Below are positions 1-64,000 of a DNA stretch of 64,000 bases, piece by piece. Source of the stretch: an uncultured Acidobacteriia bacterium (GTDB taxonomy: Bacteria > Acidobacteriota > Terriglobia > Bryobacterales > Bryobacteraceae); contig CAIYVZ010000067.1 in the NCBI GenBank assembly GCA_903929755.1, positions 1 to 64,000 on the forward strand. Reading direction: 5' to 3'. Position 1 is the stretch's first letter. Each line of letters starts with the position of its first letter. Under the pieces are notes generated by a model. The model ran no database searches and was not told the DNA's origin. It worked only from the letters and a program-made list of their open reading frames with translations. A program made the translations under genes and the position numbers.

Positions 1-2
1 AC

Positions 3-710
3 CTGAAGTCGATTGAGACTAAGGCGAAGCCGTCGAATCTGGTGAAACAGATCGCGGCCGCGTATCCGTCTTTTGCCACGGAGTGGATGGATGACCGGAC
101 GCGAACGCAAGCCGTGGTCTGGCTGCTGAAGAATGCGAAACTGGGGTTGCTGCTGGTTCATTTGGTGGATCTGGATAGTGAGCAGCACGACAATGCACCG
201 TTCTCGCGGGAGTCGATAGCGGAACTGGAATACCTGGATTCGCTGGTGGGCGAGATGATGGCTGCGGTGCCGAAGGGTGGCGCGCTGGCGCTGGTTTCCG
301 ACCACGGCTTTGAACGCGTGGACCGGATCGCCAATCCGAAGGCAGGTGCGCCGAATGCGGTGCAGTCTCCGGGTCTGGTGATTGCGCCCGACGAGGCGAC
401 GGCAGTGTCGCTCAGGAAACAGGATGGAGTGGGGCGAGAAGTACCGCTGGCCGAGTATGCGAGCTTCCCTTCGAACCTGCCTGCCAAACCGGCTGCGGTT
501 TTTGAACCGGCGCCGGGCGTCATGTTCGGGGCGAAGGCGGGGCCGGCGGAGGAGATTGGAAACCACGGCCACTGGCCCACCCGCTACCGGTCGGTTTATG
601 TGCTGTGGGGGGCGGGAGTCCGCCACGAAAGCTTACCGGAACTCCGACTGACGGAACTCGCGGCCCGCCTGGGAGCCGTGCTGGGCCTGGCGTTCCAGCC
701 GGCGCGCTGA
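3..710 (+). CDS. Alkaline phosphatase/type I phosphodiesterase-nucleotide pyrophosphatase family protein, 5'-truncated by window edge
   Basis: The reading frame is open back to the first base, so the true start lies outside the window; the GTG at 42 is internal. What is visible is the C-terminal half of an alkaline-phosphatase-fold hydrolase. A segment LLVHLVDLDSEQHDN matches the region where these enzymes discuss the victim phosphate face, SDHGF (about nt 297-311) carries the Asp-His metal ligands, and GNHGHWP (about nt 559-579) supplies the last metal-binding His. Such enzymes hydrolyse phosphodiesters or pyrophosphates, usually outside the cytoplasm; the N-terminal signal and nucleophile Thr/Ser cannot be seen. 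Substrate unknown. It ends 165 bp before metH and shows no coupling to it. Confidence 0.8.
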   Translation: MKSIETKAKPSNLVKQIAAAYPSFATEWMDDRTRTQAVVWLLKNAKLGLLLVHLVDLDSEQHDNAPFSRESIAELEYLDSLVGEMMAAVPKGGALALVSDHGFERVDRIANPKAGAPNAVQSPGLVIAPDEATAVSLRKQDGVGREVPLAEYASFPSNLPAKPAAVFEPAPGVMFGAKAGPAEEIGNHGHWPTRYRSVYVLWGAGVRHESLPELRLTELAARLGAVLGLAFQPAR

Positions 711-875
711 CATGCTTCGCCCGCAAGGTTTGTATTCACAGCGATCCGGGACGCGACGGCGGCCGAATAAGGCTGTGGCAGGCGAACGGGAACAACTGCA
801 TGGCCGACTCACCGCTGAGGTTGTGGTGGAAGTCCTGCCCGCCACCGCAGCTCACGTTAAAATGAAGAAACTACA

Positions 876-3800
876 GTGAATACCTTCCAGGAACGCCAGC
901 AGGCGCTACAAAACGCCCTCAATTCCAGAATTTTGGTCCTCGACGGAGCGATGGGGACCATGCTTCAGGCTCGTGATCTGACGGCGGATGACTTTGGTGG
1001 CCCCTCGCTTGAGGGGTGTAACGAATACCTGGTGAAGACCAGGCCCGACGTGATCACCGACATCCACAAGGCGTATCTCGACGCGGGCGCGGACATCATC
1101 GAGACCAACTCTTTCGGTGGAACGGCGCTGGTGCTGGCGGAGTACCAGGTGGAAGACGAGACGTACTTCCTGAACTACACTTCGGCGCGACTGGCGCGGG
1201 AAGCTGCCGACGCAGCCTCCACGCCGGAGAAACCGCGCTTTGTGGCGGGCTCAATGGGGCCGACCACCAAGGCCATCTCCGTCACCGGGGGCGTGACGTT
1301 TGAGGGTCTGGAGCAGAATTTCCACGACCAGGCGAAGGCCCTGGCCGAGGGCGGCGTGGATATTTTTCTCGTCGAAACGCAGCAGGACACGCGGAACATT
1401 AAGGCTGCGCTGCTGGGCATTGAGCGCCTGGCGCAGGAAACGGGCCAACGTATTCCGGTGATGGTGTCGGGCACTATTGAACCGCAGGGGCGGATGTTGG
1501 CTGGTCAGGCGGCGGAGACCCTGCTGGCCTCGGTTTCGCATGCCGAGATTCTGTCGATTGGCCTGAATTGCGCTACCGGGCCTGAGTTCATGACGGACCA
1601 TATCCGAAGCCTTTCGGACATGGCGTCGGTGCGGGTGTCCTGCTATCCCAATGCGGGCCTGCCGAACGAAGACGGACTGTATCTGGAAACGCCGGGATCG
1701 CTGGCCGACCAGCTGGAACGGTTTATCAAGAACGGCTGGATCAACATTGTGGGCGGGTGCTGCGGCACCACAGATAAGCACATTGCCGCCATCGCGAAGA
1801 TGGTGGAGGGGCATAAACCTCGCGTGGTTCCCGCGCCGGTTCATCGGTCGTTCTACTCAGGGATTGACCTGGTGGAAGCGGATGAGGACAGTCGGCCCCT
1901 GATTGTGGGCGAGCGCACGAACGTGATTGGGTCGCGGCTGTTCAAGAACCTGATTGCGGATGAGAAGTGGGAAGAAGCCGTCGAGATTGCCCGGCGTCAG
2001 GTGCGGAATGGTGCCCACATTGTGGACGTCTGCCTGCAAAGTACGGATCGCGACGAAATGAAGGACATTCCGCTTTTCTATGAAAAGCTGATTCGGATCA
2101 TTCAGGCACCAATCATGATCGACACCACGGATCCGAAAGCCGTGGAACTGGCGCTGACGTATTGCCAGGGTAAGAGCATCATTAATTCCATCAACCTGGA
2201 AGACGGCGAAGAGAAGCTGGAAGCGATCTGTCCTTTGGCGAAGTCGTATGGCGCGGCGCTGGTTGTGGGCACGATTGATGAGGATAAGCTGCAGGCCCAG
2301 GCGTTCACGCGCGAGCGGAAGCTGGCCGTCGCGCAGCGTTCCGTGGAACTGCTCACCAGCAAGTACGGCATTCTGCCGGAAGACATCATTATTGACCCGC
2401 TGGTGTTCCCTTGCGCCACGGGTGACGCGAACTACATTGGTGGCGCGGTAGAGACCATTGAAGGTCTGCGGCTGATCAAGGCCAATATCCCTTGGGTACG
2501 GACCACGCTGGGCGTGTCGAACATTTCGTTCGGTTTACCAGCCTCGGCCCGCGAAGTGGTCAACTCTGTGTTCCTGTATTACTGCACGAAAGCGGGCCTG
2601 GACCTGGCAATCGTCAATGCAGAAAAGCTTGAACGTTTCGCCTCGATCCCGGCGGTGGAAAAGAAGTTAGCTGAATCCCTGCTGTTCAATACGCCCTTCG
2701 AAGGTTTGGACGCTCCGGAAGACTGGCGCCTGCAGACTCCCGAGCAGAAGGCGACGATCAACCAGCACCACATCGCGAAAATCGCTGAGTTCTTCCGTGG
2801 CCACGTGAAGAAGGAAAAGGTCAGCGCCGCCGATATCCCCCTGGATCAGCGGATCTCGAACTACATTATCGAGGGCACGAAGGACGGGCTGATCCCCGAT
2901 CTGGAGATCAAGCGCGGGCAGGGTACGCCGCCGCTCGAAATCATCAACGGCCCGCTGATGGCCGGTATGGCCGAGGTTGGCCGGTTGTTCAATGCGAACG
3001 AACTGATTGTGGCGGAAGTGCTGCAGTCGGCCGAAGCGATGAAGGCTGCGGTGAACCACCTGGAACAGTTCATGGAGAAGGCCGATACTGCCGCGCGCGG
3101 TCGGATTCTGCTGGCAACTGTGAAGGGTGACGTGCACGACATTGGGAAGAACCTGGTGGAGATCGTGCTCAGCAACAACGGGTACGAAGTGATCAATTTG
3201 GGGATCAAGGTTCCCTCTGATCAGCTGATTCAGGGTTTCCGGGAGCATAAGCCGGATGCGATTGGCCTGTCGGGGCTGCTGGTGAAGTCGGCGCAGCAGA
3301 TGGTGATTACCGCTGCCGATTTCAAAGAAGCCGGGATTACGGTGCCGGTTCTGGTGGGCGGGGCGGCGCTGTCCGAGCGGTTTACTGTGAACAAGATCGG
3401 GCCGGCATACGGGGAAGCGGTTTGCTACGCACGGGATGCCATGACGGGGCTCCGCATCATGAACGAACTGATGGACCCGGCACTTCGCGAGGCCACGCTG
3501 AACAAGTACCGGAATCTGACGCCGGGCGCTTTCGCGGAACCCGTGGTGGTGGAAGCCCCCGTGCCGTATTCCGAGGAGCGCAGCACCAAGGTGCGTCTGG
3601 ATCTGCCGATGCCCTCAGTACCCTACCTGGAACGCAAGATTCGAGCGGTTCCGCAGTTGGAAGAGTTGTGGAGCTACATCAATCCTTTCATGCTGTTCGG
3701 TCGCCACCTGGGATACAAGGGCAACTTTGAAAGGGACCTGGCGAAGGGCGAGCCCAAGGCTGTCGAGCTGAACCAGATGGTGGCGAACCTGAAGAAGGAA

Positions 3801-4427
3801 GCCGGGGAGTACCTGAAACCCAAAGCCCTCTGGCAGTTTTTTGAAGCCGAGAGGGCGGGTAACGCGATTCATCTGTTCGAACCAGGGGCAGCGAATCCGC
3901 TGCATACCTTCCAGTTCGGGCGACAACCCAGGGAGAATGGCCTGTGCCTGAGCGATTACATCCTGCCGGGTAAAGACGGCGAGCGGGACCACCTGGCAAT
4001 TTTCGTGGTCACAGCCGGAGCCGGGGTCCGGGAACGGGCCGAAGAGTATAAGAACCGCGGCGAATACTTCCTGGCGCACGGTATTCAGGCTTTGGCAATT
4101 GAAACGGCGGAGGGCTGCGCCGAGTGGCTGCATCGCCGAATCCGCGAAGACTGGGGTTTCCCCGATTCGCCGGACATGACGATGCAGGAACGCTTTACCT
4201 CACGGTACCGAGGTAAGCGCTACAGCTTCGGCTATCCGGCATGCCCCAACCTGGACGACCAGGCAGGGATCTGGAAGTTGCTGTGCCCGGAAGAAATTGG
4301 CGTGGAGCTGACGGAAGGCATGATGATGGAGCCGGAAGCGAGTGTGAGCGCGCTGGTCTTCCAGCACCCGGACTGCGCCTATTTCACGGCGGCGGATGAC
4401 CGGGAGGGCGCGGAGACTGTCGCATGA
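876..4427 (+). CDS. metH: Cobalamin-dependent methionine synthase
   Basis: 1183 residues, close to the usual about 1200. It transfers a methyl group from methyltetrahydrofolate through cobalamin to homocysteine in the cytoplasm. Domains in order: homocysteine-binding barrel (DGAMGTML at about 25; zinc ligands in GLNCATG and GGCCGTT), pterin-binding barrel (VGERTNVIGS at about 345), cap domain, B12-binding domain with the lower-ligand motif DVHDIGKN at about 750, and the SAM-dependent reactivation domain (RYRGKRYSFGYPACP near 1110). All five modules look intact. The start is GTG at 876; an ATG at 862 would open a five-codon leader that stops at once. I saw no convincing cobalamin or SAM riboswitch in 711-875. 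The stop overlaps the start of the next gene (ATGA). Confidence 0.97.
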   Translation: MNTFQERQQALQNALNSRILVLDGAMGTMLQARDLTADDFGGPSLEGCNEYLVKTRPDVITDIHKAYLDAGADIIETNSFGGTALVLAEYQVEDETYFLNYTSARLAREAADAASTPEKPRFVAGSMGPTTKAISVTGGVTFEGLEQNFHDQAKALAEGGVDIFLVETQQDTRNIKAALLGIERLAQETGQRIPVMVSGTIEPQGRMLAGQAAETLLASVSHAEILSIGLNCATGPEFMTDHIRSLSDMASVRVSCYPNAGLPNEDGLYLETPGSLADQLERFIKNGWINIVGGCCGTTDKHIAAIAKMVEGHKPRVVPAPVHRSFYSGIDLVEADEDSRPLIVGERTNVIGSRLFKNLIADEKWEEAVEIARRQVRNGAHIVDVCLQSTDRDEMKDIPLFYEKLIRIIQAPIMIDTTDPKAVELALTYCQGKSIINSINLEDGEEKLEAICPLAKSYGAALVVGTIDEDKLQAQAFTRERKLAVAQRSVELLTSKYGILPEDIIIDPLVFPCATGDANYIGGAVETIEGLRLIKANIPWVRTTLGVSNISFGLPASAREVVNSVFLYYCTKAGLDLAIVNAEKLERFASIPAVEKKLAESLLFNTPFEGLDAPEDWRLQTPEQKATINQHHIAKIAEFFRGHVKKEKVSAADIPLDQRISNYIIEGTKDGLIPDLEIKRGQGTPPLEIINGPLMAGMAEVGRLFNANELIVAEVLQSAEAMKAAVNHLEQFMEKADTAARGRILLATVKGDVHDIGKNLVEIVLSNNGYEVINLGIKVPSDQLIQGFREHKPDAIGLSGLLVKSAQQMVITAADFKEAGITVPVLVGGAALSERFTVNKIGPAYGEAVCYARDAMTGLRIMNELMDPALREATLNKYRNLTPGAFAEPVVVEAPVPYSEERSTKVRLDLPMPSVPYLERKIRAVPQLEELWSYINPFMLFGRHLGYKGNFERDLAKGEPKAVELNQMVANLKKEAGEYLKPKALWQFFEAERAGNAIHLFEPGAANPLHTFQFGRQPRENGLCLSDYILPGKDGERDHLAIFVVTAGAGVRERAEEYKNRGEYFLAHGIQALAIETAEGCAEWLHRRIREDWGFPDSPDMTMQERFTSRYRGKRYSFGYPACPNLDDQAGIWKLLCPEEIGVELTEGMMMEPEASVSALVFQHPDCAYFTAADDREGAETVA

Positions 4428-5578
4428 ACCGTATCAAACGCCTAAAACTTGAGGGCTTCCGTCGGCTTGAGTCGGTCGATTTGCCGGTCAGACCACTTAT
4501 GGTGCTGATCGGAGCTAACGGCGTGGGAAAGACATCCTTGCTTGATGCGGTCACGCTCATCTCCGCGTCAGCAGGTGGTAATTTAACGTCTACCCTTTCT
4601 CGACTTGGAGGAATATCGAGCGTGGTCACGCGTGATCGCGCTTCGGAAGTTTCGCTGGCCGTCGAAATGGAGGTGCCGGGCCACCATCCGCTGGAATATG
4701 ACTTAAGCATACGTGTCAGTGGCACAGGGCACGCGCTCTCACGAGAGACTTTGAGACAGGACAGAGGGCACGCCAGCGCATTCAAACACATCGATTCAAG
4801 CGACGCCGGGATCAGATACTACGATGTGCGCCCGGGACATAAAGGCGGCTTGATAAAACCCGACTGGGACTACAACTCCTTCGAAACGTCACTCTCGCAA
4901 GTCCCACGGATGTTCCGGGAGCCTGAGGAACTGAGGAAGGTACTATCCACTGCGACGTCGTACCACGCCCTGGACGTGGGGCCCCGCGCCCCTGTCAAGC
5001 TGCCGCAGCCAATGAAGCCAGCGAACCTGCCCGGTTCCGACGGTGAGGACCTTATTCCCTACCTGTACTATCTCAGAGAAACTGATCCGAACCGTTTCGA
5101 AATGATCACCGACTCTCTGCATGCGGCCTTCCCTGATTTCGAGTCTCTGAGTTTCCCGCCTGTCGCCGCCGGAGTGATGGCAATCGCGTGGAAGGATCGG
5201 AAGTTTTCAAAGCCAATGTACATGCATGAACTCTCAGAAGGCACGCTGCGGTTCATGTGGCTCGTCGCACTCCTGCACAGCCCCTCATTGTCCACCATTA
5301 CGATGATTGACGAGCCGGAAGTCAGTCTGCATCCCGAGTTGCTCAGCCTGCTGGCAGAATTGATGCGCGAAGCGTCCATGCGAACGCAGCTTATCGTGGC
5401 AACACACTCAGACAGGTTCATTCGGTTCCTCAAGCCGAACGAAGTAGTCGTGATGGACGTGACTGAAACGGGCGCGACGACGGCAACATGGGCCGACGAA
5501 ATGGATCTGAGCGCGTGGCTTGCGGACTATAGCCTGGACGAGATCTGGAGCATGGGCCTGCTGGGGGGACGTGCTTGA
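4424..5578 (+). CDS. AAA/ABC-type ATPase of the OLD-like group
   Basis: 384 residues. The N-terminus has the RLKLEGFRRL strand typical of SMC/RecF/OLD-like ATPases, a Walker A GANGVGKTS at about 31-39, an ABC-signature-like LSEGT near 270, Walker B TMIDEPEVSLHPE near 292, and an H-loop ATHSD near 326. No TOPRIM or nuclease domain is fused; instead the next gene encodes a TOPRIM-like DUF4276 protein, with a 4-bp overlap. Such ATPase/TOPRIM pairs are often anti-phage or plasmid-defence modules, but that role is inference. The ATG overlaps the metH stop (ATGA), so translation is probably coupled to metH. Codon use looks less GC-biased than in metH, which fits horizontal acquisition. Downstream lies a metH relic. 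Confidence 0.85.
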   Translation: MNRIKRLKLEGFRRLESVDLPVRPLMVLIGANGVGKTSLLDAVTLISASAGGNLTSTLSRLGGISSVVTRDRASEVSLAVEMEVPGHHPLEYDLSIRVSGTGHALSRETLRQDRGHASAFKHIDSSDAGIRYYDVRPGHKGGLIKPDWDYNSFETSLSQVPRMFREPEELRKVLSTATSYHALDVGPRAPVKLPQPMKPANLPGSDGEDLIPYLYYLRETDPNRFEMITDSLHAAFPDFESLSFPPVAAGVMAIAWKDRKFSKPMYMHELSEGTLRFMWLVALLHSPSLSTITMIDEPEVSLHPELLSLLAELMREASMRTQLIVATHSDRFIRFLKPNEVVVMDVTETGATTATWADEMDLSAWLADYSLDEIWSMGLLGGRA

Positions 5579-6186
5579 GGATTGCACTATTGGTGGAAGG
5601 AAAAACGGAAAGGGTATTTTTGCCATACCTGCGGGAATTCGTCAATTTGCAACTTGGCGGGATGGCGAGGCCAAGGATTGACGGCATAATTGCCAACGGC
5701 CGGGTGAATACGCATGAAAAACTTCGCAGACAGGTTATCGAACTGCTGAGGAAGGACTTCGATCACGTAGTCGCCCTGACCGATGTGTACACAGGATCAA
5801 ATCCTCCCGAATTCAAAGATGCAACAGACGCCCGGCAAAAGATGAGGACGTGGGTCGGCCCCGAGCCACGGTTTCACCCACACGCAGCCCAGCATGACTT
5901 CGAAGCCTGGCTCTTGCCGTACTGGCCAACTATCCGAAAGATGGCCAATCGGAATACTGCCGCACCCAAAGGGCTTCCTGAAAGCGTGAATCATGGAAAA
6001 CCGCCTGCCCACCGACTGCGGGAGTTATTCGAGTCTGAAGGTCGCACAAGGAGCTACAGCAAGACTCGCGACGCGGATGCCATCCTCCGCAAATGCGGTC
6101 TTACATTGGCAGTTGAGAAGTGCCCTGAGCTTAAGTCCCTTGTGAACACCATCCTCACCATCTCCGACGGCATGCCAATTCCGTAG
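5575..6186 (+). CDS. DUF4276 family TOPRIM-like protein, partner of the upstream ATPase
   Basis: 203 residues, a usual length for DUF4276. The N-terminal LLVEGKTE (residues 5-12) has the conserved TOPRIM glutamate and ALTDVY near 65 gives the acidic metal-binding strand; HDFEAWLL near 107 is the characteristic DUF4276 motif. In split OLD-like systems the TOPRIM protein is the presumed nuclease and the ATPase the sensor or regulator; activity here is inferred only. The start is TTG at 5575, overlapping the ATPase stop (TTGA), and no other in-frame start precedes the VEGKTE strand. It closes a metH-ATPase-TOPRIM string with overlaps at both junctions. Confidence 0.8.
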   Translation: MRIALLVEGKTERVFLPYLREFVNLQLGGMARPRIDGIIANGRVNTHEKLRRQVIELLRKDFDHVVALTDVYTGSNPPEFKDATDARQKMRTWVGPEPRFHPHAAQHDFEAWLLPYWPTIRKMANRNTAAPKGLPESVNHGKPPAHRLRELFESEGRTRSYSKTRDADAILRKCGLTLAVEKCPELKSLVNTILTISDGMPIP

Positions 6187-6252
6187 TAGCTCAGCCCTTT
6201 CATGCTCTTCGGCTGCCCCTTGGGTTATACGGGCAACTTCGAGAGGAAGCTA
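6187..6252 (+). pseudogene. Relic of a second metH (reactivation-domain fragment)
   Basis: Directly after the DUF4276 stop, the frame beginning at 6190 reads LSPFMLFGCPLGYTGNFERKL. The intact metH has NPFMLFGRHLGYKGNFERDL at about nt 3676-3735. By eye 15 of 21 residues and about 47 of 63 bases agree, and many differences are in third positions, so the source was a divergent metH that had evolved under selection rather than a recent copy of the neighbour. Only about 22 codons remain; the fragment runs into the 3' end of the convergent GH2 gene. It probably marks a recombination edge of the ATPase/TOPRIM cassette. Confidence 0.75.
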
Positions 6253-9243
6253 CCGACTGGACCGCCTCAGTATGGTTGGTCCTTGTGCCTGTGCGCCGCC
6301 GCGTCCGCGACCGGGGCCACCGGGACCGAACGAGGGGTCGGTGCCTGCCGGAGGCGGACCGATCACCGGAGCAGGTCCAGTCTCAGCGGACGGCGGTGCG
6401 CCGCCCCGTCCCCCACGACCTCCGCCGCCACCTGCCTGACGCAACTCGATCTGCTCTCCGCTAATGGTTCCGGTGTAAGTCGTGGCCCCGGTCCGGAACG
6501 AGATGTTAGAACCCTCAACCTTTCCGTCCTCGATAGGTCCACCCAATGGGCCTCCACGACCGCCGCCGCCCCCTGCGTCCGACATTTCCACCCTGCCTGT
6601 CAGCGTGTTCCCGTCCTGGCGGAACGTGTAGGCCACGTCCGTATTGCCTCCCGCCAAAGCCATCGGATTGCCGGTTTGCGCCGCAACGGCGGGGGCACCC
6701 GGCCTCCACAGGCCCGTGACACCGCTTCCGGTGGGAACCTCTCGGTCCCAGGCTGCCACCTGGGGCCTGAGTTTCACCGGCTTGGTTGTGATGGTCGCCG
6801 CAGCAGCGGTCAGCCCGGGTGATGTCGCCTCCACTTTAAGGCTCCCGGCGGTTTTGCCGGATTGCACGATCACCATACACAGCCCGGCGAAGGCCTTCCG
6901 CTTCGGGCCAGGATCGGGTTCATGATTGGTCGGATCACCGTTACCGGTGCCGATGATCGCCCCGGGGCCCGTCACCTGGAATGCGACGTCGCTATCGGTG
7001 ATCGGCAGAACTCGTCCCTGCGCGTCCTGTACTGCGGCCACACAGATGGCGACGTCTTCGCCATCCGCCGAGATCTCCGTTCGGTCGAGACGCAGCACCA
7101 GCTTTGCCGCCGGGCCTGTGGTTTCGCGTTTCGCAGTCAGCGCCTGTTTCCCGCCCTTAAAGCCGCGAGCTTCGATTGTTCCCGGCGCATATTTCACGAT
7201 CCAGGAGAGGTGCTGGTCCTTCGGCATGTCTTTCGCGCCCAGACTCTGGCCATTGTGGAAGAGTTCCACACGATCCATATTCGAGTGGACCCAGACCGCG
7301 ATCTCCTGCCCTTCGAGGCCTGGCCAGTTCCAGTGCGGAAATACGTGGAGCACCGGCTTGTTCGTCCACCACGACTGGTAGTAGTAGAAGGTGTCCTTCG
7401 GGAAACCGCAGGTGTCGATGACGCCGTAGTTCGAACTGATGTTCGGCCACAGGTATGGCGAGGGTTCGCCGCGATAGTCGAACCCGGTCCACACGAAGCC
7501 GCCCGAGATATAGGGACGGGCGTTGACAAACCGCCACCACCCCTCGGCAGAGGCGCGGCCCGTGGTCGTCCAGGGGTCGTAGGAACCGACCGTTCCCTTA
7601 TTCGGGTCCGTTACGTAGGCTCCGCGCGTGCTTACCGCGCTGACGTTCTCCGTTCCCAGAATCGCGATCCTGGGATTGTTCTTGTGCCACGCCTCCGCCT
7701 GTGGGTCCGCATAGTTATAACCCATCACGTCGCAAACAATGAGCCCGCCTTTGCCCATATAGTCGCCGGCGGGAGGGGGCGCGATCGATATCGGCCGCGA
7801 GGTGTCGTGCTTTAGCGCGGTCTGTTTCATGGTGGTGAGAATCCTGAGGCCGGTCTCGGTGATCGAGATGCTCTCCTCATTGCCCATGGACCAGATGAAG
7901 ACGCTGGGATGATTGCGGTCGCGCCGGATCACGTTCTCGAATTGCGCCAGGCCTTCGGGGTTCGAGGACAGCATGCGCGTTTCGTCCAGCACCAGCATGC
8001 CGAGCTCGTCACAGGCATTGAGCAGTTCAGGAGTCGGCGGGTTGTGAGAAGTACGGATGGCATTGCAGCCCATTTCCTGGAGCTTGCGGACGCGGAAATA
8101 CTGGATGGCGTCGGGCAGAGCCACCCCCACGCCGGCGTGATCCTGGTGGTTGCAGGTACCCTTTACCTTTACGGACTTACCGTTCAGCAGAAAGCCCTGA
8201 TCGGCATCGAACTTCAGGTCGCGAATTCCGAAGCGCGTCTCATAGCGATCTGTAATGACGCCCCCGGACTCAACTTCCGTGATCAGCTTGTAGAGGTTGC
8301 GCTGTTCGAGGGACCACAGCGCCGGTTGGCGGACAACCACCTTCTGTTCCCAGGTGCGCTCGCCCAGCAACGCGACCGGGGAGGGCGCGCTCGCGGTCTT
8401 CCCCACTTCCTTCCCGGAGGGATCGAGAATGGTGGAGATGACCCGTACACTGGCGGCGACCCGCGACTGGTTTTCGATCTCGGTACGGATGGAAACGGCG
8501 GCCTCGCCCGGCTGCACGCTGGCACTGGCGAGGGTGCCCCATTTCTTCACGTGTATTGGAGCAGTCTTGACCAGCCAGACGTGACGGTAAATCCCGGCAC
8601 CTTCATAAAACCAGCCGTCGCTCAAAGTCGCATCGACGCGGACCAGCAGCACGTTCGGGCCACCGGGGAGAGCGAAATCCGTCAGGTCGAAGCTGAAGGG
8701 ATCGTAGCCGCCGCTGTGCCTTCCAACGTAGTAGCCGTTGAAGACGACTATGGTTTCCCGGTATGTGCCGTCGAACTCCACCGAGAGGCGCCGGCCAGCA
8801 TCGGACGCGGGAACATCAAGAACTCGGCGGTACCAGCCCACGCTGGTTTCGGGATAGTCGCGGCCCAGGGGGTAGGAGCCCTTGCTGGCCAGCGCCGGAT
8901 CGTTCTTGAACGGCAGTTCAATGGCCCAGTCGTGCGGGAGATCGACTGGCTTCCAGTCGCTATCGTTGTAGGCGAGACTGCTGGGCGAGAGGAAACCGCC
9001 ACTTTTCTGAAATCCGCCCGACCGGCCGGCACCGAAGCCGAAGTCTTTGGTGGCATCGTTGGCATGGCCGAAGTGGAAGCGCCAACCGAAATCCAGCAGC
9101 AGGCGCTCGCGGAGGCCCCCCTGGGTGGAAACGCTTTGGGCCGGGCTGGACTGGACCTGGTCCGGAACCTCCGTCATGCTGACCGCGGCAACCGCTGGTA
9201 CAGCCATGCCACCCTTCAACAAACCGCGGCGAGTAACCTTCAC
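6250..9243 (-). CDS. Tat-exported glycoside hydrolase family 2 protein (beta-galactosidase/beta-glucuronidase-like)
   Basis: I place the start at GTG 9243: GGGAGG sits about 7 bases upstream and the product opens with a twin-arginine signal (KVTRRGLLKGG, hydrophobic stretch, then a polar region), giving 997 residues. An upstream ATG at 9330 would put 29 residues before the Tat motif. Order: sugar-binding jelly roll (about 50-220), Ig-like domain, TIM barrel with acid/base Glu in SMGNEES (about 454) and nucleophile Glu in LGTENVS (about 531), a DUF4982-like beta domain, a Big-like domain, and a C-terminal beta domain interrupted by Gly/Arg-rich stretches such as GGGGGRGGRGG. Expected to release galactosyl, glucuronyl or similar beta-linked sugars outside the cytoplasm. 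An 80-bp piece of it recurs at 10101-10180. Confidence 0.9.
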   Translation of the reverse strand: MKVTRRGLLKGGMAVPAVAAVSMTEVPDQVQSSPAQSVSTQGGLRERLLLDFGWRFHFGHANDATKDFGFGAGRSGGFQKSGGFLSPSSLAYNDSDWKPVDLPHDWAIELPFKNDPALASKGSYPLGRDYPETSVGWYRRVLDVPASDAGRRLSVEFDGTYRETIVVFNGYYVGRHSGGYDPFSFDLTDFALPGGPNVLLVRVDATLSDGWFYEGAGIYRHVWLVKTAPIHVKKWGTLASASVQPGEAAVSIRTEIENQSRVAASVRVISTILDPSGKEVGKTASAPSPVALLGERTWEQKVVVRQPALWSLEQRNLYKLITEVESGGVITDRYETRFGIRDLKFDADQGFLLNGKSVKVKGTCNHQDHAGVGVALPDAIQYFRVRKLQEMGCNAIRTSHNPPTPELLNACDELGMLVLDETRMLSSNPEGLAQFENVIRRDRNHPSVFIWSMGNEESISITETGLRILTTMKQTALKHDTSRPISIAPPPAGDYMGKGGLIVCDVMGYNYADPQAEAWHKNNPRIAILGTENVSAVSTRGAYVTDPNKGTVGSYDPWTTTGRASAEGWWRFVNARPYISGGFVWTGFDYRGEPSPYLWPNISSNYGVIDTCGFPKDTFYYYQSWWTNKPVLHVFPHWNWPGLEGQEIAVWVHSNMDRVELFHNGQSLGAKDMPKDQHLSWIVKYAPGTIEARGFKGGKQALTAKRETTGPAAKLVLRLDRTEISADGEDVAICVAAVQDAQGRVLPITDSDVAFQVTGPGAIIGTGNGDPTNHEPDPGPKRKAFAGLCMVIVQSGKTAGSLKVEATSPGLTAAAATITTKPVKLRPQVAAWDREVPTGSGVTGLWRPGAPAVAAQTGNPMALAGGNTDVAYTFRQDGNTLTGRVEMSDAGGGGGRGGPLGGPIEDGKVEGSNISFRTGATTYTGTISGEQIELRQAGGGGGRGGRGGAPPSAETGPAPVIGPPPAGTDPSFGPGGPGRGRGGAQAQGPTILRRSSR

Positions 9244-9477
9244 TGAGACCTCCCGGAGAGCGAGATCATCGGCGTTGAACAAACGAATACCCGCATGCTG
9301 ATTGTAAGGGGTCGGCAGTCGGCAGTTCAAGCGCCCGACGATCCGTCAGGCACGTAATGAAGCTGCGCAGATAGCCTGGTGCCGAGAATTCCGCATGGCT
9401 CCCTATTGCGAGATCGGAGACAGGGCAGGGCGGGCGCACTCGTCTGGGAAAGTATATAGAAGCCCTTATATGCTGAC

Positions 9478-9495
9478 GATAAGGCCAGCCTTATC
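9478..9495 (-). terminator. Short perfect hairpin at the DUF5615 gene end
   Basis: GATAAGG, loop CCAG, CCTTATC form a perfect 7-bp stem that overlaps the stop codon of the DUF5615 toxin gene. There is no T-run, so termination is only suggested by position. Confidence 0.3.
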
Positions 9496-9811
9496 GGAGT
9501 CTTATGACTTGACCGGGCTCAATGGAATCCAGTGCGCGGAGCGCGGCTGGCATTAGAAGCTTCAGGTCCGCAAGACGGTTGGTGGCGGCGCAGAGAATGA
9601 GGATCGAAATCCGCCGACCGTCAAGATTCTGCTGGTACGGAATCTCCTGGTCGGTGGTAATCAATGTCTCGAAATCGGCAGCTTCAGCCGCAGCAAGCAA
9701 CGCACCATTTTTGAGGCCTGCCAGCTTCGCGTACATCGCCGTTTGGCAGTCATGTTCAGTAAACGCGAGCCGCAACTTTTGGTCAACGCACTCATCCAGG
9801 AGGATTTTCAT
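9491..9811 (-). CDS. DUF5615 PIN-like toxin
   Basis: 106 residues, usual for the family. It opens MKILLDECVDQKL, the conserved first acidic strand of DUF5615, and has TLITTDQEIPYQQN near 50-63, matching the second acidic site (a D in TxD). These PIN-like proteins are predicted RNases. The gene lies 15 bp downstream of a DUF433 gene on the same strand, the standard antitoxin-toxin order for this pair. No key acidic residue is obviously missing. Toxicity is inferred from family and neighbour. Confidence 0.88.
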   Translation of the reverse strand: MKILLDECVDQKLRLAFTEHDCQTAMYAKLAGLKNGALLAAAEAADFETLITTDQEIPYQQNLDGRRISILILCAATNRLADLKLLMPAALRALDSIEPGQVIRLR

Positions 9812-9826
9812 CAGGCGAATGGGGCT

Positions 9827-10033
9827 TCACACTCGCGCCAGACGAAGTTCCTTGCATTCCTCCAGAACCTGGACGGCAAGCTCTCGGCTGATCGTGGGGA
9901 AGCCTTCCAGAAAGTCGTCGAGCGATTCACCGTTCTCGATGTAGTCGAACAGCGTCTGCACGGGGACGCGGGTCCCGCGAAATACAGGCTTCCCATGCAT
10001 TATTTCGGGATCGCGTGTAATGACTTCCTGCAT
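9827..10033 (-). CDS. DUF433 antitoxin (partner of DUF5615)
   Basis: 68 residues with the classic DUF433 sequence: ITRDPEIMHGKPVFRGTRVP near the N-terminus, then a helix-turn-helix-like segment (TLFDYIENGESLDDFLEGFP). It is the upstream gene of a DUF433-DUF5615 toxin-antitoxin operon and is expected to neutralise the toxin and autoregulate through its DNA-binding domain. Its promoter region (10034 onward) abuts a patch of broken genes and a duplicated GH2 fragment, so the native control region may be partly replaced. Confidence 0.9.
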   Translation of the reverse strand: MQEVITRDPEIMHGKPVFRGTRVPVQTLFDYIENGESLDDFLEGFPTISRELAVQVLEECKELRLARV

Positions 10034-10063
10034 AATTCATTGTCGCTCAGTTTCGACGCGGTC

Positions 10064-10179
10064 CGGCCAGTTCCAGTGCTTTTCGGACAGTTCGTCGCGG
10101 GAAGAGTTCCGCGCGATCCATATTCGAGTGGACCCAGACCGCGATCTCCTGCCCTTCCAGACCTGGCCAGTTCCAGTGC
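10064..10179. repeat. 15-bp direct repeats bounding the GH2 fragment
   Basis: GGCCAGTTCCAGTGC occurs at 10064-10078 and again at 10165-10179, 101 bp apart. The same 15-mer lies inside the intact GH2 gene at 7322-7336. The fragment copy sits between the two, which suggests insertion or amplification through this short homology. Confidence 0.75.
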
Positions 10180-10180
10180 G
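10101..10180 (-). pseudogene. Duplicated 80-bp fragment of the GH2 gene
   Basis: Positions 10101-10180 match 7258-7337 at 76 of 80 bases by eye. On the minus strand it encodes HWNWPGLEGQEIAVWVHSNM and the start of the next segment, as in the GH2 protein, then leaves the homology. Identity this high to a gene 2.8 kb away argues for a recent local copy rather than an old paralogue. It has replaced the 5' part of a PIN toxin gene. Confidence 0.85.
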
Positions 10181-10429
10181 ATGGCGCTTGAGTATGAGGC
10201 CATTTGCATGCTTGCCGACCACCGGTTGGCGGCGAACGCCACGTTGGGAGATGTGACGAGCTTGCTCGACACAATATTCGACGTAATTGTGCCGGTTGAA
10301 GTCCACTACCAATGGCGGCCTCAACTTACCGACGCAGGCCATGAAATCGTTTTGGAAGCCTCCGTCGAAATTCGGCTCCGAACCCCGGCGGAAGTACTAA
10401 AGGAGATAAGAAGAGGACAACCAGAGTAT
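10181..10429 (+). pseudogene. Truncated PIN-family toxin relic (COG1569-like)
   Basis: The plus-strand frame from 10181 reads MALEYEAICMLADHRLAANA, then VEVHYQWRPQLTDAGHEIVL near 10298-10357. This resembles the second half of 'toxin component, PIN family' proteins, which have ALxYExVL and WRPQLxDxxDExVLEAA. The N-terminal half with the first catalytic Asp is gone, replaced by the GH2 fragment. After EASVE the frame jumps to IRLRTPAEVLKEIRR, which looks like the family's C-terminus, so an internal stretch with the last acidic motif also seems deleted. The frame stays open into the repeat, but a functional toxin is unlikely. Confidence 0.6.
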
Positions 10430-10743
10430 CCACCTTTTCACTTCGCTTACCCATTTCCTTTTCACTTCGCTTACCCATTTCCTTTTCACTTCGCTTACCC
10501 ATTTCCTTTTCACTTCGCTTACCCATTTCGCTGAAGGCTGCAAGCGAGAAGCTTGCGGAAGCGGACGGCACCAGCATGAATCAGTTCCTGGTGATGGCGG
10601 CGGCCGAAAAGCTGACCGCAATCCAAACTGCCGAGAGTTATTTCACAGAGCGTCGCGGTCGTGGCGACCGCGACAAGGCCCTTGCTTTTCTGTCTCGTCC
10701 AGGCGGCGAGCCCCCGCTTCCCGAAGATCAGCTACCGGATTGA
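10399..10743 (+). pseudogene. HicB/RHH-type antitoxin frame with repeat-expanded beta strand and no clear start
   Basis: In frame 1 the sequence reads KGDKKRTTRVSTFSLRLP, then ISFSLRLP three more times, then ISLKAASEKLAEADGTSMNQ and FLVMAAAEKLTAIQTAES, ending EPPLPEDQLPD before TGA at 10741. The body matches short RHH antitoxins of the 'toxin-antitoxin system HicB family' group, which pair with COG1569-like PIN toxins. SLRLP is the DNA-contacting beta strand just before helix 1, and it is present four times owing to a 24-bp repeat. AAAGGAG at about 10399-10405 looks like a ribosome site, but no ATG, GTG or TTG follows in frame before the repeat, and the frame is closed at 10342. It is either decayed or uses a non-standard start. 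Confidence 0.6.
10433..10528 (+). repeat. Perfect 24-bp x 4 tandem repeat
   Basis: Four identical copies of a 24-bp unit (begins CCTTTTCACTTCGC, ends TTACCCATTT) at 10433-10456, 10457-10480, 10481-10504 and 10505-10528. The period is a multiple of three, so every frame is kept: frame 1 gives ISFSLRLP repeats, the PIN-relic frame gives PFHFAYPF, the minus strand EMGKRSEK. Zero divergence between copies points to recent slippage. Confidence 0.97.
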
Positions 10744-10848
10744 GCACAACTCTTTCGGGTGTGTCACTCGAGAATTGACAACTGGCTCCCCTTCGCAGGC
10801 AATTATCGAACTTTTTTTTGAGCAAACCACCAGCCGGAAGCGCGTTTT

Positions 10849-11562
10849 TTACTTCAGGCTTTCCAGCCACGCGAGCAAATTGGCGACATCCGATTCGGTG
10901 TAATTCTCCAGCAGGTGGGCGTGTCGCTGGCGGGCCTCGGCCGTCGTCGTGTCATGCAACTGATCGAGTTTCCAGGATGCCGGACGGTCGAGGAAATCGG
11001 GATGCAGCATTTTGGCTGTTAGGGACGGCCGGCTATACTTTTTCGCGGCCTGGGATAGATCCGTCACGCCCTGATGGCAGGATCGGCAATGCTGGTCGGC
11101 ATACGCTTTGCCTGTCGCGGCATTACCGCTGCCGAGAGCTTTCGCTTCGAACAGCTCCTTATAGCGGCCCAGTTGGCGTGCGTAATGGATGTAGCGGGTG
11201 ATGTCCACAATCTGCGCGTTGCTGAGGTCGGAGAACTGCGGCATCGGAGACAGCTTCGCGGTCTGCGGGATGCCCGCTCGCAGCAGAGGCCCGATTAAGT
11301 TGGCGTTCTCGTCCCTTCCCACCAGCGCCGAGTGCATCAGGTCAGTCGCTTCCCCGCGCGCCACAAGGTTCATTCCGTGACAGTAGGCGCAGCCGAACAG
11401 CACGTAGGTTTCCTTGCTGTGCTGCATCACGGGATCGGCCAGCGGCGGGCCGATGTAGGCGAGGTCATAGTCCTGCCGCGGCGGGCTCTGCGATTGACCG
11501 TGCAGAACAGCAAGAGCGATAGTTACGGCCAGCACCGGGATCAGAAATCTTCTTGTGTTCAC
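10849..11562 (-). CDS. Secreted diheme c-type cytochrome
   Basis: 237 residues with an N-terminal signal peptide (hydrophobic LIPVLAVTIALAVLHG then Q-rich). Two haem-binding motifs are visible: CAYCH at about 58 and CRSCH at about 159, each followed by a candidate Met ligand (MPQF near 108; AKMLHP near 183). It is expected in the periplasm as an electron carrier or subunit. It starts 1 base after the upstream TIM-barrel gene ends (11564) on the same strand, so the two are co-transcribed; a dehydrogenase partner is not visible. The C-terminus ends in ANLLAWLESLK, typical for a cytochrome c fold helix. Confidence 0.9.
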   Translation of the reverse strand: MNTRRFLIPVLAVTIALAVLHGQSQSPPRQDYDLAYIGPPLADPVMQHSKETYVLFGCAYCHGMNLVARGEATDLMHSALVGRDENANLIGPLLRAGIPQTAKLSPMPQFSDLSNAQIVDITRYIHYARQLGRYKELFEAKALGSGNAATGKAYADQHCRSCHQGVTDLSQAAKKYSRPSLTAKMLHPDFLDRPASWKLDQLHDTTTAEARQRHAHLLENYTESDVANLLAWLESLK

Positions 11563-11563
11563 T

Positions 11564-12490
11564 TCAGACGACCGCCCGTTTGCAGTAATCGAACATCAAC
11601 CGTACTTCCGGAACCGCGGGGCGCAGCGTACCATGCTCGAACTCCAGCAAGGCCATGATGGGCCACTTATTGTCGCGAATCATGCGCAGGATCTCGATGA
11701 TTGGCGCGTCTCCTTCGCCGAATGGTGTGCTGCGGCCGTTGTTCTTCCGGCGGTCTCCGAGATGGACGCTGGAGACGCGCTCATGGTGGCGCTCCAGAAA
11801 GCCGAGGCAGTCGCCGTTGGCCGCGGTGAAATGCCGGGTGTCCAGGGTGGCCTTGAAGTCATTCGAAAACGAGAGGCCTTTGACAATACTGGCCTCGGAA
11901 CTGAAGGCGTCAGGGTCGGAAAGATTGTCGTGGTTGTGCAGACCGAGGACCATTCCGTGCCGGGCGGGGAACGGTATCAGCCGCTGCGCCTGCGCCAGAC
12001 CATAAGAGCCCACGCAGCCGCGCGCGCCCAGCAGTTTCGCGCCGCGGAAGATCGCATCCACTTCTTCGTCGGGCATAGTGTCGTTGAAGTTGATGTAGTA
12101 CGTGAAGATAGAAATCCCGAGGGCGGCGGCTTCCTGGCGGATTTTCAGGTAATGATCGTCCGGTGCGTGAAGGCGCCAGTCGCGGAGTTTTTCCCGCGCC
12201 TGCCGCGCACTTACGCCGGGTGTTGTGAACCGGGGCTCAACCCAGGTGGCGTGCAGTTCCACCATGCCCATACCGTTCTGCACCAGCCGGTCGAACAAAG
12301 CCGGGCGGTTCTCCGGGATCATGGGCAGATCGTGATAACAGAAGGGCTGGAGTCCGAACTGGACACCGTTGATCAGCGAACGGTTGCCTGGCGGAGTTTG
12401 AGCGTGCAACAGGGAACGACTGGCGCCGGCGATGGCGGCGCTCGCACTGAAAGTAAATGTCCGCCGGGTGAGCGGCGTCGCTGGGGACAT
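11564..12490 (-). CDS. Tat-exported sugar phosphate isomerase/epimerase-like TIM-barrel protein
   Basis: 308 residues. The N-terminus LTRRTFTFSASAAIAGASR is a twin-arginine signal. The rest matches xylose isomerase-like TIM barrels: GVQFGLQPFCYHDLP, GMGMVELHATWVEP and LGLHNHDN carry the usual His/Glu/Asp metal ligands, and SSVHLGDR near 240 and ALLEFEHGT near 285 complete the barrel. Exported members are often annotated as sugar isomerases or 3-keto-sugar processing enzymes; the substrate is not decided by sequence. It is the first gene of a two-gene unit with the diheme cytochrome. The 242 bp upstream (12491-12732) hold only its presumed promoter and a coding-like stretch I could not identify. 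Confidence 0.85.
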   Translation of the reverse strand: MSPATPLTRRTFTFSASAAIAGASRSLLHAQTPPGNRSLINGVQFGLQPFCYHDLPMIPENRPALFDRLVQNGMGMVELHATWVEPRFTTPGVSARQAREKLRDWRLHAPDDHYLKIRQEAAALGISIFTYYINFNDTMPDEEVDAIFRGAKLLGARGCVGSYGLAQAQRLIPFPARHGMVLGLHNHDNLSDPDAFSSEASIVKGLSFSNDFKATLDTRHFTAANGDCLGFLERHHERVSSVHLGDRRKNNGRSTPFGEGDAPIIEILRMIRDNKWPIMALLEFEHGTLRPAVPEVRLMFDYCKRAVV

Positions 12491-12732
12491 ACAGGTATTC
12501 TAGCTCCGGTTGGGGCGAGAGGCGAACCTTTAGCCCAGGCCTTCGCAGCTAACGCCCCACTGTCCGTACTGGTGCAGTTCAGCCACGTCGATTCTCACGC
12601 GGAGAACAGGAAGAACAGATCCGCGTATCGCCTTAAGGATACTGTTGAAATTCGCGAGGATGGTGGTCACGGTTCTTATTTGCCTCCCCACGTGGATGCG
12701 AACCGTCCACTCATGAGCCACCTCCGCCTTGC

Positions 12733-13428
12733 CTACCAGCTGACCGGAACGCCCGGCGTCAATTCCCAAATCTTCGTATTCGGGGCCAGGTCCTGCAGTG
12801 CCGACGGGCGGCCTACGAGGGGTGGAAAGGTCCCGAAGTGCATGGGGATCACGGTTTCAGCCTGCAGCAGGCGGCAGGCGACGGCGGCTTCCCTCGGCCC
12901 CATCGTGTAAAAATCGCCAATCGGCAGGAAGGCGAGGCTGGGTTTGTAGAGTTCGGCGATCAGGGCCATATCGCTGAAAACATTGGTATCGCCGGCGAAG
13001 TAGATGGTTCGGCCATCCGGCAGCGTGATGACATAACCGGCCGCTTCGCCCCCATAAACGATGGTGCCGTCGTCCTCGCTGATGCCGCAACTGTGAATCG
13101 CGTGGGTCATCGTCACGATAACGGAACCAACCGGCTGCGAACCGCCCTTATTCATCCCAGCGCAGGTTTCAACGCCCTTGCGGCCCAACCAGTGAGCCGT
13201 TTCGTAGATGGCGACCACTTTCGAACCGAACTTTTTGGCCAAAGGAATCGCATCATGTATATGGTCAAAGTGTCCGTGCGAAATCAGAACGGTATCGCAA
13301 CGGGTGACCTCGAAGCCGGCCGGATGAGTCGGGTTTCCCGCAAACCAGGGGTCACAAATGATCGTTTCCCCACCGGGCAGAACCAGCTGAAAAGTGCCAT
13401 GACCGAGCCACGTAATTTCTATCGCCAT
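12733..13428 (-). CDS. UPF0173 metallo-beta-lactamase-fold hydrolase
   Basis: From ATG 13428 the product is 231 residues and opens MAIEITWLGHGTF, the standard first strand of the family; an upstream start at 13473 would add 15 residues with no homology. The zinc site HxHxDH is SHGHFDHIHD near 54-63, later ligands include MTHAIHS and FAGDTNV, and the final His lies in PMHFGTFPP near 200. The family consists of cytoplasmic metal-dependent hydrolases whose physiological substrate is unclear. It faces away from secA, with 90 bp between the two starts. Confidence 0.9.
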   Translation of the reverse strand: MAIEITWLGHGTFQLVLPGGETIICDPWFAGNPTHPAGFEVTRCDTVLISHGHFDHIHDAIPLAKKFGSKVVAIYETAHWLGRKGVETCAGMNKGGSQPVGSVIVTMTHAIHSCGISEDDGTIVYGGEAAGYVITLPDGRTIYFAGDTNVFSDMALIAELYKPSLAFLPIGDFYTMGPREAAVACRLLQAETVIPMHFGTFPPLVGRPSALQDLAPNTKIWELTPGVPVSW

Positions 13429-13518
13429 GGCCAGGATTATTGCACAGACTGGCTGGCTAAGAACCGTCCACACACCCCATCGTCCACGACAAGCTAAACT
13501 GAAAGATCTCCCCTACTT

Positions 13519-16347
13519 ATGGTTGATGCAATACTGGCCAAGATATTTGGTACCCGGAACGAGCGTGAGGTCAAGTCACTGCGGCCCCGCATTGAGAAGA
13601 TCAATGCCCTCGAACCCTCGATCCAGCAACTCTCCGATATCGACCTGGCTGCGAAGACCATCGATTTCCGGGAGCGCCTTGAACGTGGCGCGACGCTCGA
13701 TGACGTTCTCGAAGAAGCTTTCGCGGTAGTCCGCGAAGCTGGCCGCCGCGTTCTCAACATGCGGCATTTCGATGTTCAGCTAATCGGCGGCATGGTCCTG
13801 CACAAGGGCTGCATCGCGGAAATGAAGACCGGCGAAGGTAAAACGCTGGTCGCAACGGCTCCGGTCTATCTGAACGCGCTTGCAGGCAAGGGCGTTCACG
13901 TGGTAACCGTGAACGACTATCTGGCGAAACGCGACTCGGAATGGATGGGGCGGCTCTACAAGTTCCTCGGCATGACGGTCGGTGTGATTGTCCACGATCT
14001 GGACGACCAGGAGCGCCAGGACGCCTACGCCTGCGACATCACGTACGGCACCAACAACGAATTTGGCTTCGATTACCTTCGCGACAACATGAAGTTCAAC
14101 ATCGCGAACTGCGTCCAAAGGCCGCACAATTTCGCGATTGTCGACGAAGTCGATTCCATCCTGATTGACGAAGCGCGGACTCCGCTCATCATCTCAGGTC
14201 CCAGCGAAGAATCCACTGACAAGTACTATAAGGCCAACAAGGTCATCCCGCACCTGGTGCGCGGGGAAGTGATTGAAGGCAAGGAACCGGGCGAAAAATA
14301 CACCACGGGCGACTTTACCGTGGATGAAAAAAGCCGTTCCACGGCGCTGACCGAAGAAGGCGTCCTGCGGGTGGAAAAACTGCTCGGCATCGGCAACATG
14401 TACGAGCCGCAGAACGTGGAGTGGAACCACCACATTCAGTCCGCGCTGAAGGCCCACGTCATTTTCGTGCGCGATAAAGACTACGTCGTCAAGGACAGCG
14501 AAGTCATTATCGTTGATGAGTTTACCGGACGTTTGATGCCGGGTCGCCGCTGGAGCGATGGGCTTCACCAGGCTGTGGAAGCCAAAGAAGGTGTAAAGAT
14601 TGAGCGCGAAACGCAGACGCTCGCCACCATCAGCTTCCAGAACTACTTCCGGCTGTATAAAAAGCTGGCTGGTATGACGGGTACGGCTGAAACGGAAGCC
14701 GCCGAATTCCAGAAGATATACAAGCTCGATTGCTTCGTGATTCCAACGCATCGGGCCATGCTGCGCATTGAAAATACGGACGTCGTCTATCGGACAGAAG
14801 ACGAGAAGTTCCGGAACGCGGCGAAGGAAATCAAGGAATACCATGAGCGTGGCCAGCCGGTTCTGGTTGGCACCATTTCGGTGGAAAAGTCGGAAACTCT
14901 GGGTGCGCTGCTCAAGAAGAACGGCATCCGCCACGAGGTTCTGAACGCGAAGAACCACGAGCGGGAAGCCTCCATTGTGGCGCAGGCGGGCCGCAAGGGC
15001 GCCGTAACCGTGTCCACCAACATGGCGGGCCGCGGTACCGATATTCTGCTGGGCGGTAACCCGGAATCGCTGGCGCGTGAAGCCATGCGCAAGGCGGGCA
15101 AGGACCCGGACCGGGAAGAATACAAGGCCGATTGGGAAGAAGCATTAACGAAATCCCGGGCCGATTGCAAGATTGAGCACGACGAAGTGGTGGCGCTGGG
15201 GGGCCTGCATATCGTGGGCACGGAACGCCACGATTCCCGCCGTATCGATAACCAGCTTCGTGGCCGCGCCGGACGCCAGGGCGACCCCGGCAGTTCCCGC
15301 TTTTTCCTTTCTTTGCAGGATGACCTGCTCCGCATCTTTGGCGGCCAGCGTATGCAGAATCTGATGCTGCGCCTGGGCATGGAAGAAGATGTGCCGATTG
15401 AATCCGGCATGATTACGAAGCGGATTGCGGCAGCTCAGAAGGCTGTCGAAGTCCAGAACTTCGAATCGCGCAAACACCTCCTCGAATACGACGATGTGAT
15501 GAACAAGCAGCGGCAGGCCGTGTATGTGATGCGCCGCCAGTTGCTGGAAGGCGCGGAACAGCGCGACCGCATCTTTGACATGACGAAGGGCGTTATCGGC
15601 GGCATCGTCGATATACGCTGCCCGGAAGGAGTTCGTCCCACGGAATGGGATCTCTCGGGTATTCAGACGGATATGCTGACTCAGTTCGGCGCGCGCATGA
15701 ATCCGGCTGACCTGGGTGGCCTGACGGTCGAGCGTATAGAAGAAGAACTCCTGAACCGCGCGAAGGCTGTGTACGAGGCCAAGGAAGCCTTGGTAGGCAC
15801 CAGCTTGCTGCGCGACGCCGAGCGCAACATCATGCTCCACGTGATCGACGATCAGTGGAAAGACCATCTGTTGTCGATGGATCACCTCAAAGAGGGCATC
15901 GCACTGCGGAGTTATGGCCAAAAGGACCCCCTTGTCGAGTACAAGAAGGAGTCTTTCAAGCTATTCGAAGCAATGATGGACCGGATTGAAGACGAAACTG
16001 TCCGATATCTCTACTTCCTGCGCTTTGAACAGAACAACGCTTCCCTGCCCTTCGTGACGGACGACGAAGGTATGGAGGATGAAGAAGCCACGGCCGAACA
16101 ACGGGCGATTGAGCAATCGAAGGCTGCCGAAGAAGAGCAGCGCCGTCAGGCTCAGTTGGCCGTGCAGGACATGACGCGGAACATTCAGCGCCAGCATGAA
16201 AAGGAGCTCAAGGAGCTTCAGTTCATGAGTGCCGCCGGAGCCGAAGCGCCGCAGCCGGTACACGCCGCGCCAAAGGTTGGACGGAACGACGCATGCCCCT
16301 GTGGCTCTGGCAAGAAGTACAAGAAGTGCCACGGCGTTAATTCGTAG
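13519..16347 (+). CDS. secA: Preprotein translocase ATPase SecA
   Basis: 942 residues, full length. SecA drives post-translational export through SecYEG. Visible landmarks: Walker [12 protein letters not shown] at about 110, [15 protein letters not shown] at about 212-226 (DEAD Walker B region), preprotein cross-linking domain, second nucleotide-binding fold with [11 protein letters not shown] near 500 and [13 protein letters not shown] near 580, helical scaffold, and a C-terminal zinc SEC-C motif with [14 protein letters not shown] at residues about 925-938, which binds SecB or ribosomes. No insertion or truncation is seen. It fits the large number of exported proteins encoded nearby. Its 3' end lies 11 bp from the convergent permease gene. 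Confidence 0.98.
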
Positions 16348-16358
16348 CGGCGCAGAGC

Positions 16359-17618
16359 TTACTCATAACGGAGGGCGTCAATCGGGTCGAGCCGTGACGC
16401 TTTTAGTGCAGGCAGCAAGCCCGCGACGACGCCCACTACTTCCAAAACAAGGGTGGACGTAACCACCGCGAAGCCTGATATCTTCAGGTGAATATCGCCC
16501 TGTCCGCTCTCGTCTTTGAACAGCGGCCCCAGCAGTGGCAGCGTTCCGATTCCCGCGGTCGCGGCCCAGGCGATGACAACGCCTACCGCGCCGCCAACGG
16601 TAACAATCACCATTGCCTCAAACAGGAACTGCAGCAGAATCTCGCCCCGGGTGGCTCCGATTGATTTCAGGACGCCGATCTCACGAGTCCTTTGCGTGAC
16701 GGAAACCAGCATAATATTGGTGAGGCCGACGCCGCCGATGGCCAGGGTCATGGCGCCAATCAAGCCCAGGAGAACCTGCAAGGCAAGCGACATCACGTCG
16801 ATAATCTTCATGAATTCGTTGAAGACGATCACTTCCAGGGCGCGCTCGTCGTTCGACGAGAAATTATGGAGGCGCGCCATAGTGGCCCGGACCTCCCTGA
16901 CGGCCTGAGCGCGGAAGATCGGGTTTGCGGGCGTCCAGACGAAGTTATCCGGATACTTGATATTTCGGAACATGGACGCGGTCTGGTAAGGAATGAAGAG
17001 GCACTGGTTGTCCGGCGTATTGTAGTTGGAAATCTGGGTCTTGGTTTTCAGCAGACCGACAATCTGGAACTGCGTGCCCTTGATGGTGACGTATTCCCCG
17101 ACCGGATTGATCTCCCCGAATAGTTTTTCTGCCGCTTTGGACCCGATAACGGCAACTCTTGCCCGGGTAATATCGTCCTCCGGCGAAAGCCAGCGGCCCT
17201 CAGCCAGGGTCATATTGCGGACCCGGCCGTAGGGCGATTCCACGGCACGAATGGTGAGATTCTGCTGCCGGTAGCCGCGCACCACCATGGCGTTGCGCAC
17301 CAGAGCTTCCGGGGAAATTGCCGTAATCATGGGGACGGAATCGCGAATAGCCGCGACATCGTCCAGTTCGATCCGAATGCGATGGCCGGCGCGTTCACCG
17401 CCGGCCTGGTTGGAAGTCTGCCCCCCGAAGACAAGAATCAGATCCTGTCCCACCGCTTGAAAGGACGTTTTCAGGGCAGTACTGAAGCCCTCGCCGTAGG
17501 AGTAGAGGATCACGAAGCAGGAAACACCCCAGCCGAGGGTGAGCATGGTCAGGATGCTGCGCTGGCGATTGAAGCGCAACGCAGCCATCGATTCGCCGAG
17601 AATGCCGCTGAGTGTCAT
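16359..17618 (-). CDS. MacB-like ABC transporter permease (second copy)
   Basis: I start it at ATG 17618 (MTLSGILGES), which overlaps the upstream permease stop by 4 bp; the longer frame upstream is only the antisense of that gene. 419 residues: one N-terminal membrane helix (LTMLTLGWGVSCFVILYSY), a large periplasmic MacB-PCD domain (about 45-250), then three FtsX-type helices with TREIGVLKSIGATRGEIL between them, the coupling-helix signature of the family. It ends SRLDPIDALRYE. Together with the upstream permease and adaptor it should form a tripartite efflux or mechanotransmission complex. No ATP-binding subunit is encoded nearby. Confidence 0.92.
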   Translation of the reverse strand: MTLSGILGESMAALRFNRQRSILTMLTLGWGVSCFVILYSYGEGFSTALKTSFQAVGQDLILVFGGQTSNQAGGERAGHRIRIELDDVAAIRDSVPMITAISPEALVRNAMVVRGYRQQNLTIRAVESPYGRVRNMTLAEGRWLSPEDDITRARVAVIGSKAAEKLFGEINPVGEYVTIKGTQFQIVGLLKTKTQISNYNTPDNQCLFIPYQTASMFRNIKYPDNFVWTPANPIFRAQAVREVRATMARLHNFSSNDERALEVIVFNEFMKIIDVMSLALQVLLGLIGAMTLAIGGVGLTNIMLVSVTQRTREIGVLKSIGATRGEILLQFLFEAMVIVTVGGAVGVVIAWAATAGIGTLPLLGPLFKDESGQGDIHLKISGFAVVTSTLVLEVVGVVAGLLPALKASRLDPIDALRYE

Positions 17619-18874
17619 CGTTCGTCCCGCAGCGCCTCGACCGGTGTCAGAGAGGCGGCTTTCCAGGCCGGGATCAGCGATGAGACAACCGCAATCAGGG
17701 CCAGAAAGCCGAACGCCACCGCCGTGGTCTCCATCCTGACGGGCAAACCAGGAAACATGTCCGGCATCTGGACAAGTTTCAGAGAGCTGGACAGGCCGAA
17801 GGCGACGCCCCACCCGACAACGCCACTGGCGAAGGCAAGGACGCAGCCTTCCACCAGAAAGTCGGCCAGAATCCGGCTGCGAGTGGCGCCCAGAGCCTTG
17901 CGCAGGCCAATTTCCCGCGTCCGTTCCGAGACCGTGACCAGCATGATATTCATCACGCCAACCCCGCCCAGCGAGAGCGTTACGAGGCCGATAATGGCGA
18001 GAAAAACCGTCATGGAATCGAAAATGCCATCTACTTGTTTCTGGTCCTCCACGGTGTCCCACATCCCAAGAGCCGATTTGTCCGTGGGATTGAACTGGTG
18101 GTCACGCGCGATCACCGACTTCACCTGTTTCTGTGCCGCTTCGTACTCGGCGAGGGACTTTGGCTGATAAAGAATCTCGTCCAGCAGACCTGGCGTGTAG
18201 TAGCGTGCAGGCGGCGGAACATCCCGCGTCATGGTGGTATAGGGCAGGAAGATTTTTTTCTCATCCAGGCCGGAATAGCTGCTGTTTTGCTGCTTATCAG
18301 CCATGATGCCGATGATTCGGTAAGGGAAACCGTTCAGAGAAAGCTTTTGCCCCTTCACGTCGGGCCGCGTGCCAAAGAGTTGCTTCTTCACGTCCGAGCC
18401 AATCACGCAGACGCGTTCCCCGCCCTTCTCTTCCTGCTCGGTAAAGAAGCGCCCTTCGCCAATCGGGATATTGCGGAGCTGCGTGAAGTGAGCCTCCACG
18501 CCGCTGGTCTCAAAAGAACCGCTGTTGAAGGGACTGGTAGCCTTTACGTTCCCGCCGACTTCGGCCGCCACCAGGCCCACCAGGTAAGCTTCCCGGCGAA
18601 TATTCTCCACATCGGTATAGTCCAGGCGAATCCGCCGCCCCGCGCGTTCGCCACCAGCCTGGAGTTCGGTCCGGCCACCGAAGACGATCACCAGATTCTC
18701 CCCCAGGCTCTTCATGTTGTTGTGCTGGCCTTCTTTGAAGCCGTCACCCATGGCGGCAATCAGCACGATGGACGTGATGCCCCAGGCGATACCCGCCATG
18801 GTGAGAAAACTACGCAGTTTGTTGCGCAGCAGGCTGCCCGCGACCTGCCGGAATAGCTCGGCCAGATAGGTCAT
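17615..18874 (-). CDS. MacB-like ABC transporter permease (first copy)
   Basis: 419 residues. N-terminal helix (SFLTMAGIAWGITSIVLIAA), periplasmic MacB-PCD domain, three C-terminal helices, and the FtsX signature TREIGLRKALGATRSRIL near 315. It ends LTPVEALRDER, the same C-terminal pattern as its downstream paralogue. The ATG at 18874 lies 3 bp after the adaptor stop and its own stop overlaps the next permease start, so the three genes are one operon. The two permeases have the same length and topology and probably form a heterodimer. The exported substrate is unknown. Confidence 0.92.
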   Translation of the reverse strand: MTYLAELFRQVAGSLLRNKLRSFLTMAGIAWGITSIVLIAAMGDGFKEGQHNNMKSLGENLVIVFGGRTELQAGGERAGRRIRLDYTDVENIRREAYLVGLVAAEVGGNVKATSPFNSGSFETSGVEAHFTQLRNIPIGEGRFFTEQEEKGGERVCVIGSDVKKQLFGTRPDVKGQKLSLNGFPYRIIGIMADKQQNSSYSGLDEKKIFLPYTTMTRDVPPPARYYTPGLLDEILYQPKSLAEYEAAQKQVKSVIARDHQFNPTDKSALGMWDTVEDQKQVDGIFDSMTVFLAIIGLVTLSLGGVGVMNIMLVTVSERTREIGLRKALGATRSRILADFLVEGCVLAFASGVVGWGVAFGLSSSLKLVQMPDMFPGLPVRMETTAVAFGFLALIAVVSSLIPAWKAASLTPVEALRDER

Positions 18875-18877
18875 GGG

Positions 18878-20077
18878 CTACTGCAGGACGACCTGCTGCC
18901 CTTCCTGCAAACCCTTCAGGATTTCGGTTTTGGCGCCGTTGGAAATGCCGGTAGTGACCGCAATCTTTTTCACGCCCTTTTCGGCGGTCGGATCGGGAAG
19001 CTGGACCGACGTGGACTTGTCCTTGTTGTAAAGGATGGCACCTTCGGGGATAGCCAGAACCTGCTTGTGTTCTTCCAGGATGATCTCCGCGTTGGCCGTC
19101 ATCTGGGCTTTCAGGAGGCGCTTTTCGTTGGAGATCGAGACGCGAACTTCGAATGTGGTCACGTTGTCCTTTTCCACTCCAAGCGGGGAAATCTTGGTCA
19201 CATGACCAGCGAATTTTTGGTCTTTGAACGACTCAACGGTGATTCGGGCCGGCTGCCCGAGGTAGATTTTGCCGACATCGCTTTCGTCGGCCTTCCCCTT
19301 TACGTAGACCTCGTTCAGATCCCCGATGGCCATGATGAGGGTCGCGCTGGTGCCAACTACCAGAATGGAGCTAACGGCAGACCCTACCTCACTGTCACGC
19401 GAGAGGACCACGCCATCAATGGGAGAAACGATGGTGGCGTTGCGTAAGTTCTCTTCAGCCTGCGCCAGCACCGCCTGCTGTTGTTCCAAAGCCGCCTTCG
19501 CCCGGTTAATCGAGGCCGTGGCAGAGTGCAGCATGGCTTTGGCTGACTCTTGTTTCTGCGCGGCCAAACGGAAGTTCTTCTCCGCGTCATCCCGCGTATT
19601 CTGCGCGATTAGCCCGCCCTGAAACAGCTTCTGGGCGCGCTCCATATCGCTCTTCAGGAACGGAATCTCGGCCCCGGCGGCGTCCACTTTATAACGTTCG
19701 TAATCGGCTTCGGCAGTTCGCAGGTTAGCGTCGGAAACGTGCAATGCGGCCTGTTGCTGGCGAACCAGGGGCAGAAGATCGTTCTGGTCCAGTTCACAGA
19801 TCACTTGGCCCTTATGGACGATATCGCCCACATTAACGGGCAGTTTCTGGATGATACCGCTGGCCTTGCTCTTGATTTCAACCTGAGTAACGGGCTGAAT
19901 GCGTCCGGTCGCGACCACGGAGCGAGCCAGATCGATGCGTTCGGCCTTTGCCAGCTTTTCCGGATCGAGCTTCGTGGGTTTGTTGTTCAGAGCCTTGATG
20001 GAAAAGAACGCCGCCCCGGAGAGAACCAGCAGGGTGAGGGTAACCCACAGGACTGTCTTACGTTTTTTAACGGCCAC
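18878..20077 (-). CDS. MacA/HlyD-type periplasmic adaptor subunit
   Basis: Start chosen at GTG 20077, with AGGAG 9 bases upstream, giving 399 residues beginning VAVKKRKTVLWVTLTLLVLS, a single membrane anchor. Next come a lipoyl half-motif (IKSKASGIIQKLPVNVGDIV), a long coiled-coil hairpin rich in Ala/Gln (about 110-205), the second lipoyl half (ATIVSPIDGVVLSRDSEVG), a beta-barrel and a C-terminal membrane-proximal domain. It bridges the permeases to an outer-membrane channel, which is not encoded here. It is the first gene of the exporter operon and diverges from the DUF1080 gene across a 120-bp gap that must hold both promoters. Confidence 0.92.
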   Translation of the reverse strand: MAVKKRKTVLWVTLTLLVLSGAAFFSIKALNNKPTKLDPEKLAKAERIDLARSVVATGRIQPVTQVEIKSKASGIIQKLPVNVGDIVHKGQVICELDQNDLLPLVRQQQAALHVSDANLRTAEADYERYKVDAAGAEIPFLKSDMERAQKLFQGGLIAQNTRDDAEKNFRLAAQKQESAKAMLHSATASINRAKAALEQQQAVLAQAEENLRNATIVSPIDGVVLSRDSEVGSAVSSILVVGTSATLIMAIGDLNEVYVKGKADESDVGKIYLGQPARITVESFKDQKFAGHVTKISPLGVEKDNVTTFEVRVSISNEKRLLKAQMTANAEIILEEHKQVLAIPEGAILYNKDKSTSVQLPDPTAEKGVKKIAVTTGISNGAKTEILKGLQEGQQVVLQ

Positions 20078-20197
20078 GGCTTCGTTCTCCTGGAGCTGGA
20101 CTCCAATGAGTTCATACGGGTGAGGTGGCAAAAAGTTCGCACGAAACCTCGCCGGAGAGCGGAAGGTGGTATCTCTATTCAAAGGTAGGTATTGACC

Positions 20198-21007
20198 ATG
20201 AAGAAAACCCTTTTCACCCTCGCCGCGTTCGCGTTGGCAATGCAATTGTCCGGACAGCAGAACCAGGACCATCGCCTGGGATACGACGACACACCGTCCT
20301 ATCCGGGCTCAAAATGGAAAGTCCACGATTCGACACGCCCCCGTCCCGCCATGGTTTCGGCCAGTTGCAACGCGCCGGTGGTAAAAGCGCCGTCCGACGC
20401 AGAAGTTCTTTTTGACGGCAAGGATACCAGCAAGTGGGTGACACCGGACAAGGACGGAGTTGCGGGGCCGGTTTCCTGGAAAGTAGAGAACGGCTACATG
20501 GAAGTGCTTCCGGGTAAGGGTGGCCTGCGGACGAAGTCCTCCTATGGGGATTTTCAGATCCACGTGGAATGGGCTTCGCCTGCGGTAGTGAAGGGCGACA
20601 GCCAGAATCGTGGGAACAGCGGCATCATGATTATGGGCCAGTATGAAGTTCAGGTTCTGGATTCCTGGGATAACCCGACCTACGCCGATGGCCAGGCAAC
20701 AGCCATCTACGGCCAGTATCCGCCGTACGTGAACGCCTCCTGCAAGCCCGGTGAATGGCAGGCTTACGACATTATTTTCGAATCGCCGAAGTTCGACAGC
20801 GAGAAACTGGTAAAGCCCGCCTATGTGACGGTTTTCCACAACGGAGTGATGACGCAGAACCATGAGCAGGTACTTGGCCCGACCCTGCACCGCGCTGTTG
20901 GCATTTATAAGGCCCACGGTGACCTCCCGCTGGAACTGCAGAATCACAACACCCCGGTGCGGTATCGCGAGCTCTGGGTTCGTCGCCTGAAGGGTCGCGC
21001 GGAATAG
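20198..21007 (+). CDS. Secreted DUF1080 protein (3-keto-disaccharide hydrolase-like)
   Basis: ATG 20198 follows AGGTAGG; 269 residues. Signal peptide KTLFTLAAFALAMQLSGQQ, then the DUF1080 concanavalin-like fold: VLFDGKDTSKWV near 68, SYGDFQIHVEWASP near 115, GNSGIMIMGQYEVQVLDSW near 140, and YRELWVRRL at the end. Proteins of this domain include hydrolases of 3-keto-glycosides. Catalytic residues cannot be assigned with certainty by eye. It stands alone on the plus strand, tail to tail with the DUF429 gene (1 bp gap). A second DUF1080 gene lies at 60387-61319. Confidence 0.88.
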   Translation: MKKTLFTLAAFALAMQLSGQQNQDHRLGYDDTPSYPGSKWKVHDSTRPRPAMVSASCNAPVVKAPSDAEVLFDGKDTSKWVTPDKDGVAGPVSWKVENGYMEVLPGKGGLRTKSSYGDFQIHVEWASPAVVKGDSQNRGNSGIMIMGQYEVQVLDSWDNPTYADGQATAIYGQYPPYVNASCKPGEWQAYDIIFESPKFDSEKLVKPAYVTVFHNGVMTQNHEQVLGPTLHRAVGIYKAHGDLPLELQNHNTPVRYRELWVRRLKGRAE

Positions 21008-21008
21008 C

Positions 21009-21722
21009 TTAAGGCTTATGGGGGACCACGATGTAGCCGGTGTCATTGCCACCGTACACCGTGTTCCCCGCCCGGCCCCAATACCAGTAGTGTGCGGCAA
21101 TATAGGCGCAGATGACGGCGTCTATCTGGTCCTCCACCGGCTTGGTGGGGCCGATTTTCGGGATTGGCGGGAGCTGGAGGGGCAGGGCTGGCTCCTGGCC
21201 CGGGAAATGGTTGAGGCAAAGGTCTCGCAAACGACCCAACTCTGACGCTTTTTCGGCCCGGCGGCCTTTCTTATATTTCACGATCCGAGGGAGGCCGAAC
21301 ATGCAGACTGTGGCCGAGTGAGGGTGAACTTCCAGCTGGTATCGCCCCGTCGCCTTCGCCTCCATCTGCGCACCGTGCTGAAATCCGAGGTCGGCAACAG
21401 CCTTTGAGAAGCTCAGGACATACGGCGCGAACGGACGGCTCAGGTTTGCCGGGTGGCATCCAGCGTGGAAACGGCGAAAATCGGCGTTCAGCTCCCGCTC
21501 ACAGGGGCGAATTCCGAATTCGTTGGCGATGACCGTAGGGGCATCAATGGCTGCAATGGAATCACCGTTTTCGGCTTCCTGTCGCACCCAATCGAGGATG
21601 TCCGGAGTCGCTTCGAGGCGCGCAAGGCTCTTCAGCTGAAGCTGGTCACCATCGAAGACCAGGGACGCCAGGCCGGTAGGTTTCCCGTACCAGCCGAGAT
21701 CAATTCCTAAAAAAGTCCGCAA
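21009..21722 (-). CDS. DUF429 family protein (predicted RNase H-like nuclease fold)
   Basis: 237 residues. The N-terminus FLGIDLGWYGKPTGLASL is the first strand of an RNase H/actin-like fold with a conserved Asp; AAIDAPTVI near 56 and EDQIDAVICAYIAAHY near 197 give the second and third acidic positions. EVHPHSATVCMFGLPR in the middle is the DUF429 signature (ExHP). Function is unknown; nuclease activity is a structural prediction. The start is TTG at 21722, immediately after the TonB receptor stop, so it is probably translated by read-on from that gene. Confidence 0.82.
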   Translation of the reverse strand: MRTFLGIDLGWYGKPTGLASLVFDGDQLQLKSLARLEATPDILDWVRQEAENGDSIAAIDAPTVIANEFGIRPCERELNADFRRFHAGCHPANLSRPFAPYVLSFSKAVADLGFQHGAQMEAKATGRYQLEVHPHSATVCMFGLPRIVKYKKGRRAEKASELGRLRDLCLNHFPGQEPALPLQLPPIPKIGPTKPVEDQIDAVICAYIAAHYWYWGRAGNTVYGGNDTGYIVVPHKP

Positions 21723-24700
21723 TCAGAATATTAGCCGGAAGCCCAACTGAATCCGGCGGGGGTCGAAGGCGGAGGTAAAACCAAGCGGGTCGGTTGGCCT
21801 CCGGTCCGCGCGGCCTGCCACGTTGAACGGCGCGGCGAAGGTGGCCCCAACGGTATTGTTGACGCTCTGGTAGTTCAGCTTATTGAACAGGTTGAAGGCT
21901 TCGAACATCAGGTCGAGACGGACTTTCTCCCGCAGAGGAATCGCCCTCTGGAAACGGGTATCAAACGTCCAAAAGCTGGGCCCCAGACCCGTATTGCGCC
22001 CCGCATAGGCGGGACGGTCGGTGGTGTTGTGGCGGTCATTATTCAGGTCAGTACCGCCCACCAGCAGATTGAAGGGCTGGCCGCTGTGGAACTGATAAAT
22101 GGGCGAGAGGACCCAGTTACGCAGCAAGGGGTTGCTGGCGGCAGGCGTCTGGATCATCGCGTAGGCCACCACCTTGTGGCGTTCATCAAACGAAGAAGAA
22201 GCTCGGTCGCAGCGGCGGCAGAACTGATTGTTCGGCTCGAAATCGCTGTTGTAATCGGTCGTTTCGTCTGTTGCGTGGCTCCACGTGTAGTTGGCGTGGA
22301 GCTGCACGTTGCGGCCAAAGCGCTTGCTGCCCTCGAGGATCATAGCTCCATAAAAAGAGTTGGAATTCGACTCATACAGATTGCTCTGGAAGATGAGAGG
22401 GTTCACGAAATAGCCCCCGGGGTGGGTGGCATCGGCCGCGTAGTTCTGGGTACCGATGGCCTTATCGAAGGGCGCAGTGGAGAGCAGATTGTCGTCGTAG
22501 GCATCCGTCAAATGCGCCCCGCGGACGAAGATACCGTTCACGGCAGCGTTGAAACCGTTACCGAAATCACGCTGAATTCCGAGACTGGCCTGCTGGGTCT
22601 GCGGATTTCGATAGCCCGGCGCGGCTTTGAAAATGACGGAAAGTGGAGGCAGGGGGCCGGTCTGGCTGATATTGATACCAAATTGCGTCAGGTCACCTGC
22701 GGTGATGGGCCGGGTGGGGGTGGGAATTCCGATGACGCCCTTCGCCCGCAGTGTGGAGAAGATGTTGGCCGCGCTTTGTGCGCCCGCAGTCTGGATGGTG
22801 GTGAGCACCTGCGCAATTGGCCGGAAGCCCGAGGGCGTGACACCAAGCGCGTACACACTGTAGTCGATCTGAAAATCGATGGCCGCGTGATAAATGCCGT
22901 AGCCGCCGCGAATGACGGTCTTGCTGTCCGGACTGAACGCGAAACCGAAGCGCGGGGCCAGCTTCTTGTGGTCAGTGGGCAAAGGCGCACGGCGCGTGTC
23001 CACTTCATAGCGCAACCCCGCGTTCAGGGTCAGCTTATTGGTGACTCGCCATTCATCGTGAACGAACCCGGCATACAGAGGATAGGTAGCCGACACAACA
23101 CCGTTCCCAAAGCCCTGTTGGTAGCTCTGGGCCAGCCCCAGATTGAAGGCCTGCAGGGAATTGATGGTGGTGGAGGCCAGCGCCGCATTTACCAGACCAC
23201 CGGGAAGCGAGCCAAAAGTAAAGCGACCACTCATAAAGGTTGCGGAGTCAGTATGCTGGTTGCGGATCAGGACATAAGCCCCGGCTTTCAGGGTGTTGCG
23301 ACCGTGGGTCCACGTGAGATTGTCGAAGAACTCGGAGCGACGTGAGATGCTGTCGCTGGGCAGGAAGCGGTCGCGATTGAAGTTCCCAAAACCGGCGATC
23401 TCGAGCGCCGGGCCGAACTTCTCATTCGAATCAGTTACCAGATCGTAGTAGTCGAACTGCGCGTGCGCTTCGTTGATCAGGCGCGGGCTGAAGACGTGGA
23501 ACCAGTTGAGAGTACCCACGGTATCAAAGACATCGGAAACAAAGCCACGGGAAATGCCGGTGAGGGCGCTCACGTTGGGATTGGTTTCGAAGCCCCGGCT
23601 GGTGTTGAAGCGGGCTGAGAACTGGTTATTCTGATTCAATTGATGATCCAGACGCATCAGGCCCTGGTGCTGGTCCGCCTGAAACGGAAAGATACCGCTG
23701 TTCTGCTGAAACATCTGCTGCACGGAGGCCGGAGTGCTCAGAACGGCCGTTAACTGCGCTGCGGCAGCTGCCGGGAGTTGGGAGAGAATGGCTTTTTGCG
23801 CGGCCGTGGGCCCGAAGACGGAAATATCCGTCAGAATCGGCACTGCGCTCGACTCCCGCTTGCGCAGCTGTTCGTAGTCCAGGAAGAAGAAAGTCTTGTC
23901 TTTGACGATTGCTCCGCCAACGGTTGCCCCGAACTGCTGCCGCTGAGACTGCGGCTTCACCCGCGTGACAAGGTTTGTGGAATCCAGAACCAGGTTGAAC
24001 GGGTTTGTGGCATCCAGACCCTGGTGCCGGAAGAACCCAAAAGCACTGCCGTGAAGGGCATTGGTGCCGCCCTTTGTAACAATATTCACCACGCCACCGC
24101 GCGACCCGCCGTACTCGGCCGTATAGTTTGAGCGGTTGATCTGAAACTCGCGAACGGCTTCCTGCCCCACGGTAGTTCGGACTCCGCCGCCACCATCGTT
24201 CGACTCGCCGCCATCCACGTTAACGATGTTGCCGCGGCCATTGCTGCCGTAGAAGGACAGGCCGGAGTCCGGCGTCTGTTTCACGCGGTAGCTGTTGGAA
24301 TCGGCGTGGGCTTTGGAATCCGAGACGCCGGGAGCAAGCAGGGAGAAGCTCAGATAGTCTCGCCGGTCAATCGGAAGGTCCGCGATGGCGTGCTGATCAA
24401 TCGTGTTTGCCTGCTGAGTCCGCTCGGTCTCCAGAACCGGGACATCAGCAACGATTTCGACGGTGGAACTGCCGCTGGCCACCTGGAGCTTCAGGTCCAG
24501 GACCGTGGAGGCTCCTACCGTGAGCACAATTCCCTTGTGGAGCACAGGAGCAAAACCCGTCTTTTCGGCGCGAAGCTCGTAGACACCGGGAGGCAGCAGA
24601 TCGATTCGCCAGGTGCCATCGTGACCGGTTGTTGTTTGGCGGGTGAACTGCGTCTCAGGATTTACAGCGATGATGGCCACTTCCGGCACAACGGCATCGG

Positions 24701-24806
24701 TGGCATCCGTGACAAGCCCGCTGAGCGCGGCGGAACTTGTTGATTGCCCCCAAGCCATGGAAAACGGCAGGCACGTAAGCAGTGCGGCAAACTGAATAAA
24801 TTTCAT
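21723..24806 (-). CDS. Oar-like TonB-dependent outer-membrane receptor
   Basis: Start taken at ATG 24806, so that the product begins with a clean signal peptide MKFIQFAALLTCLPFSMAWG; 1027 residues. Residues about 25-110 form a carboxypeptidase-regulatory-like beta domain (ALSGLVTDATDAVVPEVAII), followed by a plug (about 115-230, IVNVDGGESNDGGGGVRTTV) and a large beta-barrel to the terminal aromatic strand ending FRLIF. This is the Oar/carboxypeptidase-regulated class that is greatly expanded in Acidobacteriota and thought to take up oligosaccharides or other polymers. The C-terminal Phe fits BAM-dependent insertion. It is followed with no gap by the DUF429 gene. Confidence 0.93.
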   Translation of the reverse strand: MKFIQFAALLTCLPFSMAWGQSTSSAALSGLVTDATDAVVPEVAIIAVNPETQFTRQTTTGHDGTWRIDLLPPGVYELRAEKTGFAPVLHKGIVLTVGASTVLDLKLQVASGSSTVEIVADVPVLETERTQQANTIDQHAIADLPIDRRDYLSFSLLAPGVSDSKAHADSNSYRVKQTPDSGLSFYGSNGRGNIVNVDGGESNDGGGGVRTTVGQEAVREFQINRSNYTAEYGGSRGGVVNIVTKGGTNALHGSAFGFFRHQGLDATNPFNLVLDSTNLVTRVKPQSQRQQFGATVGGAIVKDKTFFFLDYEQLRKRESSAVPILTDISVFGPTAAQKAILSQLPAAAAAQLTAVLSTPASVQQMFQQNSGIFPFQADQHQGLMRLDHQLNQNNQFSARFNTSRGFETNPNVSALTGISRGFVSDVFDTVGTLNWFHVFSPRLINEAHAQFDYYDLVTDSNEKFGPALEIAGFGNFNRDRFLPSDSISRRSEFFDNLTWTHGRNTLKAGAYVLIRNQHTDSATFMSGRFTFGSLPGGLVNAALASTTINSLQAFNLGLAQSYQQGFGNGVVSATYPLYAGFVHDEWRVTNKLTLNAGLRYEVDTRRAPLPTDHKKLAPRFGFAFSPDSKTVIRGGYGIYHAAIDFQIDYSVYALGVTPSGFRPIAQVLTTIQTAGAQSAANIFSTLRAKGVIGIPTPTRPITAGDLTQFGINISQTGPLPPLSVIFKAAPGYRNPQTQQASLGIQRDFGNGFNAAVNGIFVRGAHLTDAYDDNLLSTAPFDKAIGTQNYAADATHPGGYFVNPLIFQSNLYESNSNSFYGAMILEGSKRFGRNVQLHANYTWSHATDETTDYNSDFEPNNQFCRRCDRASSSFDERHKVVAYAMIQTPAASNPLLRNWVLSPIYQFHSGQPFNLLVGGTDLNNDRHNTTDRPAYAGRNTGLGPSFWTFDTRFQRAIPLREKVRLDLMFEAFNLFNKLNYQSVNNTVGATFAAPFNVAGRADRRPTDPLGFTSAFDPRRIQLGFRLIF

Positions 24807-24867
24807 CACGACCAAATTCTGTGACGAATTGCACCGCAATGTCAAAGGGGCAGTGGTCCGGGAAGGT

Positions 24868-25644
24868 CTACAAGTTCAGCATTTCCCGCAGACGGCGGCT
24901 TTGTAGCCGGCTCACCGGAATTTCACTGCCCTTTTTGTCGTCCATTTTCAGTTGATATGTCGACTTGAACCAGGGCACCACTTCCCGAATCCGGTTGATG
25001 TTGACGACAAACGACCGATGCGCTCGCCAGAAGACGTCGGAATCAAGCGCGGACTGCAGTTCCTCCAGGGTCCGGTAGCTGGACTGGCCTTCCAGTTGGG
25101 TTGTTACCAACGTAATGACGCCGCCGTCGATGGTGGCAAAGATCAACTCCAGAGGATCGACAATCAGATTCCGCTGGCCGCTCCGAACCAGCAATCGGTT
25201 CAGAACCGGGCCGCGCGGCGCCTGCGTGGTGGCTGCAGGTTCAGAGATTCGGTCTGAGATGAGGCGTCGCGCACGCTCCAGCGTCTCTTCCAGCCGCTCG
25301 CGCTCTACGGGCTTCAGCAGGTAGTCGGTGGCCTCCAGGCGGAAAGCCTCCACGGCGAACTGATCGTACGCGGTGGAGAAGACAATATGGGGTGGCTCGA
25401 TGCCGGATTCACGCAGCCTGCGCACGACGCTGAGACCGTCAAGCCCTGGCATCTGGATATCCAGGAAGGCAATGGCCGGATCCAGTTTCCGGATCAACTC
25501 GACCGCTTCCAAACCGTTTGACGCCTCTCCGACAACCTCCACATCACCGATCTCGTCGAGGAGGTACTTCAATTCCGCACGCGCAAGATCTTCGTCGTCG
25601 GCGATGATCGCGCTTATGGGGAGGGTGGTACGCCGCAGCATCAT
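24868..25644 (-). CDS. LytTR-family response regulator
   Basis: 258 residues from ATG 25644; ATG 25641 and an upstream ATG at 25677 are alternatives and no strong ribosome site separates them. The receiver domain carries the acidic pair IIADDED, the phospho-acceptor Asp in AFLDIQMPG, Thr in STAYD and Lys in YLLKPVER. The C-terminal LytTR DNA-binding domain runs from about 160 (ELIFATIDGG) to the end, with FWRAHRSFVVNIN, the family hallmark. The cognate sensor, usually a LytS-type His kinase, is not adjacent. The gene lies 61 bp upstream of the TonB receptor on the same strand. Confidence 0.93.
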   Translation of the reverse strand: MMLRRTTLPISAIIADDEDLARAELKYLLDEIGDVEVVGEASNGLEAVELIRKLDPAIAFLDIQMPGLDGLSVVRRLRESGIEPPHIVFSTAYDQFAVEAFRLEATDYLLKPVERERLEETLERARRLISDRISEPAATTQAPRGPVLNRLLVRSGQRNLIVDPLELIFATIDGGVITLVTTQLEGQSSYRTLEELQSALDSDVFWRAHRSFVVNINRIREVVPWFKSTYQLKMDDKKGSEIPVSRLQSRRLREMLNL

Positions 25645-25850
25645 CTGATAGTATAGCGGCGGGTTTAATCCAATCATTTCATTGAATTGCAAGTGATCAT
25701 CCGAAGGATTCACGGGAGCGCATCGGCAGAGGTTGGCTGCAATTTCCAGGCGACGTGGAATACTACCTATGAGAAGAGCCGCCGGCTGTACGACGGCAGG
25801 AACAATACCCAGGGGGCTGTCCGGCCCACCGAGGATTTGAGGGCGAGACG

Positions 25851-26858
25851 ATGCGGGTTCTTGTAATCGGCGGAACGCTTTTCATAGGCAAGCTGCTCGT
25901 CAAAAAGCTACTGAGCGAAGGCCATGAGGTTACCATTCTCCATCGGCGCGCGGAGCATCCTTTTGGCCGCAAGGTTCGGTCTGCGCAGGCCGACCGGAAC
26001 AATGTCGCCAGCATACGCGAGGCACTTTCAGGACTGCGCTTTGATGCGGTTTACGACATCGCCTACGACTGGGAACGCGGCACCACCGCACAACAGGTAG
26101 AGGCCACCGCGAAGGCCATCCCGGGTGACCTGACTCGCTATGTCTTCATGTCCAGTGTGGCCGCTTATGGCGACGGGCTCAATCATGCCGAGGATGATCC
26201 GCTCGCCAGCGACATCCACCCCAACCCCTATGTGCGAAACAAAGCCTCGAGCGAACGCGCGTTATTCCGCATGTATCACGAATCAAAGTTCCCGGTTGTG
26301 ACGATACGTCCCCCGTTTGTCTACGGCCCGGAAAACCCGTTTTACCGCGAGGCGTTTTTCTGGGACCGTATGCGGGTGGACAGGCCAATCATCATCCCGG
26401 GTGACGGCAACCGGCTGATGCAGTTTGTGTATGTAAACGATCTGGTGGAAGCCTGTTATCGCGCGCTGGAAAAGCACACCGCGCCGGGCAGGGCCTTCAA
26501 TGTGGCGGACGACAAACCCCTGACGCAGGTTGACGTAGTGAACGAATTCGCAAAAATCGCGGGCAAACAACCCGTGCTGGTCCGGGTGCCGCGTGAGTTG
26601 ATCACCCGGCATGGCGGCAACGCGTTTGAAGAACCTCTCTACTTCGGCCAGTATTACGACATGCCCCCGATCACCCAGACCATCGGCAGGGTGCGTCGGG
26701 TTCTGAACATAACGCCGACGCCGTTTGCCGACGGGCTGAAAGAAACGCGTAAGTGGTATCTAAAACATCACACACCCCGGCCGATCAATATTGCATTTGA
26801 AGACAATCTGATCCGCCTTGCGCGTGAACTGCACCGCAAGGCCGGAGCCGGGGCATAA
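25851..26858 (+). CDS. NAD-dependent epimerase/dehydratase family protein (SDR-e)
   Basis: 335 residues. The Rossmann fold starts at once: MRVLVIGGTLFIGKLLVKKL has the GGxxxIG nucleotide motif. FMSSVAAYG near 100 supplies the catalytic Ser, but the usual YxxxK appears as PYVRNKASSERAL near 125, where Tyr-Lys spacing is Y-V-R-N-K and therefore conserved. TIRPPFVYGPENPFYREAFF and VYVNDLVEACYRALE match nucleotide-sugar epimerases. The exact substrate is unknown. The start has GAGGGCGAG just upstream. The M28 peptidase gene follows after 11 bp and is probably in the same operon. Confidence 0.88.
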   Translation: MRVLVIGGTLFIGKLLVKKLLSEGHEVTILHRRAEHPFGRKVRSAQADRNNVASIREALSGLRFDAVYDIAYDWERGTTAQQVEATAKAIPGDLTRYVFMSSVAAYGDGLNHAEDDPLASDIHPNPYVRNKASSERALFRMYHESKFPVVTIRPPFVYGPENPFYREAFFWDRMRVDRPIIIPGDGNRLMQFVYVNDLVEACYRALEKHTAPGRAFNVADDKPLTQVDVVNEFAKIAGKQPVLVRVPRELITRHGGNAFEEPLYFGQYYDMPPITQTIGRVRRVLNITPTPFADGLKETRKWYLKHHTPRPINIAFEDNLIRLARELHRKAGAGA

Positions 26859-26869
26859 AAGGACATTTC

Positions 26870-28273
26870 ATGATGAAGACCGGAAGGCGCCTGTGGACGC
26901 TGGTGATTTGTGCCGGTGCGGCCTGCGCGCAGTCGGTGGACACGACCGCATTAAAAGAGAATACGGACAAGCTGATTGAGTCCGCCATGAAAGACCAGGG
27001 GGGTCTGGACCGCCTGGAATACCTTTGCTACCGGATCGGCAACCGGCTGAGCGGCTCGAAGGGCCTGGAGACGGCGGTTTCCTGGGCAGAAGCTGAAATG
27101 AAGAGGGTCGGCCTCCAGAACGTGCGCCGCGTGCCCACCAAAGTGCCGCACTGGGTGCGAGGGAACGAGGCTGCCCGCCTGGTGTCCCCCGCAGATAAGC
27201 CAATCGCGATGCTGGGTCTGGGAGGGAGCATTGCAACCCCAAAAGGCGGCATTACGGCGGATGTAGTGGTGGTTTCAGACTTTGCCGAGCTGGACAAGCT
27301 GGGGAAATCCGGTGTCGCGGGCAAGATAGTGGTCTATGACGCGCCCTTCGTCAGTTATGGCCAGACCGTACAGTATCGCGGAAGCGGAGCCTCCCGAGCC
27401 GCCAAACTGGGAGCGGTTGCCGCGCTGGTTCGTTCCGTAACGCCCCGCAGCCTCCGCGACCCGCATACCGGCGCTATGCGATATACGGCTGACGCTCCAA
27501 AAATTCCAACGGCGGCGATAGCGGTGGAAGACGCGATGTGGCTCCATGGTCTAACGCGGGCGGGCCAGAAAGTGCGGGTCCATCTGGAAATGGAGGCGCA
27601 CGAGGAACCGGATGCGGATTCGGCCGACGTGATGGGCGAGATTCGGGGCCGTGAACTGCCGGATGAAGTAGTGGTGATGGGTGGCCACCTGGATTCTTGG
27701 GATGTGGGACAAGGGGCACATGACGACGGCGGGGGTGTGATCGCCGCCCTGCAGGCTCTGGTGCTGATGAAGGAGTTGGGAATTCAGCCCCGCCGGACCA
27801 TCCGGGTCGTGTTCTGGGTGAACGAAGAAAATGGTGGGCGTGGCGGCCAGGCCTACCGGCGATGGGTGGGCGAAGAAATCGGTCATCATTACGCCGCGAT
27901 TGAGATGGATGGGGGCGCAGAACGTCCGCTCGGCTTTGATTTGGCAGCCATTGTGCCGGAGCGTCGGCGCGCGAATAATCCCGGCGCCGCGACCCCAAAG
28001 GTTTCACCCAGGTTTGCAGGCAACGTGCAGGCCATTGGCGCGTTGCTGAAAACCATCGGCGCGGATCGTATTGAGCGCGGGGGGGCGGAGGCTGATATTG
28101 AACCCTTAGTGGCGGCGGGCGTCCCGGGGCTGGGTTTACGTACAGTGGGCGAGCACTATTTCGACTATCACCACACCGATGCGGACACGTTCGACAAGAT
28201 TGTGCCGGAGGACTTCCGGAAGTGCGTGGCGGCTATGGCGGTAATGAGCTACGGTCTGGCGGAGCTGAACTGA
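26870..28273 (+). CDS. Secreted M28 family metallopeptidase (carboxypeptidase Q-like)
   Basis: 467 residues with a short signal peptide (LWTLVICAGAACAQS). A PA-like insert (ADVVVVSDFAELDKLG to about 215) precedes the catalytic core. Zinc ligands and catalytic acids: GGHLDSWDVG (His and Asp near 270), GAHDDGGG (bridging Asp near 284), NEENGGRG (catalytic Glu near 318), EMDGG near 347 and YHHTDADT (last His near 434). This is a complete set for a di-zinc aminopeptidase or dipeptidase acting outside the cytoplasm. It overlaps nothing and ends tail to tail, 2 bp from the Wzt-like gene. The start could be either of two adjacent ATGs. Confidence 0.92.
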   Translation: MMKTGRRLWTLVICAGAACAQSVDTTALKENTDKLIESAMKDQGGLDRLEYLCYRIGNRLSGSKGLETAVSWAEAEMKRVGLQNVRRVPTKVPHWVRGNEAARLVSPADKPIAMLGLGGSIATPKGGITADVVVVSDFAELDKLGKSGVAGKIVVYDAPFVSYGQTVQYRGSGASRAAKLGAVAALVRSVTPRSLRDPHTGAMRYTADAPKIPTAAIAVEDAMWLHGLTRAGQKVRVHLEMEAHEEPDADSADVMGEIRGRELPDEVVVMGGHLDSWDVGQGAHDDGGGVIAALQALVLMKELGIQPRRTIRVVFWVNEENGGRGGQAYRRWVGEEIGHHYAAIEMDGGAERPLGFDLAAIVPERRRANNPGAATPKVSPRFAGNVQAIGALLKTIGADRIERGGAEADIEPLVAAGVPGLGLRTVGEHYFDYHHTDADTFDKIVPEDFRKCVAAMAVMSYGLAELN

Positions 28274-28275
28274 GG

Positions 28276-29136
28276 CTATAAACCGGCCGTTAGTTCGGCG
28301 TAAACCTTGGCTCGCAGATTTGCCACACCCGCGGTATAGCGGTCGTCAGTAACGGCAAAGGCGACCGCGTCCTCCAGCCAGTCATGCCAAAGACCATCCG
28401 GATCGTGCGAGGCAACCGTAATGGTGTAGTCGCCCGGACAGAGTTCACACCGGAACCGGTAAGTAACCCGAAGAACCGAACCTTCGGCAACAGGCCCCGG
28501 CTGCAACTGCTCCAGTTCCGTATTGGTGCCGTAGACATTCAGGCCAGAGCGGGTTCGGATGAGGATTCCGACCACCGGAGCCGCAACGGGGACCAGATAG
28601 CGGAAGGTGACGCGAACCGACACCTCTTCCCCGCTCCGCCATACTGTGGAAGGCTGACCGGTGCTGCCGACAAGGTCAATGGAAACCAGTTCCGCTCGTC
28701 CATCTCCCTGGTGCCGGACTGGAGCGACTGTCGGGCTGTGGCCTTCACCATGCGCACGCAACTCCAAAGTGGCCTGACGTCGATAGGCTGGCAGAACTTC
28801 AGCCGGATGCCCGCGGCCGACCAGTTTCCCGTCCCGAAGCCACCAGATTTCGTCAGCGCATTGCTCCAGCAGAGCTTCATCGTGGCTCAAAATCAACAGG
28901 CTGGCTCCGGCGCGCCGAAGCGACTCCAGTTGCGAAATGGCGCGTGCGCGCTCAACGCGGGAAGCGGTGGCAAACCAGTGGTTCAACACGTAATCGCCCG
29001 CAACTGTAGGTAATGCCGCCCCCGGAAGGACCACGGCACTCGGGCAAAGCTGCGCCAGGCGGGGTATACCTTCTTCGATTGCGCCTGCAATGCTGCCCGG
29101 TGGAGCAATGAGATTGAGTTCAGAGATCGAGATCAT
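28276..29136 (-). CDS. Truncated Wzt-like protein: ABC ATPase remnant plus polysaccharide-binding C-terminal domain
   Basis: ATG 29136 is chosen because it overlaps the upstream stop (ATGA); 286 residues. The first about 110 residues resemble only the tail of a Wzt-type ATPase: LLILSHDEALLEQCADEIWW near 85 is the H-loop and DGKLVGRGHPAEVL the following strand, while no Walker A, signature or Walker B can be found. Residues about 145-280 look like the Wzt C-terminal beta-sandwich that binds O-antigen (VSVRVTFRYLVPVAAPVVGI, CPGDYTITVASHDPDGLWHD). No Wzm permease is nearby. It may be a pseudo-ATPase that only binds glycans, or an ORF preserved after deletion. Confidence 0.72.
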   Translation of the reverse strand: MISISELNLIAPPGSIAGAIEEGIPRLAQLCPSAVVLPGAALPTVAGDYVLNHWFATASRVERARAISQLESLRRAGASLLILSHDEALLEQCADEIWWLRDGKLVGRGHPAEVLPAYRRQATLELRAHGEGHSPTVAPVRHQGDGRAELVSIDLVGSTGQPSTVWRSGEEVSVRVTFRYLVPVAAPVVGILIRTRSGLNVYGTNTELEQLQPGPVAEGSVLRVTYRFRCELCPGDYTITVASHDPDGLWHDWLEDAVAFAVTDDRYTAGVANLRAKVYAELTAGL

Positions 29137-29705
29137 TCGGCAGAGTTTTCCGCGAGGCAAACGGATGCCAGATCGTCCCACTTACCTACATCGACATTCT
29201 GAACGAAAGAAAGCAGATGCACGGAGAAGGTCCGGGATCCACGCCAGCCAGACCAGATGGACCGTGCTTTTGCTGCCAACGGCTCCACCTCAAGAGCATC
29301 AAAATCCTGGGCCAGCGTGACGTGAGGATGGAAGGGGTAAGTGCAAATGTGTTCCAGCACCCCGACATTCAGCTTGCGGTGCAGTTCCCGAACCTGGTCC
29401 GCGCCGAGAGTGATTCCCAAATAGATCACGTTGGAGCCGGCAAACACTTCTATAGCGCCAAGGGCCACGTCGAAAACCGGAGAAGAAGAAGCAGCTTCGC
29501 GCAGATCGTGCACCGCTTGCGGGACCTGGCCGAGGAACGGACGTGGAGGCAGAACGGTCAGGTGAGCATGTGGACTGCACCCGGGAGTCAACTGGAGGCG
29601 CAAATCGTCAAGAAATGAAGCAAGCGGTTCAGGAATATAACTGACGAGCGCAAACTGGTTGAGAGTGCGCCCACTCCCCTGGTTACAGATCATCGCTTTC
29701 TCCAT
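29133..29705 (-). CDS. 2H phosphoesterase (2'-5' RNA ligase/LigT-like) family protein
   Basis: From ATG 29705 (GAGG 9 bases upstream) the protein has 190 residues. The two signature tetrapeptides of the 2H superfamily are present: HLTV in HAHLTVLPPRPF near 47 and HVTL in HPHVTLAQDF near 127. Such proteins hydrolyse cyclic or 2'-5' phosphodiester bonds in RNA or nucleotides; the true substrate is unknown. It is the middle gene of a minus-strand unit: 11 bp after the membrane protein gene and overlapping the Wzt-like gene by 4 bp. Confidence 0.8.
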   Translation of the reverse strand: MEKAMICNQGSGRTLNQFALVSYIPEPLASFLDDLRLQLTPGCSPHAHLTVLPPRPFLGQVPQAVHDLREAASSSPVFDVALGAIEVFAGSNVIYLGITLGADQVRELHRKLNVGVLEHICTYPFHPHVTLAQDFDALEVEPLAAKARSIWSGWRGSRTFSVHLLSFVQNVDVGKWDDLASVCLAENSAE

Positions 29706-29716
29706 TGTAACCAGCC

Positions 29717-30595
29717 TCACTTCGGAATGCGGGAATCGGCGGTCAGCGTTCCGGGTGCGGGCGAATCGACCGGGGGACGAGCCGCATTCCGTAAGTTCAC
29801 CGTGCGATTGAGGATGTCGAACCAGAAGGGCGCGCCCAGCGAGACGGCGACAATTGTGAGCAACCATCCGGCGAGACGCGAGGCCCAGTCGAGGGGACTG
29901 GCTCTGAACGTGTCAGCCGTCCAGCCAAGAACCGGAGCCAGATCGCGCAAGGTTCCGGCCCCCAGGGCTCCCGAAGGCTGGAGGCCGGAGAGCCCGGCGC
30001 GCAATGCCGGCTCACTCCAAAAGCGATGCAGCAAATGCAGGGTATCCGCATTTGTCGCCACCGTTACCAGCACGGCCAGCACCAGATTCCAAACCTGAGC
30101 GCGACGCCGATACCAGCCCGACGCCCGTTCCATGGCATCGTTGAACCAGTTTTCGATATTGGCCTGAGCCAGGCCCAGGTCCCCCCCGGCATTCTGAATC
30201 AACGTGAGCAGAACCTGGCGCACGGGGCCCGTGGGGAGTTTGCCGATACCGACTTCCAGATCCCGGAAGGTTACCGACCCTTCCATGTGAGAAGTAGCCA
30301 GGTCGATAACAGCCGCGGAGAAGGCCCGGGAGGGGAGGTAGGAGAAGTGCTCCCCACTTCGGGTTTGCCCGCGAACAACCGGATGGAGATAGAAGGCATT
30401 CAGGAAGTCGACACCTGCAGGCAGGGACTGGCCGTGAAAAAGCGAAGCCAACGCTCTCCTTAGATTCTGTGCACGAGCGTCCAGGGCGTGCGCGATCCAC
30501 TCATTTACGGTGCTGCAGAACATCGCCAGGATGAGATAGACGGAGGCTGCGCCCACTGCCGCCTCAAGAACTGTGGAGCCGAATAGTCCAACCAT
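29717..30595 (-). CDS. Uncharacterised integral membrane protein
   Basis: 292 residues; not recognised as a named family. It has an N-terminal helix (TVLEAAVGAASVYLILAMFC), a soluble middle with a region FLNAFYLHPVVRG, a second helix near 170-190 (VWNLVLAVLVTVATNA) and a third near 240-260 (AGWLLTIVAVSLGAPFWFD), followed by a Pro-rich polar tail. NEWIAHALDARAQNLRRAL is conserved-looking amphipathic sequence after helix 1. It heads the operon with the 2H phosphoesterase and Wzt-like genes. Homologous architecture seems common in soil bacteria, but I know no assigned role. Confidence 0.7.
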   Translation of the reverse strand: MVGLFGSTVLEAAVGAASVYLILAMFCSTVNEWIAHALDARAQNLRRALASLFHGQSLPAGVDFLNAFYLHPVVRGQTRSGEHFSYLPSRAFSAAVIDLATSHMEGSVTFRDLEVGIGKLPTGPVRQVLLTLIQNAGGDLGLAQANIENWFNDAMERASGWYRRRAQVWNLVLAVLVTVATNADTLHLLHRFWSEPALRAGLSGLQPSGALGAGTLRDLAPVLGWTADTFRASPLDWASRLAGWLLTIVAVSLGAPFWFDILNRTVNLRNAARPPVDSPAPGTLTADSRIPK

Positions 30596-30659
30596 GAAAG
30601 AGTTTCTCCTGCCCCAGACGTATCACGAAGCGGCCAAAACAGAAGGTTTACAACCCAGC

Positions 30660-30690
30660 TTGCCAGCCGCGTAACCCGATGATTTATAAT
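30660..30690 (+). promoter_or_regulatory. Sigma70-type promoter for rpmI-rplT
   Basis: TTGCCA at 30660-30665 and a perfect TATAAT at 30685-30690, spacer 19 bp, about 80 bp before rpmI. The spacer is 2 bp longer than ideal. Confidence 0.5.
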
Positions 30691-30769
30691 CCAGATAGCG
30701 AAATTTTCAGCGCACGTGACCGGCTCTGCCGGCGGCTTGTGCTAATCTGTAGGTTTCCGGAACATAGTC

Positions 30770-30964
30770 ATGCCAAAACTAAAGACACATAAAGGTGCGG
30801 CCAAACGGTTCAAAAAAACCGGGACGGGAAAGGTAGTGCGCCAGCATGCATTTGCTCGCCACATCCTTACCTCCAAGGCGCGCAAGCGTAAGAATAAACT
30901 GCACACTTCAGTAGTCGCGGATCCTTCGGATCAGGCAAAACTGAAGCGCATGATTCCCTACTAG
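30770..30964 (+). CDS. rpmI: 50S ribosomal protein L35
   Basis: 64 residues, normal length. The sequence [20 protein letters not shown] is the universal L35 start, followed by [15 protein letters not shown] basic protein that binds 23S rRNA in the large subunit. In most bacteria it sits between infC and rplT; here infC is not upstream, and the gene has its own promoter-like site (TATAAT at 30685). rplT follows after 153 bp, which is longer than usual and contains a strong hairpin. Confidence 0.98.
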
Positions 30965-31038
30965 GGCTCACCCCTTAGCAGGCAGTGCAGTTTAGGCGTG
31001 TGAACGGTGCCACCGCACGTGCCCGATTCGCCGCCGAG

Positions 31039-31069
31039 GGTGTTGGCTTCGTTTTTTTGAAGCCACACC
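31039..31069 (+). promoter_or_regulatory. Hairpin in the rpmI-rplT intercistronic leader
   Basis: GGTGTTGGCTTC (31039-31050), an eight-base T-rich loop and GAAGCCACACC (31059-31069) form an 11-bp stem with a single bulge, 48 bp before rplT. The T-run lies in the loop, so it is not a standard terminator. L20 autoregulation through a leader structure is known in other bacteria; that this hairpin does it is a guess. Confidence 0.5.
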
Positions 31070-31117
31070 ACAAGATGACGTTCATTCAAGAGCGTCAATT
31101 CAATACAGGAGAGAAAC

Positions 31118-31483
31118 GTGCCCAGAGTAAAAAGAGGACCCAAACGCCGTGCAAGTCGCGCTAAAACGCTCAAACTTGCAAAAGGCTTTTTTCTAACCAA
31201 GAGCAAGCTGTACCGCTCCGCCCAGGAAGCCGTTGAACGAGCCCTCAAGTTCGCCTACACCGGCCGGAAACAGAAGAAGCGCAGCTATCGTTCGCTTTGG
31301 ATTGTCCGTATCGGCGCAGCATCTCGTGCAGCAGGTCTGTCCTACAGCCAGTTCATGCACGGCTTGAAGCTGGCCGGGATTGAACTGGACCGTAAGGTTC
31401 TGGCCGCAACTGCAACGGCAGATGCCGCTCAGTTCGCCCAATTGGCTGCCGCGGCAAACACCGCACTGGCTGGCGCGCACTAA
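31118..31483 (+). CDS. rplT: 50S ribosomal protein L20
   Basis: 121 residues, full length, from a GTG start. [20 protein letters not shown] and [20 protein letters not shown] are diagnostic. L20 is an early assembly protein of the large subunit. The ribosome site AGGAGAG lies just upstream. The C-terminus carries an Ala-rich tail ([13 protein letters not shown]) that is slightly longer than the minimal family. Downstream, the ZapB-like gene begins 4 bp after the stop. Confidence 0.98.
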
Positions 31484-31487
31484 GCCT

Positions 31488-31865
31488 ATGTTCCCGGAAG
31501 ATCCCGACGTATCAGAGGAAACCGCAGAACAGGCAGACCTGGCAGAGGACGCGGTTCAAGACGAACAGCCAATCGAAGAACTAACCAGTGAAGAACCCGG
31601 CGACGAAATAGTTGTTGCTGTGGCCGAACCGGATACGCTGACTCAGATTGAAGAGCGGATCCTGCGTGCGGTAGAACTGGTGAACAAGCTGCGCCAGGAA
31701 CGTGATGCCGCACTTCGCGAACTCGACACCGTCCGCGAAGACCTGCAGCAGACAGAAGCCTCGGGCCGTACGCTCAGTGAAGAAATTCTTTCGCTCAAAG
31801 CGGATCGCCAAAAGGTTCGGGGTCGCCTGGAACGATTGCTGGGCCATATTGATCAGTTAAGTTAA
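31488..31865 (+). CDS. ZapB-like coiled-coil protein
   Basis: 125 residues from ATG 31488. The first 55 residues are very acidic (DVSEETAEQADLAEDAVQDE) and the second half is a continuous predicted coiled coil (IEERILRAVELVNKLRQERD to the end). This resembles the cell-division-associated coiled-coil proteins encoded beside zapA, which bundle FtsZ-ring components, although the acidic N-terminus is an addition to the short ZapB. It lies 4 bp after rplT and 136 bp before zapA. Assignment rests on coiled coil plus neighbour, not on a specific motif. Confidence 0.6.
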   Translation: MFPEDPDVSEETAEQADLAEDAVQDEQPIEELTSEEPGDEIVVAVAEPDTLTQIEERILRAVELVNKLRQERDAALRELDTVREDLQQTEASGRTLSEEILSLKADRQKVRGRLERLLGHIDQLS

Positions 31866-31878
31866 TTCGTTTTACCAC

Positions 31879-31928
31879 AATCCGCCGTTCGGCTTCATCG
31901 TAGAATGAGGACAGCCGAACGGCGGATT
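31879..31928 (+). terminator. Perfect 16-bp inverted repeat between the ZapB-like gene and zapA
   Basis: AATCCGCCGTTCGGCT at 31879-31894 pairs perfectly with AGCCGAACGGCGGATT at 31913-31928 across an 18-base loop. A modest T-rich stretch (TATTTT) follows on the plus strand. It can be a terminator or attenuator of the rplT unit, or a protein-binding or repeat-type palindrome. Confidence 0.6.
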
Positions 31929-32001
31929 CGTATTTTCCGCAGGGCAAACTCTTGAGAAGACGCTCACAGCCAAACCGGCAAGTGAGCCTGAAAGCGTTCC
32001 G

Positions 32002-32277
32002 ATGGCCAAACAGCCTGTTCGCGTCCACATATTTAACCAGGGCTACACGCTGCTCTCCGATGGCGACGCAGCGGAGGTTCATCGCGCAGCTGAGGAGATT
32101 GACCAGCTCATGACGTCAATCGCCACCCTCGTCAATTCTCCCGATGCCACCCGAATCGCCGTGCTTGCCTGTCTGCATCTGGCAGACAAACTCCATGCGG
32201 CAGAGCGCAAGCTGGAGGGCTTCGAAGCCAGATCTGAGCGCCTGGCCAGCATGCTGCGTAAAACGCTGCCGGATTAA
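32002..32277 (+). CDS. zapA: Cell division protein ZapA
   Basis: 91 residues, usual length. PVRVHIFNQGYTLLSDGDAA is the ZapA N-terminal strand pair, followed by the helical dimerisation region with ATRIAVLACLHLADKLHAAE. ZapA crosslinks FtsZ filaments at midcell. The neighbouring coiled-coil gene supports a division role. The rhomboid gene follows after 62 bp. No 6S RNA, which often follows zapA elsewhere, fits in that gap. Confidence 0.9.
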   Translation: MAKQPVRVHIFNQGYTLLSDGDAAEVHRAAEEIDQLMTSIATLVNSPDATRIAVLACLHLADKLHAAERKLEGFEARSERLASMLRKTLPD

Positions 32278-32339
32278 GTTTTATGCCGGGTGCTATGCTC
32301 AAATTTAGATTCAGGCACGACTCTTCCGGCTAACATTTC

Positions 32340-33107
32340 ATGCGATACGACACGCGGTACCAGAGCCGTTCGTCCTTTGGCCTTCCCGGGTTTCCAGACG
32401 GCGTGAAGTTCCTGATCATCGCGAATGTTGCGATTTATCTGCTGGATTTTTTCCTTTCCCTCATCGTAAAAGAGCCAGTGTTTCGGTTTCTTTACCTCCA
32501 TCCGCGAGCAGTGGTGAGCCATTTTGCCATCTGGCAACTGGTGAGCTACATGTTCCTGCACAGCCTGGGGAGCCCGATGCATATCGTGTTCAATATGCTG
32601 GCTTTGTGGATGTTCGGAGCCCCTGTGGAACAGACCTGGGGGACTTCGCGATTCGTTCGTTACTACCTGATTTGCGGAGTCGGCGGCGGTATAACCCAGG
32701 TTGTAGCGAACATGCTGTTCGGCAATCCGGACCAGTTCGTACTGGGTGCCTCGGGTGCCGTCTATGGTCTGTTGCTGGCGTTCGGCATGCTTTTCCCCAA
32801 CCAGGAAGTTCTCTTCTCCATGCTCTTCCCCATTAAGGCGAAGTACCTGGTGATGATATTTGGCGCAATCGCTTTCCTTGGCTCGTTTCAGGGTGACAAC
32901 GCGGTCAGCAATCTGGCGCACCTGGGCGGCATGATCTTCGGTTTCTTCTACATGAGAACCACGTTTGCAACGCGCGGCACACGACGCAGCAGCGCAGGCT
33001 TCAGTTTAGCTGGATGGTGGCGGAACTATAAAATGCAGCGGAACAAGAAGAAGTTCGAAGTCTACCTGCGCAAACGCGGCTCCGGCCCGCCGGACTGGAA
33101 GAATTAG
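32340..33107 (+). CDS. Rhomboid family intramembrane serine protease
   Basis: 255 residues with six predicted membrane helices. The catalytic dyad is intact: Ser in VLGASGAVYG at about 137 and His in NLAHLGGMIFG at about 194; the oxyanion-side HxxxN motif is HIVFNMLALW near 81. After the last helix a basic cytoplasmic tail with KMQRNKKKFEVYLRKRG continues to the end. It cleaves membrane proteins within their transmembrane segment; substrates cannot be predicted. It is probably transcribed with zapA. Confidence 0.94.
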   Translation: MRYDTRYQSRSSFGLPGFPDGVKFLIIANVAIYLLDFFLSLIVKEPVFRFLYLHPRAVVSHFAIWQLVSYMFLHSLGSPMHIVFNMLALWMFGAPVEQTWGTSRFVRYYLICGVGGGITQVVANMLFGNPDQFVLGASGAVYGLLLAFGMLFPNQEVLFSMLFPIKAKYLVMIFGAIAFLGSFQGDNAVSNLAHLGGMIFGFFYMRTTFATRGTRRSSAGFSLAGWWRNYKMQRNKKKFEVYLRKRGSGPPDWKN

Positions 33108-33189
33108 CACTCCACGAAACGAACAGGCTCCGGAATACGTCTGCGCATAGGTGGCGCGGGCGAGGCCAAACGAGTCTTAAAAAAATCGT

Positions 33190-34368
33190 ATGATCAATAG
33201 CGTAATGATGAACAAGACTCTTCTTGCGTGTGTCGCCGCCTTCAGTTTGGTGGCTGGCTTTGCAGGCCCCGATTTGCTGGCGCAGGAAGGCCCGATTCAG
33301 CCGGGCAGTTCCACGGTAGCGCGCCCCCGCAAGAGGGCTGACTCCCCCACACAACCGAACGAGACGAAACCTGTTGAAGTTCAGGCTCCACGGGAATTGC
33401 CGAAGATCCCTTCGAAGCTCAACAAGAAGAAGGACGACGAAGCAGCATCCGATGTCACCTTCAAAGCTGAGGCGGAAGTCGTAAACGTTGACGTCTCGGT
33501 GCTGGATAACCGGGGCTATCCGATCCCCAACATCCCCAAAGGCAATTTTCGGATTCTGGAGGACAACGTCCCCCAGACCCTGACCCAGTATTCCATGACC
33601 GAAGCGCCGATGACTGTGGCGCTGATCGTTGAGTTCAGCAATCGCTATCAATCTTACTGGAGCCAGGGATGGTACGAGACTTTGCAGGCCGCGTATGGTT
33701 TCACGCAAACCCTCAGGCCCGACGACTATATGGCGGTAATCGCCTACGATCTGCGCACGGAGATTTTGGCCGATTTCACCAATGACCACAACAAACTGGG
33801 CGAGGCGTTACACCGCCTCAGAATTCCAGGGTTCTCGGAGAGCAACATGTTCGATGCGCTCACCGACACGGCGGACCGCATGTCGAAGATCGAAGGCCGC
33901 CGGGCCATCGTGATTATCACGTCCGGCATCGACACGTTTAGCAAGATCACATACGACAAGACGCGAAAACTACTGCAGGAGTCGGGCGTACCCGTTTACT
34001 CCATTGGAATTCTGCAACTGGCCCGCGCCATGCAGGAGGCCCGCGGTGGGAACATGATCGATTTCCTGCAGGGCGACAACGAACTCCGAACCTTCGCCAA
34101 GGAGACCGGCGGACAGGCCTTCTTCCCCCGTTTCATGGCGGAAATGCCCGGCGCCTTCGCGCAGATCAACAATGCGCTCCGCAACCAGTATTCGCTGGGC
34201 TATTCGCCCACCAATCAGGCGCGGGACGGCAAGTTCCGCAAGCTGACAGTTCAACTGATCAATCCGGCCACCAACGAACCGCTCCGGGTGACGGACCCCA
34301 AGGGCAAGCCGATCAAATATACCATTGTGGCCAAGGCCGGCTACAAAGCTCCCGTGCCCATTCAGTAA
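33190..34368 (+). CDS. VWFA-related Acidobacterial-type secreted protein
   Basis: 392 residues; ATG 33205 or 33208 are possible alternatives. Signal peptide LLACVAAFSLVAGFAG, a Pro/Lys-rich linker to about 90, then VNVDVSVLDNRGYPIPNIPK, a beta domain opening the Acidobacteria-specific VWFA-related family, with LRILEDN-like sequence (FRILEDNVPQ). The von Willebrand A domain follows (TVALIVEFSNRYQS, where the MIDAS motif DxSxS is altered to EFSNR) and reaches RRAIVIITSGIDT. Extracellular or periplasmic, role unknown; such genes are numerous in this phylum. The degenerate MIDAS suggests metal-independent binding. Confidence 0.88.
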   Translation: MINSVMMNKTLLACVAAFSLVAGFAGPDLLAQEGPIQPGSSTVARPRKRADSPTQPNETKPVEVQAPRELPKIPSKLNKKKDDEAASDVTFKAEAEVVNVDVSVLDNRGYPIPNIPKGNFRILEDNVPQTLTQYSMTEAPMTVALIVEFSNRYQSYWSQGWYETLQAAYGFTQTLRPDDYMAVIAYDLRTEILADFTNDHNKLGEALHRLRIPGFSESNMFDALTDTADRMSKIEGRRAIVIITSGIDTFSKITYDKTRKLLQESGVPVYSIGILQLARAMQEARGGNMIDFLQGDNELRTFAKETGGQAFFPRFMAEMPGAFAQINNALRNQYSLGYSPTNQARDGKFRKLTVQLINPATNEPLRVTDPKGKPIKYTIVAKAGYKAPVPIQ

Positions 34369-34475
34369 ACGTCTTCAAGGAAGTGCAATTGAACTGATTC
34401 GGCAGAAGTACCGGTAGTTTGGCCGATTGAAGTCAAGAACTAAATTCGCTTTCGTTTCAAGCGGATGCGGACTCG

Positions 34476-34504
34476 TTGACAACAAGGTTACAGCTCTGCT
34501 AACT
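34476..34504 (+). promoter_or_regulatory. Sigma70-type promoter for the receiver-GH3 unit
   Basis: Perfect TTGACA at 34476-34481, 17-bp spacer, CTAACT at 34499-34504. Transcription would begin near 34511, which rules out the TTG at 34506 and favours ATG 34521 for the receiver gene. Confidence 0.5.
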
Positions 34505-34520
34505 ATTGACGGACCTCCTG

Positions 34521-34964
34521 ATGAAACATTCCCCGGTGCTTCCCCTGCGTATCCTTCTCTCCGACGACAACCAACACGGCCTTTTGGCTCGCAAGATGAT
34601 TCTGCAGGACCAAGGCTACGAAGTGGTAACGGTGCAGGACGGGGAGAATGTCTGGCAGGTGTTTCAGCAGGGCGCGTTCGACATCGTGGTGACCGATTAC
34701 CGCATGAAGCATATGGATGGCCTGGAGTTCATTCGCACCATCCGCGAGTCGGGGTCCACAGCCCGGGTGATCATGCTATCTGGCTTTGCTATGGCGCTGG
34801 GTCTGACCCAGGAGAGCACGGGTGCCGACGAAGTGATCGCAAAGAGCAACAAAGAGGTTCCGGAACTACTGCGCGCGGTGAAAAAGCTCTCCCAGCGTCC
34901 CGCAAAGCGCGGCCCCGGTTCAGCTGTCGCGGTACGTGCACGTCTGGGCCGAAAAGCAGGCTAA
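34521..34964 (+). CDS. Stand-alone response-regulator receiver protein
   Basis: 147 residues from ATG 34521. Receiver landmarks: acidic pair LLSDDNQ near 13-17, phospho-Asp in VVTDYRMKHMDG near 57, Ser in IMLSGFA, Lys in VIAKSNKE. After about 120 residues only a basic, unstructured tail remains (RPAKRGPGSAVAVRARLG), so there is no output domain. The stop overlaps the GH3 start by one base (TAATG). The pairing of a CheY-like protein with a cell-wall glycosidase is unusual and may be only transcriptional. Confidence 0.88.
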   Translation: MKHSPVLPLRILLSDDNQHGLLARKMILQDQGYEVVTVQDGENVWQVFQQGAFDIVVTDYRMKHMDGLEFIRTIRESGSTARVIMLSGFAMALGLTQESTGADEVIAKSNKEVPELLRAVKKLSQRPAKRGPGSAVAVRARLGRKAG

Positions 34965-36814
34965 TGGGCCGCACGGCCTACGTTGCGATGGCGTTGATAG
35001 CGGGGCTGAGCCTTGTGGCTGCGGTTCCGGTAAAGCGGACTGTGCGTTCGCCTGCGAAAAAGGCCAGCACCGCCCCCAAGACGAAACAAGCGGCTCCGAA
35101 GCCGGCTTCGGCAACTCCGGAACAAGTTGCAGCGAAGTGGCTTTCCACCCTCTCGCCCCGCGAGCGTGCCGCACAACTGATTGTTTCGCCGTTCAACGGC
35201 TTCACCTCGAAAACCAGGGCAAGGGAATACCGCACGCTGGTACGGCTGGTGCAGAAAGAGCACATCGGCGGCCTCATTCTGATCAACGTGGTGAATGGTC
35301 ACGTGGCCGTGAAACCGGCCCCGCGGGATGTGGCCAGCTTCGCCAACCGAATGCAGAGCATGGCGAAGGTGCCGTTACTCATATCGGGCGATCTGGAGCG
35401 CGGCGCGTCCATGCGGGTAGAAGCAACCACGGTGTTCCCGCATGCCATGGCCCTGACCGCTTCGCGCGACCCGGCCACGGCCCGCAAAGAAGGTGAGATT
35501 ACCGCTCGTGAAGCGAGAGCCCTCGGCATCCAGTGGATTTTCTTCCCGGACGCCGACGTCAACAACAACCCCGACAACCCGATCATCAACATTCGTTCGT
35601 TCGGCGAGAATCCCGCCGATGTGTCGGCCATGGTCTCGGCCTACATTGAAGGTGCGCATGCAGGGGCCCCGATTCTGGTTACGGCCAAACACTTCCCCGG
35701 CCACGGCGACACCGCCACCGACACCCACTTGAACATGGCGACGCTTGACGGCAGTCGGCAGCGCCTGGAAAAAATTGAATGGGCTCCGTTCCGGGCCGCT
35801 ATCGCGAGCGGGGTGGATTCGCTGATGTCCGCCCACATTGCCGTGCCCTCGATTGATCCTTCCGGCAGCCCCGCAACACTCTCTACAAAACTGATGTCCG
35901 GGGTGCTGAGGGACGAAATGGGCTTTAAGGGCCTGCTGGTAACCGATGCCCTGGAAATGAAGGGGATTGCCAACGGTTTTTCTACTGGTGAAGCCGCAGT
36001 GCGCGCGATTGAGGCGGGCGTGGATGTGCTTCTGATGCCGCCTGATGCCGAGGCTGCCATCGACTCGCTGATGGCAGCCGTAAAGGATGGCCGACTGCGG
36101 CAGGAGCGCCTGGACGACAGTGCCCGGCGGATTCTGGAAGCAAAGGCGCGAATCGGTCTGGGCAACAAGAGACTGGTGGACGTGAAGGATATCCCGGCGG
36201 CGGTGAATACCAAAGAAAACAACAAAGCGGCCCAGAACATCAGTGATCGCAGCATGACGCTGGTCCGCAACACTGGCAGTCTGCTGCCGCTAACCGACGC
36301 CACCACCACCGCCTTCTTTATCCTGACGGAAAGCGCCCGCAGCAAGGAAGGAACCGCGATCGCGGCGGAGATAAAACACCATGCACCAGGAGCCAGGATT
36401 GAGCTGCTGAACGCGGGTATGCCCGACGGGGCACTTACGGCAGCATTCGAGCGCACCCAAAATGCCACCCAGTTTGTGGTAGCCGCATTTAGCTCCGTCT
36501 CGGCCTATCGCGGGAATGTTGCGCTCAGCGGCAGCTATCCCCAGCTGGTACAGAATCTGATTGCCACGAAGAAGCCGGTGGTGCTGGTCGCCCTGGGCAA
36601 TCCCTATCTGCTGCGCAGCTTTCCCGATGTCGCGGCGTACCTGGCAACCTACAGCACGGTTCCCCCGTCAGAGATCTCCGCTGCCCGGGCGCTGTTCGGC
36701 GATATTGCGGTGAACGGAAAACTGCCCGTCACCATCCCGGGCCAGGCCGCTTATATGGATGGCATTTCGTTGCCTGGACCGGCGGCCCGCCTGGCCGTTG
36801 GCGGCAAGCCCTAG
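34964..36814 (+). CDS. Glycoside hydrolase family 3 protein, NagZ-like beta-N-acetylhexosaminidase
   Basis: Start at ATG 34964, one base overlapping the receiver stop; 616 residues. Signal-like N-terminus (YVAMALIAGLSLVAAVPV), Lys/Ala/Pro linker, then the GH3 barrel. KHFPGHGDTATDTHLNM near 240 is the NagZ motif with the catalytic His, and LLVTDALEMKGI near 325 bears the nucleophile Asp. A second domain (about 430-616) resembles the GH3 C-terminal alpha/beta sandwich, so the protein is larger than cytoplasmic NagZ and probably exported. Likely role: removal of GlcNAc from peptidoglycan or chitin fragments. Confidence 0.9.
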   Translation: MGRTAYVAMALIAGLSLVAAVPVKRTVRSPAKKASTAPKTKQAAPKPASATPEQVAAKWLSTLSPRERAAQLIVSPFNGFTSKTRAREYRTLVRLVQKEHIGGLILINVVNGHVAVKPAPRDVASFANRMQSMAKVPLLISGDLERGASMRVEATTVFPHAMALTASRDPATARKEGEITAREARALGIQWIFFPDADVNNNPDNPIINIRSFGENPADVSAMVSAYIEGAHAGAPILVTAKHFPGHGDTATDTHLNMATLDGSRQRLEKIEWAPFRAAIASGVDSLMSAHIAVPSIDPSGSPATLSTKLMSGVLRDEMGFKGLLVTDALEMKGIANGFSTGEAAVRAIEAGVDVLLMPPDAEAAIDSLMAAVKDGRLRQERLDDSARRILEAKARIGLGNKRLVDVKDIPAAVNTKENNKAAQNISDRSMTLVRNTGSLLPLTDATTTAFFILTESARSKEGTAIAAEIKHHAPGARIELLNAGMPDGALTAAFERTQNATQFVVAAFSSVSAYRGNVALSGSYPQLVQNLIATKKPVVLVALGNPYLLRSFPDVAAYLATYSTVPPSEISAARALFGDIAVNGKLPVTIPGQAAYMDGISLPGPAARLAVGGKP

Positions 36815-36855
36815 CTTTCCACCCGACAGTAAGAGGTATCTTGTTAAGGACTGCC

Positions 36856-39171
36856 ATGTCCACCAGATACCTCGTCGCGCTCACTCTGCTTTTCGCCGTA
36901 GCCGCCACGGCACAATCCCATGACGCGAACGCCGCCGCCCTTGAAGAAGGGCAGAAGCTGTTCACCGCCAACTGTTCGGCCTGCCACGGGTGGGACGGGA
37001 AGGGGGCCCGGGGCCCGGATCTGACCAGCGGCACGTGGCGCCACGGCAACAGCGCTGCACAGATCGCGAAGAATATTCATGACGGCATTCCAGGCACCGG
37101 GATGCCGGCGTTCCCGCTGCAAGCCAACCAGCCACAACTGATTGCGGACTGGCTCATCTCCCAGGTTCGCGGCGTGGACGAAAAAGCCACCGGCGACGCT
37201 GTGGCGGGTAAAGCTCTGTTCTTGGGTTCGGCAGGTTGCGTCTCCTGCCACGCAATTCAGGGTTCGGGAGGGGGCTTCGGCCCCGATCTGACGGGTATCG
37301 GCGAGCAGAGGTCGGTTCGCGATCTCACCGGACAGATTTCAGTCCCGGGCGAGCGTCCGCGTGGTGGCAACCGGGGAGCGGAAGTCACGTTGAACGATGG
37401 TCGCAAGATCCGGGGCGCCATCGTGGTGGATAATACCTGGTCACTGTACCTTCGGGATCGTGCCGAGAAACTTTACCTGCTGGCGAAGTCGGACATCCGG
37501 TCCCGCGAAGACCTGAAGACGCTGATGCCAAAGGTACCCCTGACGGGGAACCAGATTAACGATCTGGTTGCATTTCTGAAAGCCCCCGGCGAGATCCAGC
37601 CGGACCTTTCCAAGTGGACCCCGGCCAGCGACTTCAATGTCACCTGGGATCGCCTGAAGAATTCCAAAGCCGAGCCGCAGAACTGGCTGCACTATTGGGG
37701 TGACCTGCGCGGCACGCACGCGAGCGGCCTGAAAAGTATTACGCCTGCCAATGCGGGCAAACTGGCTGCCCAATGGACCTACCAGTTTGGTGGCCCCAAC
37801 GTGGAGACCTCTCCGATTGTTGCCGATGGCCTGATGTTCGTTACCGGCCCCCGTGACAACGCCGCCGCACTGGACGCCCGCACCGGAACCCCCATCTGGC
37901 GCTACCGCCGTCCCCTGCCCGAGTTCCACGCCAACTGTACCGTTTCCACGAACCGTGGTTTTGCTTTGCTGGGAGACAGACTTTATCTGGGCACCCTGGA
38001 TGCGCATTTGGTTGCCCTGGAGGCCAAAACCGGTCGCGTGATCTACGATATCGCGGTGGATGACTACAAGAAGGGCTTCTCCATCACCCATGCGCCCCTG
38101 GTGGTGGGCGACAAGATCATTGTCGGCGTTACCGCCGGGGAATGTGCGCTCTATGGCTTTCTGGACGCGTATGACGCGAAGACGGGCAAACGGCTGTGGC
38201 GGACCCATGCCATCGCGCAACCGGGTGACCCGAACCGGGCAGCCTCCTGGTCGGGCAAGTCCGCAGAAACGGGTGGCGGCCCCACCTGGATGACGGGCAC
38301 GTATGATCCGGACACGGATACCATCTTCTGGGGTACCGGTAATCCCTCGCCGGATTATGAGGGCGGCACGCGCCTGGGCGACAATCTGTACACCGATTCC
38401 ATGCTGGCGCTTGACCCCGCAACCGGAAAGATGAAGTGGTATTTCCAGTTCACGCCGCATGATACGCACGATTGGGATTCCAGCGAAACACCCGTGCTGA
38501 TCGACGCCACATTCCGCGGAAAACCACGCAAGCTGATGCTCCATGCCGACCGCAACGGTTTCTATTACGTGCTGGATCGAACGACGGGCGAATTCCTGGT
38601 GGGGAAAGCATTCACGCGGCAGACCTGGGCTAAAGGTCTGGATGACAAAGGCCGGCCGCTGGTGATTCCGAACACCGATCCCACGCCCGAGGGTAACTAC
38701 GTCTGTCCGGATGCGACCGGCGGCACCAACTGGAATGCGCCCTCGTATGATCCGCTGACGAAGCTCTTTTTCATTGGGGCGAGAGATTCCTGTAGTACGT
38801 ATAAGAGCGTGGTTCGGACGCCGGATCCCGGTCGGCCTTATACCGGCACCGGAGACCAGGCGGACGAGTCCATTGGCGGCAAGGGTGTAATTACCGCCCT
38901 GGACCCACTTTCGGGCGACATCCGGTGGAAGTACACGTTGCAGGCCGGGTCGGCTTCGGCAGGCGTTCTTTCCACGGCGGGAGGAGTGCTTTTCGCTGGC
39001 TCGAAGGAAGGTTTCCTGCTGGCGCTGGAGTCCCGGACCGGTAAGCTGCTGTGGAAATACCAGACCGGCGCGGAAATTCGCAGCTCGCCGATTTCTTATG
39101 CAATTGACGGGAAACAGTATGTGGCGATTTCAAACGACTCTGCTCTGACTGTATTTTCGATTCAGCCTTAG
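36856..39171 (+). CDS. Quinoprotein (PQQ) dehydrogenase with N-terminal cytochrome c domains
   Basis: ATG 36856 with AAGGA 5 bases upstream; 771 residues. Signal peptide (YLVALTLLFAVAATAQ), cytochrome c domain 1 (CSACH near 35), domain 2 (CVSCH near 130) with an adjoining small beta module (VTLNDGRKIRGAIVVDNTW), then an eight-bladed PQQ beta-propeller from about 265 with repeated W-motifs (LDARTGTPIWRYRR, LDPATGKMKWYFQ, LESRTGKLLWKYQ). TPHDTHDWDSSETP near 538 matches the conserved active-site blade of membrane and methanol-type dehydrogenases. Haems sit N-terminal, not C-terminal as in the classic quinohaemoproteins. Oxidises an alcohol or sugar in the periplasm, passing electrons to the haems. 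Confidence 0.9.
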   Translation: MSTRYLVALTLLFAVAATAQSHDANAAALEEGQKLFTANCSACHGWDGKGARGPDLTSGTWRHGNSAAQIAKNIHDGIPGTGMPAFPLQANQPQLIADWLISQVRGVDEKATGDAVAGKALFLGSAGCVSCHAIQGSGGGFGPDLTGIGEQRSVRDLTGQISVPGERPRGGNRGAEVTLNDGRKIRGAIVVDNTWSLYLRDRAEKLYLLAKSDIRSREDLKTLMPKVPLTGNQINDLVAFLKAPGEIQPDLSKWTPASDFNVTWDRLKNSKAEPQNWLHYWGDLRGTHASGLKSITPANAGKLAAQWTYQFGGPNVETSPIVADGLMFVTGPRDNAAALDARTGTPIWRYRRPLPEFHANCTVSTNRGFALLGDRLYLGTLDAHLVALEAKTGRVIYDIAVDDYKKGFSITHAPLVVGDKIIVGVTAGECALYGFLDAYDAKTGKRLWRTHAIAQPGDPNRAASWSGKSAETGGGPTWMTGTYDPDTDTIFWGTGNPSPDYEGGTRLGDNLYTDSMLALDPATGKMKWYFQFTPHDTHDWDSSETPVLIDATFRGKPRKLMLHADRNGFYYVLDRTTGEFLVGKAFTRQTWAKGLDDKGRPLVIPNTDPTPEGNYVCPDATGGTNWNAPSYDPLTKLFFIGARDSCSTYKSVVRTPDPGRPYTGTGDQADESIGGKGVITALDPLSGDIRWKYTLQAGSASAGVLSTAGGVLFAGSKEGFLLALESRTGKLLWKYQTGAEIRSSPISYAIDGKQYVAISNDSALTVFSIQP

Positions 39172-39523
39172 TACGCGTACTGAAGCATTTCCATATAACC
39201 GATAGCCCATAGCCGCAGTGGACGGGCAAAGGACATGCGCCACAAAGAACGGGAAGACATCACCGTCAGGGGCGGACTCGACAGTCATGGACGCGACCCA
39301 GCCGTAGAGGCCGACTGCCCCCAACAGCGTCACGCCGAACCTGCGCCGCAAGGTACTCCACCGCCGCCGGAGTCACACGGCTTCGGCGCCCCCGCCGCGC
39401 TCCCGACGCTCGCTCCATCTTCCCGGTCTGCGACATCGCTGCCGAGATCTTCTTCATCCGCCCCACACTCACACGGAATCGAGCCGCCAGTTTCTTCGTG
39501 CACACTATTATTTTCGTGTACAC
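39172..39523 (-). pseudogene. IS630-family transposase relic
   Basis: The minus strand from 39523 reads KKLAARFRVSVGRMKKISAA and RRGRRSRVTPAAVEYLAAQV, an IS630-type helix-turn-helix N-terminus. In another minus frame (39351 downward) the sequence TLLGAVGLYGWVASMTVESA, then PDGDVFPFFVAHVLCP, matches the start of the IS630 DDE domain, which usually reads TLLGALxLDGxVAPMTxExATDGDVF. So the element has an internal deletion of the region between them and a frameshift near 39345, and lacks the remaining DDE residues. This accounts for nearly all of the 361-bp gap between the quinoprotein and vapB-like genes. Confidence 0.8.
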
Positions 39524-39525
39524 TA
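39497..39525 (+). promoter_or_regulatory. Direct-repeat operator upstream of the VapBC-like pair
   Basis: CGTGCACACTA (39497-39507) and CGTGTACACTA (39515-39525) are 18 bp apart and end 7 bp before the antitoxin ATG. A -10-like TATTAT (39506-39511) lies between them. RHH antitoxins typically bind such paired sites to repress their own operon. Confidence 0.6.
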
Positions 39526-39532
39526 AGGCTAA

Positions 39533-39760
39533 ATGGGACTTCGAAACTTAACCCTGAGCGCAGATCCCGAATTGATTGATCGCGCTCGCCGGAAAGCCGA
39601 ATCCCGCAAGACGACGCTCAACAATGAGTTCCGGATCTGGCTCGCAAAATACTCCGATGAGAACAATCCGACATTGAACGACATCGAGAAACTGCTGGAT
39701 CAGATGGCATATTTCGAGGCCGGTCCCCGGCCCAGTCGCGACCAACTGAATGAGCGATAG
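39533..39760 (+). CDS. Ribbon-helix-helix antitoxin (VapB-like)
   Basis: 75 residues. RNLTLSADPELIDRARRKAE gives a short beta strand and helix typical of RHH antitoxins (strand NLTLS), followed by KTTLNNEFRIWLAKYS as the second helix, and a flexible acidic/Pro tail that would wrap the toxin. It overlaps the PIN toxin gene by 11 bp, the canonical antitoxin-first order. Expected to neutralise the RNase and autorepress through the direct repeats just upstream. Confidence 0.85.
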   Translation: MGLRNLTLSADPELIDRARRKAESRKTTLNNEFRIWLAKYSDENNPTLNDIEKLLDQMAYFEAGPRPSRDQLNER

Positions 39761-40172
39761 GTTCCTGCTGGATTCCAACGTGTTGATCTACGCAGTGGAT
39801 CGCGCGGACCTCCGAAAGCACAGGATAGCTGCATCATTGCTAGTTCAGGCTGGCGCCACCGGCATGGGCAGGGTTAGCTTTCAGGTGGTTCATGAATGGC
39901 TGAACTTCCTCCTCCGAAAAGCAGCCAGGCCTCTCACGTTGTCCGATGCCGGGATTCTCTATGAGAGTCTGGTCGAACCCTTGATTCGGATCGAGTCCAG
40001 TCGGAGTCTTCTGGAAGCCGCACTTTCTATTCACGGCATCGAAAGACTGTCGTGGTGGGACTCGCTGATTGTGGGTGCCGCGATAGAAGGCGAATGCGGC
40101 ACGCTCTTTACGGAAGACCTGCAACACGGACAGAGCATACGCGGAGTTCGGATCGAAAATCCATTTCGCTGA
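39750..40172 (+). CDS. PIN-domain toxin (VapC-like)
   Basis: 140 residues. Acidic residues: Asp in FLLDSNVLIYAVD (first motif, residue about 8), Glu in VVHEWLNFL near 49, Asp in SWWDSLIVGAA near 109 and Glu/Asp in TLFTEDLQHGQ near 126. All four positions expected for a PIN RNase are present, so the toxin is probably active and held in check by the upstream RHH protein. Cellular target unknown; VapC toxins often cut tRNA or rRNA loops. Confidence 0.92.
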   Translation: MSDRFLLDSNVLIYAVDRADLRKHRIAASLLVQAGATGMGRVSFQVVHEWLNFLLRKAARPLTLSDAGILYESLVEPLIRIESSRSLLEAALSIHGIERLSWWDSLIVGAAIEGECGTLFTEDLQHGQSIRGVRIENPFR

Positions 40173-40317
40173 TTCGCCACGCCGCCTCGCCGCTCTCGCC
40201 CTCCCTGCCTCGGCCAACCTCAACGCCTCCGACACACCGGAACCCGGTTCGCTCGGCATGCTGGGTATCGGTATGCTCGCTCTGGGTGGCCTCATCAGCC
40301 GCAAAGTCCGCAAGTAG
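40173..40317 (+). pseudogene. PEP-CTERM protein relic (C-terminal sorting signal)
   Basis: In frame 1 the sequence ends DTPEPGSLGMLGIGMLALGG and LISRKVRK before TAG at 40315. That is a textbook PEP-CTERM tail: PEP motif, hydrophobic helix, basic end. Just before it, RRLAALALPASANLNAS resembles a signal peptide with an AxA cleavage site, so the mature protein between signal and anchor appears deleted. No start codon is visible in this frame. The exosortase that reads PEP-CTERM signals is not in the window, but the relic implies that the genome has or had one. Confidence 0.7.
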
Positions 40318-40333
40318 TTATCCTCAAAAACAC

Positions 40334-40384
40334 GAAGAAGCGCACGGAGTCCAATGGTGGACATCCGGGCGTTTCTTTTTTTTA
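40334..40384 (+). terminator. Intrinsic terminator after the VapBC/PEP-CTERM region
   Basis: GAAGCGCACGGAGTCC pairs imperfectly with GGACATCCGGGCGTTTC across a short loop, followed by eight T residues on the plus strand. It also borders the 3' end of the convergent ligase gene. Confidence 0.6.
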
Positions 40385-41821
40385 CTTGCCCAACAGATTC
40401 TTCTGGAGCTTGCCCATGGCGTTGCGCGGTAGTTTCTCCACCACCACAAACTCCCGCGGCACCTTAAACGACGCCAGCTTTTCCCGACACAACTCCCCCA
40501 GCACCGCCGTATCAATGAGGAATTCCAGCACCACGTACGCGACCGGAACTTCCCCCCGCATCTTGTCCTGCCGCGCCACCACCGCAGCCTCAACCACCGC
40601 CGGGTGTTCCTGCAGAAATTCCTCGATCTCGCGGGGATAGATATTGAAGCCCCCCGAGATGATCAGATCGCTCTTACGCCCGCACAGCGTGTAATAACCA
40701 TCGGACGAGATGGTGGCCAGATCTCCTGTCCGGAACCAGCCATCCACAAAAGCGTCCTGGGTAGCCTCGGAACGGCGCCAGTAGCCCGCGAAGATGTTCG
40801 GGCCCTTCAGATAAACTTCGCCCGTCTCGCCCGGCGCAACTGGCTCAAACGACGGACTCAGCAACTTCGCAGAGATGCCCGGTAGCGGGAAGCCGATAGT
40901 CCCCGCCCTTCGCTCGCCCCAGTAGGGATTGCTGATGTTCATGATGGTCTCGCTCATGCCGTAGCGCTCCAGAATGCGGTGGCCGAACAGCGCATGGAAA
41001 TCGTCGAACACCTGCGCGGGAAGTGGTGCGGACCCGGAGACGAACAGGCGCATAAAGCCGCCAAGCTCCCTCGCTGCGGCAGGCTCCAGACCCAGCAGCC
41101 GCACATAAACGGTAGGGACGCCGAAGAAGAGCGTGGGGCGGAAGTCCAGAAACACCTCCGCGGCGGTCTGGTGTTCAAAACGCTCCAGCAACCGCATACG
41201 GCAGCCACTGGCGAGCCAACAATGCAGGCCGTTGCCAAGCCCGTGGACATGAAACAGAGGCAGGGCCAGCAGGAAACGGTCCGCGTCCCTGATTTCCCAG
41301 CACGCGAGCAGATTCACGGTATTCGCGGCGAAGTTGTTGTGCGTCAGGACCGCGCCCTTTGAGGTGCCCGTGGTACCCGAGGTATAGATAATTCCGGCGG
41401 GGGCATCGCCGTCCAGCGCAACAGCGGGCCGTGAATCCGGCATCGTGGCGGCTTCGGCAGAAAGTACTGCGGGATGCCAAATCGACACTGTGACAGCCAG
41501 CTCGGCGTCGGTGATGAGAGCCTGCGGCTGGGCGTCGCTCAGAATATGCGCCATCTCTCGCTCGCGGTACAAAATATTGATCGGGACGAAGATGACCCCG
41601 AGCTTTACACAGGCGAGGTACAGGTCGATCATCTCGACACAGTTCACCAGGTACACGCAAAGGCGGTCGCCCGTGACGACGCCGCGCGCCGCCAGAACGT
41701 GGGCCAAACGATTGCTGCGCACCTCAATTTCCCCAAACGTGAATTCCCTGCCCTGGAACTCAAGCCCCACCTTTTCCCGGCGGCCGATTAACGATGAATC
41801 AAAGAGATTGCTGAGGTTCAA
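40382..41821 (-). CDS. Acyl-CoA synthetase, malonyl-CoA synthetase (MatB)-like
   Basis: 479 residues. Adenylate-forming motifs: GIIYTSGTTGTSKGAVLTHN (P-loop) near 147, YGMSETIMNISNPYWGERRA near 288, DGWFRTGDLATISSDGYYTL near 366, GRKSDLIISGGFNIYPREIE near 387, and the catalytic Lys in NAMGKLQKNLL near the end. The SNPYxGxRRxGTxGFPLPG stretch is characteristic of MatB, which activates malonate or methylmalonate. 479 residues is short for fatty-acyl-CoA ligases but fits MatB. The start is TTG 41821, the only in-frame choice before the first conserved strand; it is not preceded by a good ribosome site. No malonate transporter or decarboxylase is adjacent. Confidence 0.75.
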   Translation of the reverse strand: MNLSNLFDSSLIGRREKVGLEFQGREFTFGEIEVRSNRLAHVLAARGVVTGDRLCVYLVNCVEMIDLYLACVKLGVIFVPINILYREREMAHILSDAQPQALITDAELAVTVSIWHPAVLSAEAATMPDSRPAVALDGDAPAGIIYTSGTTGTSKGAVLTHNNFAANTVNLLACWEIRDADRFLLALPLFHVHGLGNGLHCWLASGCRMRLLERFEHQTAAEVFLDFRPTLFFGVPTVYVRLLGLEPAAARELGGFMRLFVSGSAPLPAQVFDDFHALFGHRILERYGMSETIMNISNPYWGERRAGTIGFPLPGISAKLLSPSFEPVAPGETGEVYLKGPNIFAGYWRRSEATQDAFVDGWFRTGDLATISSDGYYTLCGRKSDLIISGGFNIYPREIEEFLQEHPAVVEAAVVARQDKMRGEVPVAYVVLEFLIDTAVLGELCREKLASFKVPREFVVVEKLPRNAMGKLQKNLLGK

Positions 41822-41883
41822 TGGACCACTATAGTACTTCGCATAGCCCTGCCCCGGTCCAGCGTGAGATACTGCGATTTCCC

Positions 41884-42249
41884 GTGCACAGAATTCTTCT
41901 TATCGCGACTGCGCTCATCCTCGCTGGCTGTCAGGAATCTCAGGGTGTGGAATCAAAGACCAGGGTCCTGATCGGCGGCACCCTGATTGCATCCTCCGGC
42001 GCTGCACCGATTGAAGACTCTATTGTGGTTATTGTGGGGGGGACGATCCGGGCGGCTGGTTTGCGCAAGGACATTCCCGTACCGCAGGACTCGCAGCGCG
42101 CCGACATGCAGGGGAAGTGGCTTGTTCCGGCAGGAACGAGCGCTGTGGCCGAAGGTCAGCCCGCGAATCTTAACGTCCTGGATCACGCGCCCCGCTCGCC
42201 GGATGATGCCCCGGTTCGGCGCATGATCGCGGGAAACTGGGCGCAGTAG
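41884..42249 (+). CDS. Small lipoprotein with the composite beta-domain of an amidohydrolase but no catalytic barrel
   Basis: GTG 41884 gives 121 residues with a lipobox: HRILLIATALILAGC, Cys at about 16. An in-frame ATG at 41821 would add 21 residues before the signal. VLIGGTLIASSGAAPIEDSI and GKWLVPAGTS match the N-terminal strands of exported amidohydrolases; then, instead of a 300-residue TIM barrel, the sequence goes straight to VAEGQPANLNVLDHAPR, the C-terminal strands of the same fold. The catalytic domain is missing, so it is a deletion product or a stable domain-only protein. Divergent from the ligase gene. Confidence 0.7.
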   Translation: MHRILLIATALILAGCQESQGVESKTRVLIGGTLIASSGAAPIEDSIVVIVGGTIRAAGLRKDIPVPQDSQRADMQGKWLVPAGTSAVAEGQPANLNVLDHAPRSPDDAPVRRMIAGNWAQ

Positions 42250-42318
42250 GCGAATCTTTCCGCCGATCTTTTTCGAACCGACTCCCTTCCCCGAGCGTAG
42301 TCTTCTTGCGAGGACCCT

Positions 42319-43281
42319 ATGCGATCACAATCCCTGTTCACCGTTCCGCTGGTTGCGGTAGCCGTGTTACTGACCGGCTGCCTGGACATAAATCTCGACC
42401 ACGGCTCGTCTGACCGCTATCAGGAAGATTTCCATTTCAGCTATGACCTGCAGCCAAACGGGCACGTGATCGCCGAAACCTTCAACGGCAAGGTGGAAAT
42501 CGTGGGCTGGGACGAGAATAAGGTGGATATCAGCGGGACGAAATACGGGTCCACCGAGCGGCTTCGGGATGCCGTCAAGCTGGAAACGCACAACTCGCCC
42601 TCGCTGGTTGAAGTCCGTGCGATTCACCCTTCCACTTCCACGGGAAACTCCGGGGCGCGTTTCATTATCAAGGTACCCAGGCAGGCGATGGTAGAGCGCG
42701 TCACGTCCAGCAACGGGGCCGTCCGGGTGGAGCATGTGGGTAATACCTCGCATGTGAAGACATCGAATGGCAGTATCCTGGTTGCCGATGCGTCAGGAGA
42801 CCTGGATGCGCGCACCTCCAACGGGCCGATTGAGGTAGCGAGGTTTAACGGCAGCCTGTCGGCCAGGACCTCCAACGGAAAAGTCCGGGCAGAGGGTATT
42901 AGCGGCAAGTGCGAGGTGGAAACCTCAAATGCCTCCATTGATGTGCGGATGAACGAAGCCACCACCGCACCGGTCCGAATGGCGACTTCGAACGGAGCGA
43001 TTACCCTGGCGATGGACAAAGCGCCGAAGAGCGATATCCGGGCGGAATCGAGCAACGGCTCTATTACAGTAAAAATGCCCGGCGGCGCGGCGGCGCGGAT
43101 CAATGCCGACACCTCCAATGCCTCCATCTCCAGTGAGTTCGAGGTTCTGACCCAGGGCAGCGGCGACCGCGGCAACAAGGACCATCTGAGCGAGACCATC
43201 GGCACTGGTGGCCCCACCATCGAGCTGACCACCCGCAACGGGAACATCCGGATCCAGAAGACGAGCAGCTCCAACAATTAG
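42319..43281 (+). CDS. DUF4097 lipoprotein with TSNG-rich beta-helix
   Basis: 320 residues. Lipoprotein signal VPLVAVAVLLTGC with Cys at about 21. From about 50 onward the protein consists of short beta strands repeating the motif [T/S]SNG (SSNGAVRVE, TSNGSILVA, TSNGPIEVA, TSNGKVRAE, TSNASIDVR, TSNGAITLA, SSNGSITVK, TSNASISSE, TRNGNIRIQ), as in DUF4097 beta-solenoid proteins. The repeated Asn-Gly turns stack at one face. Cell-envelope localisation is predicted; function is unknown, with roles as adhesins or envelope-stress sensors suggested for relatives. Confidence 0.85.
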   Translation: MRSQSLFTVPLVAVAVLLTGCLDINLDHGSSDRYQEDFHFSYDLQPNGHVIAETFNGKVEIVGWDENKVDISGTKYGSTERLRDAVKLETHNSPSLVEVRAIHPSTSTGNSGARFIIKVPRQAMVERVTSSNGAVRVEHVGNTSHVKTSNGSILVADASGDLDARTSNGPIEVARFNGSLSARTSNGKVRAEGISGKCEVETSNASIDVRMNEATTAPVRMATSNGAITLAMDKAPKSDIRAESSNGSITVKMPGGAAARINADTSNASISSEFEVLTQGSGDRGNKDHLSETIGTGGPTIELTTRNGNIRIQKTSSSNN

Positions 43282-43361
43282 CTGCGGGCGCGCCAGGCGC
43301 GATATCGTAGGCTTGATGAGCCATTGCAGGATATGGACTCGAAATTGCTCTAGGAGTTCAG

Positions 43362-44663
43362 ATGCACAACGCTACATCCGGGTCAAATGCCGCAGCAGGA
43401 ACCCCGGCAACTGCAGGCGGGGCGGGGCAACAAGCCGCAGGGTCAAATACAGCAGCCGCAGGGTTAAATACAGCAGCCGCAGGGTTAAGTGCAGCAATGG
43501 GTGAGCGCCGCATCCGGGAAATTCTGGATGCCGCTCCTGACGCCATCCTGCAGGTTGACCAACAGGGCCGCATTATCCTGCTCAACCGCGCTACGGAGAA
43601 AATGTTCGGCTATGACCGCACCGATTTGCTGGGTCAACCGGTAGAGATTCTGATCCCGGAAGAAGTGCGCCCGCGACACCATGGTCACCGGGCCGGCTAC
43701 GAAAACCACGCTTCCATCCGGCCAATGGGTATCGGCATGCAGCTGGAAGGGCTGCGACGGGACGGTTCGCGGTTTCCCGTAGAAATCAGCCTCAGTCCGT
43801 CAGAGTCGCCCGAAATGGGCTTCACCACCACCGCCATCATTCGCGATATCACGGAGCGAAAGCTTGTGGAAGCGCGTTTCAGCGCGGCGCAGGAGAAGTA
43901 CACGGGCGATCTGATTGAAGCCAATCAGCAACTGGAAGTGCAAAACCGGGAAATTGAGCGCGCCAACCGCCTGAAGAGCGAGTTTCTGGCCAGCATGAGC
44001 CACGAACTTCGCACGCCGCTGCACACCATCATCGGATTTTCTGAATTGCTCGGCGAAGAACTCCACGGCTTCCTGACGGAAAAGCAAAAGCGGTTCGTCG
44101 GCCATATCCACACGGACTCATTGCACCTGCTGGACCTGATTAACGATATTCTGGATCTCAGCAAGATAGAAGCCGGACGCTTGGAGCTGCGGCCGGAGCC
44201 CTTCGATTTTGCAGCGCTGGTAGCAGAGAGCATGGCGTCGGTACGAACCGTAACAAGGGCAAAATCCCTCGGGACCGAGGCCAACATTCAGGTGGATGGC
44301 GCCGTGGAAGCAGACCGTGTAAGGGTGAAGCAGATCCTGGTGAACCTGTTGAGTAACGCCGCGAAATTTACACCCCACAGCGGCCACATCCGCGTGGATG
44401 CGAAGACGGTAGATGGTTTCCTGGTAACCTCCGTGACGGACACCGGCGTGGGCATCGCCCCGGAAGAGCACGAAGCGATCTTCGATCAGTTCTATCAGAC
44501 CGGCGTCACTACAAGAGGCGTGCGGGAAGGCACGGGCCTGGGTCTTGCGATCACCCGGAGGCTTGTCCACGGCCACGGAGGCACCATCAACGTGGAGAGT
44601 ACGCCGGGCAAGGGTAGTTTCTTCACCTTTACGGTTCCCATGCGCCCCCGGAGGGATGCGTGA
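43362..44663 (+). CDS. PAS-domain sensor histidine kinase
   Basis: 433 residues with no transmembrane helix, hence cytoplasmic. Residues 1-45 are an Ala/Gly linker encoded by a 21-bp DNA repeat (AAAGLNT). A PAS domain follows (about 48-165, ILDAAPDAILQVDQQGRIIL), a coiled stalk, the HisKA domain with phospho-His in ASMSHELRTPLH near 214, and the HATPase domain with N box LVNLLSNAAKFTP near 327, G1 DTGVGIAPEE near 366 and G2 GTGLGLAIT near 395. First gene of a kinase-receiver-activator operon; its stop overlaps the receiver start by 4 bp. The PAS ligand (haem, flavin or other) is not determined. Confidence 0.95.
   Translation: MHNATSGSNAAAGTPATAGGAGQQAAGSNTAAAGLNTAAAGLSAAMGERRIREILDAAPDAILQVDQQGRIILLNRATEKMFGYDRTDLLGQPVEILIPEEVRPRHHGHRAGYENHASIRPMGIGMQLEGLRRDGSRFPVEISLSPSESPEMGFTTTAIIRDITERKLVEARFSAAQEKYTGDLIEANQQLEVQNREIERANRLKSEFLASMSHELRTPLHTIIGFSELLGEELHGFLTEKQKRFVGHIHTDSLHLLDLINDILDLSKIEAGRLELRPEPFDFAALVAESMASVRTVTRAKSLGTEANIQVDGAVEADRVRVKQILVNLLSNAAKFTPHSGHIRVDAKTVDGFLVTSVTDTGVGIAPEEHEAIFDQFYQTGVTTRGVREGTGLGLAITRRLVHGHGGTINVESTPGKGSFFTFTVPMRPRRDA
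43443..43505 (+). repeat. 21-bp tandem repeat encoding the kinase N-terminal linker
   Basis: Two near-identical 21-bp units (43443-43463 and 43464-43484, one base different) and a third, diverged unit to 43505, read in frame as repeats of AAAGLNT or similar. Adds low-complexity length before the PAS domain. Confidence 0.85.
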
Positions 44664-45058
44664 AGAAGATCCTGGTTGCCGACGACCGAGCCATCAGCCG
44701 AGAGTTGGTTCGAAGCGTTCTGGAAAGTTGCGGTTATGAGGTCTACGAAGCGGCGGATGGTCTGGAAGCCCTGGAGCAGGCGCACCAGGTTCACCCCGAC
44801 GTCATTATTCTGGATCTGCAAATGCCCCGTCTGGATGGTTTCGGGGTGGTGAGCGAACTGCGCCGTGACCCCGCGTTTGAGCATGTACCTGTGATGGCGC
44901 TCACGGCCAGCGCCATGACTGGTGACCGCGAACGTGCCCTGGCTTCAGGCTTTACCGGATATGTCGCTAAACCAATTCGCGTGGCAGCTCTCCGCGGAGA
45001 GGTGGAGCGAATGGTGGAATTAACAAGACCGTCAAGGGTTTCTGTTACTTCGAGTTAG
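44660..45058 (+). CDS. CheY-like response regulator
   Basis: 132 residues, receiver only. VADDRAIS has the acidic pair, phospho-Asp is in VIILDLQMPRLDG near 52, Thr in MALTASAM, Lys in YVAKPIRV. It starts at GTG 44660, overlapping the kinase stop by 4 bp, so the two are translationally coupled; the PAS kinase is its likely donor. Lacking an output domain, it may relay phosphate to or compete with the NtrC-type activator encoded 20 bp downstream, or act on another target. Confidence 0.93.
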   Translation: MKKILVADDRAISRELVRSVLESCGYEVYEAADGLEALEQAHQVHPDVIILDLQMPRLDGFGVVSELRRDPAFEHVPVMALTASAMTGDRERALASGFTGYVAKPIRVAALRGEVERMVELTRPSRVSVTSS

Positions 45059-45078
45059 CGACTGATACCATACAGCGA

Positions 45079-46521
45079 ATGCCCGCCTTGAATGCCCTGT
45101 CGCTCCTGATCATTGATGACAACCCCGGTAGCCTGGAACTTCTGGCTACCGCGCTGGAATTGCCCGGGCTGGAAATCCTTACCGCCTCCGACCCTGAAGT
45201 AGGCCTGGACCTCGTTTTTTCGCGTCATCCCCAGATTGTCCTCACCGACCTGGTGATGCCAAAACTGAGCGGAATCGACGTCCTGGACCGCATCATGGAG
45301 TTCGATCCATCGATTGATGTGATCCTCATGACCGCGCATTATTCCACCGAATCTGCTGTGGAAGCGATCCGGAAAGGGGCCTCCGATTACCTGAACAAGC
45401 CCGTTTCCGTGGTTGCGCTTCGGGAGCGCATCGGAGCGTTCGTGGATACGGCCCGGAAGCGTGGCCGGAGCGCGCAACTGGAAGATGAACTCGCCGCCAC
45501 CGCCGAGTTCGAAGGGATTGTGGGGAATAGTTCCCTGATGTGGGAAATGTTTTCCCGGATCCGCCGCATTTCGCCGCATTACCGGACCACGCTCTTAACC
45601 GGCCAAACCGGAACGGGTAAGGACCTGGTTGCCCGCGCCCTGCACCGCCTTAGCCCCGTCGCACAGGGCCGCTACGTTGTGCTGAACTGCTCGGCAGTTG
45701 TTGAAACCCTTTTTGAAAGTGAATTGTTTGGCCATGTCCGCGGCTCCTTCACGGGCGCCACCGTTGACAAAGCGGGGTTATTCGAGCATGCCAGCGGCGG
45801 AACGCTGTTCCTGGATGAAATCGGGGACATGCCCCTGTCAACCCAGGCAAAGTTGCTTCGGGTCCTGCAAAACCAGGAAGTGCAGCGTGTGGGGTCACTG
45901 GTGCCAAAGAAAGTGGACGTTCGGGTGATTGCCGCCACGAATCACGATCTCCGCGCCGCAGTAGCGGAAAAACGATTCCGGGAGGATCTGTTCTACCGGC
46001 TCTCCATGGTGGAAATCATGCTCCCGCCGCTGGCCGAGCGCAAGGAAGATCTTGCCCTGCTGGAACGACACTTTGTCGCCAAGTTCGCCGCGCAGTTTCA
46101 CAAAGAGATTCGTGGCCTGACGCATCGGGCCCGGACGGTGCTGGCCAGCCACGGCTGGCCGGGCAATGTGCGTGAACTTGAAAACGTGATTGGCCACGCC
46201 TGCATGATGGTAATGGGTGACACCGTGGACGTGGGTGATCTGCCGCCCTATCTCCACGGCTCTCATGGTGGCGGTCATGACTTCCAGGATTTTGCCCCGG
46301 CAATTTCGCCGGGTCTTGCGCCCATGGGCGCAGCGCAAGCAATCTCGTCCGGAGATATGGCCGGCGAGTTCCATAACGCCCTGGATGAGCAGGAAAAAAC
46401 CATTATCCAGAAAGCTATGCAGACTGCCGGGGGCAACCAGTCCCAGGCCGCGCGGCTTCTGCGGATCGGTCGGGATGCGTTGCGCTACAAGTTGAAGAAA
46501 CACGGTCTGGCCGGCGGGTAA
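45079..46521 (+). CDS. NtrC-family sigma54-dependent response regulator
   Basis: 480 residues in three modules. Receiver: DDNPGSLELL and phospho-Asp in IVLTDLVMPKLSG near 57, Lys in YLNKPVS near 108. AAA+ domain: Walker A GQTGTGKD near 175, sigma54-contact loop GSFTGA near 222 (usual consensus GAFTGA), Walker B FLDEIGDM near 243, arginine finger region RFREDLFYRLSMVEI near 300. Fis-type helix-turn-helix at 445-475 (NQSQAARLLRIGRDALRYKL). The Ala-to-Ser change in the GAFTGA loop is tolerated in some activators. Last gene of the kinase operon. Two sigma54 promoters at 46532 and 48740 are candidate targets. Confidence 0.96.
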   Translation: MPALNALSLLIIDDNPGSLELLATALELPGLEILTASDPEVGLDLVFSRHPQIVLTDLVMPKLSGIDVLDRIMEFDPSIDVILMTAHYSTESAVEAIRKGASDYLNKPVSVVALRERIGAFVDTARKRGRSAQLEDELAATAEFEGIVGNSSLMWEMFSRIRRISPHYRTTLLTGQTGTGKDLVARALHRLSPVAQGRYVVLNCSAVVETLFESELFGHVRGSFTGATVDKAGLFEHASGGTLFLDEIGDMPLSTQAKLLRVLQNQEVQRVGSLVPKKVDVRVIAATNHDLRAAVAEKRFREDLFYRLSMVEIMLPPLAERKEDLALLERHFVAKFAAQFHKEIRGLTHRARTVLASHGWPGNVRELENVIGHACMMVMGDTVDVGDLPPYLHGSHGGGHDFQDFAPAISPGLAPMGAAQAISSGDMAGEFHNALDEQEKTIIQKAMQTAGGNQSQAARLLRIGRDALRYKLKKHGLAGG

Positions 46522-46531
46522 CCTTGCCGAA

Positions 46532-46548
46532 TGGCATGGCGTTTGCAA
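46532..46548 (+). promoter_or_regulatory. Sigma54 (-24/-12) promoter
   Basis: TGGCAT-GGCGT-TTGCAA: GG at 46533-46534 and GC at 46545-46546 are exactly 12 positions apart, as sigma54 requires. It lies 10 bp after the NtrC-type activator gene. Transcription would start near 46558, just before GAGGT and the small ORF at 46572. Confidence 0.75.
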
Positions 46549-46571
46549 AGTTTCTTCCGAGGTAACACTCC

Positions 46572-46748
46572 ATGGCAAAGGATGAAACAACGCAGATCAG
46601 TCCGGATACGGTAAAACACCCCCCCAAAGCCGTTCCCGCCTTCCAGGCCGCCGATCAAGTCCTGATCCCCGGCCCTGGTCCCGGTCCGGGGCTTCCGGTG
46701 CCCCTGGCCCTGGCAGCGGTGGCCACGGGAACGGAAACTCCCCCGTAA
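46572..46748 (+). CDS. Small Gly/Pro-rich protein of 58 residues (unrecognised), sigma54-driven
   Basis: ATG 46572 follows GAGGT by 8 bases and the frame runs MAKDETTQISPDTVKHPPKA to TPP and stops TAA at 46746. The middle has a striking LIPGPGPGPGLPVPLALA segment: PG repeats then a hydrophobic run, which could be a short membrane or secretion element. No homology recognised. It sits alone in a transcription unit bounded by a sigma54 promoter and a perfect terminator. If the start of transcription is near 46558, the untranslated leader is only about 14 bases and the ribosome site lies at its 5' edge; the unit could also be a small RNA. Called as protein because frame, ribosome site and stop agree. 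Confidence 0.6.
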   Translation: MAKDETTQISPDTVKHPPKAVPAFQAADQVLIPGPGPGPGLPVPLALAAVATGTETPP

Positions 46749-46750
46749 TA

Positions 46751-46781
46751 AAAAGGCCGCAGCTCCTCGCTGCGGCCTTTT
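46751..46781. terminator. Bidirectional intrinsic terminator
   Basis: AAAAGGCCGCAG (46751-46762), loop CTCCTCG, CTGCGGCCTTTT (46770-46781): a perfect 12-bp stem. The A and T ends make it work for the small sigma54 gene on the plus strand and for the cytochrome gene on the minus strand. Confidence 0.9.
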
Positions 46782-46802
46782 CAAATCAGCTTGCCAGTTC
46801 AG

Positions 46803-47126
46803 CTACTTCTTCAAAGAACGAACGTGAGCAATGACGTCGTCAACCGCAGGGCCGGTGACGCCGGTTGAGGCCTTCATCTTGCCCTTGCCCTCGGTAATAA
46901 TCTTTTTCAGCTCGGCAGTGCTCAGAGTCTGTACTTCCGCAGACCCCAAACCTTTCATCTCTACCTTAAACATCTTCGCCATGGCGGCGTTCGCCGTCCC
47001 GTCGGCTCCGTGACAGGACTTGCACGACTTATCGTACGCAGCCTGACCAGCCTTCGCATCAGCGGCGGCGGAAATACCGGCTCCGGCCAGCAGAGCGATG
47101 ATTGCGGTTCCAATTAGTTTCTTCAT
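46803..47126 (-). CDS. Small monohaem cytochrome c
   Basis: 107 residues: signal peptide KLIGTAIIALLAGAGISAAA, one haem motif CKSCHGADG near 36 with a Met ligand in GKMKASTG near 85, and the C-terminal helix VDDVIAHVRSLKK. A typical class I periplasmic electron carrier. A strong ribosome site (AAGGAAAGGA) and a TATAAT box lie upstream. It is 47 bp from the six-haem NapC-like gene on the same strand and could accept electrons from it. Confidence 0.95.
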   Translation of the reverse strand: MKKLIGTAIIALLAGAGISAAADAKAGQAAYDKSCKSCHGADGTANAAMAKMFKVEMKGLGSAEVQTLSTAELKKIITEGKGKMKASTGVTGPAVDDVIAHVRSLKK

Positions 47127-47150
47127 GAGAGTTCCTTTCCTTAGTTAGAA

Positions 47151-47156
47151 ATTATA
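47151..47156 (-). promoter_or_regulatory. Sigma70 -10 box for the monohaem cytochrome
   Basis: The minus strand has a perfect TATAAT about 25 bases upstream of the ATG at 47126. The -35 region is weak. Confidence 0.4.
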
Positions 47157-47173
47157 GTTTGCCTGACTTGCAG

Positions 47174-48592
47174 CTACCTCATTGCGGTAGAAATTCCAAG
47201 ATCCTTCAGGACGGGAGGATCCTTCTCTTCCACTGCCAGCGTCCGGTGGCACGTCTCGCAGTCATTCGAGGCCGTCTTTCCATCCGCCGTACTATGGTCG
47301 CCGTCATGGCACCGGAAGCACCCAGGCGACGCCATATGGCCAAGGTTGGTGGGGTAAGTGCCCCACGTGACCTGGAGTTCCGGGAATACGTTGTGCCGAT
47401 ACATCGCGATTAGCGCCGCTCCGGCCCGCGTAATGTCCGGCTGTTGCGCAGCGAACACCTGCGGATACTTCTGTTTGTAGAAGTCTTCGAAAGCCGCAGG
47501 AATCTTGCGTCCCGCCTCGTCCGCGCTGGCATACTTTGCCTGAATCAGGGCCACCGCCGTCTTCTTGGCAAACGGCAGCGACGGATTCAATTCGCCGGAC
47601 GCCAGCGCACGGTCCACGGCTCTGTCGGGCAGTTCAAAAGAGTGCGCCACCCGATTGTGGCAATCAGCGCACTGCATCACGAAAGTCCGCAGGTTCTTGG
47701 TGGACGCATCGGTGGAGCCAGCCGCCAGGAACGTTCTGTTAATGCCGGTTTTCGTATTCTTGTACTCCACGCGGGGGATCGTCTGGCGCTTATTGTCGGT
47801 GGCGAAGTAGCGGATCGAGATTCCGGGAGCCAGGTGCGCTCCGTGGATGCCCCCGGACGCCCCGCCCCCAACGCGCATCATCAGGACGGTCTCAGACCTC
47901 GTATTGGCCTCGTCTTCCGCGAATTTCGGGAGAATCCGGAACCGGGGTCCCAGCGTGGTTTCGCGGGCATGGCACACTTCACAGGTTTCCGAAGAAGACG
48001 CTGCGCCTTCCTGCCCAGGGATGTAGTCAATCGGGCGCTGAAAGTTATCCATCAGAGCGCCCACCAGACGTCGCGTCCCGGCCGTTTTTGCCTTAAAATA
48101 GCCGGTTGCGCCGGGAGACACATGGCAACTAACGCAGGCGACGCGCAGGTGCGGCGGTCTTGTATGGGAGGTGAATTGGGGCGTCATGGCGTGGCAGGTT
48201 TGTCCGCAAAACTGCTGCGTATCCATATGTTCCACCGCACGGTAGGTAAGTTGGCCGCCGACCAGGACATTAATTGCGGTCACGACGCCGAAGAAAATGA
48301 TGGCTTTGCGCCAGGCGGCTCTGCGGTCCGTCACACCCGTCATTACCGCGCCTCCGGAGCGCCGGGCGATGAAAAGCCCCACCGGAATCACTAACAGGCC
48401 TAACAATAAGGCGGCCGGAATTATGAGGAACGCGAGCAACCCGCTATAAGGGTTACTCGCCTGGCCGGACATGTGCACAGGGATGAGGAACAGCAGCACG
48501 ACAGCCGCGAGGACAACCAGTGCCGAACCCGCCATCGTAATCCAGTTGGCGGTGAGCAGGATCAGTATAGGGCGATATGGTTTATCAGACAT
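47174..48592 (-). CDS. Membrane-anchored multihaem c-type cytochrome (NapC/NirT-like N-terminus)
   Basis: Start ATG 48592 (MSDKPYRPILILL); ATG 48601 is an alternative. 472 residues. Three N-terminal helices (about 8-35, 45-72, 93-112) then haem motifs: CGQTCH (CX3CH, followed by a possible Met in HAM, as in NapC/NrfH proteins), CVSCH, CEVCH, CADCH, CFRCH and CETCH, six in all. The first two lie in a NapC/NirT-like domain with TSHTRPPHLRVACVSCHVSP. Predicted to take electrons from the quinol pool and pass them to periplasmic partners, perhaps the neighbouring cytochrome. A weak sigma54-like site overlaps its upstream region. Confidence 0.9.
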   Translation of the reverse strand: MSDKPYRPILILLTANWITMAGSALVVLAAVVLLFLIPVHMSGQASNPYSGLLAFLIIPAALLLGLLVIPVGLFIARRSGGAVMTGVTDRRAAWRKAIIFFGVVTAINVLVGGQLTYRAVEHMDTQQFCGQTCHAMTPQFTSHTRPPHLRVACVSCHVSPGATGYFKAKTAGTRRLVGALMDNFQRPIDYIPGQEGAASSSETCEVCHARETTLGPRFRILPKFAEDEANTRSETVLMMRVGGGASGGIHGAHLAPGISIRYFATDNKRQTIPRVEYKNTKTGINRTFLAAGSTDASTKNLRTFVMQCADCHNRVAHSFELPDRAVDRALASGELNPSLPFAKKTAVALIQAKYASADEAGRKIPAAFEDFYKQKYPQVFAAQQPDITRAGAALIAMYRHNVFPELQVTWGTYPTNLGHMASPGCFRCHDGDHSTADGKTASNDCETCHRTLAVEEKDPPVLKDLGISTAMR

Positions 48593-48611
48593 AGAGAACA
48601 TTCTGGATGTC

Positions 48612-48627
48612 AGCACGCTGGTAGCCA
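48612..48627 (-). promoter_or_regulatory. Possible sigma54 promoter for the multihaem cytochrome (imperfect)
   Basis: On the minus strand TGGCTA-CCAGC-GTGCT keeps the GG/GC spacing of 12, but the -12 element reads GTGC rather than TTGC. Transcription would start near 48601, next to the gene's ATG. Confidence 0.3.
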
Positions 48628-48739
48628 AACTAAAGTCGGGAAAACTCCGCTCCTCACCTCCCAAATTTGCCGTGCGCCTAACCGCGCAACACCCGCGAAC
48701 CCGCTGCGCTATTTGACCCGAATCAGGATCGCTGGCGAT

Positions 48740-48756
48740 TGGCAGAAAGATTGCAC
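48740..48756 (+). promoter_or_regulatory. Sigma54 (-24/-12) promoter of the universal stress protein
   Basis: TTGGCAG-AAAGA-TTGCAC: GG at 48741-48742 and GC at 48753-48754, spacing 12. The predicted transcription start is near 48766, followed by GAGGT (48774) and GTG start 48784 in the right order. Confidence 0.8.
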
Positions 48757-48783
48757 AAGCCAAAACAGGAAACGAGGTCAACC

Positions 48784-49647
48784 GTGTTGTCCATCCGTCA
48801 TATTTTGTTCCCCGTCGATTTTTCGGACCGCAGTTACGCCACGGTACCGTACGTTGCCGCCAAAGCTCGCGACTTCGGAGCCAAAGTTAGTATGCTGGCC
48901 GTTGTCCGGCCCGTGATTCTGACAGGCATGGAGGCGGCAAGTGCCGCCTTTGTGGATCCCGAAGAATTACGCTTCGCTGTACAGAGCCGGCTGGATGAGT
49001 TCGCACCGGATGCTTTTGAAGGCGTTGACCTGGAACGCATTGCGGTGGTGGGCGATCCGGCCGACGCCATTATCGAGTTTGCGCACCTGCACCAGACAGA
49101 CCTGATCATGATGCCGACGCACGGCTATGGTCCCTTCCGCAGGCTGCTGCTGGGTTCGGTAACGGCAAAGGTTCTGCACGATGTCTCCTGCCCCGTCTGG
49201 ACGGATGCTCACGTAGAACATACGCCGGCTCACTACCATCTGAAATCCCGAGCCATTCTGTGCGCTGTCGATGATTCGCCCCGCGCCCTGGAAGTCATGA
49301 AGTGGGCAGCAGAACTATCCCGCCACATGGGCGCCAAGCTTCATATGGTCCACGTGGTGCCAGGAACCGGTACTTTTCTGGAGGCAGAGCTGGGGGTTGA
49401 GGTGGAACTCGCCATGCGGGATCGCATGGAGAAGAAACTGGACGATATTCGCAAACGGGCCGGAATTGAAACCACCATCCATGTGGCGGCGGGCGAAGTC
49501 GCCGACCGGGTTCGGGCTGAGGCGGAACGTTTCAATTCGGACCTGCTGGTGATCGGGCGGGGCGTCCTGCATGAGAAACTGGGACGCCTGCGGACGCATG
49601 CCCACTCCATCATCCGGCATGCCCCCTGCCCCGTCATCAGCATTTAG
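48784..49647 (+). CDS. Tandem universal stress protein
   Basis: From GTG 48784 (GAGGT 5 bases upstream) it has 287 residues and two UspA domains. Domain 1 (1-145) opens LSIRHILFPVDFSDRSY and has an ATP-loop-like GYGPFRRLLLGSVTAKVLHD; domain 2 (about 150-287) opens RAILCAVDDSPRALEVMKWA and ends GRLRTHAHSIIRHAPCPVIS, where the glycine-rich loop is replaced by GRGVLHEKLGRL, so nucleotide binding by domain 2 is doubtful. Cytoplasmic stress protein. The sigma54 promoter links it to the NtrC-type activator 2 kb away. The initiation codon upstream at 48739 would precede the promoter and is rejected. Confidence 0.92.
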   Translation: MLSIRHILFPVDFSDRSYATVPYVAAKARDFGAKVSMLAVVRPVILTGMEAASAAFVDPEELRFAVQSRLDEFAPDAFEGVDLERIAVVGDPADAIIEFAHLHQTDLIMMPTHGYGPFRRLLLGSVTAKVLHDVSCPVWTDAHVEHTPAHYHLKSRAILCAVDDSPRALEVMKWAAELSRHMGAKLHMVHVVPGTGTFLEAELGVEVELAMRDRMEKKLDDIRKRAGIETTIHVAAGEVADRVRAEAERFNSDLLVIGRGVLHEKLGRLRTHAHSIIRHAPCPVISI

Positions 49648-49817
49648 CAGCGAGGCCAGCGCCATTCCGGTGGGATAACGTAATCTCCTCTGTGCCTCCG
49701 GTTTCCTGGTGAACGGCGGCAGGGTGCGCACGTTGCGGCAACGATACGGGAGGCGAACCAGCCCCGCAGGCCGGTTCGCACGTGAGCAGAGGCAGACCTG
49801 ACGCCGCCGACACAGTG

Positions 49818-50013
49818 GAGCCGTTCAGTTCCGAAGTTGGCTGCTTTGCCCTGATCTACCTCGCCAGGAAGAAAGCGGGTGCGCAGGCCGAGTTGCATGT
49901 CTACACCAAAGTGGGCCATGGTTTCGGCGTTAGACCCAACACGAAGGGTCCTGTGGCGCGGTGGCCCCAAAGGTTTATGGAATGCCTCGACTCCCAAAGG
50001 CTGCTGCAAGGCA
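49818..50013 (+). pseudogene. C-terminal relic of an alpha/beta-hydrolase (esterase)
   Basis: The plus-strand frame includes CFALIYLARKKAGAQAELHV and YTKVGHGFGVRPNTKGPVAR, then WPQRFMECLDSQRLL. This matches the end of dienelactone-hydrolase or xylan-esterase-like proteins (ALxxAGVPAELHVYxxGGHGFG), including the catalytic His in GHGFG. The nucleophile Ser region is absent; the sequence upstream in the gap (49648-49817) shows no homology I can see. So a gene of some 280 residues has been reduced to about 65 codons in this 416-bp gap. Confidence 0.75.
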
Positions 50014-50063
50014 CTTCGGGGGCCTGTCTCGCCGGGCAAGGCAAGAAACAGCGTATTTCGACG

Positions 50064-50777
50064 CTACTTCAGTACTCCGATTCGCTTCGTATCGAGAGCG
50101 ATGTCGTCAAAGTAGACATCGAACGCTTCGGTCGCCGCGCCCCAGAGCCGCACGCCGACGTTTAGCTGTTTGAATTCGCCCACCAGGTGATACTTACCCA
50201 GTTCGCGGAACGTGAAGGATTTCTCCTCCACCTTTTCGCCGTCCACCCAGAGCGTAATGCTGTTCGGGTTGTCATTGAATTCCCATTCCAGACAGAACCA
50301 TTTTCCGGAGGGTACTGCCGGACCGTGGTCAACAACCTCACCACGGCCGGAAGTGAAGCGATTCTGCTGGTACGAAGGCTGCCAGGTGCCGCGATACGCG
50401 CCGACCTCTTCGAACTCCGAGAGAGGGTAATCGCCATCGCCAATCGGCAGCAGCACCATGTGGCCGCTGGGAGCCTTCGGTTCAATATAAATGTAGGCGC
50501 GCCCAAAGAGATGTTCCTTCATCGCCGCCGGCAGGCCGTCGTGGGTCAGGAACGCCAGGCTGCTCTTCCCGACGGGGTAATGCACCTGGAGAGCGTACTT
50601 CCCGTGGGCCGCCTTGTCAGACTGAATCTTCAGGGTGGCGTCCCCCTGAATCAGTTCCTTCCAGACCGTCTTGTCAACGGTCCCGGACTCGAAGTCTTCA
50701 TGGAAAGCGGGAGTCTGGGCGGAGAGGGAAGCAATCCCGGCAAAGGTGAGGGCAAGTAAAGAGAGCGAACGCAACAT
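50064..50777 (-). CDS. Secreted concanavalin A-like jelly-roll protein
   Basis: 237 residues from ATG 50777; a GTG at 50783 is an alternative. Signal peptide LRSLSLLALTFAGIASLSAQ, then a domain starting HEDFESGTVDKTVWKELIQG with strands SGKWFCLEWEFNDNPNSITL, VDGEKVEEKSF and a C-terminal VYFDDIALDT, the end-pattern of LamG/ConA-like lectin or polysaccharide-lyase folds. No catalytic residues can be named, so it may be a carbohydrate-binding module or a lyase. Predicted extracellular or periplasmic. It is not obviously part of an operon. Confidence 0.75.
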   Translation of the reverse strand: MLRSLSLLALTFAGIASLSAQTPAFHEDFESGTVDKTVWKELIQGDATLKIQSDKAAHGKYALQVHYPVGKSSLAFLTHDGLPAAMKEHLFGRAYIYIEPKAPSGHMVLLPIGDGDYPLSEFEEVGAYRGTWQPSYQQNRFTSGRGEVVDHGPAVPSGKWFCLEWEFNDNPNSITLWVDGEKVEEKSFTFRELGKYHLVGEFKQLNVGVRLWGAATEAFDVYFDDIALDTKRIGVLK

Positions 50778-50828
50778 AGTCACAGGCCACTATATACCCG
50801 CAGACCTTCCCACGGATGGCGCGGGACG

Positions 50829-52064
50829 CTAATCGCCCAGGAAACGGCCGTACTTGCGAAGGCCAGCTACGTGATCGCACACCGCCTTGATCCCGGCAGT
50901 AATCGGGATCGCCAGCACCAGCCCGGCGGCATCCCACAGGAAGCCCCAGAACATGAGCGAAAACGTCACCACCAGAGGGTTCAGGTGCACGCGGGCCCCC
51001 ACGATAGTGGGGTAGAGGACATTCATCGCCGTAAGGTGCAGAATCACCGCGATGGCCAGGGAAAGCAAGAGTACCGAACTGGGAGCCCCCGTGGCGAGCC
51101 CCGCCAGCAGCGGCGGCAGGACAGCTAAGACCAGACCCGCATACGGTACAAGGCTCAGAATACCGCTCAGCGTGCCCACCAGAAACGGATAGGGTAAGCG
51201 GATGGCGGCAAACAGAGCGGAAGTCAGCAGGGCGAGGAAGACACCAATCAGGAAGTTTCCAACCACGAACGCCCGGGCCACGCCCGCGATGCCCTGCAGG
51301 CTCTGCGACACGGTGGTGCGCGCAGGCCCATCGAAGAAGCGAAGAAAACTCTTATAAATGTGATCGCGCCAGCTCAGCATGAAATAGACAAGCAGCGGAA
51401 CAAATGAACTCATCAGGACCACCTGGTAAACCGCGTCCAGGCGCGAAAAGATGTAATCCTCAATCGGATTGTGATCGTCGTGAATGCGAACCTCAGGGAT
51501 TAGGTCGGGGGGCGGCGGCAACAGCGGTATCGTTGAGGTTTTTTTGCTGGCCGACTTCTTGTTGTTCTGGACACCAGCGGGAGTTGCCGATTTGTCCGAC
51601 TTCCGGGACGGGGTCAACACCCGGGCGGCGGAGTCCTCCAGTACCTGAATCCGGGTAGACACCGCATCCACCGCCTTCGTGATGTTTTCTTTCAGCGCGG
51701 GAGCATCGTTGGCGATGCCGGACAACTGATTCCAGGCGGCAAACCCGGCAAAGTAGATCACCGTCACCGCAAACAGACACACCACCAGGCTGGCCAGCGA
51801 CCGCGGCAGGCGAATTCTGGTCAGCAAGCCAACGAAAGGTTCCAGAATCAGCGCAATTACCACGGCAGTTATGGTGGTGATAAAAACGATTCGGGCCCAA
51901 TACAGGATCGCAATCACCACGCCTGTGGCGATTATGCCCAAGGCGTAGCTGCGCACCTCCTCGCGGGCCGAATTGACGCCCGTATCCTCGCGGCCTGCAG
52001 ACAACTTCAACACCAGGTTCGAGCCTATCACGTCCGCACGGAAAAACAGGTGCGGGCAATACAA
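50829..52064 (-). CDS. AI-2E family transporter (PerM/YdiK-like)
   Basis: Up to 411 residues; the start is uncertain because TTG 52064 lacks a ribosome site and GTG 52031 or GTG further in are as plausible. Membrane helices: SYALGIIATGVVIAILYWAR, TTITAVVIALILEPFVGLLT, ASLVVCLFAVTVIYFAGF, then a long cytoplasmic or periplasmic insert (about 110-195) with coiled-coil and a Pro-rich segment (LLPPPPDLIPEV), and at least four more helices with VGTLSGILSLVPYAGL and NVLYPTIVGARVHLNPLVV, signatures of the family. Members export signals or ions; the substrate is unknown. It diverges from ruvX. Confidence 0.85.
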   Translation of the reverse strand: MYCPHLFFRADVIGSNLVLKLSAGREDTGVNSAREEVRSYALGIIATGVVIAILYWARIVFITTITAVVIALILEPFVGLLTRIRLPRSLASLVVCLFAVTVIYFAGFAAWNQLSGIANDAPALKENITKAVDAVSTRIQVLEDSAARVLTPSRKSDKSATPAGVQNNKKSASKKTSTIPLLPPPPDLIPEVRIHDDHNPIEDYIFSRLDAVYQVVLMSSFVPLLVYFMLSWRDHIYKSFLRFFDGPARTTVSQSLQGIAGVARAFVVGNFLIGVFLALLTSALFAAIRLPYPFLVGTLSGILSLVPYAGLVLAVLPPLLAGLATGAPSSVLLLSLAIAVILHLTAMNVLYPTIVGARVHLNPLVVTFSLMFWGFLWDAAGLVLAIPITAGIKAVCDHVAGLRKYGRFLGD

Positions 52065-52096
52065 TTGGAACAGTGCGTGAAACTGGTGAAGCGGTA

Positions 52097-52585
52097 ATGG
52101 TAACGGGCCGAATACTGGCTCTGGACGTCGGAAAAAAACGAATTGGCCTGGCTCTCAGCGATGAGTTGGGAATCACCGTGCAGGGCCTTGAAACCATGGA
52201 GCGCCAGGGCCGTCGGTACGATATCGAAATCCTTCGGAAGCTCGCCGTGGCACGCGGGGTTCGGCATATCCTCGTCGGAAACCCGTTGCATATGAGCGGC
52301 GAGGCCAGTCCGCAAAGTGAATATACACGCGAGTTCGCCGGCGAACTGGAACGCAAGACCGGCCTGAAGGTGACACTCTGCGACGAACGCCTCACCAGTT
52401 GGGAAGCGGAAAGCTCGATGCGGGGAACCGGCGTAGCCCGAGCCGACCGCAGGGCCACTATTGACAAGCTCTCCGCCGTAATTTTACTGCAGGACTATCT
52501 GGAGTCTGTTCGGCCCACGCTGCTGCCCGGGGATGGTTTCGATGACCCGGACGAAGGCCAGGCTGATACCTGGAGCGGTGAATGA
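52097..52585 (+). CDS. ruvX: Holliday junction resolvase-like RuvX/YqgF
   Basis: 162 residues from ATG 52097. RILALDVGKKRIGLALSDEL carries the first catalytic Asp in the RNase H-like fold, VGNPLHMSGEASPQSEYTRE matches the conserved GxPxxMxG region, CDERLTSWEAE has the second acid pair and RRATIDKLSAVILLQDYL the third Asp. Known roles include pre-16S rRNA 5' end processing. It is coupled to mltG by an ATGA overlap, a common bacterial arrangement. Confidence 0.93.
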   Translation: MVTGRILALDVGKKRIGLALSDELGITVQGLETMERQGRRYDIEILRKLAVARGVRHILVGNPLHMSGEASPQSEYTREFAGELERKTGLKVTLCDERLTSWEAESSMRGTGVARADRRATIDKLSAVILLQDYLESVRPTLLPGDGFDDPDEGQADTWSGE

Positions 52586-53562
52586 AGGCCTTCATCGCGC
52601 TGGCAGTTCTGCTCGTCCTTGCAGGCGCTTACGTGGCCAGCCAACTCCAGACCCCCTACAAAGGCTTCTCCGACCCGGTGTTCCTGGAAGTAAAGCACGG
52701 CACAACTACGTCGGAAATGGCAGGGGAACTGGCACGAACCGGTGTGATTGAGGGACCCTGGGTCTTCCTGGTCGCCCGTGCCCTGAACCGAAGCGCGCGC
52801 CTGCAGGCTGGCGAATACCGCTTCGCCTCCGCTGCTTCTCCGCTGGAAGTGCTCCGCCGCATCCAAAAGGGCGACATCTACTTCACCGAACTCCTGGTGC
52901 AGGAAGGCCTGAACATCTTTGACATGGCCACCGCAGTGGAGAAGCAGGCCGCCATAAGGGCTGCCGATTTCCTGGCGGCGGCCAAAAATCCGGCGCTAAT
53001 TCACGATCTGGACCCAGAGGCAAAATCACTGGAGGGTTACCTCTTCCCCAGCAAGTACCGCATTTACCGCCACACTACCGCAGCGCAGCTGGTAAAACAA
53101 ATGGTGGGAGAGTTCCGGACCCAGTGGAGCAAAGCCGGAAACGGCGGAAATCCTCACAAAGCGGTGACGCTGGCGTCGCTGGTGGAACGTGAGGCACACC
53201 TCCATGAAGAGCAGCCACGCGTCGCCTCCGTCTTCGTCAATCGCCTGCGGATCGGGATGAAGCTCGATTGCGACCCGACCACTGTCTATGCGGCGCTGCT
53301 TGAGAATCGTTACCGCGGCACAATCCACCAGTCGGACCTTGCGAGCGACAACCCGTACAACACCTATAAGCACGTTGGCCTGCCCCCGGGGCCGATTGCC
53401 AATCCGGGCATCGGCGCCATTCGTGCTGCTCTTGCGCCTGCTGACACCCCGTACCTCTACTTCGTTGCCCGAGCCGACGGGACCGGTGGTCATTACTTCT
53501 CCGAATCCCTGAAGAAGCATCTGGAAGCCGTGAGCCAGTACCGCCGTGCCAGGCAAAAATAG
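52582..53562 (+). CDS. mltG: Endolytic peptidoglycan transglycosylase MltG
   Basis: 326 residues. A membrane anchor (KAFIALAVLLVLAGAYVASQ) leads to a LysM-like domain, then the YceG fold: LASLVEREAHLHEEQPRVAS near 205 contains the catalytic Glu, VFVNRLRIGMKLDCDPTTVY and NPYNTYKHVGLPPGPIANPG are family hallmarks. It cleaves nascent glycan strands outside the inner membrane and so sets glycan length. Its start overlaps the ruvX stop by 4 bp. The region 53563-53764 after it holds a promoter for the next gene. Confidence 0.95.
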   Translation: MKAFIALAVLLVLAGAYVASQLQTPYKGFSDPVFLEVKHGTTTSEMAGELARTGVIEGPWVFLVARALNRSARLQAGEYRFASAASPLEVLRRIQKGDIYFTELLVQEGLNIFDMATAVEKQAAIRAADFLAAAKNPALIHDLDPEAKSLEGYLFPSKYRIYRHTTAAQLVKQMVGEFRTQWSKAGNGGNPHKAVTLASLVEREAHLHEEQPRVASVFVNRLRIGMKLDCDPTTVYAALLENRYRGTIHQSDLASDNPYNTYKHVGLPPGPIANPGIGAIRAALAPADTPYLYFVARADGTGGHYFSESLKKHLEAVSQYRRARQK

Positions 53563-53723
53563 GGCAGCTGGCGGTGGTAAAAGCAGCATGGCCACGCGAC
53601 GCCCCCGGGGGAAAGGATGTAAGTGCGGCGGGGCGGGCCCGCTATTACTGCGGCCCCGGTTAAGAATTCGCCGCATTCAAATGGCTTTCACCCGAACAAC
53701 TTCAGCGTTTTAATTAGAGTAAC

Positions 53724-53753
53724 TTGTTCTGTAAACTCCAGACCGTATATAAT
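53724..53753 (+). promoter_or_regulatory. Sigma70-type promoter of the HutI-like gene
   Basis: TTGTTC at 53724-53729, 18-bp spacer, perfect TATAAT at 53748-53753. Transcription would start near 53760, which leaves 20 bases before GTG 53780 and only 5 before TTG 53765. Confidence 0.6.
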
Positions 53754-53779
53754 TACCACTAACTTTGCAGAAAACTCAG

Positions 53780-54991
53780 GTGGATACAGCGCTGCGGAAT
53801 CCGTGGACGCTCATTCGCAGAGTCCGGCAACTTGTTACGTTGCAGGGAACAAGTGGCCCCCGCCGCGGGGCTGCGATGCGAGACATTCAGGTTGTCAACG
53901 ACGCCGCGCTGCTGGTTCACGACGGCGTGGTTAGAGATTTAGGACCCGCGAGGCGCATCGAAAATCTGGCCGAAGCCCGTCGCGCCATTGAAATCGATGC
54001 GGGCGGCCGCCTGGCTATTCCCTCGTTCGTGGAGGCCGATACAGTCCTGGTTACCCCGCGAGGCGAAGGCCTGCGCTCCCAGGGCGCGGAACCCACCATT
54101 GCGACCGCCTCGAAGAAGCTGCTGGAGAATCAGGCTCGTCTTGCAGTAGAGGAGTGGGTGCGCCATGGCGTTCTCGCCATGGGTTCCGCCACTCACGGTG
54201 CCGGCGACCTCCGGGATGCGCGTAAGCTGCTGAATATCCAAAAAATCTTTCAAACGCGCCCCATCCGGATCCGTTCGGTGTTTTCGCCCAGCGCTGCCCA
54301 GATTGAAGCTGCCGCATCCGACAATGTCGTAAAACAATGGGCCGCCAGCATCGTGGAAAAGCGACTGGCTGGCTTGCTGGAACTGGAAATCCCCCACACC
54401 GACGCGCCTTTCGGACTGGAGCACCTGGAAGCCCTGATCCAGATGTCCGTCTCCCATGGTTTCATCCTTCGTTTACGGTCCGAAACGCCGCTCTCGCACC
54501 GCGCGCAGCGACTCGTTCGGGAGTCGGGCGCAATCTCGGTCATTGCGCCCGGCATCACGGGAGCGCCCAGCCCCGAGTTCACGAAGGCCGCTTGCGTCCT
54601 GGTCCTGCGAACTACCGACATTCTCTCATCCAGTCATCCGGTCGAATGTGCCCGCCGGATGATTGATGAGGGCTGGGCAATCGCCCTCGGCTCCGGGTAT
54701 CAGGGTGCCAAATGGGGTTCGTTCAATCCCCAATACTTGCTTTACCTTGCCCGCGAGCAACTGGGGATGACGATTGAAGAGGCAATTACGGCCACCACAT
54801 GGAACTCAGCCTGTTCTCTTCGCATGTCCACGGTGGCGGGCTCCGTCGAGCCCGGCAAACAGGCCGATCTTGCGATTCTCGACGCAAAAGATTACCGCGA
54901 TCTTGGCAGAAGACCAGGGCACAACGACATCTGGCTAACGCTGCGCGGCGGACGCCCGATTTACCGACGGGGCGCTTTGATGCCGTATTGA
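53780..54991 (+). CDS. HutI-like amidohydrolase-fold protein with lost metal ligands
   Basis: 403 residues from GTG 53780; TTG 53765 is an alternative. TLIRRVRQLVTLQG and RRGAAMRDIQVVNDAALLVH match imidazolonepropionase N-terminal strands, and AILDAKDYRDLGRRPGHNDI the C-terminal ones. Where active HutI has the zinc motif DPHTHLVF, this protein has VEADTVLV, so both His are gone. The late Asp of the TDxNPG loop is replaced by LGSGYQGAKWGSFN. A chain of conserved secondary structure persists (LYLAREQLGMTIEEAITATT), so the gene is not obviously decaying. It may be a structural or regulatory pseudo-enzyme. No hutH or hutU is adjacent. Confidence 0.75.
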   Translation: MDTALRNPWTLIRRVRQLVTLQGTSGPRRGAAMRDIQVVNDAALLVHDGVVRDLGPARRIENLAEARRAIEIDAGGRLAIPSFVEADTVLVTPRGEGLRSQGAEPTIATASKKLLENQARLAVEEWVRHGVLAMGSATHGAGDLRDARKLLNIQKIFQTRPIRIRSVFSPSAAQIEAAASDNVVKQWAASIVEKRLAGLLELEIPHTDAPFGLEHLEALIQMSVSHGFILRLRSETPLSHRAQRLVRESGAISVIAPGITGAPSPEFTKAACVLVLRTTDILSSSHPVECARRMIDEGWAIALGSGYQGAKWGSFNPQYLLYLAREQLGMTIEEAITATTWNSACSLRMSTVAGSVEPGKQADLAILDAKDYRDLGRRPGHNDIWLTLRGGRPIYRRGALMPY

Positions 54992-54994
54992 GCT

Positions 54995-55963
54995 TTAGTG
55001 CTGATGGTGGTGATGTTCGTGATGGTGGCCGTCGTGCACATGGAGCTCGTGGCAATCGCCGGGAATCACGCAGCCCTTATCGAAAATCACGCAGCCGACG
55101 TGCTCAAACTGAACCGTATTGTGGTGGAGATGAAACCGGTCTCCCAGCAACAAGTTCAGGCGCCGCAGGATCCCGTCACTTTGAGAAGGCGGCATATCTT
55201 CAATCAGCACATGGCAACTCAAAGCATGGGTGGAGGAACCCAGGCTCCAAACGTGCAGATCGTGAACATCGAGCACACCCTCCACGGCTTTCATGGCTGA
55301 ACAGACGTCAGTCAGGGCCACCCCGCGGGGCAGGCCTTCCAGCAAAATATTGAGGGATTCGCGAATGATGTCCCAGGCTGTCCAGAGAACAAGCATGGCG
55401 ATGGCCACGGAGAGCAGAGGGTCAATGCTGGTCCAGCCCGTGAAGCGAATCGCCAGGGCGCCTGCGATAATTGCAGCAGAACCGACCAAATCGCCCAGCA
55501 TGTGCATATAAGCACCCTTAACGTTCAGATCATGATGGGCCGCGCCGTGCAGGCCAATCATGATGCCGCCGTTCAGGATAACGGCGCCCCCCGACACCCA
55601 CAACATGGTCGATTCGTTGACGGGTTGGGGGGCGAGCAGGCGCAGGGAGCACTCATACAGGACCCACCCCGAGAAAGCAACCAGGCTCAGGGCATTGATG
55701 AACGCGGCCAAAACGCCGGCGCGGTGGTAGCCGAACGTACGGGAGGCATCCGCGGGCTTCCTTTGGGTGTAGACGGCAAACCAAGCCAGCAGCAGAGCCA
55801 GGGCGTCTGTCAGGTTATGGCCGGCGTCCGAGACGAGCGCCAGACTGTGGGAGCGCATCCCGGCGACAAACTCAAAAACCACGAAGGCGGCTGTGGCGAC
55901 AAATGACCAGATGAGGGTCTTTCCGCTGGCGCTGGCGTGGTGGCCGTGATGGTGAGAATGCAA
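54995..55963 (-). CDS. Cation diffusion facilitator (CzcD/ZitB-like) metal efflux protein
   Basis: TTG 55963 is chosen: AAGGAG lies 5 bases upstream and the frame opens LHSHHHGHHASASGKT; a longer frame crosses the divergent peptidase gene. 322 residues. Six membrane helices with ALVSDAGHNLTDALALLLAW (zinc-site HxxxD in helix 2) and AYMHMLGDLVGSAAIIAGAL (helix 5, HxxxD). The C-terminal ferredoxin-like domain has VLDVHDLHVWSLGSSTHAL. Both termini are His-rich (HSHHHGHH; HDGHHHEHHHHQH), suggesting metal sensing or buffering. Exports Zn, Cd or Co across the inner membrane. Divergent from the S9 peptidase gene. Confidence 0.93.
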   Translation of the reverse strand: MHSHHHGHHASASGKTLIWSFVATAAFVVFEFVAGMRSHSLALVSDAGHNLTDALALLLAWFAVYTQRKPADASRTFGYHRAGVLAAFINALSLVAFSGWVLYECSLRLLAPQPVNESTMLWVSGGAVILNGGIMIGLHGAAHHDLNVKGAYMHMLGDLVGSAAIIAGALAIRFTGWTSIDPLLSVAIAMLVLWTAWDIIRESLNILLEGLPRGVALTDVCSAMKAVEGVLDVHDLHVWSLGSSTHALSCHVLIEDMPPSQSDGILRRLNLLLGDRFHLHHNTVQFEHVGCVIFDKGCVIPGDCHELHVHDGHHHEHHHHQH

Positions 55964-56051
55964 ACGGGCTCCTTGACCTATATTACCCGCCCGGGCCCGT
56001 ACCGGCGAAACAATGTCTCGGCCACACCTGTTCTGCGAGATAATTTGAAGT

Positions 56052-58094
56052 ATGCGCAAATCGGCGTGGCTAGCCTTTGCTTTAGCTCCCGGCTTTTTTA
56101 TTCCTGAGACAGTCCAGGCGCAAAAGCAGCCCTTCAACACAGACGCCCTTCTGAAGATCCAGAGGCTTTCCGACCCCCAGCTTTCCCCGGACGGCAAGAC
56201 AGTGGCCTTCTCCAGCAGCACGCCCGATGTCGCCGCAAACCGCAGTGTCCACAGCATTTGGAGCGTGCCGCTGGAGGGTGGCTCGCCGGTAAAGCTGGTG
56301 GAGCCGGGTGACCGACCGCGTTGGGCCCCGGACGGGAAAGGCATCTACTACACCACTGCGGAGAGTGGCGCCTCCCAAATTTGGCGGATGAATCCGGATG
56401 GGTCAGCTGCGGCGCAGATTACAAAGCTGGCAACCGAAGCCTCCGGGCAGATCATCTCGGGCGATGGCAAGTACCTGGTGTTCACCAGCGACGTTTATCC
56501 GGAATGCAGCGCGAACGGCAGCTTCGACGAAGCCTGTAACGCGAAACTCGTTACTGCAGAGCGCACCAGCAAAGTAAAAGCGCATCTCGCAACGACACTG
56601 CTGTTCCGCCACTGGAACGCGTGGCAGGGCAAGACCAGGACCCACATCCTCTCGTTCTCGCTGGCTGACAGCAAAGTTGTGGATCTGACGCCCGGAGACC
56701 GCGTCGTCCCCCCCTTCTCGCTGGGTGGCCCCGACGATTACGCTATTTCTCCCGACAGCCGGGAAGTCGCTTTCGCGATGAATGTGGATGCCAATCCGGC
56801 CATCTCCACCAACAGCGACATCTACGGCATCCTCCTGACGGGTGGCACAGCCCAGAAGATCACGGCAGGAGCCGGCGCCGACCTTTCTCCCTCGTATTCT
56901 CCGGACGGCAAGTACCTGGCTTTCCGATCCCAGTCGCGCGCGGGCTACGAAAGCGATAAATGGCGTCTGGTTGTTATCGACCGGGCCACCGGCAAGACCA
57001 CAATTCCGACAGATGCGATTGATCGCGCGGTGAACAGCTTCACGTGGTCGCCCGATTCCTCTAAACTTTTCTTCACTGCAGTGGACCGGGGTCGGCAGGC
57101 GATTCAGTTCGTGTCGCCCGAAGGCGGCGGCGCCCGCATGGCGATCAGCGGCAGCAATATGGTGGACGACGTTCAGTTCACCCCGGATGGCAAGACCATG
57201 GTGTTCACACGCCAGCGCGGCGACAGCCCGGTTGAGATCTGCAAAGTTGCGTCGAATGGCAGCAAAGAAGTGGCGCTGACGCACTTGAATGATGCGCTGC
57301 TGGGCCAGTATGAGTTGACGGCGCTCGAAGACTTTACCGTTACCGGCGCGGAAAACACGCCCGTGCACAGCTTCATCGTGAAGCCGGCAGGGTTTACACC
57401 CACGAAAAAATACCCGGTGCTGCTGTTGATCCACGGTGGCCCACAGGGTGAGTGGGGTGAGAGCTGGACCTACCGCTGGAACGCCCAGGTGTTTGCCGGA
57501 GCCGGTTACGTGGTGGTGATGCCAAATCCGCGCGGCTCGATCGGCTACGGCCAGAAGTTCACTGACGATATCAATAACGACTGGGGTGGCAAGCCCTACG
57601 ACGACCTGATGGCTGTGACCGATTACGTGGCCAAACTGCCTTACGTGGATGCCGACCGCATGGTGGCCGCTGGTGGCTCTTATGGCGGCTACATGGTGAA
57701 CTGGATTCTGGGCCACACGGACCGCTTCAAAGCTCTTGTTTCGCACGCCGGGGTGTTTGATCTGCGGGCGAAAGCGGAAGCCACCGAAGAGCTCTGGTTC
57801 CCGATCTGGGAGTTTGGCGGCATGCCGTGGGAAAACCCGGAGGGCTACGAAAAATGGTCGCCCAGCAAGTTCACCGCGCAGTTCAAAACGCCAACGCTGG
57901 TGATCCACGGCGAACTGGATTACCGGATCGTGTACAGCCAGGGTTTGCAGTTATTCACTGCCCTGCAGATGCACAAAGTCCCCTCGCAACTGCTGGTGTA
58001 TCCCGACGAAGGACACTGGATCCTGAAGCCGCAGAACAGCCAGCTTTGGTATAAGACGTTTATTGAGTGGATCGACACGTATACAAAGAAGTAA
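56052..58094 (+). CDS. S9 family prolyl oligopeptidase/dipeptidyl aminopeptidase
   Basis: 680 residues with a signal peptide (AWLAFALAPGFFIPETVQAQ). Residues about 35-400 form a WD/TolB-like beta-propeller with repeated LSPDGKTVAF, YSPDGKYLAF and FTPDGKTMVF units. The alpha/beta-hydrolase domain has Ser in GGSYGGYM near 541, Asp in HGELDYRI near 622 and His in DEGHWIL near 654, a full triad. YPVLLLIHGGPQGEWG supplies the oxyanion site. Acts on peptides in the periplasm or outside. The M23 gene follows after 12 bp and is probably co-transcribed. Confidence 0.95.
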   Translation: MRKSAWLAFALAPGFFIPETVQAQKQPFNTDALLKIQRLSDPQLSPDGKTVAFSSSTPDVAANRSVHSIWSVPLEGGSPVKLVEPGDRPRWAPDGKGIYYTTAESGASQIWRMNPDGSAAAQITKLATEASGQIISGDGKYLVFTSDVYPECSANGSFDEACNAKLVTAERTSKVKAHLATTLLFRHWNAWQGKTRTHILSFSLADSKVVDLTPGDRVVPPFSLGGPDDYAISPDSREVAFAMNVDANPAISTNSDIYGILLTGGTAQKITAGAGADLSPSYSPDGKYLAFRSQSRAGYESDKWRLVVIDRATGKTTIPTDAIDRAVNSFTWSPDSSKLFFTAVDRGRQAIQFVSPEGGGARMAISGSNMVDDVQFTPDGKTMVFTRQRGDSPVEICKVASNGSKEVALTHLNDALLGQYELTALEDFTVTGAENTPVHSFIVKPAGFTPTKKYPVLLLIHGGPQGEWGESWTYRWNAQVFAGAGYVVVMPNPRGSIGYGQKFTDDINNDWGGKPYDDLMAVTDYVAKLPYVDADRMVAAGGSYGGYMVNWILGHTDRFKALVSHAGVFDLRAKAEATEELWFPIWEFGGMPWENPEGYEKWSPSKFTAQFKTPTLVIHGELDYRIVYSQGLQLFTALQMHKVPSQLLVYPDEGHWILKPQNSQLWYKTFIEWIDTYTKK

Positions 58095-58106
58095 CCGGAC
58101 AAATCA

Positions 58107-59498
58107 TTGAAAACCCTGCTAGTTATCGTCTTCCTGGCGCTGTTGTTGTGCGCCGCACCCCTGGTGTACCTGGTCTCCTCGAATGAGACTGTTCTGCAGC
58201 TGGAGAACCCGCCGAAGGTTATCGCGTTTCAAACGCCGGTCACGGTTCGGGCGGAAAACTCTCATGGCCTCCGCTGGATTACGCTGGGGGTGACCCAGGA
58301 CGGCAAGACTACCGAGACGCGTATTGCCCAGGCGAAGGAACAGTCTATCTTCCCGAAGCGAAATGTGCCGCCTGAGATTATTCGCACCAACCTGGGGAAG
58401 CAGTCCACACCCTCGCTCCACGACGGCAAGGCGAAGATCACCATCACGGCTGTCTCCAACGACTTCCGCGGCAAGAGCACTTCCGTGTCCTTTGACGTGG
58501 ACGTGATGACGGAATCGCCGCGTGTCTCCGCCGATGGCGACCAGCATTACATTAACCAGGGGGGCTCGGAGATGGTGACGTTTACGCCCGGCGGCGCGTG
58601 GACGGAAGCGGGCGTGAAGATCGGCGACAATACTTTCCGCAGTTTCCCGCTGCCCGGCCACCCGGGCCAGTATTTCAGCCTGTTCGCGTTCTCGTGGCAA
58701 CTGGGGCCGGATACGCCGGTCTACGTCTACGCCGCGAATCCTGCCGGGACGATCGCGCGGGCTGAGTTTACGCACAAGATATTTCCGAAAAAATTCCGCG
58801 CCAGCACCATCCCGCTGGAAACGATGAACCTGGAACGAGTGGTGAACCAGATTGACCCGAACAATCAGGTAAAAGGCGACCTGGTGCAGCGCTTCGTCCA
58901 GATCAACAGCCAGATGCGGAAGCAGAATAATAAAGTTCTGGCCGATCTCCGACTGCAGTCGGAACAGAATTTCCTCTGGAGCGGCGCCTTTCTGCCGATG
59001 GTGGATTCCACTGTGGAATCCCGCTTCGCCGATGACCGAACTTACACCTGGCAGGGCAAGAAAGTGGATGAACAAACCCACCTTGGCTTCGATCTTGCAA
59101 AACTTGCCCACTCCCCCGTGCCCGCATCAAACGATGGCCGCGTTGTGTTTGCTGAGAATCTGGGCATTTACGGCAATTGCGTCGTAGTGGACCACGGCTT
59201 CGGACTCCAGACTGTGTACGCCCACCTGAGCGAGTTCCTGGTGAAGAAAGGCGACCTGGTGAAGAAGGGCCAGACGTTGGCGAAAACGGGCGCTACGGGG
59301 TTGGCAGGTGGCGATCACCTCCACTTCACCATGCTGATTGACGGAGTCCAGGTGAATCCGGTGGAGTGGTGGGATCCGCACTGGGTGAAAGATCGGATCC
59401 TGGCCCACATGGCGCGTACCCTTCCCGAAGAGCCAGTATCAGGTGGCTACCCCACACCGAAAAAGGGCAAAGCCGCTAAGAAGAAGCGGCGCTCTTAA
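58107..59498 (+). CDS. M23 family metallopeptidase (LytM-like) with N-terminal membrane anchor
   Basis: 463 residues from TTG 58107. One N-terminal helix (LLVIVFLALLLCAAPLVYLV), beta-rich extracytoplasmic region (about 30-230), a helical segment, and a C-terminal LytM domain: HLGFDLAK near 330 (first zinc His and Asp), and GGDHLHFTM near 412 (HxH). Both halves of the zinc site are present, so it may cut peptidoglycan crosslinks. The tail is very basic (KKGKAAKKKRRS). Its last 23 bp overlap the end of the convergent DapA-like gene. It fits with MltG and the NagZ-like enzyme as cell-wall machinery. Confidence 0.9.
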   Translation: MKTLLVIVFLALLLCAAPLVYLVSSNETVLQLENPPKVIAFQTPVTVRAENSHGLRWITLGVTQDGKTTETRIAQAKEQSIFPKRNVPPEIIRTNLGKQSTPSLHDGKAKITITAVSNDFRGKSTSVSFDVDVMTESPRVSADGDQHYINQGGSEMVTFTPGGAWTEAGVKIGDNTFRSFPLPGHPGQYFSLFAFSWQLGPDTPVYVYAANPAGTIARAEFTHKIFPKKFRASTIPLETMNLERVVNQIDPNNQVKGDLVQRFVQINSQMRKQNNKVLADLRLQSEQNFLWSGAFLPMVDSTVESRFADDRTYTWQGKKVDEQTHLGFDLAKLAHSPVPASNDGRVVFAENLGIYGNCVVVDHGFGLQTVYAHLSEFLVKKGDLVKKGQTLAKTGATGLAGGDHLHFTMLIDGVQVNPVEWWDPHWVKDRILAHMARTLPEEPVSGGYPTPKKGKAAKKKRRS

Positions 59499-60390
59499 TC
59501 CATCCCTGAAACCACGCAGCGAACGCTTCCAGCTTCGCTGCGGATTCGGGGGAAAGCGGACAAGCCAGTTCCCCGCCCTTCTGGCCCCGCAATTCGAGGG
59601 CTCGCTTGATCCCGACCGGAGTCGGGAAGTCCTCGATGTGGTCGATAAACTCATCCAGGATCGCCTGGGTTTTGGCAGTGGCCACCAGATCTCCGGCTTT
59701 GGCGTTCTTATACAGCCGCACCAGCACTTCCGGAATGGCCGAAGCGCACCCGGAAAGCACGCCATCGGCTCCCGCTTCGAGCGCGCGCCGGGCGATTCGG
59801 TCATTGCCGGCGAACAGCGCAAACGAACCTGCCTGCCGGAGCGCGAGAAGCTGCGAAAAATACTCCCAATCGCCGCTGGAATCCTTGATACCGGCAAACT
59901 TACCCGTATCGAGCAAACGGCGGGCGGTCTCAATGCGGATGGGCGAGGTGAATTGGGGGATGCTGTAGAGCAGAATGGGCAGCGCGTCGCCCACTTCCCG
60001 GGCAAACTCAAGGCAAAAAGCTTCTACTTCGGGCTGCTGGTACGGGAAAAAGTAAGGGGGCATGAGCAAGAGCCCGCTGGCACCCGCGCCGATGGCATCC
60101 TCGGCAAGTTCCACCGCGCCGCGCAGCGTCGGGTGCCCCACGCCCACAACAAGGGGCACTCTGGAGCGTTTTGCCGCAAGGTAAAGAGCCCTCTGCCGGT
60201 CCGCGTTGGAGTAACTCACGAACTCGCCGGTGGAGCCCATCAGGCAGATGGTGTCCACGCCGCCCTCTGCGACAAAATCCAGTAAATCCAGTAACGCGGT
60301 GAAGTCCGGCTCCAGGGTCCCCGTACGATTTGGGGTCACGACTGCGGCCAGAACCCCTTCCAGCTTCAGATCTCCACGGCCTTTTTTCAT
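59476..60390 (-). CDS. Dihydrodipicolinate synthase/N-acetylneuraminate lyase family aldolase
   Basis: 304 residues. TIM-barrel class I aldolase: GSTGEFVSYSNADRQRAL near 52, ILLYSIPQFTS near 138 (Tyr), FAGIKDSSGDWEYF near 164 (Schiff-base Lys). The GSTGE motif in place of the GTTGE of true DapA and the operon context suggest a keto-acid or sugar-acid lyase rather than lysine synthesis. Its ATG overlaps the DUF1080 stop (ATGA), so both are co-translated, consistent with sugar catabolism. The 3' end overlaps the convergent M23 gene by 23 bp. Confidence 0.88.
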   Translation of the reverse strand: MKKGRGDLKLEGVLAAVVTPNRTGTLEPDFTALLDLLDFVAEGGVDTICLMGSTGEFVSYSNADRQRALYLAAKRSRVPLVVGVGHPTLRGAVELAEDAIGAGASGLLLMPPYFFPYQQPEVEAFCLEFAREVGDALPILLYSIPQFTSPIRIETARRLLDTGKFAGIKDSSGDWEYFSQLLALRQAGSFALFAGNDRIARRALEAGADGVLSGCASAIPEVLVRLYKNAKAGDLVATAKTQAILDEFIDHIEDFPTPVGIKRALELRGQKGGELACPLSPESAAKLEAFAAWFQGWIKSAASS

Positions 60391-61319
60391 TGTCCAGCAG
60401 GCCGGAAGAGGGGAGTCAGCACGATGCTGCGGAATTCGACGGCGCCGTGATCGCCCTGCAGTTCCAGCACCCCGGGCAGACCTTCATACGGATCAATCGC
60501 AATGGCTGTGAGGCCTTCAATCTTCTGCTTCATGATGAGCGGCTTCCCGTTCAGCGTTATCGAGACATCGCGACCCACCAGGCGGATATCCATCACCTGC
60601 CATTCGCCGGCCTTCCGACTGGCGTTCACAGGCGGCGCAATCCGGCTATACAGCGCGCCGTTTCCATGCGACTGGGGCGGCTTGCCGAAGTCATCCAGAA
60701 TCTGCACTTCATAGCGGCCACGCAGGCCAATACCGCTGTTGCTCTTCTCCGCAACTTTGTATTCCACGTGCAGCTCGAAGTTCCAAAAGCGCTTCGTGGT
60801 AACCAGATTCTTCGCTTTACCGGCGCTCTTCAGCGCGCCCTCAGACACGGTCCAGCCAAGGTCCTGAGCGGTGCCAAAACCAGTCCAGCCGGTTAGATCG
60901 TTGCCGTTAAACAGAGTAATGGGTTCTGATTTATGCCATGACGCATCATCGTGATCCCGAATCACCGGAGCACGATAGCCCGTAAACGGAATTGGCCCCC
61001 CGGCGCCTGTCATCTGCCCCTGTAGTTGGCCGCTGGCCCACTTAGCAGTGTAGTCGCGACGGCCTGCGGAATTCTCAAACGAGAACTGCAGCTCTTCGCC
61101 GACGATCTTCAGGTCCTTGACGTCGTTCAGGTCGCCCCCGGGAAACCCAATGAACCGGCCCTTTATCCCGGGCGTGCCAGCGCCCGACACCTCCAGCCAC
61201 CAGGCTTTGTCGGCGTTCGGATTCGTGAGCAGCAGGTCCCAGCGACCGTTGAAATTGACATCGGCCGCAGCCAGCACAGACGTAAACACGGCAAACAAAA
61301 ACGTTAACTTACAGCGCAT
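60387..61319 (-). CDS. Secreted DUF1080 protein (3-keto-disaccharide hydrolase-like)
   Basis: From ATG 61319 310 residues; signal peptide KLTFLFAVFTSVLAAADV. An N-terminal beta domain (NGRWDLLLTNPNADKAWWLE, about 20-115) precedes the DUF1080 domain: ITLFNGNDLTGWTGFG near 137, FWNFELHVEYKVAEKSNSGI near 180, LRGRYEVQILDDFGKPPQSH near 200. The extra N-terminal domain distinguishes it from the DUF1080 protein at 20198. It leads into a DapA-like aldolase gene and probably releases the sugar that the aldolase or its pathway consumes. Confidence 0.88.
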   Translation of the reverse strand: MRCKLTFLFAVFTSVLAAADVNFNGRWDLLLTNPNADKAWWLEVSGAGTPGIKGRFIGFPGGDLNDVKDLKIVGEELQFSFENSAGRRDYTAKWASGQLQGQMTGAGGPIPFTGYRAPVIRDHDDASWHKSEPITLFNGNDLTGWTGFGTAQDLGWTVSEGALKSAGKAKNLVTTKRFWNFELHVEYKVAEKSNSGIGLRGRYEVQILDDFGKPPQSHGNGALYSRIAPPVNASRKAGEWQVMDIRLVGRDVSITLNGKPLIMKQKIEGLTAIAIDPYEGLPGVLELQGDHGAVEFRSIVLTPLFRPAGQ

Positions 61320-61350
61320 TGGAATCAGCAATCCCCTTCAAGTCAGACTA

Positions 61351-62025
61351 TCAGAGACCCGGTTCCCGCCAAAGCGATTCAGCGTCGGATCTGCGGACAT
61401 AATTCGCTTCTACCGAAGCTGGTTCGCCGGGCTCGCCGCTGCGGACGCGCGCCTCCGCAATCTGACCGATGGCCGAGGCCAGCCCGCGAGGCGCCAGACA
61501 TACGGGCAGGTGAGCAAAGCGCGTGCCCGTAAGAGCGGGAAGAAAGGGTTCAAAGTCCGTAGTGACCCACTCGAAGTCGAGGGCGCCGAGAAGCTCCAGG
61601 AAGTGCGGGATGCGGATTACCTGATCATCAATAATGACCCTCCCGTCCGCAGCATAGAGGGCGGCAAACACCTCTCCGCGACGAGCATCAAGGACCGTTG
61701 CACGCAGCGGGGCCGAACTATGGTGGCTGAGGGCTTCCAGATTGGAAACCGGCACAGCACGCTTGCCCAGGACTTCGGCCAGGCCCTTCACTGCCGCCAG
61801 CCCAATCCGCACGCCGGTAAACGAACCCGGGCCCGAGGCGGCGGCAAACACGTCGATGTCCGCCAGCGAGAGCCCCGCGCGGTTGAGCAACGCGTCAATC
61901 TGTTGAAACAGCGTCCCGCTGAAGCCCTCGGGCGCATGCACCAGCGTCTCGGCCACCACATGGCCGTCCCGAACCAAAGCAAGGCTGCCGAACTCCGCAG
62001 TCGTATCCAGAGCAAGTGTCAGCAT
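61351..62025 (-). CDS. tsaB: tRNA threonylcarbamoyladenosine biosynthesis protein TsaB
   Basis: 224 residues, normal length. MLTLALDTTAEFGSLALV and AAASGPGSFTGVRIGLAAVK (residues about 60-80) are diagnostic of the TsaB ASKHA fold; TVLDARRGEVFAALY follows. TsaB scaffolds TsaD in making t6A37 in tRNA, an essential cytoplasmic modification. It starts immediately after the GH140-like gene stop (TAG then ATG), so it is probably co-transcribed. Its C-terminus (SVEANYVRRSDAESLWRE) is complete. Confidence 0.94.
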   Translation of the reverse strand: MLTLALDTTAEFGSLALVRDGHVVAETLVHAPEGFSGTLFQQIDALLNRAGLSLADIDVFAAASGPGSFTGVRIGLAAVKGLAEVLGKRAVPVSNLEALSHHSSAPLRATVLDARRGEVFAALYAADGRVIIDDQVIRIPHFLELLGALDFEWVTTDFEPFLPALTGTRFAHLPVCLAPRGLASAIGQIAEARVRSGEPGEPASVEANYVRRSDAESLWREPGL

Positions 62026-63759
62026 CTATTTCGTCAGTTGGTAATTGCGGTCAATGATATAGGCCTTACCCAGACCGTTCACCGCCGTGAGCCGAACGTG
62101 AAGCGCCGCCGGATACTCCGCGGCGATGTTCGCCGGAATGGTAAATATCCCCGACGCCCCTGTCCCAATCACCCGATAGCCCCGTTCCGACACGTTCACT
62201 TCCCCGGTCCATTCGAACAGCACGTTGCGCAGCGCCTTCGTCTGGCGCTTCAGCTTAATCTCAAACTTCACCGGCTGAGACAACGAAATGGTGTCGGTGT
62301 CCGGCGCAATAATTTCGAACGGCACCTTCTCAGGGTTGCCCTCCAGATCCTGCAACGCCAGCGCCGGTTCGCGCGAATCGAACTTGTAGCTCTTCAGCAT
62401 GCCTGCTTTCTTGCCCTCGCGCGAAACGTGCAAAACCCAGTCATGGCTATTATCGGGCGGACTGAAGGTCAGGACCTCGGTTTTAGTTTTTTCCTTCACT
62501 TTCGTGCGTTCGCCGTTCAGCGGATTCAACCACTCAACGTCGTAAGAAGCCTTATCCACCGTCAGTGTCACCGGGCCCGGCTTCTCCACATAAACCACAT
62601 ATTCCACCTCATCCAGGGAGAGAGCCCTGCCATTCTCCACATCGAAGTGAGGTTCCAGTTCCCAGTGGCGGGTGGTGGACATGAAGTCGAACCAGACCTT
62701 CATCTGAGCCGCGGCTTGCTCATTGGGAACCTCGGTCGCCGGGTAATGGCCGTTCGCCGTCATCGTCCACAGCCGCTTGCGGAAGGTATCGGTGTCCTTT
62801 ACGCCCACCCCGAAGTTATTCACGGCGGGGTACTGGAAGGCCTGTTGTTCCACCATGGCGATATTGTCGTCGGCGGTCTGGTAGGAACGATAACGAAGCC
62901 AGCCATCTTCAGCCATGGGTGTGGAGGTAACCGAAGCCCGGCTCGACCGCGTATGTTTGTAGGGATCCAGCTGAGTCAGGTACCCCGCGATCTCTTTCAG
63001 GAGAGGACGTCCGTTTTCGTAAGACTCCCAGCCCTCCAGACCCTGCCAGGTTACATCGAAAGGCACCAGGCGGGAGAGCGCATAGTCGAACCATTTTTGA
63101 CGATCCGAACGCAGGGGCAACAGGCGGTCCATCAGACCATTGGGGCCGAAGAAAGCGATATCGACGATCAGGCCGTGGTCATTGGCGTAGCGGAGCTTCT
63201 CCTCGGCCGCTTGGAAGTAATCGGGAGAGCGAAAATTCGAAGCCACCGCTTCATCAATCAGAGTGATTCCGATATGGTTGAATTTCTGCGCAGCCCGGGC
63301 GTCGATCATTTTTTGCCAGTTGGCCAGAGAGATGCCGCTGAAGCCAGGTGCCACGGTGCCCATCCAAAGATGAGGCGTCAGATTATTGCCTTCCACAAAG
63401 GCGAAGTGGTGGAGGTTGGCGGCACGCAACCAACCCGGCTTCGCGTTGTCCGTCACCTGTAGCGTGCCCTCTTTCCCCGCGATCGGCCCTGGCCCTGTCA
63501 GGTGAAACACGTGCGCCCCGGCTTCCACGGGCGTAAAGCGCACTACCCAGCGAGTGCCGCCATCCCAGAAGCCATTCGCCCGAACAGTGTCGTGATGCGG
63601 GGAGCGAATCTCGGCGTGCAGATCAACAGCATCTGCAGGATTCACGCCCGGAAGGTCGAAAACCAGATCGCAGGGGGAGTACTTCGGAGTCGGCGGGCAC
63701 ACGGTCTGCCCCCGCGCAGCAGCGGCAAACAGGACGCAAATGACGATCCGGGACTTCAT
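62026..63759 (-). CDS. Secreted glycoside hydrolase-like protein (DUF5060 / apiosidase-like GH140 / collagen-binding-like domains)
   Basis: 577 residues, signal peptide SRIVICVLFAAAARG. DUF5060 N-terminus (about 30-95, FDLPGVNPADAVDLHAEIRS and GFWDGGTRWVVRFTP) is followed by a DUF4038-type TIM barrel (HFAFVEGNNLTPHLWMGTVA to about 340), a small beta domain resembling the putative collagen-binding domain (VDKASYDVEWLNPLNGERTK) and a C-terminal beta region. The barrel is somewhat short and the catalytic Glu or Asp residues could not be assigned by eye, so activity on plant cell-wall glycans is inferred from architecture only. Directly adjacent to tsaB. Confidence 0.8.
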   Translation of the reverse strand: MKSRIVICVLFAAAARGQTVCPPTPKYSPCDLVFDLPGVNPADAVDLHAEIRSPHHDTVRANGFWDGGTRWVVRFTPVEAGAHVFHLTGPGPIAGKEGTLQVTDNAKPGWLRAANLHHFAFVEGNNLTPHLWMGTVAPGFSGISLANWQKMIDARAAQKFNHIGITLIDEAVASNFRSPDYFQAAEEKLRYANDHGLIVDIAFFGPNGLMDRLLPLRSDRQKWFDYALSRLVPFDVTWQGLEGWESYENGRPLLKEIAGYLTQLDPYKHTRSSRASVTSTPMAEDGWLRYRSYQTADDNIAMVEQQAFQYPAVNNFGVGVKDTDTFRKRLWTMTANGHYPATEVPNEQAAAQMKVWFDFMSTTRHWELEPHFDVENGRALSLDEVEYVVYVEKPGPVTLTVDKASYDVEWLNPLNGERTKVKEKTKTEVLTFSPPDNSHDWVLHVSREGKKAGMLKSYKFDSREPALALQDLEGNPEKVPFEIIAPDTDTISLSQPVKFEIKLKRQTKALRNVLFEWTGEVNVSERGYRVIGTGASGIFTIPANIAAEYPAALHVRLTAVNGLGKAYIIDRNYQLTK

Positions 63760-63820
63760 TCTTCTAAGGATAACGGGGAAGCAGTGGTAGCCGAATCCGG
63801 GCGCCGCCGTTACGGCTGCC

Positions 63821-64000
63821 TCAGCGCTTCAACATCGCCCATACCATATGGGGCGAATAGCCATTGACTCGCACCATCCGAATCCACAATAGCGTCATGT
63901 GCTCCAGATGCAACGCCTGTTCCAGGCCACCGACATCGACTGGCTCCCACCCAAGTTGCGCGATCAGTTCGCCAACCGTTGTTCTGGCGGCTGCATCCTG
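63821..64000 (-). CDS. F420-dependent NADP reductase-like dinucleotide-binding protein, C-terminal part
   Basis: The minus-strand frame ends at TGA (63821-63823) and is open to the window edge: 59 codons. It reads RTTVGELIAQLGWEPVDVGG, then LEQALHLEHMTLLWIRM and NGYSPHMVWAMLKR. This matches the C-terminus of the NADPH:F420 reductase-like family (LxxxGWExxDxGxLExARxLExMxxLWI). The N-terminal NADP-binding Rossmann domain is outside the window. It lies 61 bp upstream of the GH140-like gene on the same strand. Confidence 0.75.
   Translation of the reverse strand, partial: QDAAARTTVGELIAQLGWEPVDVGGLEQALHLEHMTLLWIRMVRVNGYSPHMVWAMLKR

Follow-up and report, generated by a model that had tools for sequence, protein, structure and literature searches.

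Behind an NtrC-type response regulator gene in the 64,000-nucleotide stretch of Bryobacteraceae DNA analysed here (the window) lies a small gene that probably codes for a protein of a sigma54 stress regulon, descended from a DUF2934 ancestor whose tail it has kept. The gene looks like a shortened DUF2934 relative in which the domain was lost and the promoter and a conserved tail were kept, and on the sequence evidence it is best read as specifying a small protein that is restricted to this lineage and belongs to a sigma54/NtrC stress regulon. The first-pass annotation had described a compact unit at this place, and its sigma54-type site, GAGGT, 58-codon frame, TAA and hairpin are all present (Table 1). 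The product does contain, as was also pointed out, a Pro/Gly repeat followed by a hydrophobic run (PGPGPGPG-LPVPLALAAVA).

Table 1. Features of the small-gene locus and its neighbourhood in the window; G008 is the genome of a close relative.
Feature	Position	Strand	Remarks
PAS histidine kinase	43362-44663	+	domain match
Single-domain response regulator	44660-45058	+	domain match
NtrC-type response regulator	45079-46521	+	receiver, sigma54-interaction AAA, Fis-type HTH; 88-89% identical orthologue in G008
Sigma54-type promoter TGGCATGGCGTTTGCA	46532-46547	+	GG 46533-46534, GC 46545-46546; conserved in place in G008
Putative transcription start	46558	+	about 12 nt past the -12 GC, counted from the promoter
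Ribosome site GAGGT	46559-46563	+	8 nt before ATG; GGAGGT at the G008 counterpart
58-codon gene	46572-46748	+	ATG 46572, TAA 46746-46748; product without nearly all of the predicted DUF2934 hairpin of its G008 homologue
Conserved 37-residue C-terminal tail	46635-46745	+	20/37 identical to G008, dN/dS about 0.24
13-pair hairpin	46751-46781	.	possible terminator, common to the convergent cytochrome c gene
Second sigma54-type site TGGCAGAAAGATTGCA	48740-48755	+	G where the consensus has C; score 15.2
Universal-stress-protein gene	48784-49647	+	two Usp stretches; PF00582, E 1.4e-47

Sigma54 promoters carry a GG and a GC 10 nt apart within the consensus TGGCAYR-N4-TTGCW. The TGGCATGGCGTTTGCA site, 10 nt from the TAA of the NtrC-type gene, has the GG-N10-GC spacing and is an exact match to this pattern; the form restricted to TGGCAC has no match at the small-gene promoter. 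When both strands of the window were scored with a matrix of approximate weights, this was the top sigma54-type site (17.8 bits). A simple count of matches shows no abundance of such sites in the window: 26 had at least 9 of 12 matches (38.5 in shuffles), 10 had at least 10 (6.0 in shuffles) and 2 had at least 11 (0.8 in shuffles). Across the 6.86 Mb genome, the TGGCAYRNNNNTTGCW pattern was found 7 times and the reversed control pattern 4 times. Given these counts, a single promoter match is weak when taken alone. The call is strengthened by G008, where the counterpart TGGCACACCACGTGCT lies at an equal offset despite changes in the spacer and flanks. The window genome has one match to the sigma54 DNA-binding domain. 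With transcription starting near 46558, the leader would be about 14 nt long and would still include the GAGGT.

G008 is the genome of MAG WB8_3_068, a Terriglobia bacterium, and record RGPS01000002.1 matches its copy of the gene fully. In a search of 61 genomes with the NtrC-type regulator, G008 was the only one besides the regulator's own genome to give a near-identical match (89%), the next being at 70%. Gene order is kept in G008, with tblastn matches for 11 of the 12 window proteins tried; the 58-residue protein itself fell short of E 1e-3 in that comparison. The G008 locus contains additional DNA at some points, an example being about 2 kb behind its universal-stress-protein gene. A sigma54-type site is found 10 nt past the regulator stop in G008, followed by GGAGGT, ATG, a frame and a hairpin, so that promoter, ribosome site, ATG, stop and hairpin occupy matching places in the two genomes, behind the same NtrC-type gene. 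The two sites lie at -40 (window) and -42 (G008) relative to the start codon. Conservation of promoter and frame in this single close homologue supports the proposal that the small gene is sigma54-driven. Among 30 NtrC-type loci (L008-L037), a sigma54-type site 10 nt past the stop was seen in two, those of the window and G008; the L030 contig ends before the regulator stop and is uninformative on this point, and the remaining loci, many of which may not be orthologues, have scattered sites only. The G008 protein had no match at E 1e-3 in L008-L037 outside its own locus.

The G008 product (L009:3008-3313) is 101 residues long and matches DUF2934 (PF11154) with an E value of 8.1e-13 and 48.2 bits, against a cut-off of 22. 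The G008 orthologue is like the window gene in its place behind the NtrC-type gene, in the kind of promoter, in its tail and in its first residues, but differs in having this domain: the window protein has no PF11154 match at E 1. Relative to the G008 product, it has kept the start and the last 37 residues and lacks G008 residues 21-65, residues 9-24 being hardly alignable. An AlphaFold2 model of the G008 protein (26 sequences) has confident helices at residues 23-44 and 51-69 only, with a pLDDT below 50 for residues 1-22 and 72-101. By this model, the window product is without nearly all of the predicted folded DUF2934 helical hairpin. In alignment A3, 25 of the 26 members match DUF2934 at E 0.01, the odd one out being the window protein. 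Since DUF2934 is common to the wider family, a loss in the window lineage would be the simpler direction of change, as judged from two genomes. The gene had been called undescribed; this holds in so far as the 58-residue product has no Pfam match (E up to 1) and no NCBIfam match (E up to 0.1), but not in so far as its kinship with a DUF2934 gene can still be recognised, albeit without the domain. The HSP20/alpha-crystallin domain (PF00011) was not matched at E 1 by either the window or the G008 protein. The tail contains VLI/ILI, a possible counterpart of the I-x-I motif at the C-terminus of small heat-shock proteins. The predicted fold of the window protein is not confident (pLDDT 63.5, pTM 0.13, from a single sequence and weak). 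Elsewhere, L081:1498-1815 encodes a 105-residue DUF2934 protein that resembles a DUF2934-HSP20 fusion minus most of the alpha-crystallin part and has DUF2934 only in Pfam; it is a possible parallel case of domain loss.

The distribution of the small protein is narrow. Against 61 genomes it gave many weak matches, of which only that in G008 (E 1.1e-8) is convincing; the next best (E 9.4e-4) has a stop inside and was set aside. The tail is present in 2 of 237 genomes of the bacterial family, and no homologue beyond G008 was found in these 237 genomes and 399 of the class, two overlapping sets. A viral origin was also considered; the 58-residue protein had no relative among the viral contigs scanned.

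The first-pass annotation had left open whether the unit is a sigma54-driven small gene or a small RNA. The small gene is supported by the conservation of promoter and frame in one homologue, and the small RNA is disfavoured. If the transcript of about 225 nt acted as a regulatory RNA, the frame would be incidental, and the short leader and strong terminal hairpin would fit such a role. So would the finding that an ATG frame of at least 58 codons turned up in 408 of 5000 first-order shuffles of 46522-46802 (about 8%); the length of the frame is unremarkable alone, and its support is the pattern of changes relative to G008. The tails differ at 42 of 111 bases, with 22 of these changes at codon position 3, and the dN/dS check that had been proposed across homologues gave about 0.24 on the tail, with a dS of about 1.4, for window vs. 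G008 only (37 codons, one genome pair). Twenty tail residues are kept vs. 13.8 expected, a result as good being reached in 0.2% of 5000 permutations. The tail amino acids thus look constrained, consistent with purifying selection, although with one tail homologue this constraint rests on one pairwise comparison. The antisense frame sharing codon position 3 gave an equal tail identity (0.57 vs. 0.55), so the position-3 bias alone leaves the strand undecided; an antisense gene in this frame was rejected, as it has a stop in the window tail and stops elsewhere in G008. The body of the message is no more stably folded than its shuffled versions (z -0.30; 68 of 200 shuffles equally stable or more so), Rfam has no match to the transcript at gathering scores, and the ribosome site is kept in both genomes; the body fold, the constrained tail frame and the Rfam result all speak against a small regulatory RNA. 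Frameshifted homologues had been named as what would favour an RNA; the one homologue, in G008, has an intact frame, an outcome in favour of a protein. With the features and the end of the frame in place in G008 and the tail changes constrained, the small gene is most likely a protein gene rather than a regulatory RNA, and we consider the latter quite improbable.

Even as a protein gene, it might be decaying, a DUF2934 remnant still transcribed after deletion of its working domain but without function. The only confidently folded part is indeed gone, the distribution is very narrow, and the constraint could have acted chiefly along the G008 branch or before the loss. Against this, frame, promoter, ribosome site and hairpin are intact despite the high tail dS, and the changes in the tail look constrained, making decay unlikely in our view. 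The window comes from a draft genome in 212 contigs, whose consensus could in principle have dropped about 129 bases of the gene. Such an assembly artefact seems very improbable, as the absent block keeps the frame and has its ends near the domain edges, divergence is normal in the N-terminal and tail parts on either side, and the neighbourhood is otherwise in G008 order. The reading that we retain is the small protein gene with a DUF2934 ancestor.

The hairpin 3' of this gene has 13 pairs in the window (-24.1 kcal/mol, z -7.7) and is matched in G008 by one of -25.0 kcal/mol (z -6.7), with stem bases that differ from those of the window. A consensus terminator scanner called nothing on either strand, since the four U of the hairpin form the outer part of its 3' arm and no U run follows. 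Because the convergent cytochrome c gene ends at 46803, the hairpin may serve as a terminator shared by both genes.

The NtrC-type regulator is the likely activator of the small gene, judging by their neighbourhood only, and the PAS histidine kinase would be the probable source of the signal. The second sigma54-type site, TGGCAGAAAGATTGCA, is conserved in G008 as TGGCAGAAGGATTGCA amid diverged flanks. Of the sigma54 scores in the window, that of the small-gene site ranks first, and TGGCAGAAAGATTGCA is joint second with a minus-strand site at 61528. The universal-stress-protein gene behind it lies 2 kb from the small gene and has a GAGGT ribosome site in window and G008; its start is probably the GTG at 48784, the listed TTG at 48739 overlapping the promoter. 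No regulator-binding inverted repeat (6-bp dyad) was found upstream of the small gene in the window, nor any dyads shared upstream of both sigma54 genes; the same two genes in G008 gave one dyad, inside the regulator gene.

A search of 101 genomes with the G008 protein gave matches in 33, mostly DUF2934-like by sequence. All four of the matches checked in Pfam have DUF2934, and three of the four have HSP20 too. The DUF2934-HSP20 fusions (e.g. L094, L085, L101) have an N-terminus similar to the G008 form and, in some cases, a sigma54-type site upstream, as does the window gene; they differ from the window and G008 proteins in their alpha-crystallin domain. Within this bacterial family, we compared the 150 nt upstream of DUF2934-HSP20 genes with those upstream of plain HSP20 genes, the loci compared being part of the matches listed for the DUF2934-HSP20 search. 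From the 91 loci given, 86 yielded a protein, 63 of them DUF2934-like, as called with a profile built from the very proteins classified, and 23 plain; a cruder first grouping of the 91 had found no match for 6. The plain set consisted of 20 loci plus 5 from another set that proved plain. After filtering for length, upstream DNA and 75% identity, the comparison comprised 50 DUF2934-type and 16 plain genes. Pfam found DUF2934 (E 0.01) in all 24 wider-family segments given.

Sigma54-type sites of at least 11 bits were found upstream of 12 of the 50 dereplicated DUF2934-HSP20 genes (e.g. L094, L085, L097, L098, L101, L105, L126 and L127), vs. 2 of 50 on the reverse strand, a mean of 0.66 and a maximum of 3 in 100 shuffles, and none of the 16 plain HSP20 genes. 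At 9 bits or more, the count was 16 of 50 (reverse strand 3, shuffles 1.99, plain HSP20 1/16), with the best site of each of these 16 genes at -38 to -78 relative to the start, a range that also covers the window and G008 sites. In the remaining 34 of the 50, lowering the threshold to 9 bits still gave no sigma54-type site. DUF2934-HSP20 and plain HSP20 genes are only weakly separated, with P values of 0.05 at 9 bits, 0.03 at 11, 0.053 at 12 and 0.10 at 13. The excess of sites upstream of DUF2934-HSP20 genes suggests that regulation by sigma54 recurs across this gene family, and the window gene may have inherited it from an ancestor of this type. It should be noted that strong sites occur on both strands upstream of L155 (13.6 and 16.0 bits) and L094 (16.7 and 13.6 bits), perhaps marking divergent sigma54 promoters.

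We propose that the PAS kinase, sensing some cue, would phosphorylate the NtrC-type regulator encoded directly upstream of the small gene, and that this regulator would drive RNA polymerase-sigma54 at two promoters, those of the small gene and the universal-stress-protein gene. The product would be a short, largely unfolded cytosolic peptide whose conserved part is the tail. Its ancestor may have been a DUF2934 protein related to the DUF2934-HSP20 fusions, with the helical hairpin lost and the Gly/Pro-rich tail kept. As a guess, the tail might act as a short segment that docks onto another stress protein. A broader proposal, which we put forward tentatively and which may well not hold, is that a small protein was born here by subtraction, the folded domain being discarded and the disordered Gly/Pro-rich tail selected as the working part, in a regulon that joins DUF2934-HSP20 chaperones and universal stress proteins. 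If true, this would be an acidobacterial sigma54 regulon linking these two groups, and DUF2934 would be placed in a testable setting, namely a sigma54/NtrC stress regulon that also includes HSP20 domains and universal stress proteins. The two genomes would also provide an example of how a small protein may arise via domain loss, not from non-coding DNA. The value of the finding would lie in this domain loss and in the sigma54 link of the DUF2934-HSP20 genes.

Stress genes have been predicted under sigma54 elsewhere, as here: the predictions of a 2025 survey of sigma54 regulons include IbpA in a chaperone cluster and UspA in Planctomycetia, and the terms 'Acidobacteri', 'Hsp20' and 'DUF' are absent from its main text (PMC12316311). 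DUF2934 appears as a table entry in the RpuS/R regulon section of a Sinorhizobium paper (PMC9100948) and as a table entry in a vesicle proteome (PMC12285230). In Bradyrhizobium, the Hsp20 and universal stress proteins among the table entries considered are microoxia-induced and unmarked as NifA+RpoN targets, which argues against a general rule (PMC6515984). Literature searches, with subscription journals mostly outside their reach, found nothing linking Acidobacteria, sigma54 and Hsp20, nor Acidobacteria with sigma-54, a response regulator and a universal stress protein.

Two further observations concern the neighbouring genes. The minus strand at 46803-48592 encodes a small cytochrome c as well as a NapC/NirT-type multihaem cytochrome; these genes are convergent with the small gene and divergent from the universal-stress-protein gene, an order kept in G008. 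The start of the PAS kinase (about 43360-43500) has repeated Ala/Asn-rich units in translation, and the match of this kinase to G008 begins only at its residue 42.
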